Source of the DNA: Xiphophorus maculatus
Taxonomy: Eukaryota > Chordata > Actinopteri > Cyprinodontiformes > Poeciliidae
Reading direction: 5' to 3'
DNA: 64,000 nt
Assembly (NCBI RefSeq): GCF_002775205.1
Contig: NC_036465.1
Span: 518,638 to 582,637, forward strand
Below the pieces are notes generated by a model. It made no database searches and was not told the DNA's origin. It saw only the letters and a program-made list of their open reading frames with translations. Position 1 is the first letter of the stretch, and every line of letters begins with the position of its first letter. The translations under genes and the position numbers were made by a program. This document shows positions 1-64,000 of this stretch, one piece after another.

Positions 1-145
1 TGGAGTGGGACTGCTGGTTCTGGACGAAGGAGAACCGGATGTCCAGGGTTCGGACGTAGAAGAAGAAGGTGACGGAGATGTGGAGGAAGCAGAGCAGAAC
101 CACCAACTTGCAGGTTCGGTGGATCAGGCTGAAATCTGTGGCCAT
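1..145 (-). CDS. beta-1,4-galactosyltransferase 1-like, N-terminal exon (partial)
   Basis: Read on the minus strand from an ATG at 145, the frame stays open to the window edge. It encodes a short basic cytosolic tail (MATDFSLIHRTCK), then a hydrophobic segment of about 18 residues (LVVLLCFLHISVTFFFYV), then a polar stem. That is the layout of a type II Golgi membrane enzyme. The pattern HRTCKLxxxxCxLHxxVTxxxYxxxxD resembles the start of vertebrate B4GALT1 (QRACRLxxxxCALHxxVTxxYYxxxxDL), which transfers galactose to GlcNAc in the Golgi. The catalytic domain lies outside the window, so the paralogue and even the enzyme class are inferred from this anchor alone. The next gene, rest, runs the other way, so the two are divergent with about 4 kb between start codons. 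Confidence 0.5.
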   Translation of the reverse strand, partial: MATDFSLIHRTCKLVVLLCFLHISVTFFFYVRTLDIRFSFVQNQQSHS

Positions 146-2080
146 CTTGACGGGTCGGTTCCGGGTCCAGAAAGGGTTCTGCTTCGCCGCTATCTGCTCT
201 CACATTCCATCTTCCTCTATCTGGGACACAACTCCAGGTATTTCAGCAGAGTTGGGACAGAAACCCAGGAAGAACCCAGAACCAGAACACGAGCAGAAAG
301 TCGATGAAATTTTGGAGCCCAGCTAGCTGTTAGCTTTCTGCTGTTCGTGTCCAAAGGTCGGAAGAACGGTTCAGAAACCGCCAGGCTTCGGTCCAAAGTT
401 CCGTTGAAAACCTCTGGGACACCAACAATCTGAGAGAGCCAGAAACGGTACCGAGTTCCGCTCCGAACTCGGTCCAAAACGCTGAGAGTGGATAGGAACA
501 ACCGAGATAAACTTTACTGGAGTCTGTGTGACGACTCCAAGGATCCGAATGACGAAATCATGCTTCACACTTCCGGTCTGCTTTTCAAAATAAAAATTGG
601 ACCAAAGGAAAGGACAGAAAAGTCAAATGTTCAACAGATGAACAATCGCTGCAAAGACTTTAACCAAACGTTATCAAAAGATTCAATAAAACTCCAAAGT
701 TGTGTTTCTGTACAAAAAAACACCAAAGGAAATCCACCATAAATAAATCAAACTAAATAATAAGACAAAGTGGGCTAAATTAAAACCAAAAATGAAACCA
801 GGTCAAAGTTTCTATCTGCTGTTGTTCTAAATACAAAAGATGAACAGAAAAACACTAAATGTTTTTTATTACAGAAAAGCTTGATCATCCTCTTCATTTG
901 TGTCTTAGGTCAGAAGCGTTTCCAGTTTGGCTGTAACACAGGCCTCTACAGGAGATCCTTTCAACCATCAGCATTTAGAAAAAGCTTTGGGATTAAATTG
1001 AACTGAAATTCAATTTAATTTAATCCCTCTGTGGGATTAAATTGAACTGAATAATGTTTTGAAAAGAATCAGAAACCACTTCCGGTGAGAGTCTGAGCTC
1101 CGGAAGGGGTGTGGCCTGTGTCATTCAACCTGCAGTGTGTCAACATGAACCCATAAAGTTAATAACTGATCAGTGATTATCAGCAAGAGGAAATTATCAG
1201 GTCAGATAGTTCTGACGGAAGTATATCAGTGCTGCATGATGACGTCATCACCTCACTTCCTGTAGAACACCAGCAGGAAGTACCTGCAATGTAAAGTGAT
1301 TTACAGTAGCTCACCATTAACATCAGCTGAAGGCAGATTCAGGTAACAACGAAGAAAGTACCGCCTTCTGGTTCTGGTTCTGCCAGGTCCAGTTCAGAAC
1401 CAGCTTCTCCTGGTCTGGAGGACTCTGGTCCTCATCGGGATGGGAGGATCAGCAGTGATGGAGGAGGTATGAGGCTAGAGACTGTTCTCCCTTAGTAGGT
1501 CAAAGGTCAAAGGCATCATATGCAGCTTCTAAGCACGGTGGTGGAGGGTTGGTGATATGGGCTTGATGTGGAGCAGGATCTCCTCTGATATCCAAACTGT
1601 TCATCTTTCCATCAGCTGAAGCTCGGGTCATCCTAGGTCATCAACAGAACCATGATCCTGAACCCAGCAACAGATCTACATCAGAATGGCCTAGTCAAAG
1701 TCCTGATGCGCTTTTCAGAGGAATGAGCAGAACCCCCAGTGAGTGACTGATGGTGTCAGACAGAAACTGAAGGAGGTTCTACTGGCTAATGGATTAGGAG
1801 TTGCACTCAGTTTTTCACTCACTGGTTCTGAAGTTTTTCATCCGTTTAAAAAATAAAAACAAATTGTAGTAAAATTGTTCCAGACCTGTTCTGAACCTCA
1901 ACCAGAACCCATCCAAAACCTTTTCCAGGTCAGGTTTAATCATAATCACGGCTTTGAGCTTTTCAACCTGAGCAGAACCAGAACCAGAACCAGTCTCAGT
2001 CAGTCTGATGGTTCTTCCTCCATCTTGTTTTGTAGTATGAAACTCGCACATTTTCACAGAAAACTACAAACCTGCGGAGC
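146..2080. other. intergenic, no gene recognised
   Basis: Upstream flank of the b4galt1-like exon. The short frames here have no recognisable protein content. Around 963-1050 the words TTTAAT and GGGATTAAATTGAACTGA occur twice, a small local duplication. CAGAACC/GGTTCTG words are scattered throughout, as elsewhere in the window. Confidence 0.5.
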
Positions 2081-2560
2081 TACGCGTTGACGTCAGGACC
2101 CTACGTCACTGTAGAGGAATGTGCGGAAACTTCTGCCTAGTTTTCTAACAGCGCTGACCGTCGAAGGAAAACCTTCCAAGAACAGGAAAGTCTCCAGGAA
2201 AGTCTCTGGAAGTTCGGAGGTGAGGAGCAGGGAGTGTGTCGGAGGGCTTGCGGGCCCGGGAGCGGTTCGGTTCCGTGGCTGTGCTGGTTTACAGCCGGAG
2301 AAAGTTAGAGCAGTTCGGGGAAAATGGAGGCGGTGAGGTGGAGCACAGAGGCGCTGTCCGGGGGCTGATCAGGACCATGGCTAACACTCCGTCCCGGGCC
2401 AGGTCCGGGTCAGGCTCCGAGGCTCGGAGCCTGACCCGGACCGCGACTCCACAACTCCACAACACTTGGATCAGAACCTGGGGGAAGTTCGGTTCTGGGT
2501 CCCGAACTCAGGGAAAGTGTGTGACCAGAAGTTAGCGTGTGAATCGTAGCAGCTCAACAT
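2081..2560 (+). promoter_or_regulatory. CpG-rich segment, candidate promoter / 5' exon of rest
   Basis: This stretch is visibly richer in CpG than its surroundings. It carries a full palindromic CRE, TGACGTCA, at 2088-2095 and a second CGTCA half-site just after 2100. Plausible 5' splice donors follow: GGAG|GTGAGG with GT at 2220-2221, and another GT at 2333-2334. The rest coding exon begins with a splice acceptor (AG at 4235-4236) 26 bases before its ATG, so at least one upstream non-coding exon must exist, and this is the best place for it. The assignment is inferred from position and composition. A first exon for an unseen antisense transcript is the alternative. Confidence 0.4.
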
Positions 2561-3498
2561 GGACCGCCTTAAATCAGAACCAGGTCCACAATGTGGCTCC
2601 GAAAGAAAAACGTTTTAATTCCATAAAAGTCCGAGTTTTCCCGGATCATTTTGTGCAGAACCTTTAAAGTTTGTGTTCTGATCCAGTCCAGTTAGCCTGG
2701 TGGGGGTTTAAAACTGGTTCTTATCGCATTTGGTTGGAACGGCGAAATAGAATAAAAATAAATTGGTTTTTTTGACAACTTCTTTAAAAGATTCATATAT
2801 AAAACTTTCGGAACCTTTCATCCCTATCTGGGTCCCCCAGTTTCCAGAACTTCAATCTGAGGAGATCAACCCAAAAGGAACTGATGTCACCTCCTTATGT
2901 TCTTTATTTTTTACAGAATGAAGGTTAAAGGTCATGGTAGGAACTCCGATCACCCTGTCCGGATCAGAACCGTTCCTGAATATGAATCAGAACTTATTCT
3001 GTGTGGTCCAATTTCTCTAAAAACAGTGGAACGGCCCTTTACTACAGCTGAGAATCAGACACCGACTTCAGAACCGGATGAAAAGTTCTGTTTGAAAGCT
3101 CTGTTCTGTTTGGGTTTGGATGTTTGTGAGATTAAAATAAATTATACCAGATGTGGCTTTGCAGGTCCAAACTTTAGCTCGTTGTACTAGAACTTCCTGC
3201 GGATTGAACAGAACTTTTCCTTTCCACCCCTGAAGTTCTCTGAGGCGCTGACTGTGGTGCTGCTTCAAAATGGCCGACGGCCTTAGATCCCATCACCCGA
3301 TGGGTCGGTCACTGCGTTTACTTTTTAATAACTAGCAGCTTGGCCGTTTTTCCCGTCTGAAACCAATAAATAATATTTTTTGTTTAGAGAAACTTCATAA
3401 TCAATTTTATTTACTGTTTTTGATTGTTTGCAGGTTTTATTTCAACTTTATCGTTTTAAATATCTTTTGGATATTTAAAATGTTTTCCATTTGCAGTG
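2561..3498. other. probable 5' intron of rest, no coding content
   Basis: AT-rich sequence with no conserved protein block on either strand. It lies between the CpG-rich segment and a MITE, and is most simply first-intron sequence of rest. Confidence 0.4.
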
Positions 3499-3935
3499 TT
3501 AAGGCTGCAGTATGTAATTTTTATATTAAAAAATTGCTTTTTAGATATTAATATTACTATCACCATGTTGTTACAGTTTGTTATGGGACAGATAATCTGT
3601 GAAAAGATGGACATCCTCCTTCCTGAGGTGCTATGTCTGAAGAAATGCACCAAAAACCACCAATCAGAGCCAGGAGGAGGGGCTTAGTGCTGCCAGTCAG
3701 TCTCATGTACTAACTAACTAGACTTAGCATTCACAGAGAGCAAAGGAAGAGAGATGAGTGGTGCGCATACAAGCATGATTGACAGCGCTAAGACCCACCT
3801 CCTGACTGATTGCTTGTGTTTAGGTCGTACTGGGAGAAGTTTTTTCACAGACTGTCTCATATTATGCTGCCCACAAATATATATATATATATATAAAAAA
3901 AAAGATTTTATAGTAGTTACATACCGCAGCTGTAA
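3499..3935. mobile_element. non-autonomous DNA transposon (MITE) with short inverted ends
   Basis: The left end reads TTAAGGCTGCAGTATGTAA, and the reverse complement of the right end reads TTACAGCTGCGGTATGTAA, so imperfect terminal inverted repeats of about 19 bases bound a 0.44-kb body. The body has no transposase. It contains an (AT)n run near 3880. The superfamily is not assigned because I could not define a convincing target-site duplication. It sits in the presumed 5' intron of rest. Confidence 0.55.
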
Positions 3936-4262
3936 GAGCGCTTTAGAAATTTTGGTTTTATTGACCTTTGTGAGGAAATACTTGCATTATATTAGTGGAA
4001 AATTGTCTCAAAATGACGATATTGTCATTTATCTCAATAAGTTGTTGTGGAGCTGCGTTTGACCGTCACATCCTCCATCAGGACGTTTACTGAGTGGAGC
4101 AGCTCTCCTGGTTGTGACAGAAGCTCTGAACGTTTCTGACTGTCTCACCGTTTCCTTCAGCCTTGGCGCTGAAACCCGGTGAGCCTTCAGAACCGTAAAG
4201 TTCTGCCGATCGACCCTCACCGTCTGGTCTCTGCAGCTTCCTGTGGGTGGAGCCCGGTCGTC

Positions 4263-7200
4263 ATGGCGACTCAGACCATGTTCTCAGCTGGGATGTATCC
4301 TGTGGGCGTCTCTCTGGCGGAGGACGGGCCGGGCCTCAGCGACCTGCCCCGGAACACGCTGCCCGCCCCTCAGCTGGTGATGCTGGCTAACGTGGCAGCG
4401 GTGACGGCGGCGGAGGGCGGCGACGGCGGCAGCATGGCTGACGAGAAGGAGATGATGGAGCTGAAGACGGTGGGATGCGGCTACTCTGACAGTGAAGACG
4501 AGGGCGTCATCAGGTCAGGAGTCGATGAGGGTCATTTCCTGCTCCTAGCACATTACCTGTCTCTAACTCACCTGGTTTGTGTGCAGGTACAGCTACGACA
4601 ACCAGAACCACCGCGAGGTGTGCATCGTGGAGTACCCAGAGTCCCCGAACCCAGCCGCCCAGACCGTCACCATCGGCGGCAGCAGAGAGGATGAGGAGAA
4701 CCCCCCCACTGAGAAACAGCCCCCCTCCATTAAGCCCCGCCCTTCCACCATTTCACCACAACCTGGGGTCAAAGGGCTGGCGGACGGCACCCAGAAGAAG
4801 AAACCGTTCTGCTGCAAGCCATGCCACTTCCAGGGCCAGAACGAGCAGGAGTTTGTAGAGCACCTGAGCACGCACAGCATCAACAAGATGATGGTGGTGC
4901 ACCAGGTGGAGGGACGGAGCAAGAGCAAAGCCAAGGAGGCAGAGTCACGAGAGGCTTTGCCAGGCAGGGAGGCGGAGCATGGCGGAGAGGCGGAGCCCAG
5001 CGGCGAGGACGCGGCCGCCGGCGTAGACGCCAAAGGGCTGATCAGGTGCGAGCGCTGCGGCTACAACACCAACCGCTACGACCACTACATCGCTCACCTG
5101 AAGCACCACAGCAAGGAGGGTGACGACCACAGGTAGGAACACCAAACCTGCCCTGAAGGTCACACCTGTGGGTGTTTGTCTGAGTCCCCTGAGCGTGTAC
5201 CTGTACCTGTGTGTCTGCAGGGTGTTTAAGTGCACACTGTGCGCCTACACCACGGTCAGTCAGTACCACTGGAGGAAGCACCTGAGGAATCACTTCCCCA
5301 GCAAACTGCACACCTGCAGCCAGTGTTCCTACTTCTCTGACCGCAAGAGCAACTACATCCAACACATTCGGACCCACACAGGTACCGTCCTGTCCCTGGT
5401 CTGTTCCGATCTTGTCCCTGTCTCAGGTGGGTCATGTGAAGACTGCGTTTCTCTGAACAGGTGTGCGTCCATTCCAGTGTCTTTACTGCGACTACTCAAG
5501 CTCCCAGAAGACTCACCTGACCCGCCATATGAGGACTCACTCAGGTGAGTTTGGGACAGAAGGGGACAGGTGCTGATTGGCTCCTGAATCAGTCCTGTTT
5601 GAGTAGAGTTGACCCCTCCCCCGAATGAACCTCAGCTTCTTCTTCTAATGTTTTCAGTTTTAACAAGTAGCTCTTCTGGTCGTTGTGTCCTTCAGTTGAA
5701 GACATTTAGCTCCACCTTCTCTCCAGGTACAGGCCCAGAACTCCTCACTCTGTGTCCAAAGGACTTTATAGGGATCCATAGTTGAACATGTTTGTTTAAA
5801 TATGGTGCAGTTGTTCTATTTAAACAAAAGACGTTTGTGATACGAATAAATTGTACATCTTTACTATGGTTTTGACCTACTGAAGCCCCAATTTTTCCAC
5901 CTATGCAATGCATTCTGGGCCGATAATTTGAGTAGGTTCTGCTAGACGCAGCTCTATAAACACAAGAAGTTCAGTTGTTGGAGGCTGGTGAGGGCCACTA
6001 AACATTTAGATGGAGACAAACTGCCTCAAAGTTATACATGAGACCTTTGCTGAAACAAGCTAACATCATCGGCTTGTGAATTGCTGTTTACTACATGAAC
6101 TAGAGCTAACAGCTTTAGCATGAGTAAAGTCATTGGTAGGTGCTAACGCCGTTGGTAGGTGCTAACGCATTGCCAAGAGCTTAAGCAACATGGCGGTACC
6201 TGTGTGATATTTAATTTAAATTTACAAAAACTCAACATCCTACAGTTTTTTTACTATTGGATTTACTTCTGAAGTAAATGTTTCTCAGGAAAAGTCTGTT
6301 GTTACAACCAAATGTTGGGTCCCCCTTAAAACGACGGTCCCCAAACAGCAGGGACCCTGCCGGTACTGGCCCGTGGGTTGACTGGTACCAGGAGTTTCTG
6401 AACAGCCAGTTTAAGACTTCTGGCAGTAAGTCGCTGGTTGGAGACCCCTGGTTTTAGATGTAGCACTGAAACAGAAACATCTAGGAACACCAGTAGAACC
6501 AGTAGGACCAGTACAGGGATCCAGTCTGGAGCCATTCAGGATGACGGTGGGTTTGATGGTCTTTCTGCTACTAACTGTTGATTTGTTTGTTCTCACTGAA
6601 GCTGCCCTGATGGATTAACACGGTAACTAATCTGATCTGTGTGTGTGTGTGTGTGTGTGTGCGCGCTTGTTTATGCTGCATACAGAGGACCACTGTCACC
6701 ATTTTACCCTCAAATTGAGGTCATTTAGAAAACGTGGATCTTTTCCTGGATTTCACTTTTTACTCTGAGCTCTGCCAGGTAGTTTAGAGGTTTGGTGCGA
6801 GTTGCGTTTGGTTAGCAATAGACTAGTCATAGTTAAGGAAAATGTATGGGTAACTACAGTCATGGCCAAATGTTTTGAGAATGATTCAAATGTTAATATT
6901 TACAAAGTCTACTGCTTCAGTTTTTATAACGGAAATTTGCATATACTCCAGAATGTTATAAAGAGTGATCAGCGTAACAGCAATTAATTGCAAAGTCAAT
7001 ATTTGCCTAGAAAATGAACTTTATCCCCCAAAACACATTTCAACTTCATTGCAGCCCTGCCTTAAAAGGACCAGCTAACATTGTTTCAGTGATTGCTCCA
7101 TTAACACAGGTGTGGGTGGTGATGAGGACAGGGCTGGAGATCAATCTGTCATGATTAAGTAAGAATGACACCACTGGACACTTTAAAAAGAGGCTGGTGC

Positions 7201-10200
7201 TTGGCGTCATTGTTTCCCTTCTATGAACCATGGTTACCTCGAAAGAAACACGTGCAGTCATCATTGCACTGCACAAAAATGGCCTAACAGGAAAGAGAAT
7301 CGCAGCTAGAAAGATTGCACCTCAGTGAACAATCTATCGCATCATCAAGAACTTCAAAGAGAGGTTCCATTGTTGCCAAAAAGGCTCCAGGGCGCCCAAG
7401 AAAGACCAGCAAGCGCCAGGACCGTCTCTTAAAAGTGTTTCAGCTGCTGGATCGGGCTACCAGCAGTGCAGAGCTTGCTCAGGAATGGCAGCAGGCAGGT
7501 GTGAGTGCATCTGCACACACTGTGAGGCGGAGACTCTTGGAGCAAGGCCTGGTCTCCAGGAGGGCAGCAAAGAAGCCACTTCTCTCCATGAAAAACATCA
7601 GGGACAGACTGATATTCTGCAAAAGGTACAGGGAGTGGACTGCTGAGGACTGGGGTAAAGTCATTTTCTCTGATGAATCCCCTTTCCGATTGTTTGGGAC
7701 ATCTGGAAAACAGCTTGTTCGGAGAAGACGAGGTGAGCGCTACCACCAGTCTTGTCTCATGCCAACTGTAAAGCATCCTGAAACCATTCATGTGTGGGGT
7801 TGCTTCTCAGCCAAGGGAGTCGGCTCTCTCACAGTCTTACCTAAAAACACAGCCATGAATAAAGAATGGTACCAGAATGTCCTCCGAGAGCAACTTCTCC
7901 CAACCGTCCAAGAGCAGTTTGGTGATGAACAATGCCTTTTCCAGCATGATGGAGCACCTTGCCATAAAGCAAAGGTGATATTTAACTGGCTCAGGGAACA
8001 AAACATAGAGATTTTGGGTCCATGGCCTGGAAACTCCCCTGATCTTAATGCCATTGAAAACTTGTGGTCAATCATCAAGAGACGGGTGGACAAACGAAAA
8101 CCTAGGAATTCTGACAAAATGCAAGCATTGATTGTGCAAGAATGGACTGCTATCAGTCAGGACTTGGTCCAGAAATTGATTGAGAGCATGCCAGGGAGAA
8201 TTGCAGAGGTCCTGAAGAAGAGGGGTCAACACTGCAAATATTGACTTGCTGCATTAACTCATTCTAACTGTCATTAAAAGCTTTTGTTACTCATAATATG
8301 ATTGCAATTGTATTTCTGTATGTTATGACATCATCTGACATACACACATGAAAACCAGAGGGCAGCAGATCATGTGAAAATATAATATTTGTGTCATTCT
8401 CAATACTTTTGGCCATGACTGTACAATGAATGAAAGTCAATGCAAAGTCCTCAGTTGGATGGAAGTACAAGGTTGTGTGTGTTCTGAACATGAACTCCTG
8501 CATGAGTGAACCTGTTTCAGTTCTCTGTAGGTTAGCAATATCTAAGAGCAGGAAGTGAGTGTGATGGATCTCTGCAGGATGTCCAGGGGAAGTTCTGCAC
8601 CAGTGTCCAGTCTGGGCTGATCAAAACCTGGTTGGCTAGCAGAGCCAGTGTGCTACGGATCTGTTAGACCAGGGGTCTCAAACTCCAGTCCTCGAGGGCT
8701 GCAGTCCTGCAACTTTTAGATGTGCCTCTGCTGCACCACCTGAATAGAATAATTAGGTCATTAAGGCTCTGGAGAACTGATCTACACAAGGAGGAGGTCA
8801 TTAAGTCATTTCATTCCAGTGTTTTGTACCTGTGGCTCATCTAAAAACTGCAGGACTGCAGCCCTCGAGGCCTGGAGTTTGAGACCCCTGTGTTAGACCC
8901 AGCCTGACCTGCTGCATGAACTCCTCTACGGACCCCCGGCTTTGGCTCTCTAACATCTCCTCCCCTCTGCAGGTGAACGTCCCTTCAAGTGTGAGAGCTG
9001 CAGCTACCTGGCAGCCAATCAGCACGAAGTGACCCGTCACGCCCGCCAGGTCCACAACGGTCCCAAGCCTCTGTCCTGCCCCTACTGTGAGTACAAGACG
9101 GCCGACCGCAGCAACTTTAAGAAGCATGTGGAGCTGCACCTGAACCCACGGCAGTTCCTCTGCCCGCTCTGCAAGTACGCCGCTTCCAAGAAGTGCAACC
9201 TGCAGTACCATATCAAGTCCCGGCACTCCGGCTGCAACGTGGACCTGGATGTGTCCAAAGTCAAGCTGCGAGTGAAGAAACCCGGTCAGGACGGTGCAGA
9301 CGACAAGTCGGAGTTAAAAGCAGCCAAGCTGGATGACTCCCCCACCATGGAGGACGATGTGGACGAGGAAGACGACTCGAGCCCCATCAATCTGTCCATC
9401 AGGAGTAGCAGCAGACCCAGCATCAAACTGCCACAGCTGAGTGAGATTCCCGACAAGACTGCAAAGAAACGCAACTCCATGTCTGAGAAGGAGAGACCTG
9501 TAAAGGCAAAGGAAGCGGAAAAGAAAGTCTCAACAAGGCAGAAGAAGGTCAAGGAGAATCCTGTGGAGAACAGGGACGGTAAAGAAGTCCAGACTGCTGC
9601 TGGGAATACTGATGTCAAAGTGAAGAGACGGGTGAGGAAAGTTCTTACTGGGAAACCAGTTTCCCAGGACCAACCAGAAGAACCTGCATCCCAGGAAAAA
9701 CAACCAGTGGGACCCGCTTCCCAGGAAGACCAGTCTGATCCACAGAGTTCTGACCAGCAGAAATGTAAAGACAGAGACTTGAAGGTGAGTTCCCACAAGG
9801 AGAGCAAGAAAAGCCTCAGCAAAACCAGAAAGTCTGAAGCCTTAAAGACTCCAGAACAAACTGAGACACAGAAACCCATCAGTCCTGAGAAGAGTCAGAA
9901 AGGAAAGTGGGTCAAAGAAAAACCCGCTAAAAGGAAAGCAGGACAAATTCTGGATCTATCCCAAAAGTCCTCCAAGAAAAAGTGCCTGAAAGCTCCTGCT
10001 GCCAAGAAGCTGCTGTCCAAAACATCTTCGGATAGTACCAACGAGTCCAGTCCGACTGAAAAGACTATCAGAGAGGCACCATCCAAGCAGAGAAAGACCA
10101 GGACCTCCACCAGGAAGACCTCAGCAGTTGGTCCAAAACCAGATGAATCGATCTCTGAAACCAGTCCGTCCTTAGAGGCTATGAAAGGTTCTGTTCAGCC

Positions 10201-10657
10201 AGCTGGTTATGGTGAAATGGCTTTCTCCATAGATGGGTTGACCCAACCAGAACCTGATGGTCCTCCCAGCAGACCATCAGAGAAGACGGAAGGTTCCCAT
10301 CCCATCTTCATCAAACCGTCGGTGCCGCCTCGCCTGCTCCTTCCTGGCCAGCGTGGCAGACCGGCCGACGGCGAGGACGACGAGGGGATCCACAGCAGCC
10401 ACGAGGGAGGAAGTGACATCAGCGACAGTGCCTCAGAGGGCAGTGATGACTCTGGCCTCAACGGTACGGGTGCTGCTCCAGGAAAGCTGGCCAACGACCC
10501 GGAGACGCCCACTGAGGAGATCCCCACACCCACCGAACTCAAGAACCACACGTGCATCTTCTGCGACCGCACGTTCCCCCTGGAGACGCAGTACCGGCGC
10601 CACCTGAACCGCCACCTGGTCAATGTGTACTACATGGACAACGCTGCACCAAGATGA
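4263..10657 (+). CDS. rest: RE1-silencing transcription factor (REST/NRSF)
   Basis: Five coding exons: 4263-4513, 4587-5132, 5221-5381, 5461-5544 and 8973-10657, joining in frame to 908 aa. REST binds RE1/NRSE sites in the nucleus and recruits Sin3/HDAC and CoREST to silence neuronal genes. The N-terminus MATQTMF and the block [11 protein letters not shown] match the Sin3-binding region of REST. Nine C2H2 fingers follow: one (CKPC) and two ([14 protein letters not shown]) in exon 2, three and four in exon 3, five in the 84-base exon 4, six to eight at the start of exon 5. Finger nine (CIFCDRTF) sits at the extreme C-terminus in the CoREST-binding position. A lysine-rich, low-complexity middle lies between. 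The conserved [16 protein letters not shown] block precedes finger nine. The ATG at 4263 is chosen over upstream in-frame codons because homology starts there and an acceptor (AG at 4235-4236) lies just before it. Intron 4 (5545-8972) holds two transposons. Confidence 0.96.
6639..6666. repeat. (TG)n microsatellite in rest intron 4
   Basis: An uninterrupted TG dinucleotide run that ends in GCGCGC. It lies about 0.2 kb left of the Tc1 insertion. Confidence 0.9.
6857..8421 (+). mobile_element. Tc1/mariner DNA transposon, full length, inactive
   Basis: The ends are inverted copies. The left reads CAGTCATGGCCAAATGTTTT and the reverse complement of the right reads CAGTCATGGCCAAAAGTATT, with similarity continuing about 40 bases. 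TA dinucleotides at 6855-6856 and 8422-8423 are the expected target duplication. Length is about 1,565 bp, usual for Tc1, and a damaged transposase gene fills the middle. The terminal repeats differ at several places, so this is not a brand-new insertion. It lies in intron 4 of rest in the same orientation as the gene. Confidence 0.93.
7230..8244 (+). pseudogene. Tc1-type transposase, disrupted near the N-terminus
   Basis: The natural start is probably the ATG at 7230 ([21 protein letters not shown], a typical Tc1 opening). That frame meets TGA at 7326-7328 where the family usually has a sense codon. A loss of about two bases near 7360 then moves the rest into another frame, which stays open to the stop at 8242-8244. 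The remainder shows an AT-hook-like GRPRK, the second helix-turn-helix region and the DDE catalytic core: D in FSDESPF, D in FQHDGAPCH and E in [11 protein letters not shown]. By my count 35 residues separate the second D from the E, one more than in classic DD34E Tc1 proteins. Two lesions and a diverged terminal repeat argue that it is inactive. Confidence 0.9.
8670..8890. mobile_element. hAT MITE with 8-bp target duplication
   Basis: The ends are near-perfect inverted repeats: CAGGGGTCTCAAACTCCAGT on the left and ACTCCAGGCC-type sequence closing in GAGACCCCTG on the right. The 221-bp element is flanked by identical 8-mers TGTTAGAC at 8662-8669 and 8891-8898, the target-site size of hAT transposons. 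There is no coding capacity. It ends only 82 bases before the acceptor of rest exon 5 (8973), so it sits close to the branch-point region of that intron. Confidence 0.92.
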
Positions 10658-11194
10658 GCAGGTCTTCATGGTACCAGACTGGCTATGGAGGGCCAGGACC
10701 GGAAGTGGTTCTGTTGGCTCAGGCTCTGGTCCAAAAGAACTTAAAGTCAACTGAATGTTTATATCTTTGAGTCTGATACGGTTATATTCCAGAGCCCACG
10801 GTCCGAAGTTCTGACTGCCGGTTCTGTTGGTATGAACTCCTGACTGTTGGTTCCGCTGATCTGAACTACTGGGCCAGTTCTAGTGGTCTGGACTTCGGAC
10901 CGCTGGTGCTGTTGGTACTGACTGGTTTCATGGTGAAGTCATTCAGTGCCTTAGACAATCAGCTGCTTCTGACAGGTTCTGGTTCCTGTCCAAAGGTCCA
11001 GTTTACAAGACAGTCTGACGTTCCACTAGCGGTTCACAATGATGATGATGATGATGATGAAGAAGCTTCCAGCTGTGTAAATATCTCAGTGCAATAGACC
11101 ATTTAGTCCAGAGGCCAAAGTGATTCTTTGTTTTATCATGAAGTGAAATGAACTGAATCGTATCCTTCAAAGTAATGCTGAAGGAGGACATTAC

Positions 11195-11617
11195 GGACCG
11201 ACGCGGTTCCTGATGGACCGACGCGGTTCCTCTGATGGACCGACGCGGTTCCTCTGATGGACCGACGCGGTTCCTGATGGATCGAGGCGGTTCCTGATGG
11301 ACCGACGCGGTTCCTGATGGACCGACGCGGTTCCTGATGGATCGAGGCGGTTCCTGATGGATCGAGGCGGTTCCTGATGGACCGACGCGGTTCCTGATGG
11401 ACCGACGCGGTTCCTGATGGATCGACGCGGTTCCTGATGGACCGACGCGGTTCCTCTGATGGATCGACGCGGTTCCTGATGGACCGACGCGGTTCCTCTG
11501 ATGGACCGACGCGGTTCCTGATGGACCGACGCGGTTCCTCTGATGGATCGACGCGGTTCCTGATGGACCGACGCGGTTCCTCTGATGGACCGACGCGGTT
11601 CCTCTGATGGACTGACA
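11195..11617. repeat. minisatellite, 20/22-bp unit
   Basis: About 20 tandem copies of GATGGACCGACGCGGTTCCT. Variants carry an added CT (22 bp) or GGATCGAGG in place of GGACCGACG. The unit is CpG-rich. The array begins 538 bases past the rest stop codon and lies before the first AATAAA downstream of rest, so it may be transcribed as rest 3' UTR. The minus-strand reading frame across it is a by-product of the repeat. Confidence 0.95.
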
Positions 11618-11677
11618 TGGTGTTAGCAGGATGCAAATTATGTTTTTTTAGCTGTAATCTGTCCTCTCATTATTTTA

Positions 11678-11683
11678 AATAAA
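11678..11683 (+). other. candidate poly(A) signal of rest
   Basis: The first AATAAA I see on the plus strand after the rest stop codon, about 1.02 kb downstream. If used, the 3' UTR contains a (GAT)n run near 11041 and the 20/22-bp minisatellite. Use of this site is inferred. Confidence 0.4.
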
Positions 11684-14098
11684 CATTTCATACCGACCCG
11701 ACCCGACCCGTCTCAGTGAGCTGCACATAAACCATTAAATGTTTGGTTGCAACCGTTGAGCTGCCAGGTGGGTCAGCAGGTTCTGTGGATCTGAAGGAGG
11801 GTGGACGATGTGATGTCCAGGTTTTAGGCCTCCAGTCTGCGTTTAGAACCAGTCCTAAGCCTGGATAACATCCATGTTAGCCTGAGTTCATCCAGATGAT
11901 GAGGTTGGACTGTTTAAAACTTGACACCAGTTTAAACCAGTTCAAACCAGTTAAGGTTTAAACTGGTGACTGCAGAGGAACTGAGCTGTCAGCAGGAGGT
12001 GCTGTTGGCTCGGATGAAGTCCAGGTTCGGACACCCTCCAACCTCTAGTTCTAGTTGTTTTTTTCCTTCTGGGACGTCGGAGTTTCCCAGTTCCGACCAC
12101 AACTGGAAGGCAGCATGAAGGTGAAAAGTGATTCTGCTTTACTGCAGAAGACCCGGTGTTCTGTTCTGGAACGTTCTTAATTCAGATTCTGAGCAGAACC
12201 TTGTCTTTCGTTCTGAGAAATATGTAAATAAGGAACCAAGAAGATCTGCAAAAACATTCTTGCAGTGTCCTGCTCCGCTTCGATGCTAATTATACGCATC
12301 AGACACTCAAGGAATGAAACAGATTGGTCAATTTCAGTATTCTGATTATTTTATCGAAGCTCGAACAAAACTTTGAAATGGAGTTGAAATACATGGTTTT
12401 GAACAACCATAACATTTGCATCACTGCAGTACGTCGGATTCAGCCAGCAGTCCCACGAGCTACCGGCCCTTTTCTGCGGCCAATCCAAGACATGAGTCCA
12501 TGCAGGAACATCAGAGAGGCAGAGACACAAACAGAACTGTAGATATTGTAATGAAATGTTTGTGGCTGAAAATGACAGGAGAGAAAAACATTTAGTTTGT
12601 GTTTTTCAGCCTTTTGAGAGCCGTGGCTCCTGTTTGACTGGAAAGTGAAACATGAAGCTGAATGCAGGTCTGGACAGAGAGACGGAGTTATGAGAGAGGA
12701 GCTGTTAGAGCTGAAAAGCATCATTTTAATTATGTTTGTGGCCAAACTGTTGCACTGATGTAGAGAGCTGTTCAAGAAGAACCAAACTTATTTTGAGACT
12801 TTGTTTTTGTTGGTCAAACTGCTGAACTGAGTTCAAACCTGCTGAGACCCATTTACTCTGTTTGTTACTTTACAAGAGGCAGAATCAGGTCAATTTCCAG
12901 TCAACTGATATCAACGCATTTTTGACCAATAATCAAATGTATTTCGACCAATAAAATCTATCAGAATCTGGTAGCTTGTGTGCTAGCAGAGTATTTATCT
13001 GGCTGGTTGTGAGGCAAACCATAAAGTTTAGTGTTCATCCTGGAATGATGCTGATTAAAGACGGGAGCCATTTTGTTCAAGAGGAAATGAAGACGATGTT
13101 TTTTTGGGCAGTTTGCCACCTTGAGATCATAAGACATAAACACACATATGATATATATTCTAGTTAATTTATGAGCAGCGACGGCATAGTTACTTTGAAA
13201 AGTAATTTGATTACTCAATGAAAAATCCATCAGTTAGAAAATGTGCATCTTTCTTTAGCCTCCATGGTTTGTCGCTGGTGTTAAACCAAACGTAACTCCC
13301 CAAGGAAAGAGAAGAAAGCAACAATGTGTGTTTACTAAAAACATTACAAATATTAACACACAGTGACTTGGATACATAACTTTAATCTGATTATTGGATT
13401 GTAAATAGGAACACGTTACATTACACGTTACAAGGGGTCAGAGTAGAGTAACGCGTTGATGACGTCACTGTTGGACATTTCTGCTCCGACTCTTCACTGC
13501 CAGGTTTCCGTTGTGTTCATGTGGCCCGGAGACACGCGCGCATTCCGCCAGCAGAGGGCGCCATTCAGCTGCTCGGTTCCGGTTCGAACTACATTTAGTT
13601 CCTCAGAGGATGAAGCAGAGCTGCAGGTTGCTCTCCACGCTCCAAGGATTTCCACACATCTGGGACCAGGCTTATTATATTTTTATTAAGTAAACATATA
13701 TAAGTTCATTTGATTTTTGTTATCCTAATAAGTAGATTTGAAGTTAGTATTATATTGTACCTTAAGACCTTTAGGCTCTTTATTGGGGTCTTGGCTCATT
13801 TTCTGACTGTGATATAATCTTTCTAAGATTAACAGCCTTTAGAGAATCAACTTAATTTTCCTGGGTTTTATTTCCTCCTTTGTTTCTGTTTCTTCTCCTC
13901 CAGCTGCTCCTGCTGTTCATTCAAACTATTTCTGCTCAGAGAGAAACTGCTGCCTTACATTCGGTCATAAAACATTCATTATCCAGGAACCAAAATATTC
14001 TTTATTGGATCTGATCTGCTGGTAGCAGAAGATTCATCCTGTAAACATGGAGTCGTTTGTGTAAACAGTGAGATCAGGACAAAACAAACAGACAAGCA
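11684..14098. other. intergenic, no gene; degenerate repeat near 13185-13450
   Basis: There is no conserved coding block. At 13185-13450 words such as GTTACTTTGAAAAGTAA and ACGTTACATTACACGTTAC recur in both orientations, resembling the AGTAAC-rich dispersed repeats common in fish genomes. I could not set its ends. The rest is unremarkable AT-rich DNA. Confidence 0.4.
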
Positions 14099-14814
14099 GA
14101 ACCTACAGAACCTGCAGAACCTGAAGAACCTAAAGAACCTGAAGAACCTAAATAACCTGAAGAACCTACAGAACCTAAAGAACCTGAAGAACCTACAGAA
14201 CCTGAAGAACCTACAGAACCTAAAGAACCTGCAGAACCTACAGAACCTGAAGAACCTACAGAACCTGTAGAACCTACAGAACCTGCAGAACCTACAGAAC
14301 CTGAAGAACCTGCAGAACCTACAGAACCTGTAGAACCTAAAGAACCTGCAGAACCTACAGAACCTGAAGAACCTACAGAACCTAAAGAACCTACAGAACC
14401 TAAAGAACCTGCAGAACCTGCAGAACCTGTAGAACCTAAAGAACCTGCAGAACCTACAGAACCTGAAGAACCTACAGAACCTGTAGAACCTACAGAACCT
14501 GTAGAACCTAAAGAACCTGCAGAACCTACAGAACCTGAAGAACCTGCAGAACCTACAGAACCTGTAGAACCTAAAGAACCTGCAGAACCTACAGAACCTG
14601 TAGAACCTACAGAACCTGAAGAACCTACAGAACCTAAAGAACCTGCAGAACCTACAGAACCTGTAGAACCTAAAGAACCTGCAGAACCTACAGAACCTGA
14701 AGAACCTACAGAACCTAAAGAACCTACAGAACCTAAAGAACCTGCAGAATCTACAGAACCTGTAGAACCTGTAGAACCTGCAGAACCTACAGAACCTGTA
14801 GAACCTGTAGAACC
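14099..14814. repeat. minisatellite, 9-bp unit GAACCTACA
   Basis: About 80 tandem copies of GAACCTNNA, where the variable pair is mostly AC, GC, GA, AA or GT. Because 9 is a multiple of 3, each frame is periodic. On the minus strand this gives a 251-codon Gly-Ser-x open frame, which is a repeat artefact. The unit shares the AGAACC core that is frequent across the whole window. Confidence 0.96.
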
Positions 14815-14850
14815 AGATGTCTCGATCATCTCCTCAGGCCGTTATGGTTC

Positions 14851-15140
14851 AGAACGTTTAGTTATGATTAAGTTTCTTGTTGTGCTTTCAGTCGACTGTA
14901 TTGGTTTGATTATTTGCTTATTTATTGGATAATAATATCAGCCAAAATAATACAAATGGTCATTTAAAGAACAAATCATACATCAGATTAACAGTAAATA
15001 CATAAATACTTCCTACTTTAAAAGGTTTGTTAGGGCTTTCTGTATGTTTTATTTTGAAACGTTGATGTATTTTATGAATTTAGAGGTCAGAGGTCATTTA
15101 TGCACCAGACACAGACCTGCAGCCAGGGGCGGATCTAGAC
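14851..15140. repeat. dispersed repeat, related to the hAT-like element at 32.3-33.4 kb
   Basis: The stretch from about 14860 to 15100 is similar, in inverted orientation, to about 32420-32765. Shared words include AACAAATCATA, GATTAACAGTAAATACATAAATA and AGAGGTCATTTA. It ends near CCAGGGGCGGATCTAG (15124-15139), a sequence like the terminal repeat of the larger copy. It is probably a truncated or rearranged member of the same non-autonomous family. Confidence 0.55.
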
Positions 15141-15939
15141 GGGGGCCAACGGGGAACCAAAGAAGTTATACTAAATAAATGTCTTATGTTAATACTCAGT
15201 GGTGGGTTTTAACCTTCACACTTTAACTTTAACAATGAATGAAAAATTCTAGTGCTGAACTTTTATCTGCTGTATGTAGACAGAACCAAACTTTCCATCT
15301 GCCAGGATCCTGGATCTCTGGAGACATCGTTATATCAAATGATGAGATCCTGCTCTGTTTTGTTTTTGTTTCGTTCTTTTTAAAGCGTTGCCATGGAAAC
15401 ACACCAACTACCCCGGCCCTGGTCTGGAAGCAGCCTCCACACCTAACTCCTTATTTCTATAAATGTTTTGGTAATATTCTGTAAAATACCAGAATGTTCA
15501 TATACTGTTATACTTTTAGCTGTCTGAGGAAAATCTTAATTATTAAATATCAGGTGTTATGATCAGTTACTCAGTACTAGTAGTTTACTAAATACTTTTT
15601 ACTCCTGTTTAATTAAACGTGTTTAATGTCAACTAATGACAGACAGACAGAGAGACAGACAGAGAGACAGACAGAAAGACAGATAGACAGACCCAAACAA
15701 GAGTGCATGTCCTCCCCCCTCTCCTCGCCCTCCTTCCTGTCTGCCTACTGTAGAAAAAATACGAGCCGCTAGCGCCGCAAAAACTCTTCTGAGAAAAGAA
15801 AAAAAAAAGAGTGCTCCACTACTCTGGCCTGGTCAGCAGGTTCTGATTGGTGTCAGGTTCTGTCTGGGTCTGAAGGTTCCGGTCCGGTCCGGTGATTGAG
15901 CTCAATATGAACAGAAACATGAGTTCGGTTATAATCTGG
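15141..15939. other. intergenic, no gene; short (GACA)n tract
   Basis: Downstream flank of igfbp7 on its own strand. A (GACA)n/(GAGACA)n microsatellite occupies about 15640-15690. On the minus strand an AATAAA (plus-strand TTTATT at 15940-15945) lies about 290 bases past the inferred igfbp7 stop codon and is a reasonable poly(A) signal for it. Confidence 0.4.
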
Positions 15940-16231
15940 TTTATTCACTTTATAAAAAAGAACTTAAGCGAAAATCATATTTAGAAGAACCGATTTTCAT
16001 CAGGAAAGTTCTGATGCAGAGGAGCGACCCGAAGGTCCGAATACAGAACATAAAACTCATCAGCAGAAACAACCTGTAACCCTGCCCTTCAAAATAAAAG
16101 TAAGAGAAAATCATAATAAATGATTCAATGTTTAAAATCAGACAAAAACGTTACATTTCTCATGAGTTCAAAGGTTAAAATATATGAGCAAGAAACAGAA
16201 AAGTCTGAAGTTGATGAAGTCGGTCGTGTGA

Positions 16232-19200
16232 TCACAGCGGCTCGTCCTTCATCCCTGAAACGAGAACAAACCTCCAGTCAGAGATTTACACCCAGCTGTA
16301 GACAGGAAGTCCTGGACAGTTTCCTGTCCACAGCTTCCTCTCCAGGACTTCCTGTCTACAGCTTCCTGTCTACAGCTTCCTGTCTACAGCTTCCTGTCCA
16401 CAGCTTCCTGTCCACAGCTTCCTGTCCTCAGTTTCCTGTCCTCAGCTTCCTGTCTACAGCTTCCTGTCCACAGCTTCCTGTCTACAGCTTCCTGTCCTCA
16501 GTTTCCTGTCTACAGCTTCCTGTCTACAGTTTCCTGTCCACAGCTTCCTCTCCAGGACTTCCTGTCTACAGCTTCCTGTCTACAGCTTCCTGTCCACAGT
16601 TTCCTGTCTACAGCTTCCTGTCCACAGCTTCCTGTCTACAGCTTCCTGTCTACAGCTTCCTGTCCTCAGTTTCCTGTCCTCAGCTTCCTGTCTACAGCTT
16701 CCTGTCCACAGTTTCCTGTCTACAGCTTCCTGTCCACAGCTTCCTGTCTACAGCTTCCTGTCTACAGCTTCCTGTCTACAGTTTCCTGTCCACAGCTTCG
16801 TCTCCAGGACTTCCTGTCCTCAGTTTCCTGTCCACAGCTTCCTGTCTACAGCTTCCTGTCCACAGCTTCCTGTCTACAGCTTCCTGTCCACAGCTTCCTG
16901 TCTACAGCTTCCTGTCCACAGCTTCCTGTCTACAGCTTCCTGTCCACAGCTTCATGTCTACAGCTTCCTGTCCTCAGCTTCCTGTCTACAGCTTCCTGTC
17001 CTCAGCTTCCTGTCCACAGCTTCCTGTCTACAGCTTCCTGTCCTCAGCTTCCTGTCCACAGCTTCCTGTCTACAGCTTCCTGTCTACAGCTTCCTGTCCT
17101 CAGCTTCCTGTCCACAGCTTCCTGTCTACAGATTCCTGTCTACAGCTTCCTGTCCACAGCTTCCTGTCCTCAGCTTCATGTCTACAGCTTCCTGTCCTCA
17201 GCTTCCTGTCCACAGCTTCCTGTCTACAGCTTCCTGTCCACAGCTTCCTGTCTACAGCTTCCTGTCTACAGCTTCCTGTCTACAGCTTCCTGTCCACAGC
17301 TTCCTGTCCACAGCTTCCTGTCTACAGCTTCCTGTCTACAGCTTCCTGTCCACAGCTTCCTGTCTACAGCTTCCTGTTCACAGCTTCCTGTCTACAGCTT
17401 CCTGTCTACAGCTTCCTGTCCACAGCTTCCTGTCCACAGCTTCCTGTCTACAGCTTCCTGTCCACAGCTTCCTGTCTACAGCTTCCTGTCCTCAGCTTCC
17501 TGTCTACAGCTTCCTGTCCAGGACTTACTGTCTACAGCTTCCTGCCTACAGCTTCCTGTCCACAGCTTCCTGTCTACAGCTTCCTGTCTACAGCTTCCTG
17601 TCCACAGCTTCCTGTCTACAGCTTCCTGTCCACAGCTTCATGTCTACAGCTTCCTGTCCTCAGCTTCCTGTCTACAGCTTCCTGTCTACAGCTTCCTGTC
17701 TACAGCTTCCTGTCCACAGCTTCCTGTCCACAGCTTCCTGTCTACAGCTTCCTGTCTACAGCTTCCTGTCTACAGCTTCCTGTCCTCAGCTTCCTGTCCA
17801 CAGCTTCCTGTCTACAGCTTCCTGTCCACAGCTTCCTGTCCTCAGCTTCCTGTCTACAGCTTCCTGTCTACAGCTTCCTGTCCTCAGCTTCATGTCTACA
17901 GCTTCCTGTCCTCAGCTTCCTGTCCTCAGCTTCCTGTCTACAGCTTCCTGTCTACAGCTTCCTGTCTACAGCTTCCTGTCCTCAGCTTCCTGTCCTCAGC
18001 TTCCTGTCCACAGCTTCCTGTCCTCAGCTTCCTGTCTACAGCTTCCTGTCTACAGCTTCCTGTCCTCAGCTTCATGTCTACAGCTTCCTGTCCTCAGCTT
18101 CCTGTCTACAGCTTCCTGTCTACAGCTTCCTGTCTACAGCTTCCTGTCCTCAGCTTCCTGTCCTCAGCTTCCTGTCCACAGCTTCCTGTCTACAGCTTCC
18201 TGTCTACAGCTTCCTGTCTACAGTTTCCTGTCCACAGCTTCGTCTCCAGGACTTCCTGTCCTCAGTTTCCTGTCCACAGCTTCCTGTCTACAGCTTCCTG
18301 TCTACAGTTTCCTGTCCTCAGCTTCCTGTCTACAGCTTCCTGTCTACAGCTTACTATCCTCAGCTTCCTGTCTACAGCTTCCTGTCTACAGTTTCCTGTC
18401 CTCAGCTTCCTGTCTACAGCTTCCTGTCTACAGCTTACTATCCTCAGCTTCCTGTCTACAGCTTCCTGTCTACAGCTTCCTGTCCACAGCTTCCTGTCCT
18501 CAGCTTCATGTCTACAGCTTCCTGTCCTCAGCTTCCTGTCTACAGCTTCCTGTCTACAGCTTCCTGTCCTCAGCTTCCTGTCTACAGCTTCCTGTCTACA
18601 GCTTCCTGTCCTCAGCTTCCTGTCTACAGCTTCCTGTCCACAGCTTCCTGTCTACAGCTTCCTGTCCACAGCTTCCTGTCTACAGCTTCCTGTCCACAGC
18701 ATCCTGTCTACAGCTTCCTGTCTACAGCTTCCTGTCCACAGCTTCCTGTCTACAGCTTCCTGTCTACAGCTTCCTGTCTACAGCTTCCTGTCCACAGCTT
18801 CCTGTCCTCAGCTTCCTGTCCACAGCTTCCTGTCTACAGCTTCCTGTCTACAGCTTCCTGTCTACAGTTTCCTGTCCACAGCTTCGTCTCCAGGACTTCC
18901 TGTCCTCAGTTTCCTGTCCACAGCTTCCTGTCTACAGCTTCCTGTCTACAGTTTCCTGTCCTCAGCTTCCTGTCTACAGCTTCCTGTCTACAGCTTACTA
19001 TCCTCAGCTTCCTGTCTACAGCTTCCTGTCTACAGCTTCCTGTCCTCAGCTTCCTGTCCTCAGCTTCCTGTCCACAGCTTCCTGTCCTCAGCTTCCTGTC
19101 TACAGCTTCCTGTCTACAGCTTCCTGTCCTCAGCTTCATGTCTACAGCTTCCTGTCCTCAGCTTCCTGTCTACAGCTTCCTGTCTACAGCTTCCTGTCTA

Positions 19201-22200
19201 CAGCTTCCTGTCCTCAGCTTCCTGTCCTCAGCTTCCTGTCCACAGCTTCCTGTCTACAGCTTCCTGTCTACAGCTTCCTGTCTACAGTTTCCTGTCCACA
19301 GCTTCGTCTCCAGGACTTCCTGTCCTCAGTTTCCTGTCCACAGCTTCCTGTCTACAGTTTCCTGTCCTCAGCTTCCTGTCTACAGCTTCCTGTCTACAGC
19401 TTACTATCCTCAGCTTCCTGTCTACAGCTTCCTGTCTACAGCTTCCTGTCCTCAGCTTCATGTCTACAGCTTCCTGTCCTCAGCTTCCTGTCCTCAGCTT
19501 CCTGTCTACAGCTTCCTGTCTACAGCTTCCTGTCCTCAGCTTCCTGTCCTCAGCTTCCTGTCCACAGCTTCCTGTCCTCAGCTTCCTGTCTACAGCTTCC
19601 TGTCTACAGCTTCCTGTCCTCAGCTTCATGTCTACAGCTTCCTGTCCTCAGCTTCCTGTCTACAGCTTCCTGTCTACAGCTTCCTGTCTACAGCTTCCTG
19701 TCCTCAGCTTCCTGTCCTCAGCTTCCTGTCCACAGCTTCCTGTCTACAGCTTCCTGTCTACAGTTTCCTGTCCACAGCTTCCTGTCTACAGCTTCCTGTC
19801 TACAGCTTCCTGTCCTCAGCTTCCTGTCCTCAGCTTCCTGTCCACAGCTTCCTGTCCTCAGCTTCCTGTCTACAGCTTCCTGTCTACAGCTTCCTGTCCT
19901 CAGCTTCATGTCTACAGCTTCCTGTCCTCAGCTTCCTGTCTACAGCTTCCTGTCTACAGCTTCCTGTCTACAGCTTCCTGTCTACAGTTTCCTGTCCACA
20001 GCTTCGTCTCCAGGACTTCCTGTCCTCAGTTTCCTGTCCACAGCTTCCTGTCTACAGCTTCCTGTCTACAGTTTCCTGTCCTCAGCTTCCTGTCTACAGC
20101 TTCCTGTCTACAGCTTACTATCCTCAGCTTCCTGTCTACAGCTTCCTGTCTACAGCTTCCTGTCCTCAGCTTCCTGTCTACAGCTTCCTGTCTACAGCTT
20201 CCTGTCCTCAGCTTCATGTCTACAGCTTCCTGTCCTCAGCTTCCTGTCCTCAGCTTCCTGTCTACAGCTTCCTGTCTACAGCTTCCTGTCCTCAGCTTCC
20301 TGTCCTCAGCTTCCTGTCCACAGCTTCCTGTCCTCAGCTTCCTGTCTACAGCTTCCTGTCTACAGCTTCCTGTCCTCAGCTTCATGTCTACAGCTTCCTG
20401 TCCTCAGCTTCCTGTCTACAGCTTCCTGTCCTCAGCTTCCTGTCCTCAGCTTCCTGTCCACAGCTTCCTGTCTACAGCTTCCTGTCTACAGCTTCCTGTC
20501 TACAGTTTCCTGTCCACAGCTTCGTCTCCAGGACTTCCTGTCCTCAGTTTCCTGTCCACAGCTTCCTGTCTACAGCTTCCTGTCTACAGTTTCCTGTCCT
20601 CAGCTTCCTGTCTACAGCTTCCTGTCTACAGCTTACTATCCTCAGCTTCCTGTCTACAGCTTCCTGTCTACAGCTTCCTGTCCTCAGCTTCATGTCTACA
20701 GCTTCCTGTCCTCAGCTTCCTGTCCTCAGCTTCCTGTCTACAGCTTCCTGTCTACAGCTTCCTGTCTACAGCTTCCTGTCCTCAGCTTCCTGTCCTCAGC
20801 TTCCTGTCCACAGCTTCCTGTCCTCAGCTTCCTGTCCACAGCTTCCTGTCCTCAGCTTCCTGTCCACAGCTTCCTGTCTACAGCTTCCTGTCTACAGCTT
20901 CCTGTCTACAGTTTCCTGTCCACAGCTTCGTCTCCAGGACTTCCTGTCCTCAGTTTCCTGTCCACAGCTTCCTGTCTACAGCTTCCTGTCTACAGTTTCC
21001 TGTCCTCAGCTTCCTGTCTACAGCTTCCTGTCTACAGTTTCCTGTCCTCAGCTTCCTGTCTACAGCTTCCTGTCTACAGCTTACTATCCTCAGCTTCCTG
21101 TCTACAGCTTCCTGTCCACAGCTTCCTGTCCTCAGCTTCATGTCTACAGCTTCCTGTCCTCAGCTTCCTGTCTACAGCTTCCTGTCCTCAGCTTCCTGTC
21201 TACAGCTTCCTGTCTACAGCTTCCTGTCCTCAGCTTCCTGTCTACAGCTTCCTGTCCACAGCTTCCTGTCCACAGCTTCCTGTCTACAGCTTCCTGTCCA
21301 CAGCATCCTGTCTACAGCTTCCTGTCTACAGCTTCCTGTCCACAGCTTCCTGTCTACAGCTTCCTGTCCACAGCTTCCTGTCTACAGCTTCCTGTCTACA
21401 GCTTCCTGTCTACAGTTTCCTGTCCACAGCTTCGTCTCCAGGACTTCCTGTCCTCAGTTTCCTGTCCACAGCTTCCTGTCTACAGCTTCCTGTCTACAGT
21501 TTCCTGTCCTCAGCTTCCTGTCTACAGCTTCCTGTCTACAGTTTCCTGTCCTCAGCTTCCTGTCTACAGCTTCCTGTCTACAGCTTACTATCCTCAGCTT
21601 CCTGTCTACAGCTTCCTGTCCACAGCTTCCTGTCCTCAGCTTCATGTCTACAGCTTCCTGTCCTCAGCTTCCTGTCTACAGCTTCCTGTCCTCAGCTTCC
21701 TGTCTACAGCTTCCTGTCTACAGCTTCCTGTCCTCAGCTTCCTGTCTACAGCTTCCTGTCCACAGCTTCCTGTCCACAGCTTCCTGTCTACAGCTTCCTG
21801 TCCACAGCATCCTGTCTACAGCTTCCTGTCTACAGCTTCCTGTCCACAGCTTCCTGTCTACAGCTTCCTGTCCACAGCTTCCTGTCTACAGCTTCCTGTC
21901 TACAGCTTCCTGTCTACAGCTTCCTGTCCACAGCTTCCTGTCCACAGCTTCCTGTCTACAGCTTCCTGTCCACAGCTTCCTGTCTACAGCTTCCTGTCTA
22001 CAGCTTCCTGTCCACAGCTTCCTGTCTACAGCTTCCTGTCCACAGCTTCCTGTCTACAGCTTCCTGTCTACAGCTTCCTGTCCACAGCTTCCTGTCCACA
22101 GCTTCCTGTCTACAGCTTCCTGTCCACAGCTTCCTGTCTACAGCTTCCTGTCCTCAGCTTCCTGTCTACAGCTTCCTGTCCAGGACTTACTGTCTACCGC

Positions 22201-25200
22201 TTCCTGTCTAGAGCTTCCTGTCCTCAGCTTCCTGTCTACAGCTTCCTGTCTACAGCTTCCTGTCCAGGACTTACTGTCTACCGCTTCCTGTCTAGAGCTT
22301 CCTGTCCTCAGCTTCCTGTCTACAGCTTCCTGTCCACAGCTTCCTGTCCTCAGCTTCCTGTCCACAGCTTCCTATCCTCAGCTTCCTGTCTACAGCTTCC
22401 TGTCCTCAGCTTCCTGTCCACAGCTTCCTATCCTCAGCTTCCTGTCTACAGCTTCCTGTCCTCAGCTTCCTGTCTACAGCTTCCTGTCCACAGCTTCCTG
22501 TCCAGGACTTACTGTCTACAGCTTCCTGTCTACAGCTTCCTGTCCAGGACTTACTGTCTACAACTTCCTGCCTACAGCTTCCTGTCCACAGCTTCCTGTC
22601 TACAGCTTCCTGTCTACAGCTTCCTGTCCTCAGCTTCCTGTCCACAGCTTCCTGTCTACAGCTTCCTGTCCTCAGCTTCCTGTCCACAGCTTCCTGTCCA
22701 CAGCTTCCTGTCTACAGCTTCCTGTCTACAGCTTCCTGTCCTCAGCTTCCTGTCTACAGCTTCCTGTCTACAGCTTCCTGTCCACAGCTTCCTGTCCTCA
22801 GCTTCATGTCTACAGCTTCCTGTCCTCAGCTTCCTGTCTACAGCTTCCTGTCTACAGCTTACTGTCCTCAGCTTCCTGTCCTCAGCTTCCTGTCCACAGC
22901 TTCCTGTCCTCAGCTTCCTGTCTACAGCTTCCTGTCCACAGCTTCCTGTCCACAGCTTCCTGTCTACAGCTTCCTGTCCACAGCTTCCTGTCTACAGCTT
23001 CCTGTCCACAGCTTCCTGTCTACAGCTTCCTGTCCACAGCATCCTGTCTACAGCTTCCTGTCTACAGCTTCCTGTCCACAGCTTCCTGTCTACAGCTTCC
23101 TGTCCACAGCTTCCTGTCTACAGCTTCCTGTCCTCAGCTTCCTGTCTACAGCTTCCTGTCCACAGCTTCCTGTCCACAGCTTCCTGTCTACAGCTTCCTG
23201 TCCACAGCTTCCTGTCTACAGCTTCCTGTCTACAGCTTCCTGTCCACAGCTTCCTGTCTACAGGTTCCTGTCCACAGCTTCCTGTCTACAGGTTCCTGTC
23301 CACAGCTTCCTGTCTACAGCTTCCTGTCCTCAGCTTCCTGTCTACAGCTTCCTGTCTACAGCTTACTGTCCTCAGCTTCCTGTCCTCAGCTTCCTGTCCA
23401 CAGCTTCCTGTCCTCAGCTTCCTGTCTACAGCTTCCTGTCCACAGCTTCCTGTCCACAGCTTCCTGTCTACAGCTTCCTGTCCACAGCTTCCTGTCTACA
23501 GCTTCCTGTCCACAGCTTCCTGTCTACAGCTTCCTGTCCACAGCATCCTGTCTACAGCTTCCTGTCTACAGCTTCCTGTCCACAGCTTCCTGTCTACAGC
23601 TTCCTGTCCACAGCTTCCTGTCTACAGCTTCCTGTCCTCAGCTTCCTGTCTACAGCTTCCTGTCCACAGCTTCCTGTCCACAGCTTCCTGTCTACAGCTT
23701 CCTGTCCACAGCTTCCTGTCTACAGCTTCCTGTCTACAGCTTCCTGTCCACAGCTTCCTGTCTACAGGTTCCTGTCCACAGCTTCCTGTCTACAGGTTCC
23801 TGTCCACAGCTTCCTGTCTACAGCTTCCTGTCCTCAGCTTCCTGTCTACAGCTTCCTGTCCAGGACTTACTGTCTACCGCTTCCTGTCTACAGCTTCCTG
23901 TCCTCAGCTTCCTGTCTACAGCTTCCTGTCCTCAGCTTCCTGTCCACAGCTTCCTATCCTCAGCTTCCTGTCTACAGCTTCCTGTCCTCAGCTTCCTGTC
24001 CACAGCTTCCTGTCCTCAGCTTCCTGTCCACAGCTTCCTATCCTCAGCTTCCTGTCTACAGCTTCCTGTCCTCAGCTTCCTGTCCACAGCTTCCTATCCT
24101 CAGCTTCCTGTCTACAGCTTCCTGTCCACAGCTTCCTGTCTACAGCTTCCTGTCTACAGCTTCCTGTCCTCAGCTTCCTGTCTACAGCTTCCTGTCTACA
24201 GCTTCCTGTCCTCAGCTTCCTGTCCTCAGCTTCCTGTCTACAGCTTTCTGTCCTCAACTTCCTGTCCACAGCTTCCTGTCCACAGCTTCTTGTCTACAGC
24301 TTCCTGTCCTCAGCTTCCTGTCTACAGCTTTCTGTCCTCAACTTCCTGTCCACAGCTTCCTGTCCACAGCTTCTTGTCTACAGCTTCCTGTCCTCAGCTT
24401 CCTGTCCACAGCTTCCTGTCCTCAGCTTCCTGTCTACAGCTTTCTGTCCTCAACTTCCTGTCCACAGCTTCCTGTCCTCAGCTTCCTGTCTACAGCTTCC
24501 TGTCTACAGCTTCCTGTCTACAGCTTCCTGTCCACAGCTTCCTGTCCTCAGCTTCCTGTCTACAGCTTCCTGTCCTCAGCTTCCTGTCCACAGCTTTCTG
24601 TCCTCAGCTTCCTGTCCACAGCTTCCTGTCCTCAGCTTCCTGTCTACAGCTTCCTGTCCACAGCTTCCTGTCCACAGCTTCCTCTCTACAGCTTCTTGTC
24701 TACAGCTTCCTGTCCTAAGCTTCCTGTCCACAGCTTCAGTAGACGACGACGTCAGAGTTCTGGTTACCTGAATTGAGGATGATGTCATCGACGGACCGGA
24801 CCAGGTGGACGCCTCCGATGGCCGACGCTTCGCCTCTGGAGTTGGCGGCGTGACACTCGTAGGATCCTTCTTCTTCTTCAGTCAGCGGGGAGATCTGAGG
24901 GCAGAGCCACAGATCTGATTGGTCCATTAGGGTGATGACATCACCAGAGGAACACCAGGGGTCAACCTGCCGCTGACCCTAGGGGTCAACCTGAGGTCAC
25001 TGACCAGAACCCAGCCCGTCACTTGGTGCTTCTCCGGTCCGCCTCGGGTCTGGACGGCCAGGTTGTCCCGATCGCCAGGTAGAAGCTCCGCCCTCTTTCT
25101 GCCGCCAAGCACCTGGGAATCATCATCATTATCATCATCATCATCATCAGTCCAGACAGGTCAGTGTGAAGCGGCTCACCTTCTTCCAGGTGAGGACAGG

Positions 25201-27784
25201 TGTGGGCACGCCCACCGCCTCGCAGCTCAGGAACACCTGGGAGCCGCTGAGGTTGAACACCTGGCCTGGAGGCGTCACTATGGAGGGAGCTGCAGACAGA
25301 GATCGGGTCAGGACCAGAGGCGTAAATACAGGAGGGCTCGGGGGTCCGGACCCCCAATCTTGGGAAAGTCTAGAATTGTCCCCTCCAAAAAAATAATTGA
25401 AGAAACTTTTGCATTTAAATAATATCGATATGAAAAGGCAAAAGAAACAAAAAACAAAAAAATCTGCCATTTATCTCAGAAAAAAATAATAATTAATTTT
25501 TAGTCCCCCCCCCCCATTATTAGAACAATGATTCAGTCCAAAGTGTGGGAGGAGCAACAGCTGAATGGTACCGGCTCCGTTAGAGCCGCTGGAGGGAGGA
25601 GCTAGCTGTTAGCTGCTAGCTAGCTGTTAGCTGCTAGCTGTGGCTCTGCAGCACAAATAAAAACCCTCCAGTCAGTAAATACTTCAAGCAAAAGACATAT
25701 AAACATTTTATTTACTTTCACTGCTCAATAAGAAGAAACTCATGAACAATAAAAATCATTCTGCAGTTTGTTATTTCATTACTTTGACTGAATCATCATA
25801 AGCTGCCTTATTAGCAAAACTGCTACACTGCTTTCATAGATTTAACCTTTGACCTTTTTTGTCAAAGGCAGCAAACATCTCATTCATATTTAGCTCTTTA
25901 ACTTTTAGTTAATCAGAAGAGTTTGAAACTGGAGGAGGGTCTGAGGAAGTGAAGCAGCTCAGAGTTGGAGCCCAGAACAGATAGAAAAAACTAAAGTTAT
26001 GTTTTTATTTCTCACTGTCTTCAATGTAGGACGGATCTACGGATCCCTGTAGGGGACATGGGGAGTTTTTTCTTTTGCGTTCCCTCGCAATAATCTACTG
26101 GTCAGTTATGCAGCATAATTGAATCCTGTAGCCTTTCTTACGGTGGGCGCCGTACTTTATGCTTTAATATAAGGTTATGTGAGGTTTTTCCATGAATGTT
26201 AGAATCTTTTAGTGAAATATCTGAAGTTTTATATCTTTCTTTAGGATAGAAAGGCGCCACAAACCTACGATATAAACAGAAACTTTCCGTAAGTAGGAAA
26301 GAAATAAAAACACATTATAATTTGGACTATTTCTGAGTTATTATAGCGGGTAATAAATCATCTGACAGTTTTGATTGTGTCTCTGTTGTTCTAGTCTGAA
26401 TGGTTTAAAGAGCTGCTTTCAGTGCCGCTCCATCTTAGCCTTAACAGACATAAACATGCAGGAAAAAATAAATTGATTTTCAATCAGTTTTAAACTTCAG
26501 ATATTTCACTAAAAGATTCTAACATTCATGGAAAAACCTCACATAACCTTATATTAAAGCATAAAGTACGGCGCCCACCGTAATAAAGGCTACAGGATTC
26601 AATTATGCTGCATAACTGACCAGTAGATTATTGCGAGGGAACAAAAGACATTTTTCCCACGTTCCCTCAGGACTCCGTCATTTTTGGTCCTGCGGTTTGA
26701 ATAGATGAAAAACTTTTTAAACTACATTTTGCGTTACATTTCACTGGAACTTCGCCGAACCCGCAAAATTGGTCTTAAGAAATGTTCCTGTTCATGTTCC
26801 CAAAATAATGAGATGGGATTTAAGCCCTTGGTCAGGACAGAACCTGAATAGAACCCAACCAGAACCGACCCGTGACCCGGCAGTAATGTTCTGAGCGCCT
26901 CAGTGAGCCGCTAATCTGGCTCGGAATGGAAAAGAAATTATCAGAGAGAAGCCGAGCCAGACGGAGGTACTGCCGGCCCAGAACCACCGGACCGGACCGG
27001 ACTGGACGGCACCGAAACTGAGGGCTGCAATGGAGTGAGAACACCTGGAGAAACATCTGGATGAAGAAGATTCCTCCATCTGGAGAAAAATCCCACCGGA
27101 TTACAGCCAGATTAATAATCTGAGCTGGAAAAACAGTTCAGTAATAATAATAATAATAACAACAACAACAGGTACGTGAAGGTTTCATTGATATTCTAAT
27201 TTATTGATTATCTATACTTATTGTACTTATTGGTTTCTTACAGTTTATATAAAAAACTTTGATTCAAATGTTTTTTGCTGGTGAAAAACTTTCCTCTAAG
27301 TTATTTGTATTATTTTTTTTCGTTTTAATCTTTGAAATATCAGAACATTGATAACCTGCGGTCCGTCTCACCTGAGGCGCAGCGGCCTTTGTTCTGCACG
27401 CTGATTGGCTCCCTGCCGCGCCGCTGCGCCGCCATGTTGGCGCTCCTCAGGGCGCAGCCGCTCCTGTACGTGGTTCCGTCGGATCCGCACACCTGGTAGT
27501 TGGTCTTGCACGCGCACACGCCGGTTTTGCTCCGCTTGTCGTCGCCGCTCCTGTCGCACTCCATCCCGGGGCCGCAGCGGCGCGCCGCCGCACGGCTCGC
27601 CCTCCGCAGCGGCGCACACCGCGCAGCAGCCGCAGGAGTCCCGCAGCGAGCCGCCGGGGCAGCCCGCAGCCGGGAGAGGAGCGCATCCCGCCGGGTCACA
27701 CGGAGCACAGCCCGACCCGGCCCGCAGAACCGGAACCAGAACCAGCAGCGGCAGCAGGAGCAGCGAGAGGCGGCAGGACGTCAT
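16232..27784 (-). CDS. igfbp7: insulin-like growth factor-binding protein 7
   Basis: Five coding exons, 5' to 3': 27784-27372, 25289-25180, 25112-25005, 24894-24768 and 16254-16232. The product is a secreted extracellular-matrix protein that binds insulin/IGF weakly and modulates growth signalling. Exon 1 encodes a signal peptide (SLLLLPLLVLVPVL), the cysteine-rich IGFBP domain with the GCGCC-type motif (CGCCAVC) and a Kazal-like region (CGSDGTTYRSGC). Exons 2-4 encode one Ig domain, with ELLPGDRDNLAVQTRGGPEK and YECHAANS nearly identical to human IGFBP7. Exon 5 is 23 nt, coding MKDEPL after the split Gly, and rests on a good acceptor (TTCTCGTTTCAG) and matching phase. Exon 1 has one base too many at about 27578-27590: Gly-Gly after EPC is in one frame and CGPGMECD in the next, and total length is 781 nt. 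An assembly error in GC-rich DNA is likeliest. Intron 4 is nearly all minisatellite. Confidence 0.93.
16318..24738. repeat. giant 14-bp minisatellite filling igfbp7 intron 4
   Basis: About 600 tandem copies of CTTCCTGTCTACAG, spanning some 8.4 kb. Common variants are CTTCCTGTCCACAG and CTTCCTGTCCTCAG. Rarer marker units include AGGACTTCCTG, ACTATCC, TTCGTCTCC and CATGTC types. The array takes up all but about 90 bases of the 8,513-base final intron of igfbp7 (24767-16255, minus strand). The plus-strand unit contains no stop codon in any phase, so all three frames stay open for thousands of bases with a 14-residue period (three units, 42 nt). Marker units recur in blocks, showing larger duplications of 504 and 84 bp. 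There are no unique spacers, so it is not a CRISPR-like array. Confidence 0.98.
26076..26645. mobile_element. fold-back element with ~155-bp inverted arms in igfbp7 intron 1
   Basis: The left arm (about 26076-26230) and right arm (about 26491-26645) are near-exact reverse complements over about 155 bases. The outer end reads GTTCCCTCGCAATAATCTAC and the inner end reads GAAATATCTGAAGTTT. A 260-bp centre lacks coding capacity. Long inverted arms with an empty middle mark a non-autonomous DNA transposon. The flanking target duplication is unclear to me, so I leave the superfamily open. Confidence 0.75.
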
Positions 27785-28358
27785 GGCGATCCGAGGTCTG
27801 ATCTGGACTGAGAGCTGATGAGGCTGCTGGTCCCGCCCACAGCCCGAACCGAACCCAGACCAGCCCGAACTTCCTGATCCAAATGAGTTTTTCACTGAAC
27901 TGGATGGTGTCTGATTATTGATTGAATCGGTACCAGCCGGTTCCGACCAGAACTTCTACCTCCACATTCCTCACATTCAGATCCCAGTTTGACCCCGACT
28001 CCCAGTCTGGGAAACAGGAAGCGTCCCAGTCCGAGCTGGGAGTGTTTTCTTCCTGTTATTGTTTCATAAAGATTCCCAGAACATTTTCACCTCCAGAACC
28101 CAAAACAAACCCGGTTCTGATCAGCACCAGCCAGAACCCAAACCCATCTGCACCCAGAGTTCTAACCGGAACCTGACGTTCACCAGGCAAACATGAACAG
28201 AACCACAGAACTTTATTATCACCAGAACATTTAAAGAGTCCCACATGAAGCCAGGTTCTACCAGAACCAAGACCGATGAGGAAGCTGCAGCCATGGTCTC
28301 CGTACCATGAACCATCAGTAGAACCAGGGTGGTACCAGTAGAACCCAGCCAGTTGGTT
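27785..28358. other. igfbp7 5' flank and cox18 3' flank
   Basis: Spacer between two minus-strand genes: the igfbp7 start at 27784 and the cox18 stop at 28359. CAGAACC words are dense. A plus-strand TTTATT at 28211-28216 (AATAAA on the minus strand) is a possible poly(A) signal for cox18. No further gene is seen. Confidence 0.45.
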
Positions 28359-31300
28359 CTACCTCCAGTACTTGCTGATGAAGGCAGACAGGAGGTCCCG
28401 GTACGGCGTTTCGGACCGCGGCGCCGGCAGCCCGGCGGTTCTGCGGACGGTTGGTGAGTGCAGCAGTAGGTTGTGACTGAACCCGACCAGACTGGAGCAG
28501 AACCAGTACAGAGCCATGGACTGGGAGGAGGAAACAGGACGTTAGAGAGCTCCGTCCCTTCAAAATAAAACACCCGGGACCCGGTTCTGATCCAGATCTA
28601 ATCCTGACCCGTTTAGCTCACCGACGGGACTGAGGCAGCGATGGGGATCATCAGAACCGAGAACCCTCTGAACCCATTCAGAACCAGCCGCTGGAAACGT
28701 GACGCTTCGACTCTCTGCAGAGAAAACACCTGAAGAAGAAGAAACAGGTCCAGTTAAACTGGACCAAAGTTCTGTACAAGAACAACAACAACACATTGAT
28801 AAAAACAGAGAATCAAAACATTTCTTCAAATAAATGCCAAAGAATAAAAATGAGCTTTGAGAAGCGATTTAAAATGTGGGCAGATCGAATCTGGAAAGGT
28901 AAATTGTTCCGTAGAATCGGAGCAACAACAGAAAAAACCCGATCTGCTTTCCTCTTTAGTCGGGTCCGAGGAACCGTCAGTAACATCGTAGGGTTCTGGA
29001 CACAGACTGAACTTTTAAACGGTTCTGAAGATAAAGGGGAGATAACCATTTAAAACTTTATACGTTCATAAAAGAATCTTAAAATCTGTTCAATAAAAGA
29101 CGGGCAGCCAGTGGAAAGAGGCCAGTGGGCCTTATATGGTCACACTTCCTGGTTCCTGTAAGAAGCCGATTCTGGATCATTGGAGTCGCTGCATCTGTGA
29201 TTTATCCAGGCCTCTATGTAATAAATGACAATAATCCAAACAAGATGTAATGAAGGCTGGATCAGTCCTTCAAAATCCTTAAAACAAAAATACGATTTAA
29301 CTTTTGATAAAATCCGCAGGTGATAAAAACTTGATTTGACATCAGCGTGATGACATCACAGCCCAGCTGGCCTGGCTCCGCCCCCACACCGACCTCCAGG
29401 ATGAGCAGGTTGGTGAGGCCCAGGCAGACCGGCAGGACCCAAGTGGAGTCCGGTACCGTGAGGTCTGGGAACCAGAGAGCGCCCCCTGCTGCCAGTTCGT
29501 CATGCAGCGCTGCACAGGAACACAGAGATCAGACCAGAACCAGAACCTGGACCCGACCAGAACCAGAACCCAGTCCCTACCTGGCCGGTCCAGGCTGAGG
29601 TTCCGCAGCGCCAGAGATAGGCCGACCCAGAGCGGCAGCTGGACCCAGACCAGCAGGCTGGCTTTGAACGGGTGGCAGTTGTCCCGGACGTAGAGCTGCG
29701 AAACCAGACGCCGCAGGTTCTTCTGGAACTGGACCCTGTGAACAGAACCAGAACCTTTTCAGACCCCAGAAACAGAACTCCGATTCCTTTCTGGACTCGG
29801 TCCAACCTCGATTCTTTCATGTTTGAGAAGTCCTTAAATCTCCATGGCAACCATTTAGCTGCTAAACGCCTGGGTGGACCTGTTGCAACAACAACAAAAA
29901 AAGGAAGTGTTTGGAGTCAACCGGGCTACGCAAAGTCATCAGATGCTGATGCTACGCCTGGCTGTAGGAAGCAGGAAGTAGAGGTCCAGAGTGTCCTTCC
30001 CTCCAAGATGGAGGAGTTTGGCAAGTCCACCTCTCTGCAGCAAACAGGAAGGGCGGGACGGACCTCTGTCAGTCTCAGACCTTATTTAGAAATGGGACCA
30101 TTGCACTCCGGAAGTGAAGGGGGCGCTATTTCCTATATTATCCGCGGTCTCCCGTTTTTATTTTCTTTAAAATCTGTGATATATTTTCGCCTTTAGGAAG
30201 GATTTTCACTCTCAGCATTTATTTGAACTTTTCTCTTTTATTTACTTCAGTGCAGCTCACAGTTTTTAACAGATTCTGTAGCTTTCTGTGAACTTCTACA
30301 TCTGCTCCTTAGTGGCATCTTTTCGGGCCTGATACTGCCTCTAGTGGCGTGGGGTGGTAACACAGCTAATATAATTACATTACTAAATCAGATTAGCACA
30401 ACGTCCTTATAATTTACTATTAATTCTGGCATTACTGGCACAGTAAAAGATCAATTCCCTCACTAAAGAACATACCTTTTCATTTTCTTAAGGAAGTAGA
30501 GCTAATTAAATGACATAAACAAAACCTGAAAGTGATTCCAGTTTCACTCGATGGCCAACCTGTTGAAACTGTGGTCAGTTTTAAATTCCTTGTCATTCCT
30601 GGACAGTCAGCTCAGTTTTGCTGAAAACACTGGCTATATCTTTAAGAACTATTCTCAGAGACTCTATCTTTTTAGACCCAGTGAGAAGATATATCACAGA
30701 TTTCCAGTCGTGAAACAGAAGCCCAGATCTGGCAGAAGAACCCGATCCGAACCAGAAGCAGGACCTGGTACCAGGTGGTTGGTTCTGTCGATCCTCACCT
30801 GCTCTGCTTGTCCGTCCAGCCTCGTTCTCTCCCTCGGACCGAAACCTCGTATCGAAGCCGCTTCGCCAGCTCAGAGATCTCCGCCTGCAGAGCCTCCACC
30901 TGCAGCACATGCAGGTTGCTATGGTTACCATCACAGCAAGCATAAGACCTGAGGTCGGGGATCACACAGCTGGTCCATGTTTTACGCAGCTCTGTTGCCA
31001 TGGTAACTGGTGCTGTGAATTGACCCTGATGACGTTAAACTGAACTCCACCCACCTTGGCAATAATGATCAGCTGGTAGGCGGCCAGCGGCAGGGTGATG
31101 CAGGTCCTGATGGACACTGTTGCCATAGCGATGCTCAGCCACCATGGCAACCCGCTCACCTGGTGCGCGCTGACGAGGAAGTTCTCACACAGGTGAACTG
31201 GAGCGGAGTCTGACAGGCTGCCGTACCAACCACCTGCGCCGCTGGCTCCTCCCACCCCAGAAGCCGGCCTCACGCGAGACTCTGTTGTACAGGTGAGGGG

Positions 31301-31387
31301 AAGGACAGGAGAAGCCCACCTGCTCAGGACGTCACGTGCTCGTGGCTGCAGGACTCTGCACCTCACCAGCACCCCCACGGTGAGCAT
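28359..31387 (-). CDS. cox18: cytochrome c oxidase assembly protein COX18 (OXA1/YidC family insertase)
   Basis: Six coding exons, 5' to 3': 31387-31055, 30899-30799, 29735-29581, 29509-29394, 28729-28622 and 28520-28359, closing in frame at 324 aa (human COX18 is of similar size). The protein sits in the mitochondrial inner membrane and helps translocate the COX2 C-terminal tail during complex IV assembly. Landmarks are a basic N-terminal targeting sequence; WYGSLSDSAPVHLCENFLVS; the first helix (GLPWWLSIAMATVSIRTCITLPLAAYQ); VRDNCHPFKASLLVWVQLP with ALRNLS; ALWFPDLTVPDSTWVLPV; VLMIPIAASVPS; and the last helix MALYWFCSSLVG. The ATG at 31387 is chosen because only a GTG lies upstream in frame. 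It is divergent from selenot, with 527 bases between start codons. Confidence 0.93.
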
Positions 31388-31914
31388 GATGACCACGTGA
31401 CTTTAAAGCGCCCACGTGTCCTTTAAAGCTAAGAAAACTTCTCTTCCTCACCTTCATCAGCAGTCTGTTTCACAGCAGCCCATAACTGACAGAGCGTCAC
31501 TCAAACATGACGTCACTGACCAATGCGGCGCGGAGGTCTGACGTAGGCAATGCTAAAAGACAAAAACAACAAAAATAAAATAAAATCGAGATAAAAAAAC
31601 CAAAAGTACAAAAATAACTCAAACAAAAAAGACAGTTAAAATACTAATTAGCTGTTTTGACGGCAGCTCACCGGAAACAACTTTTTCTCTTCACATTAAA
31701 AGCATGCAGTGGCTGTGATGAGACCGCGCGTGAAGCCATTTGAAGGAATTAAACCTCACGAACGGATGTACGTGGAAAATGCTGGGAAAAGAAACTGAGT
31801 GGCTTACTTACTCAGCATTAACATTTTATTCCTGGATAAAGCGGGTGAAGCTAATTACCTTCACCTCTTATTGTGAAGTCTTCAGCGGAAGTTCCCTTGA
31901 GGAGGACGGCAGTC
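31388..31914. promoter_or_regulatory. shared upstream region of cox18 and selenot, candidate bidirectional promoter
   Basis: The region lies between two divergent start codons. It contains a full CRE, TGACGTCA, at 31508-31515, a CCAAT box at 31520-31524 and a short CpG cluster (ATGCGGCGCGGAGG) beside it, followed by an A-rich stretch. This arrangement is common at bidirectional housekeeping promoters. No transcription start can be read directly. Confidence 0.45.
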
Positions 31915-33651
31915 ATGGCGGAGTTCGGTTCGGGCGGTCTGCTCGCGGCTCTGCTGCTCTTCACAGCCCTCACCTTACGGGATGTTTATGTGGGCCGGTC
32001 GGACCACAGAACCGGCGCCTTTGCAGAAACCGAACCGGAGAGCGGGAAACCCCCAAAAGCGGCGCTGTACTCCGGCCCAGTACTCCAGTTTCGCTACTGG
32101 TGAGTTAGCATTCAGGCTAGCAACTAGCGCGATGACGTCACGCTAAACTGACTGAAGATTTCCTTGAACAGAGATTATGGCTGTCATTTCAAACTTGAAG
32201 ATTAGACTCATCAATGGGATTGATATTCTTCTTAAATGTTTTTATTTATGTGATATTTTTTGTCCTAACCAGGGGCTAGGATCTGATTTTAAGGGGTCCT
32301 TGGTGCAGTTTTCTAAATCTAAATGCTTATTTACATACATTCACAAACAAAATTAGGAGACATGTTGTTAGTAATTCATGGAATAAACAATATTAATTTT
32401 ACTCAAACATATACCTATAAAGTTATTATTAATACAATATTAGTGAAATAATACATTAAATGACCTCTGGATAATTATTCATAAAATATATCAACATTTT
32501 TGAATAAAACACAGAAAGTAATGTAATGTAATAAAACACAGAAAGTAATGTAATGTAATAAAACACAGAAAGTAATGTAATGTAGGAAATATTTATGTAT
32601 TTACTGTTAATCTATTCGTATGATTTGTTCTTTAAATGGCCACTTATTTTGGCTAATGCTATTATTTATTAAATATCATCCAAACTCAACATCCTAAGCA
32701 AAGAATCAAACCACAATAGTCAGCTAAAATCACAATAATAAACTTAATCAATAATAAAATGTTCTGTACCATATCAGCCTCAGGAGCTGATTGAGGATTA
32801 AGAGACTCTGATTTCTGGTTCTTTAGGTTCTGATGGGTCTGCGGTTCCTCTCCTGATCCATTCTGCCCATCATACAGCAGCTCACTGCGCCACCAAGGAC
32901 ACTTTTTATTCTGTTTGTCTTTCTATGTCCACAGTTTCTATCCTCTCTGAAATTGTTCAGTTTATAATTGTTCAGCGCGTCTTTTTACTCACATCTGTAT
33001 TTTTAAAAGCGTTTTTGCTCCTAAGGACAGTGAATCGGGTCGAGGACCTTTTAAAAAGACGCGGGTTGATAGCAGCTCACCGCGGCTGCGCAGTGTCCGT
33101 CTCTAGGCAACCGTGACGTTCAGCGTCGGTCCGTAGCGTTCTGGGTCCTTTAGCTCCCGCCACGACAATGTAGCTGACCTTAATATTTCCTGTGTTTTAT
33201 TTTGGTCATTATTGTTAAACTCAGTGTTGATGTGTGTATTATAGGCGTGTATATCGGACAGTTATGTATCGGTTCAATACGGGACGAACATTTAACGGCC
33301 AAATATGGGAGGACTCCGTATTTTACGGGACGGGTGGCGACCTGATTGAGGGGAGCTGAGGAACAGTTTTAGGGATGCTAAAGCTAATGCTCCCCTAAAA
33401 CTGGGCTAGAATCGCCACTGGTCCTAACGTTCCTGGTTTAAAATTCCACTTGAATAATAACTTTATGAATGTAAATGGGTCTTTGATCTGGACTCAAAGT
33501 AAGTAACTCCAGGAAGTTCATTCATAATTATCAATTATGTAAAAAACAATAAATTCATGAATAAATCCATGAAGAAAACAAAATCAGTTTCACATATTTT
33601 CTGTATGTTCCAGCAGCTTCCTGTTCAGACCTGAAGCAGATTATAATCTCT

Positions 33652-33735
<84 letters not shown>

Positions 33736-34390
33736 AGCATCTCCTGAGGCTACAGTAAAGTCTTCCAGGAATACTCCCAGGCCATCAGCCAGGTGTATCC
33801 AGACATCCGCATCCAGGGGGAGAACTACCCCCCCACCCCGCTCAACAGGTGAGACTGAAGTTCTGGTTCTGGTTCCGGCTCTGGCTCTGGTTCTGCAACC
33901 TTCATCCTGAACTCGTCCTCTTCCTCAGGCTGGTCGGTAACCTGGTCTCCTACCTGAAGCTCCTCTCCATCCTCCTCATCATCAGCGGTCAGAACCCTTT
34001 CCCGCTCCTCGGTACCGACACACCTGCAGTTTGGACCTGGACTCAGAACAACAAGGTACCGAACCTGCTGTGCTGTTGCCGTAGCAACACATGCTGACGA
34101 TGGCATTCCTGTTTCCAGATCTTCTCGTGTCTGATGGCCTTCTTCATCAGTAACATGATGGAGACTCACTTCCTGTCTACGGGAGCCTTCGAAGTCACGC
34201 TGAACGGTGAGTCCTGATTGGTGCAGAGACCTGCAGCTTCCTGGTGTAACACTGTTTGTCTTCCCCAGACGTTCCCGTGTGGTCCAAGCTGCAGTCGGGT
34301 TATGTTCCGAACATCCAGGAAATGTTCCGGATCCTCGACACACACCTGAAGATGAACCAGGCCGACCGCGTCACCTTCACCTCCTCTTAG
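31915..34390 (+). CDS. selenot: selenoprotein T (thioredoxin-like ER selenoprotein; probably the T2 paralogue)
   Basis: Five coding exons: 31915-32099, 33738-33848, 33929-34055, 34119-34206 and 34269-34390, in frame for 210 aa when TGA at 33745-33747 is read as selenocysteine. SELENOT is an ER membrane oxidoreductase of the Rdx thioredoxin-like family. Evidence: a signal/anchor (LLAALLLFTALTL), the redox motif C-I-S-U (Cys split across the exon 1/2 join) followed by GYSKVFQEY, YPDIRIQGENYPPTPLNR, the hydrophobic hairpin LKLLSILLIISG, then SCLMAFFISNMMETHFLSTGAFEVTLN and DVPVWSKLQSG. Each block aligns with selenoprotein T. T2 is my recollection of the fish paralogue and is not proven. Conventional ORF calls will stop at the UGA and miss this gene. 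A candidate SECIS lies in the 3' UTR. Intron 1 carries a hAT-like element and a (TG)n run abutting the exon 2 acceptor. Confidence 0.93.
32270..33420. mobile_element. hAT-like non-autonomous element with perfect 8-bp target duplication
   Basis: Identical 8-mers GTCCTAAC flank the element at 32262-32269 and 33421-33428. The left end is CAGGGGCTAGGATCTGATTT, and the reverse complement of the right end is CAGTGGCGATTCTAGCCCAG, an imperfect inverted pair. The 1.15-kb body has no transposase. It includes a triplicated unit of about 26 bp containing CACAGAAAGTAATGTAATG (32503-32585). Part of it matches the stretch at 14.85-15.1 kb. It lies in intron 1 of selenot. Confidence 0.85.
33655..33733. repeat. 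(TG)39 microsatellite against the selenot exon 2 acceptor
   Basis: An uninterrupted TG run of about 79 bases. It ends four bases before the intron's terminal dinucleotide: the intron finishes TGTGTCCAG and exon 2 begins at 33738. The usual pyrimidine tract is replaced by this alternating run. Confidence 0.97.
33745..33747 (+). other. selenot: selenocysteine codon (in-frame TGA) of selenot
   Basis: TGA at the fourth position of the CxxU redox motif (C-I-S-U-G). The frame continues with strong selenoprotein T similarity on both sides, so this is recoding and not a disabling stop. Confidence 0.93.
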
Positions 34391-34474
34391 AGCCGTGCCA
34401 CCTTCTCCTGGATCATCTGACCTCTGACCTGTCTCCCAGCCGTGCTGCGTTCAGGCTCAATGGGACATTCAGCT

Positions 34475-34540
34475 GTTGGCATTCATGAAGGCGTGGCCTT
34501 AAAGCGGATCTGCCGGGCTGTGCCGGATGTCTCCGCCTCC
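34475..34540 (+). promoter_or_regulatory. candidate SECIS element in selenot 3' UTR
   Basis: The core ATGA at 34485-34488 is followed after 12 bases by AAA at 34501-34503 and later by GGAT at 34525-34528. The 9-base arm GGCGTGGCC (34490-34498) pairs with GGCTGTGCC (34516-34524) through Watson-Crick and G-U pairs, giving a stem between the core and the apical AAA. This matches the eukaryotic SECIS layout (ATGA, stem, AA in the loop, GA). The lower helix below the core looks weak by eye, which is the main doubt. Confidence 0.6.
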
Positions 34541-34792
34541 ATGCTGACTCCCATGATGCACTGGCCATCAGCTGGCGTGGATGACGGTCACAAGACCCTT
34601 CGCGCTCTTATGTCATTTGTTTACGTTCTTGGTTTATGGATCCAGTCGGCCCGGTTCTGGTACCACTGGATCGGTTCTTTTCTTCCAACAATCAGCTTTT
34701 GTTTTATTTAAAGTTTGAGCTTTTATTGTGAAAACAGGAAGCTGGTCACATCAACCTTAACGATCAGCTGATGGATTGTTCACTCCACCTCA

Positions 34793-34798
34793 AATAAA
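34793..34798 (+). other. candidate poly(A) signal of selenot
   Basis: AATAAA about 400 bases after the selenot stop codon, preceded by a T-rich stretch. Cleavage here would keep the candidate SECIS inside the mRNA. Confidence 0.55.
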
Positions 34799-34815
34799 AA
34801 GTCTTAAAGGAAAAT

Positions 34816-36430
34816 TTCTTCTTCTGTGTTCTGCTTGGTGGGTTTCAGTTTGTTACCATGACGACAGATCAATTAATCCAGACCTGTCAATGATGCGTTT
34901 AAAGACCAACGTTAAACAAGTAAAACTGAAACCAATCAGCCAAATCTTTCAGTTCAAAACCAAAAGAAAACCGATATTATGATGAGTTAAATGTATTCAA
35001 TGACCTACATTCATTTGTTTACAGATTTTTGTTTGTTCTAAAGGAAACACTGGATAACTAAAGTTTTATTTCCAAAATTGAAGATAAAAATTTGAGAATA
35101 GGAAATTTGCTCGATATAATATAATTGCTGTTTTTCTGCCTGTATTCATATTCTTTCCACGTATAACTGGAAATTATGCATCAACACTACAAATTAATTT
35201 TCTTTCTAATAATTATATATTTATCACATTTTTTGTTAAATTTTCTTCTATGACAATTTCTGAATAAATGATTCTGGAAGCATTTGAAAAAATGTATAGT
35301 TGGGGTTTATTGTTTTAAGATATTAGTCATATATTGATCAGTTTAAAGAAGACATCTGTCATATTTAATAAAAGTTTCTGATGAACGTTCCTCAGTGAAT
35401 CGGAAAGACGGCTGAAGGTGCAGAAACGGAACGAGTCATTTTGTTTTTCTTCCGCTTCACCAACGGAAACAAGGACTTACCTTCATCATCGACGTCATTT
35501 CTAGAGTTCCTGTATTTGTTACAGAATCAAACATAATGTGAAACTTTTTAGGATTTACAGAAAGGTCTGAGGCCAAGCCGAACTTTAAAAACAAGTTTTC
35601 CTGATTATTTTCCATCCTGCAGAGGGCGCTGATGAGGCCTGTGCCGGGCAACAACTTCCGCTGCAACAGAACAAGAGAGGAAGCTGCCGTTAGTGTCAGA
35701 TTCAGCGGGACTGAGTCCGAGTTTTTCTCTTCTCCAGATCGGAACCAAAGTAATCCGGACTGCAGTGATCCATTCTGAGAAGGATCTGTTTCCAGGTGTC
35801 AGTGGGTCCCGGATCACACCTGGAGGACCCGCTGGTGGTGAGTCAGGAAGGCTAATGGCTAACAGCGGTGTTGTGGCGAAAAATGCTTCTGTGGGAAACT
35901 GAAGCATTTTCCCACAGCGACAGCTGCTGCTAGGTCCTGGTTCCGGAGCCGGTCCGACCACATGCCGGCTACCTGGTCATGTTTTAGGTGTTTGACACAC
36001 AGTGGTGTTGGATTGTTTAGTGTTTAGGTGGCTGCAAAGGATAAATGGTTTAAAATTCCGTTTGGATAGAAAGAACCGTCTGGTTCTGTGGATATGAACC
36101 TGATAGTCAGTCTTTTATGGCACAATAAAATCTGTTAGCATAAAGAATTGGAATACAAACCTGTATTTACACGGTAATATGTTCTCGTTTGGATCTGAAC
36201 CGTGATTGGTCGAGGCCTTGATGACGTGGATGAACCAGGAAGTGGTCAACAATAGATGATCGGAGACGATTCAATAATAACCTACACCAAAAAATGAGAA
36301 TAATTAAAATATAAGATACGGGCTTACTCTATCTCTTTTAGCAAAAGCCTAAAAAAAATAAAATAAAATAAAAAACAATGACCTGGAAGACGTAAGGTTA
36401 GTAAACAATCTGATGTTGACTGATGCTGAC
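34816..36430. other. intergenic, no gene recognised
   Basis: AT-rich flank with no conserved protein block. The short open frames near 35600-35960 have no match I recognise. Confidence 0.4.
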
Positions 36431-36439
36431 AAAAATAAC

Positions 36440-37200
36440 CTCCTGACCTACAAGCTAAATTAGACTCAATCTACGAAAGAAAGGAGCTTTTATCAGATCC
36501 AGAAGAAAATGGAGAAAAAACCGGTTCATTCTTCTGCAGACTGGAAAAGAGAAAGCAAGTAAAAAACCACATTCAGTCCCTTATTAACAATGAATGTTCA
36601 GACCAAACTGATTACAAAGAAAATTTGCAACTTTTGTCAAAACCTTTATTGCTCCTCTTTTTCAACCCAGACTGCGACCTTCTGCTAGTCAAAGACTTTG
36701 TCCCTCAAATCTCTGAGGATTTCAAGAAAAACTGCAACAAAGATATTAATATGGAAGAACTAGACAGCGCCACCATGTGCTTGAAACTGGATAAATCCCC
36801 GGTCCTGACGGCCTTACTGCCAATCTATAGACATTTCTGGGATTATCTGAGAATTTATATTCCAGGTGTTTAAAGATCTTATGTAATAATTCACTTCCTC
36901 CCAGCATGAAGCAGGGCGTCATCACCCTGAAACCCAAACAGGAAGAGACAGCAAGGTTCTAGACAACCACCTTCTAAACTGTGATTATAAACTACTGACA
37001 TTTATCTACACAAACAGACTAAAGACTGGCCTTAAGGAGGTTATTTCTGAAACCAAACAGGTTTTATGTTTAAAGATAAAAAACATCAGGCTGGTGCAGG
37101 ATTTACCTGAATACAGTGACCTGATTGAGGATAAACGTTTCATCCTTTTCCTTCTACAAAGCCTTTGACATGTTGGAGCATCAGTTTGTTTTTCGTTTTT
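36440..37200 (+). mobile_element. degenerate L1-like LINE fragment (reverse transcriptase part)
   Basis: Broken frames retain L1-type blocks. MEELDSATMCLKLDKSP with LPIYRHFWDYL corresponds to the region normally read as LxSGKSPGPDG...FYKxFW. Further on come RLKTGLKEVISETKQ and IKNIRLVQDLPEY, then a block with FYKAFDMLE that corresponds to the first RT catalytic region (xKAFDxVEW). Several frame changes occur within 0.8 kb. The element is 5'- and 3'-truncated. Sequence at 37.5-38.3 kb may be its downstream remnant, split by the SINE. Confidence 0.6.
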
Positions 37201-37234
37201 CAAGTTTTACACTTGTTTGGATTTGGACAAACCT

Positions 37235-37420
37235 CTGTAGAATGGTGCTGTGGCACGACCCACGTATTGAGGCCTTAGTCCTCGTGGCAGTGGTCACAGG
37301 TTTGATTCCCAGCCTGGCGACATTTGCTGCATGTCTTTCCTCTCTCTGTTCACCTGTTTCCTGTCAAACTACTTTCAAATAAAGGCCACTAGAGCCAACA
37401 AAACCTTTAAAAACAACAAC
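37235..37420 (+). mobile_element. tRNA-derived SINE
   Basis: A tRNA-like head carries the RNA polymerase III B box GGTTTGATTCC at 37299-37309. It is followed by the teleost SINE-like body (TTTGCTGCATGTCTTTCC, then AATAAAGGCCACTAGAGCC) and an A-rich tail. The layout resembles AFC-type SINEs of fish, but I give the family name only as a likeness. It seems to have inserted within or beside the L1-like remnant. Confidence 0.7.
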
Positions 37421-38352
37421 TTCTGTAGAGTAATAGAAACCCAGTGAAACAGAGCTGCAATGTTTCTCCCTTCCTCTTCATCTTGCCGTTGAAGTGATGA
37501 GTATCTTCATAAAATACTCAAATTGACCTAAATTAAACATTTTTGATTACCAAAATTATGACTAGCTGATGACACCACAAACTGGTTCCCTTTATTAGAA
37601 ATCGTTTCTAATGAAGGGAAATAGTTTCTGGTTTTGTCTCCCCAAAGGTTTGTTTAAAAACTGGATGCATAGATTTTGTTCTTAGATGTGACTTTGGTGT
37701 CGACAGACTTCCTGTTAAGTGATCTGCCTCTTCTGAACATGAACAGCTTCACTCCTCACCAAACTCCATCTGGAGCAGCAGAGATGAGCTGCAGGAATAA
37801 TTCTCTGTGTTCGCATCGCTGGATGGAAAATTGGTCCACAAGACATTTTCTAAATGATAATGGAGATTGGTTGAGGAACTTGGCTTATAATCTGGACCGC
37901 TCACTCTGAACTCTGACCCCTCTGTCAGCTAACCTTCAGTTACTTCAACTGTTTGGATCTAAAAAGTTACAAAAGTAACAAACAGATGAGTCAGCTTCTA
38001 ACTAACTTTATATTTAACTAACTATATTTATATATATGTTTTTATATTTTTCTATCTAACTTTATATTTCCTGTCTGACCAAATAAAAACTCAATTTTAA
38101 ATTTGTTTCCTGGTTCAGAGGTTAATAAGTGGAGAACTGCTGACCTTAAATCTCCTCTAAAGCTAAAAAAGTTCATTAAAATCCTCAATAATGTTTTTCC
38201 ATCCAGGGAATTTTTACCACAAAGATTCAACTTTGACACCAACAGATGGACCTTTTGGGGAAACTTTCAGGTCTGGATCTCAACTAAACTCTTCCTGCCT
38301 CACCTCTTAAAAACAGAGGATGTAACATTTGTAACATCCATCCTCCCCCCCA

Positions 38353-40101
38353 GTGGGTGAAGTTGATGCTGACTTTCTAAATGGACTCAATAACTTCTTT
38401 GGGAGGTTCGAGGCACTGAACAGTACTCCGGCAAAGAAAACTGTTCCCCACCAGGAAGAGGAGGCACTCTGCCTGGACACAGCCGATGTGTTGAAGACTC
38501 TGAAAAGAGTCAACCCACGGAAGGCCCCAGGCCCCGACAACATACCTGGGCGGGTGTTCAGGGAATGCGCAGGTCAGCTGGCTGGTGTCCTAACAGACAT
38601 TTTTAACACCTCACTGGACCAAGCCACAGTGCCAGCCTGTCTCAAAACTGCCTCCATCATTCCGGTGCCAAAGAAACCTCAAGTCACCTCTTTCAACGAT
38701 TACCGGCCTGTGGCACTGACTCCCATCATGATGAAGTGCTTTGAAAGGCTGGTAAAAGAACACATCGTCTCCAGACTCCCCTCCACATTCGACCCGTTCC
38801 AGTTTGCCTACCGCCGAAACTGCTCCACTGAGGACGCCATCTCCTCCGCCCTACACCTGAGCCTGGCTCACCTGGAGGAGAAGAACAATCATGTGCGGAT
38901 GTTGTTCCTGGACTTCAGCTCAGCGTTCAACACAATCATCCCACAGCATCTGGCAGGAAAACTGGGACACCTGGGCTTCAGCACCCCCCTGCGCAACTGG
39001 CTGCTAGACTTCCTCACCGACAGACCTCAGTCAGTCCGGATCGGACAACACACCTCCGATGTCATCACCCTCAGCACAGGCTCCCCTCAGGGCTGCGTCC
39101 TGAGCCCTCTGCTGTTCACTCTGATGACACACGACTGCGCCCCCAGGTTCGCCACCAACCACATCGTGAAGTTCGCGGACGACACAACGGTGGTGGGCCT
39201 CATCAGAGACGACAACGACCTGGACTACAGAGAGGAGGTGGAGCAGCTGGTGGACTGGTGCAGAGACAACAGCCTGATCCTGAACGTTGACAAGACGAAG
39301 GAGATGATCGTCGACTTCAGGAAGAACCGGCCCAGCCACGCTCCACTGCTCATCAACAGCTCGGCTGTGGAGGTGGTCAGCAGCACCAAATTCCTGGGGG
39401 TGCACATCACAAACGACCTCACCTGGACTGTGACCACCACGTCTCTGGTCAAGAGGGCACAGAAACGCTTGTATTTCCTGCGGAGGATGAGAAGAGCACA
39501 CCTGCCCCCGCCCATCCTCAAGACGTTCTACAGAAGCACCATAGAGAGCATTCTGACCAGCTGCCTCTCTGTGTGGTGTGGAGGCTGCAGCGCCTCCGAC
39601 TGGAAGAACGTGAGGAGAGTGGTGCGGACAGCAGAGAGGATCATCGGGGCCCCCCTTCCCTCCATTCAGGACATTTCATCCCAGCGCTGCGTGTCCCGAG
39701 GCCGAAACATCGTCAGTGACCCCTCACACCCCCACCATGGACTGTTCTCCCTGCTGCCCTCTGGAAAGAGGTTCTGCAGCATCTGGTGCAGGTCCACCTG
39801 GTTCTGAAACAGCTTTTTCCCACTTGCCATCAGACTGCTGAACTCTTAACTGGACTGCACTTAAAATCTGGTCTCCACTTCATACCTTGCACATGTACAG
39901 AGCTAAATAACTTCTATTTTACTGTCAGTCCTGCACTTTATATTTTATATTTATATTTTATACTGTATTTTATTTTATTCTGGAGTAACCTCACAATTGA
40001 AAGCTCAAAACATTGTCCTGAGCCGTATGCAACCAAATTTCGTTCTGTATTCACCCTGTGCATGCAAAATGACAATAAAGTCAGTCTAAGTCTAAGTCTA
40101 A
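38353..40101 (+). mobile_element. 5'-truncated L2-group LINE with near-complete reverse transcriptase
   Basis: A 484-codon open frame (38353-39807) holds the reverse transcriptase: [43 protein letters not shown] (first catalytic Asp), [14 protein letters not shown] and FADDTTVV (catalytic DD). The thumb and C-terminal region ends in [15 protein letters not shown] at 39805-39807 interrupts the last coding block; the same frame then continues NSFFPLAIRLLNS to a natural stop. The endonuclease domain is missing, so this is a 5'-truncated copy. The 3' end reads TGACAATAAAG followed by short repeats of AGTCTA, as in L2-type elements. The long intact frame suggests a fairly recent insertion. Confidence 0.85.
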
Positions 40102-40642
40102 TTTGGACCAGAACCGACCTGGTACTGAACAACCTGCTGATCCTGTAAATGTGAAAATAGAAAAACTGACTTTAAAAACCTTCAGAGCCTTAAAACTGAT
40201 GGAGAACAAGCAGGAAAATCAGCTGATAATGAACTGGATCTTTTTCAGAACTAGTTCCTCTTTCTTTTTAGTTTTTGTTTTTCTTTCTCCTCTGTTTGAT
40301 GTCTGACAAAATGTTATTTATTGATATTTTTAACTATTTTTCTTATAATTCTATGTGCCTTCAGCCTGGAAGACGTGATTTGTTCTTGAACGTTTCTGCC
40401 ACGTGATTCTGCACAATCGTTCAAAACGTTTAATAAAAAACAAACAGTAGATGATGGAGAGGGCCGAACTTCCCTTAGTTTTTACTTCAGACCTCCAGGT
40501 TCTGGTCCTGGTTCTGGTCCGAACCAGAACCAGAACCAGTCAGAAATGTCTGTTCCATGTTTTCACACAGAGTAAACCTGTAGATCACCTGGATCCAGGA
40601 CTGAACCCAGACAGCTGATTGGACCTCGGAACTCTTCAGGAC

Positions 40643-42323
40643 ATGAGCAGCTCGGTGAGTCGGTTGGATCTGCAGCCACCTGATCAGGTGATCAATGGCT
40701 CTTATTGATCGCTCTGCAGACCTCTGAGCGGCTGCACCTGTCCAGGTGAAGAAGGCTCCGCCCCCTGCTGACATCATGTCCTGTGTTTCAGGCTCAGAGG
40801 AAGCGGCGGCCCGCCGGAAGCTCTCTGGTCTCCAGAACCAAGACCAGCAGAGCAGTCAGTGGTCGGCCCCGCAGGACAGCCGGTGCCAGAGACCACGCCC
40901 CCCCCACGGAGCCCATCGACGTGATGGACGGCGCCGAGGACGGTCGGTGTAGAACCCGACGAACCTGGAACCTGTCCAGAACCTCCGGTCTGTGCTGAAG
41001 GTTCTGCAGAACGGTCCGGCTCATGTGGCTCTGCTGTGTCCAGGTGTGGAGGAAGTGGTGGACCTCACCTGCGAGGGATCAGAGTCTGCTGTGGTTGACC
41101 TGACGACCAACAACGAGTCGGAGCTGGTAAACAAACCGACCGACCGACCGACAGGAAGCTGCTTCTCACACACACATAACTCTGCTTCTCTCTCTCCTGC
41201 CCCCAGCTGGTGGACGAAGGTAAAACCTGGATCTGCTGTCATGACCTCATGCTGGACCAGTACCGGACCAGTAACAGACCTTCTTGGTTCTTCCATCAGG
41301 GCCTCCGGGTGAGAGCTATGTACTCAGCAGTGATGAAGATGAAGACGCGCCCACTGTCGTTCAAGCTGCCATCACCTCTACTGCACACACATCCAGGTAT
41401 TACACCGATCCCTGCTGATACACGTCCAGGTATTACACCGATCCCTGCTGATACACGTCCAGGTATTACACCCATCCCTGCTTGGTCTGGATTTTTCTCC
41501 ATCCATCCATTTTCTTCCACCTTTATCCTGTTGGGGTCGCTAGCACAGAGACACAGGACAAACAAACACACACACTCACTAAGGAGAATGTAGAAACCAA
41601 TCAACCTGACTGTCATGTTTCTGTGGGAGGAACCCAGAGAACCGGACAGAACCACCATGCACAGGGAGAACATGCAGAAAAGGCCAGGAATCAAACCCAG
41701 AACCTTCTTGCTGCAACAGTGTTACCCACTACTCCACTGTGCAGCCCAGATTTTTCTTCAGAATCTTTAACTTTGGGTCTTAGTCATGGTTCCGGCCGGG
41801 TCCAGTCAGGTCCGGTGTGTTCTGGGTTCTCCTTGTTGGAACCGGTTTTTAGTCACATGTACTTGTTTGTTTTTGGCCTTCTCGCTGTTTGGTTCTATTG
41901 AGCTCGTTTAAAAATGAATCAACCCTCCAGGAAGTAGATGGCTCCGGTCTGACATCAGTAACTTATTGCTGATTGGATACCAGAACCAGAACCTTTCAGG
42001 CTGTGTCTGTTGCAGGTTGACTCCAGGTCTCATCAGCTGCCCCGTCTGTCTGGACCTGTACTCCGAGGTGAGATTCCAGAACCGGATCAGAACCAGAATG
42101 TTGCTCTCTGGTCAGGTGGGTGGGCTTTACAACCCCAGTCCTGTGTTCTGATTGGCTCTTGTTTTCCTCACAGATCGTAGAGAGCGGGCGATTGGTCGTC
42201 TCCACGAAGTGCGGCCACGTGTTCTGCAGCCAGTGTCTGAGGGACGCTCTGACATCATCACACACCTGCCCCACCTGCAGGAAGCGGCTCACTTCGCGCC
42301 AGTACCACCCTCTTTACATCTGA
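40643..42323 (+). CDS. rnf4: RING finger protein 4, SUMO-targeted ubiquitin ligase
   Basis: Seven coding exons: 40643-40654, 40792-40942, 41044-41126, 41207-41219, 41300-41396, 42016-42067 and 42174-42323, in frame for 185 aa (human RNF4 is 190). RNF4 binds poly-SUMO chains through tandem SUMO-interaction motifs and ubiquitinates the modified proteins in the nucleus. Visible here: basic start MSSSAQRKRRPAG; SIM-like EEVVDLTCEG, AVVDLTTNN and LLVDEG; an acidic serine block YVLSSDEDED; and a C-terminal C3HC4 RING (CPVCLDLYSE, then KCGHVFCSQCL, then CPTCRKRL) ending in YHPLYI, which matches the family end YHPIYI. The first exon is only 12 nt of coding and rests on its GTGAGT donor, correct phase and family-like N-terminus. 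Exon 4 is a 13-nt microexon. Confidence 0.93.
41395..41475. repeat. 31-33-bp tandem repeat, about 2.5 copies, in rnf4 intron 5
   Basis: GGTATTACACCGATCCCTGC followed by TGATACACGTCCA is repeated; the third copy is partial and has CCC in place of CGA. The first copy overlaps the exon 5 donor. Confidence 0.85.
41490..41755 (-). mobile_element. tRNA-like SINE/dispersed repeat, antisense to rnf4
   Basis: Read on the minus strand, an A-box-like TGGAGTAGTGGG is followed by the B box GGTTTGATTCC, then CTGCATGTTCTCCCTGTGCA and a tail of (GGAT)n type. This matches the very common teleost repeat with tRNA-like head and GATGGATG tail. It lies in rnf4 intron 5. Confidence 0.65.
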
Positions 42324-44000
42324 CACCTGGTGACATCATCAGCGGACTGAGCTGCTATTGGCTGTCCTCAGTGGCGTCATCGTCGACAGTAATCCGCAGC
42401 GGTTGCTGAAAATATTTTTTTTTTATAGTTTGTGTTTAAAGATGGCGGATTGAATGATGTTTTCCTATTAAATATTATGGAGTAACAACGGCTGCTTGAC
42501 TGATTGGTCAGATGGCATCAGGCCCCGCCCACCAGGTCAACCACTCAACTCAGAGAACTAAATTCAAACTATCATGGTTTCCATTGTTTTGATTTCTAAA
42601 ATTCATTCTTATAAAATAAGGAGTAGCGCAGAAGGTCCAGCAGGGGGCGTGGTGTGACTCCAGTGAGTCCTGCAGCTGCTGTTTGAAGGTTCTGGTTCCG
42701 GTTTAGTCATTTCATTTCATCTGTAATTTAAACTTTTATCTTTCACCTTTTTAAATAAAATCTGTTCTCAAATTATTTAATTTCCTCCAAAGTTTATTTT
42801 TACTTGCTGTTTGGACCCTGGGAGCACCAGAACCAATCAGGTCCATAAATCTGCAGTTACCTCGTCACAACAGAACCGGTCCGATGGGAATAACTGTTCT
42901 GGATCTGAAAAAGGTTCTGGAGACTCTGGAAGTTCTACGTGTCGGGGAGAAATCACTTCTGAAGGAGTTCCTCAGGGTTCTGCTGTTTAATCATTTATAT
43001 GAAAATCTGCAACTGTAATAAAAATGCTAATTATCATTTCTGTCTGCATTCAACATAACTTTATCATCAGTTCTAAACCCACTCAGGTAAATCCTAACTG
43101 TTTACTGTCGGCACAGAAATCAAAATGGACGTTTTTTTAGGATCTAGTCCAGTTTATCTTTTAAAGCAAAATAAAAACTTGTAACTTGTCTGTCTTGGTT
43201 TTTGCTGGTCAGCTGAAGGTCGATGACCTGGAAGGAGCAGAACGGAAAACTTCTTCCGGATCACATCTGGGTCTTCAGTTTTCCTGCCGAGTCATGATCC
43301 ATCAGCAGCTTTCATCCCGTGACCCTGACTCATCGCCTCACCCACTTCCTGCTTTGGGAGATGAAACTTTATTGACAATGAGAAACAAACAGCAGACCAG
43401 AAGCTTCTGGATCCTCCACAGAACCCTGAGCCAGATTCTGAATCCGTGGTTCTGTTCCATCTAACTGAACCGGTGCTGGTTCTTTGGATCGCCTGAATGA
43501 TTCCTAAAATAAACACAAACATATGACAACATTCAAAGATTACTGAAGTTTTTAAGGTCACTGACTCGTTGACATGTTTGATTTTATTGTTTTATTTCTG
43601 ATCTGTTTGCTTCATTGTTTTGTTCTATTGCTCTATTTATAACACTGACTTTTCCAAAACATTAAAGATAAATAAATGAAAACATGTCGGTTTGGGAGTT
43701 TTACTGTTTGGTTCTGATTGAGTTCTGCAGGTGTGTTCTAGGATGAACCCCAACCCCCAAATTACTGTAAGCATAAAATATATATTTTTTAAATAATATA
43801 GAAATATTAAAAGCACAAAGACTGTTTTTTTTATTGATTTATTTATTTTTTATTGAAATGTGTTACAAAAAGCAATGCCAGTAGAAACTTGACTCGGGTG
43901 TTTTTCCTCCATATGCTTTAAGAAGCAACATCTGTTTAAAATCATTTACACACCAGCAGGTTGGAACTGGGAAAGTGACGTCAAAGTGAAATTAGCTTCT
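42324..44000. other. rnf4 3' flank, no gene recognised
   Basis: ATTAAA at 42467-42472 could serve as the rnf4 poly(A) signal; an AATAAA lies near 42755. No conserved coding block is seen. Confidence 0.4.
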
Positions 44001-44416
44001 GGTTCAGCTAGTAGCCGGTTCAGCTAGTAGCCGATTCAGCTAGTAGCCGATTCAGCTAGTAGCCGGTTCAGCTAGTAGCCGATTCAGCTAGTAGCCGGTT
44101 CAGCTAGTAGCCGGTTCAGCTAGTAGCCGATTCAGCTAGTAGCCGGTTCAGCTAGTAGCCGGTTCAGCTAGTAGCCGATTCAGCTAGTAGCCGGTTCAGC
44201 TAGTAGCCGGTTCAGCTAGTAGCCGGTTCAGCTAGTAGCCGATTCAGCTAGTAGCCGGTTCAGCTAGTAGCCGGTTCAGCTAGTAGCCGATTCAGCTAGT
44301 AGCCGATTCAGCTAGTAGCCGGTTCAGCTAGTAGCCGGTTCAGCTAGTAGCCGATTCAGCTAGTAGCCGGTTCAGCTAGTAGCCGATTCAGCTAGTAGCC
44401 GGTTCAGCTAGTAGCC
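44001..44416. repeat. minisatellite, 16-bp unit
   Basis: Twenty-six tandem copies of TTCAGCTAGTAGCCGG, with about a third of units ending CCGA. The array is otherwise almost perfectly homogeneous, which points to recent expansion. It lies about 1.1 kb upstream of the sqstm1 start codon. Confidence 0.97.
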
Positions 44417-45200
44417 TGGCTTATGATGGCTAACAAACGCAAACCAGTAACCTATATAGAGATAAGCTTAATGCATATCCTTATTGACATTTTGGATCTG
44501 TTTCTAGATAAATATATTTGCGTATTTTTAATTTGAGTTTGAGGTCAGAGTTAATACTTTTTGGAGGCTAGCAGCCAGCTAGCTAAAGCGGAATGTTTAC
44601 TGTTCAGACGACATTCACTCACTGTGGAAAATATATTTCTGCTGTAACTTCATTTATTACGTCTTTATATCTTTTAAGTCAATGTTTTTCATCAAATCTC
44701 TTTTTTGGGTCTTTTTCTTGTCAGACGTTTCATTTCATTTAAGGTCAAAAATTGTTCAGTTTTGACTGAACAAATTTTTCTGATTCTGTGAGAAAAAAAT
44801 CTTATGTTATCTATTGCATATCTACATATAGCTTCATCTTAGTGGTGTAATGTATTTATAAGTTTCAATATTTTGTGGCCTAGTTATAGTTTAATGAAAC
44901 TTCTAGTGAAGATAACTGATGGACTACAGAGGGAATTAGAGCAGGCTGCCAATAATTACTGGTCAATGGCGTCATAAAGGTGAATCTTTACCGCCTGATA
45001 TTGTTGACATCTCTGGTTGAACATGAAACCTGTTTCTGATGCAGAACAATATTATAACTCTTATTACTATTAATAATTTTGACAAGTTGAGGCCCTAACC
45101 TGTAAGGTAGAATCACTTCCGTCTGGTTACAGGTGGTATTCAGGTATTTTTCAGGTGTAAAAAATGTTTTGTCTTCGCACGTAGATGGACTTCAACAACC
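44417..45200. other. upstream flank of sqstm1, no gene
   Basis: AT-rich sequence without recognised features, turning CpG-rich at about 45200. Confidence 0.4.
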
Positions 45201-45206
45201 TTAATG

Positions 45207-45216
45207 ATGACGTAGC
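45207..45216 (+). promoter_or_regulatory. candidate antioxidant response element upstream of sqstm1
   Basis: ATGACGTAGC fits the ARE consensus RTGACnnnGC and lies about 300 bases before the sqstm1 ATG, within a CpG-rich promoter-like stretch. A TGACTCA (AP-1 type) core follows at 45229-45235. Mammalian SQSTM1 is a known NRF2 target through a promoter ARE; transfer to this site is inference. Confidence 0.45.
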
Positions 45217-45517
45217 GCATCGTCACCGTGACTCAGGTGTTTTTCCTCCATGATCTGGCCGGCCGGTCACGCGGCTCGCTGGAAAGTCCCGCACGGCTCA
45301 CCCCGCAGCCTGCCGTCGGTCAGGGCGGGACTCCGAGCGGGCCAATGGGAGCCCGCATACGCCAGGCAGCGGTGACGTCGGAGGCGGAAGTAAACATAAA
45401 AGGCCGGAGATTTCAAGCTGCGTCACAAACTTTCAGACTTTGTCGAGTTCGTGTTCTGATCCGCTCGGCCCGTCTTTCTCTCTTTCTCTCTCTCGGTTCG
45501 GTTCGGTTCCGGTCGGG

Positions 45518-48981
<3,464 letters not shown>

Positions 48982-49055
48982 CATCATCTCAGCAGCTTCC
49001 TGTAGCCTGTTAGCATTTAATCAGTAGCTTCAGTCTGAGTTCTATAATCAATAGA

Positions 49056-49061
49056 TTTATT
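49056..49061 (-). other. candidate poly(A) signal of mrnip
   Basis: Plus-strand TTTATT reads AATAAA on the minus strand, 93 bases past the mrnip stop codon. It lies upstream, in sqstm1 orientation, of that gene's own AATAAA at 49081-49086, so the two mRNAs should overlap at their ends. Confidence 0.6.
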
Positions 49062-49080
49062 TGTTCTTTGGTTTCTGATC

Positions 49081-49086
49081 AATAAA
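49081..49086 (+). other. candidate poly(A) signal of sqstm1
   Basis: AATAAA about 100 bases after the sqstm1 stop codon, followed by a GT-rich stretch (GTGTTTGAGTCTCTGATG). Confidence 0.65.
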
Positions 49087-49153
49087 AACCTGAAATGATG
49101 TCAGAATGTGTTTGAGTCTCTGATGTAAACAACAACAACGAAAAGAATCGAAG

Positions 49154-52129
49154 CTAAAAAGTCAGAAAATCCTCATCAAAGTTGAAATCTTCGCCGCTGT
49201 CAAACATGGAGGACACAGGAAGTTGGGGGCGGGGCTTGGCTGCTGCAGTGTCTGCTGGTTGACTCCGCCCACTAAGAGGATGCTCCGCCCCCCAGCTGTC
49301 AGCACTGAGGAACTGCCCCCACCTGGAGCCGGAGCCACTGGGGGCTGCTGATGATGTCACAGATGATGTCACTGCTGTCCGTTTCAGCTGCACAGAAGAA
49401 AAGACGATGAATCTGAAGGATTTTTGGTTCTTTTTGTTCCAATAAAGCAAACAAACGTTACAGCATCAGCCAATCAGAGCAGAGAGCTGAGTCACCTGAC
49501 ATTAAAGTTTCAAGCCTCTCTGTTTACAAATAGGAACGGAGGGTTTCAGTCGCCCCCTGCTGGACATTTCTGAAACTGAATCCAGCAGCTGGAAAAACAA
49601 TAAAATAATTCTCCAGGGTTGCCATAGCAACGTGAGCAGCTCCATGTCAGCAGCAGGTATGTTACCTGAACAGGTGGGCAGCCTTCGTCTCCTCTTCCTC
49701 CTCCCAGCTCCTCTGGTCTGTGTCTCTTCCTGGAATAAAGATCAGCAGATTATTGATTATTGATCAGTTGTTTCTCTCTGATCTGGTCTGCTGGTTCCAG
49801 TTGGTAAAACCAGTTTGGAACTAGTAAACGAGAGACACATTAAACTCAGTCACCTGCTAATGGTTTGGTTGCCGTGGAGATGGTTTCTGCCCTCCAAGCC
49901 TTCCTCTTCAGACTCTTCCTCCTCTTCCTCAGGTGTGTCCAGATATTTGCTCCAACGACTCACCTGAGCGGGTCTCACCTGCAGCCAGACACACGGAGCT
50001 CAGAGACTAGAGCTGTCCTGGTTTAGAGACAGAACCGGGTCTCACCTGGTCACCTGTATGCTGCTCCTCCTCCTGCTCACTGTAGATAAGGAGGAGCCAG
50101 GGAGAACACCTGAGCTCAGGTGGTTCCACAAACCAATCAGAAAATACAGCAGGTAATTCAATATTTCAGCTAAATCTTTCCCCTAACTTGGCACAGATGT
50201 TTCCAGAGAAAGCCACTGAAAAATTCAAGATGGCCACCATGGTTGTCATGGAGAACATGTTTGAACTAAAATCAGCTGTAGTGATTACCAGAAGTGGGCA
50301 CTGCTAACCAAAAGTTAGCTTCACTAGCTGCTAATTAACTAAACAACAGTCTGAGCTACGTTACACTAAACTGCTAAGCACATGAAGACATTAGCAGAAG
50401 CTAACGCTAACCATTTTTACGCCAGTCTCATCTTCTTCTCCTTTCCGGTCTGAGACTCGCTAACAGCAGAAAGTTCATCCAGACGGGAGACCAACTGTTG
50501 TTGGGAACCAGTGTTCCCAGTGTGGAGGACAAACCACACTGCTGGTTCAGGTAAAGGTGTGTGTTACCATAGCGACCAGGCGTGGGCCTCCTGCTCCTCC
50601 ATCTTGGCTCCCCTCATGGCGTTCAGCTTCTGGACGTGGCGCCGGCAGTCGGCTCCAGATCCACGGCCGAATTCCTGCCCACCAAAAGTTCTGATCAGAG
50701 TTCTGGAGAACGACCCGGAGGAAAGCAGAACTTTAACAGAACCAAAGCAGGACTGAACGACCCAGAACTCACAGGAGCAGGAACAGAACCAGCCAACCCC
50801 AATGTCAGGTTGTCCCCTGGTCAATCTGAGACCAGGGGACAATGGTTCTGGTTCTGTCACACTTTGGACCGCTCCAGAGAAGCTGGTGTTTTCAGTGGTT
50901 CTGCTCTGTAGAACCTCAGCAGAACCTCTCATGGATTTGGATCAGAACTAAGAATTTCCTCCTGATTGGACTGATCACTTGATCAATGAGCATCTGAACT
51001 GGATCAGAACGATAAACAGGAAATACTCAATCGCTACGACAACATGGACTTCCCCGCCCTCCTTCCTGCTTCTCAGCCAATAGGGAAGCAGGTCAACGTG
51101 GGAAGGTTGACTCCGCCCCTCCAGCAGGGGGAGCTGTGGTCGTCCAATCAGAAACCCGCACAAGGTCCGGTTCCAAACAAGGAGAGAATGCAGACCTGCA
51201 GCCGGGTTCTGACCCGTTGCGGTTCTGACCTGGGTTCTGATGCGGTTCTGACCCAGTTCTGACCTTCAGCAGTGACTGCTTCTCTCCACACAGCTTGCAG
51301 CTCCATTTCTTTGCCTTCTTCACCTGCCAGACAAGAAGCAGGGAAAACTCTCAACAAGGGCTGATTCTGGTCCAATCTAGGCTCAGAACCAAAATAAGCA
51401 GAACTTTGAGTTTTCATATGATAATAATTATAATAATTCATCATTCGGCTGGAAATCTGTTTGTTTACTCAGAAGAGTTCAAACCTTTGGCGCCAAAACA
51501 TAGAATAAGTTCACTGCTGCTTTTTCTGTCCAGCAATAAATTAGATGCAATAATTTTATAAAACGAAGTAAAAAAAAAAAAAGTTCAAATGTTTTCTTTA
51601 ATAAAAGAAAGATGTCCCGTTTCTTTATGGGTCTAATTTTTGTATTTTCTTGTTCTGGAACACGGTTTTAGTTTTTTCTCAGCATCACGAACTTTGACTA
51701 AAGTTTTGCCATCACATCATCGGCTCCATTTACCGGGACAAATCTGAACCCACAAACCGAGTCCTACGGCCCCAAACGGCCCGCGGGCCGCGCTGTGAGC
51801 ACCTCTGGTTTACAGGTGGGAAATAAACTGAATATATTCTGGAACCTGAACTTTAATTTCCGGTCTGCTGATTGTTCTGGCGGATTGAATCCCAGATCCA
51901 GACTCCAGAACCGGACCGCTGACTTCTGGTTGGTCCAATAGAACCGTGATAATTTCTAGACGGAGCATCTTTAACAGGATGTCACCTACCAGCTGCCGAT
52001 GTTTAGTTGTTTTCTGTAAGTGAACGAACCTCTGACCGGAAGTCAGGCAGCAGCTAACCGGACGCTCACCTGCTGCACCTGGAAGCTCTGGCAGCGGAAA
52101 CACCGAACCACGTGAAAGTCCTGCACCAT
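49154..52129 (-). CDS. mrnip: MRN complex-interacting protein
   Basis: Seven coding exons, 5' to 3': 52129-52070, 51323-51264, 50674-50577, 50079-50046, 49978-49854, 49729-49666 and 49387-49154, in frame for 224 aa (the human protein is longer, about 340). MRNIP associates with MRE11-RAD50-NBS1 and supports the DNA-damage response. Conserved blocks: an N-terminal pair of CxxC knuckles (VVRCFRCQSFQVQQVKK and WSCKLCGEKQSLLK), then GRGSGADCRRHVQKLN, which is almost identical to the human GEGSGADCRRHVQKLN; SRWSKYLDTPEEEE, which matches SRWLKYLE; and an acidic C-terminus (MFDSGEDFNFDEDF), which corresponds to the human FITGEDFDDD end. The middle is poorly conserved, as usual for this family. Exons 4 to 6 rest mainly on splice sites and phase. 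Confidence 0.88.
50220..50475. repeat. dispersed repeat copy in mrnip intron 3
   Basis: This stretch shares a series of words in the same order with 59330-59570: ATGGCC-CCATGGTTGT, TTAAACTG-type TAAACTGCTAA, ACATGAAGACATTA, AGAAGCTAACGCTAACCA, CTCATCTTCT and TGAGACTCGCTAACAGCA. No terminal repeats were found, so the class is unknown. Confidence 0.55.
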
Positions 52130-53104
52130 GACCGGCCCGCAGCTCTGGTTCTGGACAAGAGAAGGCAGCGCGTTCACCGGCTCCCGCGGTTCCGTTTGAA
52201 CCGCGCTATGACGTCACAGGGAGGGGAAGAATATAAGAGAATGACACGGGAAGAGCGCCCCCTGCTGGGAGGAGGAGCCTGAAGCCGAACCATGTTCCTC
52301 TGAGGTTCTGTTGGGTTAAACCGGAACCGGTTCTGTTGGGTTCAGCCATTAAGTGGTGGAAACCGAATCAGTTGTACGGCAGCCGGTGAGGTTTTATTTT
52401 CTTCTTTTGTTTGAAATACATCATCATCTCCTATTTGACGCTGTTTGTACCTTCTGCTGTCCGCATGTTACTAACACAGGTACGCCCCCTAGAGGGCGCT
52501 GCACTTCCTCTGTGCTCACATTTTCAACATAAACACCACAGAAGAAGAAGCGGATTTTCTTCATTTTTATTTGAACAGATCAATAACTGATTAATGCAAC
52601 AGATTTAAAAGCAGACAGATAAACAGATAAAAATACTGTGATGTCACTCTGGACAGGAAGTAAACGGGGAACAAAAACAACAGCTACAAAATAAAAGCTT
52701 GAATGAACACTGAACTTGTTTGTTGTTTTCAGCCATTATTTTTTTTAAATTCACGAAAACAAGGACATAAACCAACTTCCTGTGATGACATCACTACAGA
52801 GTCATGTGACAAACAGGATGTATATACACCTGTTCACCTGCAACAGACCGGGGAACCAATCAGAGATCAATAAACACCAGCTAAGCTTTTGCTGTGAAAC
52901 ACCCACAGGAAGTCACATGATGATGTCATAGCTCAGTCTGACCAGTCAGAGTCACTATTGATTTGACATCATCAGTAATGCTCCAATCAGATTCAAACAG
53001 ACACAGGAAATGCAGGTGACCAATCAGGAGGCGGGAGAATTGAGTGTTGAGCTAACCAGGTAACCAGGTAACCAAATGATCAGGTAACCAGATGATCAGG
53101 TGAG
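52130..53104. other. mrnip 5' flank and tbc1d9b 3' UTR
   Basis: CpG-rich sequence around 52130-52260 is the likely mrnip promoter. On the minus strand an AATAAA (plus TTTATT near 52567) lies about 540 bases past the tbc1d9b stop codon and is a candidate poly(A) signal, making most of this span tbc1d9b 3' UTR. No other gene is seen. Confidence 0.45.
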
Positions 53105-56100
53105 TCAGGAGGACTGCTGGCTGAGTTCGTGGTCGGAGGCGGAGCTTATCTGGCGCTCGACGGCCCGCTGGGCCTTACAGGCAGCCATTTTGGCCTGGAT
53201 GTCCATCTTCCTCTCAAAATACTCGACCAGCGCCGGTTCTGTCAACAGTGAGGCCAGCACTTGCTCAAAGGTGATTGACCAATCAGCATCTAGCGCGCTT
53301 CCCCGCCTCTCCTCGCCGCTGACCAGCACCGTGTCGTCGGCGATATCCTCGCACTGCAGCGAGCCGGAGCTCACCACCGAGAACGACGACACCGACGTGT
53401 CGTCCTTTGTCTCCTCGTCAGATGGCGGTGCTGGCGGCTCCAGCTGGGCGTCGGCCAGAGCCTGGCACACCTGGGCGTCGGTCGAGGTTCCCTCGCCGGG
53501 CCCCTTCTCCCCCGGCGGGATGGGAGGCGGGGCCTCGGCCTTCTTGGCGCCGTTGCCGAACTTCTTGCCGACCTCTCCGATGCGCAGCAGGAGGCTGGCC
53601 ACAGTGGCGATGGCGTGGTACAGCTGCTGCTCGCTCGGCTCCTCGCTGAACATGTTGTACAGCGTCTTACAAAGCTCGATGAACTGCTCCTGTTCACAGG
53701 TACACAGGTAAACACACCTGGACGGCCTCACCTGGGAGCTCAGCAGCACCTGGACTCACCTGGTTCATCCTGGGCAAATCCTTGATGGTTTCCCTCTTGG
53801 GCTCCTTCTCCTTGGCCCACATCCTCAGGTAGTACCTGTAGTCCTTCACCTCTGACACAAGCCAGGAAACTCAGGTAAAGACAGCAGGTGTTGACACCAT
53901 CAACGCTCAGGAGGAGGCGGGGCATTACCTTTCTTCTCCTCACCATCTTCTCCTCCATTCTTCGGTTCTTCACCTGTTCAGGTGAAAACTTCATCATCAT
54001 CATCATCATCAGGAAGGCTAACAAACATGGTTTAAAAACCAGAACAAACCTGATGTCACTTCCTGCTGCCGCAGAGAATCCAGATCAGACAGGAAGGAGG
54101 ATTCTGGAAGGAGACACGATGGAGAGGAGGAGGAAGAGGAGGACAGGGTTAGGAGGAAGAAGAGGAAGAGGAGGACAGGGTTAGGAGGAAGAAGAGGAAG
54201 AGGAGGACAGGGTTAGGAGGAAGAAGAGTCGGTGTTAGTCAGAGCTCAGTTGCAGCAGGAAGAGGAGACAAAAGAATCTGCAGCAGGTGTAGGACAGGTA
54301 CCTCTTCATCTGTGTGTGTGTGTGTGTGTGTGTGTACCTTGTAGCTTGTCCTCAGTAAAGAAGTGTGTGGCCTCCAGAGCAGACTCCGCCTCCTCAGCAC
54401 ACAGAGCTGGAACAGATGGACAGGTGAGACACTTTTCAACACCTGGAGGGGTCAGCCTGCAGGTTGACCTCTGGGGTAGCAGCTAGAATCACCGCTTACA
54501 GTTTAGCAGTTAGCTGCTAAGCTAGCGGGGTAACTAGCACACTAGCGCCAAAATGCTAACATAGTAAAACAGTTATTTCAATCTGAAAACACAGATGAAA
54601 ACTTTATGGGAATCATATCGTTAACATTAACAATCTGAAATCAAATAAACTTTCCTGCTTCTTCCCTTCATGCGAACAAGATGCAGTCAGAATACTAATC
54701 CAGCTGAACATTAATTATTGATCCCAGGTCCAGAGACGGTTGCAGTCAAGGGTCAGAGGTCAAAGTTAAAGGGAAATGCTAGATTTCCCTTTAACTTTAA
54801 ATTATTATTGTTTTCAGGTCAAAGTTCTGGTCTGAGGCAGTCTGAGCATGCTCAGTGTGAGACCACCAACAGAACACCTGGGGACGCCAGGTGGAACCTC
54901 CAGTTAAAGTTCTGGTTCTGGTCAGTGCTCCTGGGTCAGATCAGAACCAGAGTGTCAGGTGAGCTGGTGGGGCTGATACCTGGCGGGAGGTGGAGCTTGT
55001 AGAGCAGCTTCAGCTTCTCCGTCATGTCGCCGTGGTACATCCCACCTGCAGAACCACAAACACAGTGAAACCGGGGCAGACAGAACCGACCCAGATGGAA
55101 CCGCCTGTCTGCGGTCCGGAGCTGACTCACTGAGGCCGGTGCTGAACTCTTTGAAGTTGACCAGCCCGTCCTGGTTCTGGTCCAGCAGCCTGAAGAGCCG
55201 GGCCGACAGCGTGGGGGTGTGGCTTCCGCAGACCCAGGGGGACAGCGCCGAGAAGAGCTGGGCGAACTGGACCGGGTCGATCCGGTACTGCTCCAGGTAG
55301 GGCAGGCTGGGGTCGTGTCGCTGCGCCGCCGAGCTGCTGGAGCCCCAGTAGCAGCTTGTCATGTGCTTGGACTAGGACAGAGACAGGCAGGGGTCAGACC
55401 GAGAGGCCCTAAGGAGGACAGAACCTCAGGCGACCTCTGACCTTAAAGAGACAGTAAAGCTCCTCCAGCTCCTCGATGCTGAAGGCCAGCTCCGTCATCA
55501 TCGCCCTCACCTGCAGAGACACACCTGTGAAGGGACCGACCTCGTCTCTGTGGGAGTAAATGTCCACAAACACCCACCACGCTCCGCTTCGCCGTGTCCT
55601 CCAGCGACTGAATGACCTTTAACCTCTGCTTAAAACGCATCTGCTCGATGACATCAGAGCGCAGGCTGCCAAACTTCTGCAAGGACAAGAAGTTTGATCC
55701 ACCTGAGACCTTCGAGTCTGACCAGGTGACCACAGAGCTGCTAGCAGGAAGTGACATCACTCTGACCTCATAGGATGCCTTGATGAGGTCGAAGACGTCG
55801 ATCTCCGGCGGAGGGTCATCTCCGCTTGTCAGCAAGGCGTGCAGGTGGGGAGTGGGCGGAGCCACCGTCTGCTTGTTCACAACGTTATCCAGGTACCTGC
55901 AGGACAGGTGAGTTTACTACTGGAACGGACCGGACCCAGTACGGACCGGAATCAGTACGGACCGGACCCAGTACGGTCCGTACCCAGTATGGACCGGAAT
56001 CAGTACGGACCGGAATCAGTACGGACCGGAACAGTACGGACCGGAACAGTACGGACCGGAACCAGTACGGACCGGACCAGTACGGACCGGACCAGTACGG

Positions 56101-59100
56101 ACCGGACCCAGTACGGACCGGAACCAGTACGGACCGGACCCAGTACGGACCGGACCAGTACGGACCGGACCCAGTACGGACCGGACCAGTACGGACCGGA
56201 ACCAGTACGGACCGGACCCAGTACGGACCGGACCAGTACGGACCGGAATCAGTACGGACCGGAACAGTACGGACCGGAACAGTACGGACCGGAACCAGTA
56301 CGGACCGGACCAGTACGGACCGGACCCAGTACGGACCGGACCAGTACGGACCGGACCAGTACGGACCGGACCCAGTACGGACCGGACCAGTACGGACCGG
56401 ACCAGTACGGACCGGACCAGTACGGACCGGACCCAGTACGGACCGGACCAGTACGGACCGGACCCAGTACGGACCGGACCAGTACGGACCGGACCCTAAC
56501 CCTATTTAGGGCCAGGGCCAAAAAAGTGTACATTTGGGAGGAAAAAAGGGCCTTTTTCTAAAAATTCTGGAGGGCTAACCCTTCACAACCTTCCATGACC
56601 GTTGTGAGATTTGCAAACAGTCCTCAGTTTCTGATTTTGCTTCATTTTATTTTTTAGGTTAAACTTGGATGAACAGGAAATGGTCCGATGAGACAGGACG
56701 CCGTCCCACCTGCCCAGGACGGTCATGGCCTCGCCCTCGTCGCTGCAGACCAGCAGGGCGTCCATGTTGTCGTGAAGGACGGCCAGCGCCACCTGCAGAC
56801 AGACGAGGTCGAAGGTCAAGGGTTCATCTGACCGGTAACCGGCGCCACGCGGCTCCGTACCTGGAAGATGACCTTGATGCCTTCGTAGAAGAAGCAGTCG
56901 ACCAGCAGGACGGCGCTGTCGAACGGCATGACGGACAGGAAGAGGGTGAGGAACCAGGACAGGCTGATGGTGGTGATGACGCCCAGCGCCTGCATGTGGT
57001 CATAGAGCGGCGGCAGGAAGGCCCGGGTCAGCTCCTCAAACACGGCCTGGTCCACCAGCGCTCCTGAGGGGACAGACCATCAGGCGGCGCCCCCTGGAGG
57101 ACACCGCCTGCAACTACGTCCAGGAGTCAGGTACAGGTCACAGAACCATGGAGAGTGATCCATGGTTCTGTTCTAGACTGGGATCCAGAACTTCAACCCC
57201 TGACCTACAACCCGGTACCCCTGACCTACGACCCGGTCCACTGACCTACGACCCGGGTGTTGTAGTAGTCGGGCAGCATGCGCTCGCACAGCGCCACCAG
57301 CAGCCAGAAGGCCTCCTCCTCGGTTCCATACAGCAGCAGGACGGATGTAACGATGTTCATGGCCTGCAGGAGGCGACAAAGTTTCAGTTCAGTTTATTTT
57401 GGTAAATTATCAACATTAAACACAGAACACGTTTTTTTATGTAAGTGCATGTATTAATATACATATGCCTATATGTTGGATTCATAACAATCTTAAACAA
57501 AAGATGTTAAAAAATCCCCACAGAAAACAAAAATAAAAACAACAAACTTCTGTTCATCCTCAGCTAAAGCATAAAATATCCTCTATAGACACAAACATGC
57601 ATCTAAATACGCACATTATTTACAAACATGATCACACAATGCATAAATCTAATAACTGTATAGATTTGATCATTTTACATTTTAAAGCTCATTTAAAATC
57701 AACATTCAGTTTCAGTTTAACTGAAACATGTTTAGTTTTTACCTGAATCCTGATATTAACAAACTTCATAAATTATATTTATTCTCTCTTCATTTAAATC
57801 GTTTCTCTACCATTAGGAAGTTTGTTCAGAGCTTTAAACATTATTTACAATATCTTTAAACTTTAAATAATTACTTATAATAAAGAGTTTATTCATGTTT
57901 TTACCTGCATTTCCTCAACAAGACAAATGAGGAAAAACTGAGAATTTATTAAATCTTTTATTTTAAACAATATTCCAGTTTTTACTTCTTCAGTTCAACA
58001 TGAAGTTTTCAACCCACGGACAACGAGTCCATTGGTCCTGTTCGTCAGACAGAACCTTCCAGAACCGCTGGGTCAGGAAGTTTCTCATGTTTGATGGATT
58101 TTGTTTTTTAACGTTAAAATTTAACGGAGCTGGAGATCAAAGTGAGATTTGACAAAAGGTTCTGTTTGGGTTCTGGGCCCGATCCCGGGTTTTGGGCCTG
58201 ATCCCGGGTTTTGGGCCTGATCCCGGGTTCTGGGCCTGATCCCGGGTTCTGCTTGGGTTCTGTACCTGGCAGTAGCCGATGTTGGGGTTGCGGTGGGCGT
58301 AGGCGGTCAGGACGCGGCGCAGCGCGGCGATGCCCGTCTCGTTCTGGAAGGCTCTGTGCTCGGGCATCGAGCGATGAAGGTCGCGCTCGATCTCCTCGGT
58401 AGCCAATGAGCAGAGGCCCGTGGCCTGCTCCACCAGGTCGCCATAGTAACCAGGGTGGGAGGCCATCTCGTTCTGAGCGCCTGCACAGACGGGTGGAGGC
58501 GGGTGAGCGGAGACGGGGACAGGAAAGCGGACACATGAAGCGGAACGGAGACGGACCGGAGAACAGCAGCCACAGCTCCCCCCTCAGGCGCTCCGGGATC
58601 CCGTTCAGAACCAGCTCTCGGGTTCTGGAGGTTCTGTACATGCAGACGCCCCGGCCGAACTCGGAGAAGTGAATGTTCCACGCCTCCTCCTTCATCCGCT
58701 CCTTCATCTGCGGGACGGAGGACGGGTCAGCATCTCCCCGGCGCCCCACCCCGCCTCGGGAATCGTACTCACAGCTTTCGGGCCGAGGTCCTCCGGGCCG
58801 TCCTGCTGGAACAGCCGCAGCAGGCCCTGCTGGGCGGTGGGCAGGCCGCCGTGGTAATGGCGCCCCTCGTGGACGGAGTCGGATCCTGCGGATTGGGGGA
58901 CGCCGGTGGAGCCCTGGGAACAGAGAGACATAAGACAGAACCAGAACCACAAGGTTCTGACAGCCAGGCCTGGCGTACCGAGGAGCCAATCAGAGACAGC
59001 GGGTTGGTGTCGCTCCACGAGCCGTCCGGCGTCCGCTGCAGGAAGTCTGAGATCCGCTGAACCAGGAAGTCCCTGTCTTTGAGGTTGGCGAACAGGAAGT

Positions 59101-61839
59101 TCATCTTGTTCTTGGTGCTGATGGAGACGGGACACGGCAAGACGCTGCTGCTGTCCGCCTTCTCCACGATGGTCACCTGAGGAGCAGAGGATCGTGGGTA
59201 AATTACAGGACAATCGTCTCCAAAAGCAACGAGGCATCCAGCTGCAGACAAAGATGGCTGAACATGCGAGACCAACAGTAATCCAGGTGAAGGTTTGCTT
59301 TTTTCCAAAAAGACATTAGCCTTTTTCAAAATGGCCGCCATGGTTGTTTGAAAGAAAATTAGCGGTAGCTATTGCCAGTGGCCAGGTTCACTAACGACTA
59401 AATTAGAGTCTCGGCTATTAAACTGTTAAACACATAAACATATTACTGCACGCTAATGCTAAACCTCTTTACACATAAAACCATTAGCCGAAGCTAATGC
59501 TAACCATTAAGTTGACCGTCTCTCATCTTCTCCTTCCTGTTGACTGACCTGAGACTCGCTAACAGCAAAGTCCTCAGTGTCTGATTTTATTTTAAGAGGC
59601 TCAACATTGGAAATTCAAGTGGCTGATGGGAAATATGAACTGAGGGCGTAGCATGCTAATGTTTATGCCTGTACCCACGCCTTACAAATCTTCACAGTGA
59701 CATGCTGTGAGGTCAAAATGATTCCATCAGAACATGTCGTAACGGTTCTGCTGCAGTTGCAGGAAGGCTCGACCCGGTTCTGCTGCTACTGGGCTCACCT
59801 CTCTGAGTGGGATGATGAGCTGGCACAGGTCCTCCTCTCTGCTGCTGAAGCAGATGTAGTTGTTGGAGATGAACAGCTGGCCCACCACGTGCATCTTGGC
59901 GAACGGCGTCCACAGCGTGCAGTCCGTGTGTCCGTCCAGCCGCTCGTCCTGCGTCAGCCGGAACATGGACCGGTACCGCTCGTTCTTGGCCCGGGCGTCG
60001 AAGTCCCTGCAGACAGAACGCGACCGACGCGGTCAGAGCCGTGGCAGACACGTTTGGACACAGAGAAAACGGTCAGAGTGAGACCTCTTCAGGGCAGAGA
60101 CGTTCTTCAGCGTCTTGCAGGCCTTGGGCAGCGAGCGGTCGGCAGCGAACGCCTCATTGTCCAGCAGCTGGCGCATGGCGATGTTGGCGAGCTGCTCCAT
60201 CAGCTTGAAGGTGTCGTTGACATTCAGGAACATGGAGAAGAAATGCTCGGCGTTCCGGGTGCTCACGCGGACGCTCTCTGGGAACACCAGGGTGGCATTC
60301 TTCTCCAGCTGGGTCACCTCGGTCCACTGCACCACCAGCGTCACTGAGTGGATCGGACACACAGGTCAGCAATTGCTGCGGACAAGTTAACGCCGGCGTG
60401 CGATTGGCTGACGGTACCTTCCTTCCCCAGCAGGAAGGAGTAGAAGCACAGGTGGTTGATGGACAGGTAGAGCCAGCCCTGGCGCGGGACACGCCCCTTC
60501 CAGTAGCTGCAGGAGTAATAGTTCACCAGCTTCTCCTCCTCTGGCATCCCAAACAGCTTCCGCATCTTCAGCTCCGCCTCCAGGAACTTCCCGCTGTTCT
60601 CTTCCTGCTCCTCGCTCCGCTTCAGTCGGTTCTCCTCCGCGATGATGCCCTGCAGGAAGTGACATCACTAAGCAGACAGGAACACATCCCAGCAAGCCAA
60701 ACCGGCGGAGACATACCGAGATCTTTCCTTTGACGAAGGTGATGACGTCTTCATCGTTGTCGAAGATGGAGATCGTCTGCAGCAGGTTGGATTCCAGGAA
60801 ATCCCAGTGCTCCGTGATCTCCTTCCTCGACGAGCCTGCAAGATGAGATGGAAGGAAAAATCTGAAATGATACCTGCATCCAGAATTTTCCCAGTCCTCC
60901 CAGTCCTCCTGCTCACCACAAGCAATGTTCCAGTAGATCTGGGAGTCGGCGGTCTGCAGCAGGATCCTGTAGGGAGCCACCCTGGCACTGGAGTCCAGAA
61001 CCACGTCCAGCGTTCCCACCAGAAGACCTGCAGAGACACCGAGGACTAGCAGACATCATCAGGACCAGCCGCTCTGCCAGCTACAGCTCCCCCTAGCGCA
61101 GATTAGACGGTACTACAACAACTTCTACCTTACGCTGAAGACATGCAACTCTACACATCGACCCCATGACCCCATGACCTCCATCCCTCGGTCCCTGAGT
61201 CTACATAGGAGACTAGAAAACGGTCCATAAGGAGTGGTCTTGGTTCTGGTTCTAGGGACTGGTGGACAGACTCACCACCGCCTTGCAGGTTCCTGTAGTG
61301 ACCTTTGACCTCACAGGGTGAAACATAAATCACCTGTTGGGTCACCAGCTGAGCCCTCATAACGTTACTTCAAGCAGATCTGACGTCACCCCCCCGTCTG
61401 GTCCGGTTCTGTCCTCTGAACCGGGTTTCTAGTTCTGCATCTAACGATCCGGAACCGTTCATGGTGTTGCCATGGAGATCCACCCAGGCTAACCGAACGA
61501 ACCCCGGTTCTGCTGAGCATTACTGGAGGTTCTGTCAGAACCGGGTCCACCAGCGGAACCGAACCGGAGAACCGACACCCAACGGAACCAGTCGAACTGG
61601 ACGGACCCTTTGACCCCCTCACCCAACCTGCTCGGAACCAAACCGAACCGAGTAGACCTCTATCAGCAGCCCCCTCCCCTGCTCCCTCAGACAGAACCGA
61701 ACCTAACGGAACCGAACCTACCGGACAGCCCCCCTCCGCGGCCGTGCCCCCTCCTCCTCTGCAGGATGAAGAACGGGTTGGCCCGCTCCGAGACCCAAAG
61801 AGCCCCGGCCAGCAGAACCTCCTCCGGTTCGATCCACAT
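53105..61839 (-). CDS. tbc1d9b: TBC1 domain family member 9B, Rab GTPase-activating protein
   Basis: Twenty-three coding exons, 5' to 3': 61839-61722, 61027-60917, 60835-60717, 60649-60418, 60343-60085, 60006-59799, 59176-58979, 58913-58773, 58707-58557, 58480-58266, 57363-57246, 57063-56861, 56792-56710, 55896-55767, 55676-55578, 55510-55442, 55371-55131, 55045-54980, 54406-54338, 54103-54050, 53973-53929, 53851-53760, 53689-53105; they sum to 1201 aa in frame (human about 1250). The family stimulates Rab GTP hydrolysis on endosomal membranes. Order of parts: two GRAM domains ([36 protein letters not shown]), the TBC domain from [16 protein letters not shown] with the [12 protein letters not shown] arginine finger and NPNIGYCQ glutamine finger, an EF-hand ([13 protein letters not shown]) and an acidic tail. 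TBC1D9B is preferred over TBC1D9 by residue matches and by its mrnip-sqstm1 neighbours. Confidence 0.95.
54118..54232. repeat. purine-rich tandem repeat, ~39-bp unit, three copies
   Basis: Units built from GAGGAGGAAGAGGAGGACAG and GGTTAGGAGGAAGA recur three times in tbc1d9b intron 19. The strand is nearly pure purine. Confidence 0.85.
54311..54335. repeat. (TG)n microsatellite next to a tbc1d9b donor
   Basis: The run begins immediately inside intron 19: on the gene strand the donor reads GTACACACACAC, so the repeat forms the intron's first bases after GTA. Confidence 0.9.
55926..56495. repeat. minisatellite, 14/15-bp unit, in tbc1d9b intron 13
   Basis: About 39 copies of CAGTACGGACCGGAC, with variants of 14 bp (one C less) or with GGAAT or GGAAC. 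Every unit carries two CpG. The repeat is free of stops in several frames on both strands, which yields Tyr-Gly-Pro/Arg-Thr-Gly frames that are artefacts. It lies wholly within intron 13 (56709-55897), ending about 30 bases from the exon 14 acceptor side. Confidence 0.96.
57380..58260. other. AT-rich tbc1d9b intron 10, nothing recognised
   Basis: The interval is poor in GC and has no coding or repeat structure, apart from five short copies of a CCCGGGTTNTGGGCCTGAT-type unit at about 58178-58250 beside the exon 10 donor. Confidence 0.5.
59330..59570. repeat. dispersed repeat copy in tbc1d9b intron 6
   Basis: Second copy of the repeat found at 50220-50475, in the same orientation, with matching words in the same order (for example GAAGCTAATGCTAACCA and TGAGACTCGCTAACAGCA). 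The copies have diverged noticeably. Confidence 0.55.
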
Positions 61840-64000
61840 GTCGGCCACTGCGCTGACCCAAAGACCCGGTAGACTCCGGACAGAATCCGGAACCAGGTTC
61901 TGTCTGGTCCTGGTTCTGGTACTGTTGTTTTCAGCGAGTCTGATGACTCTACATCACTTCCGGGTGTGACACGTTAGGCCACGCCTTCTACGTGCTGTAC
62001 GACATGACGTCAACATGTTTATAACGGGGAAAAAAACCGTAATCTGAAATCTGAGACGTTGCTGCTCGTCTGAACTTCCACCAAATGATTTAGGATATTT
62101 ATAAGGTTTCTGGCGCAGCAGCAGGAATTTGATGCATCAATCTCCAAATTTCGTTTGTGTCTCGGAATGCTGGAAAATAAGAGAAGAAATTTTAACCTGC
62201 TGTAATCTGTGTTCATTTGTGCTTTGTTGATGAAACAATAACCTGTAAAAATAAATAACTGAGATAAATTATAGTCTAAAAAAGGACTCAAATGTTGCAT
62301 AAATTATAATGAAAAATAATTTCACTGGAAAAACTGAGGGAAAAAAGATTTACAGAAAAAACATCTTGACAACTGGAAAAAAATAATAAGATTATGCAGA
62401 AAAAAGTAGTACGTTCTGAAGAGTTCTTGAAGAAACCTTGGTGTTGCCTGCAGCTTGGTGTCCAATTTGGAACCGTTTCAATTTATTAAACCAGACATCC
62501 CTAATGTCAACCTTCAAAAAATTGACTTAAAAATCCAACATGGCCGCTCCTCATGTCAACAATAGTAACTTTAATGGTAACATGTTTGACAAAAATCAAT
62601 GTTTGCAACTCTAACCGTAACTTATTAAAAGTGGTGTTTGCATGTAGAGAGTAGAGCTTAAATCCACGTTTGTAGAGATGCTGTGAATGTTTTAGTTTGG
62701 TAAAAATCTGAAGTTATGGAAGTCAGAGTCTAAATCCAAAAGTTGCTCTTTGTCTCTCAGTGAACTGATTTTAATGTGAATGATTCTCCTGGGAAGTTGG
62801 GACGAATGAACGGAGCCATCCGGATCCAGAGTATCAGGCTTCCAGAAAGACGGAGACAAACTGTAGAGTGAATGCAGCAGACGCTTTAATGACGTTTAAT
62901 CAGACATGATGCTGCAGCAGTAAACACAGAGGACCCCCACCACCATCATCATCATCAGAGACAGATGCAGACAGAGACATGGACGGACGGAGAGACGTGG
63001 ACAGCAGCTCAGCGTCTCAGGACATTTTCAGGTCACTTATTACTGCTGAACCAATCGAAATATAGATTGTTTAATGCTGTTTATATACTGATTATTAGTA
63101 TTAATACACGCTGAGTTATTCAGAATACAATTGAAAGCAGCAGTCCATCCCTGAAGGAAGCGTCCTCACCGGGATTCCCTGCTGGAACACCAGGAACATT
63201 TTAGAACAGGAAGAATATGGCTCCTGGAGCCCCGCCCCTCTTTAAAGGCTCCGCCCCTTCCAGCAGAACCCCGCCCCTCCTGAAGACTGAGCTCCACCCC
63301 CTCAGTCTGAGCCCCGCCAGGAACTCCAGGAACCTGATCTGTTCCTGGACTCTGTGAGCTTCCCTTCAGAGACAAAGATGTTCCAGAACCTGGACCACCT
63401 GAAGCTCTCTGAGATGTTCTGAAGGTTCTGCTCCATCACCATCCAGATTTGGGACAGTATCTGGTTCTGTTCCCCAAGATGACCCGGAAGGCGCTGATCC
63501 AGGTCTAAAGCAGCAGAACCTTTGGAAGAGCCAGCAGAGAGAACCTAAATAACGCAGAACCTTTTCAGGAACTTTCCCATGAAACTGCAGGATTACTTGT
63601 CGCTCTCTCAGGAACGTTTGTAGGAACGATGTATCCAAAGGAAGGTTTCAGAGACGTTCCTGATCTTCGGATTCCTTGATCAAATTTTTGCAGAAACTGA
63701 TCAGGTCTTGAGGAATTGATCCAGAAAAAAACAGTATCATTTTCAGAACCGAGGCTCAACACTTCTGAAAGTTAGAACCTTTAAGCAAGAGACCCAAATC
63801 TCTTCAGGCACAAGAAAACATTCCCAGCGACTGCACTGGGAATCTTAACGACTTTACCAGAACGTTTTGGCTTTTCAGAGTTACTTAGCATCTAGAACAC
63901 ATGTGGGAACTTGAAAGAAACCCAAAGTTTTACATCCTGGTCATTTCCACAGAGACTGAAAAGTGAGGGAGGGTGGTTCTGATCCAGAAACAGGAGAGGA
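61840..64000. other. tbc1d9b 5' flank and intergenic, no gene recognised
   Basis: The first about 150 bases are GC-rich and should hold the tbc1d9b promoter. The remainder to the right edge is AT-rich, then CAGAACC-rich, with no conserved protein block on either strand. A (CAT)n run lies near 62940. Confidence 0.45.

What the first reader, a model, noticed from the sequence alone, without database searches (positions are those of the whole stretch)
16255..24767. An 8.4-kb 14-bp minisatellite makes up nearly the whole last intron of igfbp7
The array of about 600 units is bounded by splice sites of igfbp7: the donor of exon 4 (GT at 24767-24766) and the acceptor of a 23-nt exon 5 (AG at 16256-16255). 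On the transcribed strand each unit reads CTGTAGACAGGAAG, so the pre-mRNA carries hundreds of CAG|GAAG acceptor-like sites before the true one. Array length could therefore affect splicing of the C-terminal residues. The exon positions and array are seen directly; any splicing effect is inference.
Basis: partly seen in the sequence, partly recalled or inferred. Interest (0 to 1): 0.8.

Follow-up and report, generated by a model that had tools for sequence, protein, structure and literature searches.

The report
Minisatellite-filled last intron of igfbp7
In this fish genome the last intron of the growth-factor-binding gene igfbp7 is almost entirely an 8.4-kb run of a 14-letter repeat, most likely a harmless one-off expansion inside a once tiny intron, facing the way that looks least disruptive to RNA splicing.

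Summary
Window 16316-24737 is 601 consecutive 14-nt units in one unbroken register, 27 unit types, filling 98.9% of the 8,513-bp last intron of igfbp7. Exons 2-5 read as one frame matching human IGFBP7. The intron splits the glycine after which the human chain has five residues and the fish protein six. In the 704-Mb genome the two-unit pattern is found only here: 510 of 510 matches at up to 3 mismatches. Growth in place, in an intron whose other DNA is 91 bp, is the likely origin.

The proposed decoy acceptors are not supported. On the transcribed strand the units lack a pyrimidine tract: 0 of 1,585 array AGs score above 5 on an approximate, recalled acceptor matrix, and the true acceptor ranks 1 of 1,597. 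The opposite strand is the acceptor-like one (590 of 595). One inverted unit at the 3' edge puts a single acceptor-like site in sense, 41 nt before the real one, inside a perfect 23-bp hairpin.

Best reading: an ordinary single-locus minisatellite, spliced out with its intron, in the splice-quiet orientation. Kb-scale arrays are not freakish here: 1 of 20 sampled 10-kb stretches is nearly all array.

The parts
16316..24737 (-). 14-bp minisatellite array, 601 full units, sense consensus CTGTAGACAGGAAG, unbroken register, 27 unit types
16255..24767 (-). igfbp7 intron 4 (GT...AG), 8,513 bp, 98.9% array
16294..16316 (+). inverted copy of unit sequence at the 3' edge of the array; in sense it reads as an acceptor-like site (first exon base would be 16295)
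16341..16363 (-). array segment perfectly complementary (23 of 23) to 16294-16316; predicted hairpin
16232..16254 (-). coding part of igfbp7 exon 5 (end of ...NSG, then MKDEPL and stop)
15940..15945 (-). AATAAA, likely igfbp7 poly(A) signal
24768..24894 (-). igfbp7 exon 4
25005..25112 (-). igfbp7 exon 3 (donor CTG|GTCAGT)
25180..25289 (-). igfbp7 exon 2
27372..27784 (-). igfbp7 exon 1 coding part (IGFBP and Kazal domains; reading frame changes inside it)
16278..16278 (-). candidate branch-point A (CTGAC), 23 nt before the end of the intron; the only yUnAy match in the last 75 nt of the intron
   Evidence: position worked out from its distance
20853..21919 (-). 504-bp (36-unit) block duplicated in tandem; exact 563-bp match at 504-bp spacing
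22807..23860 (-). second 504-bp tandem block duplication; exact 550-bp match at 504-bp spacing

Best explanation
A single-locus minisatellite grew in place inside a very small (about 90-bp) last intron of igfbp7, by slippage of the 14-bp unit and by duplication of blocks of tens of units. It is transcribed and removed with the intron. The sense strand is purine-rich and offers the spliceosome no pyrimidine tract, no consensus branch point and none of the four poly(A) hexamers searched, so exon 4 joins exon 5 across 8.5 kb through one strong acceptor with a well-placed branch-point motif. Shown here: sequence, gene model, absence of the two-unit pattern elsewhere in the genome, strand asymmetry of the signals. 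Inferred: in-place growth, transcription and correct removal, and that orientation is why the array is tolerated.
For: 601 units in one register, with long exact internal repeats (563 and 550 bp at 504-bp spacing; shuffling unit order gave at most 180 bp in 20 shuffles). The unit pair is found nowhere else in 704 Mb: 510 of 510 matches at up to 3 mismatches. Non-array intron is 91 bp, beside introns 2 and 3 of 67 and 110 bp (intron 1 is 2,082 bp). Human IGFBP7 aligns up to the split glycine (71 of 115 aligned fish residues identical); the human chain has five residues after it, the fish protein six. True acceptor ranks 1 of 1,597 AGs and true donor 1 of 483 GTs. Sense array 0 of 1,585 AGs above 5; antisense 590 of 595; rest of window 341 of 3,975 (+) and 474 of 3,785 (-). 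In 1 of 20 sampled 10-kb stretches nearly the whole stretch is another array.
Against: No RNA data: splicing of this intron is inferred. The acceptor and donor matrices are approximate and recalled. 16 donor-like sites scoring 5 or more (best 7.03 against 7.12 for the true donor) lie in the array in sense, so the sense strand is not free of all splice signals. The array RNA is predicted to fold strongly (one 281-nt piece -87.7 kcal/mol against -57.1 for shuffles), which could affect processing. Exon 1 shows a reading-frame change in this assembly, so this copy may be erroneous or damaged. Orientation tolerance rests on one array; no other genic array was tested against its gene's strand. Single or more diverged units elsewhere in the genome were not sought.
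Confidence: 0.82

Rival explanations
1. The array regulates splicing in a length-dependent way: slow transcription, R-loops or GGA-rich RNA that binds SR proteins such as SRSF1 favour retention of intron 4. Retention would end the protein as ...NSGNQNSDVVVY.
For: Sense array has 102.4 GGA per kb against 20.2 (+) and 18.0 (-) in the rest of the window; GGA is the RRM2 motif of SRSF1 (PMC7813835, passages). GC skew on the + strand is about -0.45 through most of the array, so the sense strand is G-rich. The retention frame stops at 24738-24736. A human intronic VNTR is reported to shift TERT isoforms (PMC11830802, abstract).
Against: Motif density follows from repeating one purine-rich unit. The array has no run of three G (the only GGG of the intron is at 16293, outside it), so the TERT G-quadruplex route does not carry over. 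The preferred SRSF1 spacing of C and GGA was not tested. No RNA evidence.
Confidence: 0.12
2. The inverted unit at the array edge is a usable alternative acceptor (exon start 16295), controlled by a hairpin with the array. Its use would give ...NSAGCKSLTGGLFSFQG instead of ...NSGMKDEPL.
For: It is the second-best acceptor-like AG of 1,597 in the region (6.53; introns 1-3 of the gene score 5.88, 3.36 and 6.47). Perfect 23-bp arms; local fold -67.3 kcal/mol, z -9.5. Alternative reading.
Against: No yUnAy branch-point motif in the array upstream of it. Sites of 6.5 or more are common, 189 (+) and 261 (-) in the other 55.4 kb. A plain piece of the array also folds far below shuffles (z -8.7), so strong structure is not special to the edge. 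The hairpin would hide the site.
Confidence: 0.04
3. One reading: CAG|GAAG sites of the array compete with the true acceptor.
For: 502 CAG|GAAG sites in sense.
Against: Median score -3.6 and best 1.8 against 9.0 for the true site; longest pyrimidine run 4 nt; no yUnAy in the array.
Confidence: 0.02

Closest known systems
Intronic VNTRs such as TERT VNTR6-1 (PMC11830802, abstract seen)
   Same: Tandem repeat inside an intron of a protein-coding gene
   Different: Here a 14-bp unit, about 600 copies, filling nearly the whole intron; no runs of three G; no data on polymorphism or splicing
Satellite-filled giant introns of Drosophila Y genes kl-3 and kl-5 (PMC6508621, abstract seen)
   Same: Intron made almost wholly of tandem repeat and transcribed (transcription inferred here)
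   Different: 8.5 kb rather than megabases; a growth-factor-binding gene rather than a spermatocyte programme
C. elegans CeRep25B minisatellite near alternative splicing regions (PMC4039745, abstract seen)
   Same: Intronic minisatellite carrying motifs that could act in splicing
   Different: CeRep25B is over-represented near many alternative splicing regions; this repeat is at one locus
Orientation bias and weaker splice signals of intronic transposable elements near exons (PMC3088655, abstract and section 11 seen)
   Same: Repeat close to exons carrying few splice signals in sense
   Different: That is a genome-wide statistic on transposable elements; this is one minisatellite, so bias cannot be shown

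Membership tests
Intronic minisatellite | Head-to-tail units of minisatellite size | tested here: met
   601 units of 14 nt
Intronic minisatellite | Lies within an intron | tested here: met
   Between exons 4 and 5 of the model, C-terminus of human-like length; not confirmed by RNA
Intronic minisatellite | Copy number varies between individuals (VNTR) | not testable with these tools
   Only one assembly held; internal 504-bp duplications suggest instability
Dispersed satellite or transposon-derived repeat | Copies at other loci | tested here: not met
   510 of 510 two-unit matches at up to 3 mismatches lie in this array; single or more diverged units not sought
Splice-switching VNTR (TERT VNTR6-1 type) | G-quadruplex-forming runs of three G | tested here: not met
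   The only GGG of the intron in sense is at 16293, outside the array; two-G quadruplexes not tested
Splice-switching VNTR (TERT VNTR6-1 type) | Isoform ratio depends on allele length | not testable with these tools
   No RNA or allele data
Satellite-filled giant introns | Intron nearly all tandem repeat | tested here: met
   98.9% of the intron
Satellite-filled giant introns | Megabase scale | tested here: not met
   8.5 kb
IGFBP7 | IGFBP, Kazal and Ig domains in order | tested here: met
   PF00219, PF07648, PF13927/PF07679, the first two in different reading frames of exon 1
IGFBP7 | Closest solved relative is IGFBP7 | tested here: met
   9zhh_A 157.5 bits against 62.6 for the next

The most novel reading that the evidence does not exclude
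Splicing selection fixes the direction of the array. The unit is a strong 3' splice-site look-alike on one strand, so only the purine-sense orientation could grow to 600 copies in an intron; the single unit flipped at the 3' edge is a latent acceptor kept shut by pairing with the array, so array RNA acts as a built-in antisense lock on an alternative igfbp7 C-terminus.
Probability: 0.05. Interest if true: 0.65.

Novelty: new member of a known kind. Interest (0 to 1): 0.3.

Why it matters
It is a clean case of a tiny intron taken over almost entirely by a single-locus minisatellite, with strongly asymmetric splice signals. It suggests a simple genome-wide test: whether large intronic arrays sit preferentially in the strand orientation that lacks acceptor-like units. 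As a claim about igfbp7 regulation it is unproven and probably minor.

Tried and rejected
Decoy acceptors in sense: rejected on pyrimidine tract, branch point and score. Dispersed repeat family: rejected at the level of the two-unit pattern. Quadruplex of three-G runs: rejected, none in the array. Premature poly(A) in the intron: none of the four hexamers searched in sense. A protein coded by the + strand: the array is open on that strand (ORF 16120-24771, 2,883 aa), but a 14-nt unit without a stop opens all three frames by itself; 4 of 42 single changes of the unit create a stop, and 3 stops lie in the array, so openness carries no signal of coding. Exact two-unit pattern in viral contigs: none. 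Acceptor-like content of other arrays of the window (8 others scored): 14096-14814 is acceptor-like on the - strand (57 of 77 AGs above 5), the other seven have none above 5, so the trait is uncommon but not unique here. The INS paper PMC4081105 (passages) concerns a minisatellite upstream of the gene and was not used. Literature: searches listed no paper on this igfbp7 array (listings only, capped at 20 rows).
Full report
What is there. Tandem Repeats Finder places the array at 16316-24737. Read on the gene's strand and cut in a fixed register it is 601 units of 14 nt plus 4 nt at each end, in 27 unit types, and the phase of the anchor GACAGGAAG never changes (499 of 499). A free alignment lengthens 8 units and shortens 8 by one base at one variant unit, without shifting the register. 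Long exact internal repeats, 563 bp and 550 bp both at 504-bp spacing, show that blocks of 36 units were duplicated; order-shuffled units gave at most 180 bp in 20 shuffles. In register the two blocks share at most 15 of 36 units, like random block pairs (mean 15.3 over 436 pairs), so these are separate duplications.

The gene. The corrected exons 2-5 (25289-25180, 25112-25005, 24894-24768, 16254-16232) read through to the stop in one frame. Pfam finds IGFBP, Kazal and Ig domains and the best solved relative is human IGFBP7, 9zhh_A, 157.5 bits, the next being 62.6. The alignment runs to residue 277 of a 282-residue chain, which is the glycine that intron 4 splits here; 71 of 115 aligned fish residues are identical. 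After that glycine the human chain has five residues and the fish has six (MKDEPL). This is good evidence that exon 5 is real.

Uniqueness. The window lies in a 704-Mb genome of 101 contigs. A two-unit pattern matched 235 times in the genome and 235 times in the window; with up to 3 mismatches 510 and 510. At that level the array is private to this locus; single or more diverged units were not sought. The intron without the array is 91 bp, like introns 2 and 3 (67 and 110 bp) and unlike intron 1 (2,082 bp), which fits growth inside a minimal intron (inference). In 20 stretches of 10 kb, one at 5.0 Mb on each of contigs C1-C20, one (L038) is covered over 9,976 of its 10,000 bp by overlapping TRF rows of another repeat, and 2 of 49 merged arrays of period 7 or more reach 1 kb. 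Arrays of this size are thus not freakish here, though the sample is small.

Splice signals. With an approximate recalled acceptor matrix the true acceptor ranks first of 1,597 AGs (8.98). The 502 sense CAG|GAAG sites have a median of -3.6 and a best of 1.8; the longest pyrimidine run in the sense array is 4 nt and the array holds no yUnAy motif, while one such motif (CTGAC) lies 23 nt before the end of the intron. On the other strand 590 of 595 array AGs exceed 5, against 341 of 3,975 (+) and 474 of 3,785 (-) AGs in the rest of the window; in sense 0 of 1,585 do. Against a fully inert sense strand, 16 donor-like sites score 5 or more (best 7.03, true donor 7.12); no acceptor-like site above 5 lies upstream of them inside the array.

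The array edge. At 16294-16316 stands an inverted copy, perfectly complementary over 23 nt to the array at 16341-16363; the longest such match to the array among 2,000 random 65-mers from the rest of the window was 13 nt. The local RNA fold is -67.3 kcal/mol against -34.8 for shuffles, though a plain 281-nt piece of the array also folds well below its shuffles (-87.7 against -57.1). The inverted copy presents the second-best acceptor-like AG of the region (6.53), 41 nt before the true one, but no branch-point motif precedes it in the array, and sites of that strength are common. I take it as a fold-back scar (inference).

How it most likely works. It is spliced out with its host intron (inference). 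Length effects through elongation, R-loops or GGA-binding SR proteins are possible: the sense array has 102.4 GGA per kb against 20.2 and 18.0 elsewhere, and GGA is the SRSF1 RRM2 motif (PMC7813835, passages). Nothing here demonstrates such an effect.

Known kinds. Introns made of satellite are known in Drosophila (PMC6508621, abstract), and an intronic VNTR that shifts splicing in man (PMC11830802, abstract). Weaker splice signals in repeats near exons are described for transposable elements (PMC3088655, abstract and section 11). This is a new member of a known kind. Searches listed nothing on this locus.

Limits. One assembly, no RNA, no relatives, recalled matrices, and a reading-frame change inside exon 1 that may be an assembly error.

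Noticed in passing
27570-27600: Reading frame of igfbp7 exon 1 changes between the IGFBP domain (one frame) and the Kazal domain (next frame), in a GC-rich repeat-like stretch; assembly error or real damage.
   Followed up: partly
16120-24771: The + strand of the array is open as one ORF of 2,883 aa, and in the other two frames for most of its length; explained by a stop-free 14-nt unit.
   Followed up: yes
7288-8244: Open 318-aa Tc1-like transposase ORF (PF01498, PF13358) lying between zinc-finger exons of what looks like rest (gene name by recall).
   Followed up: no
38335-39807: Reverse transcriptase ORF of 490 aa; Pfam also calls ALKBH8_N in it, probably a domain model that picks up fish retrotransposons (recalled).
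   Followed up: no
14096-14814: 18-bp minisatellite downstream of the igfbp7 poly(A) signal, acceptor-like on the - strand (57 of 77 AGs above 5) and open in long ORFs.
   Followed up: no
L038:12-9987: A sampled stretch of contig C10 at 5.0 Mb is covered almost end to end by another tandem repeat (shortest TRF period 15); its full length is unknown.
   Followed up: partly
17528-23870: 16 donor-like sites scoring 5 or more in the sense array, six of them ACA|GTAAGT (score 7.03).
   Followed up: partly
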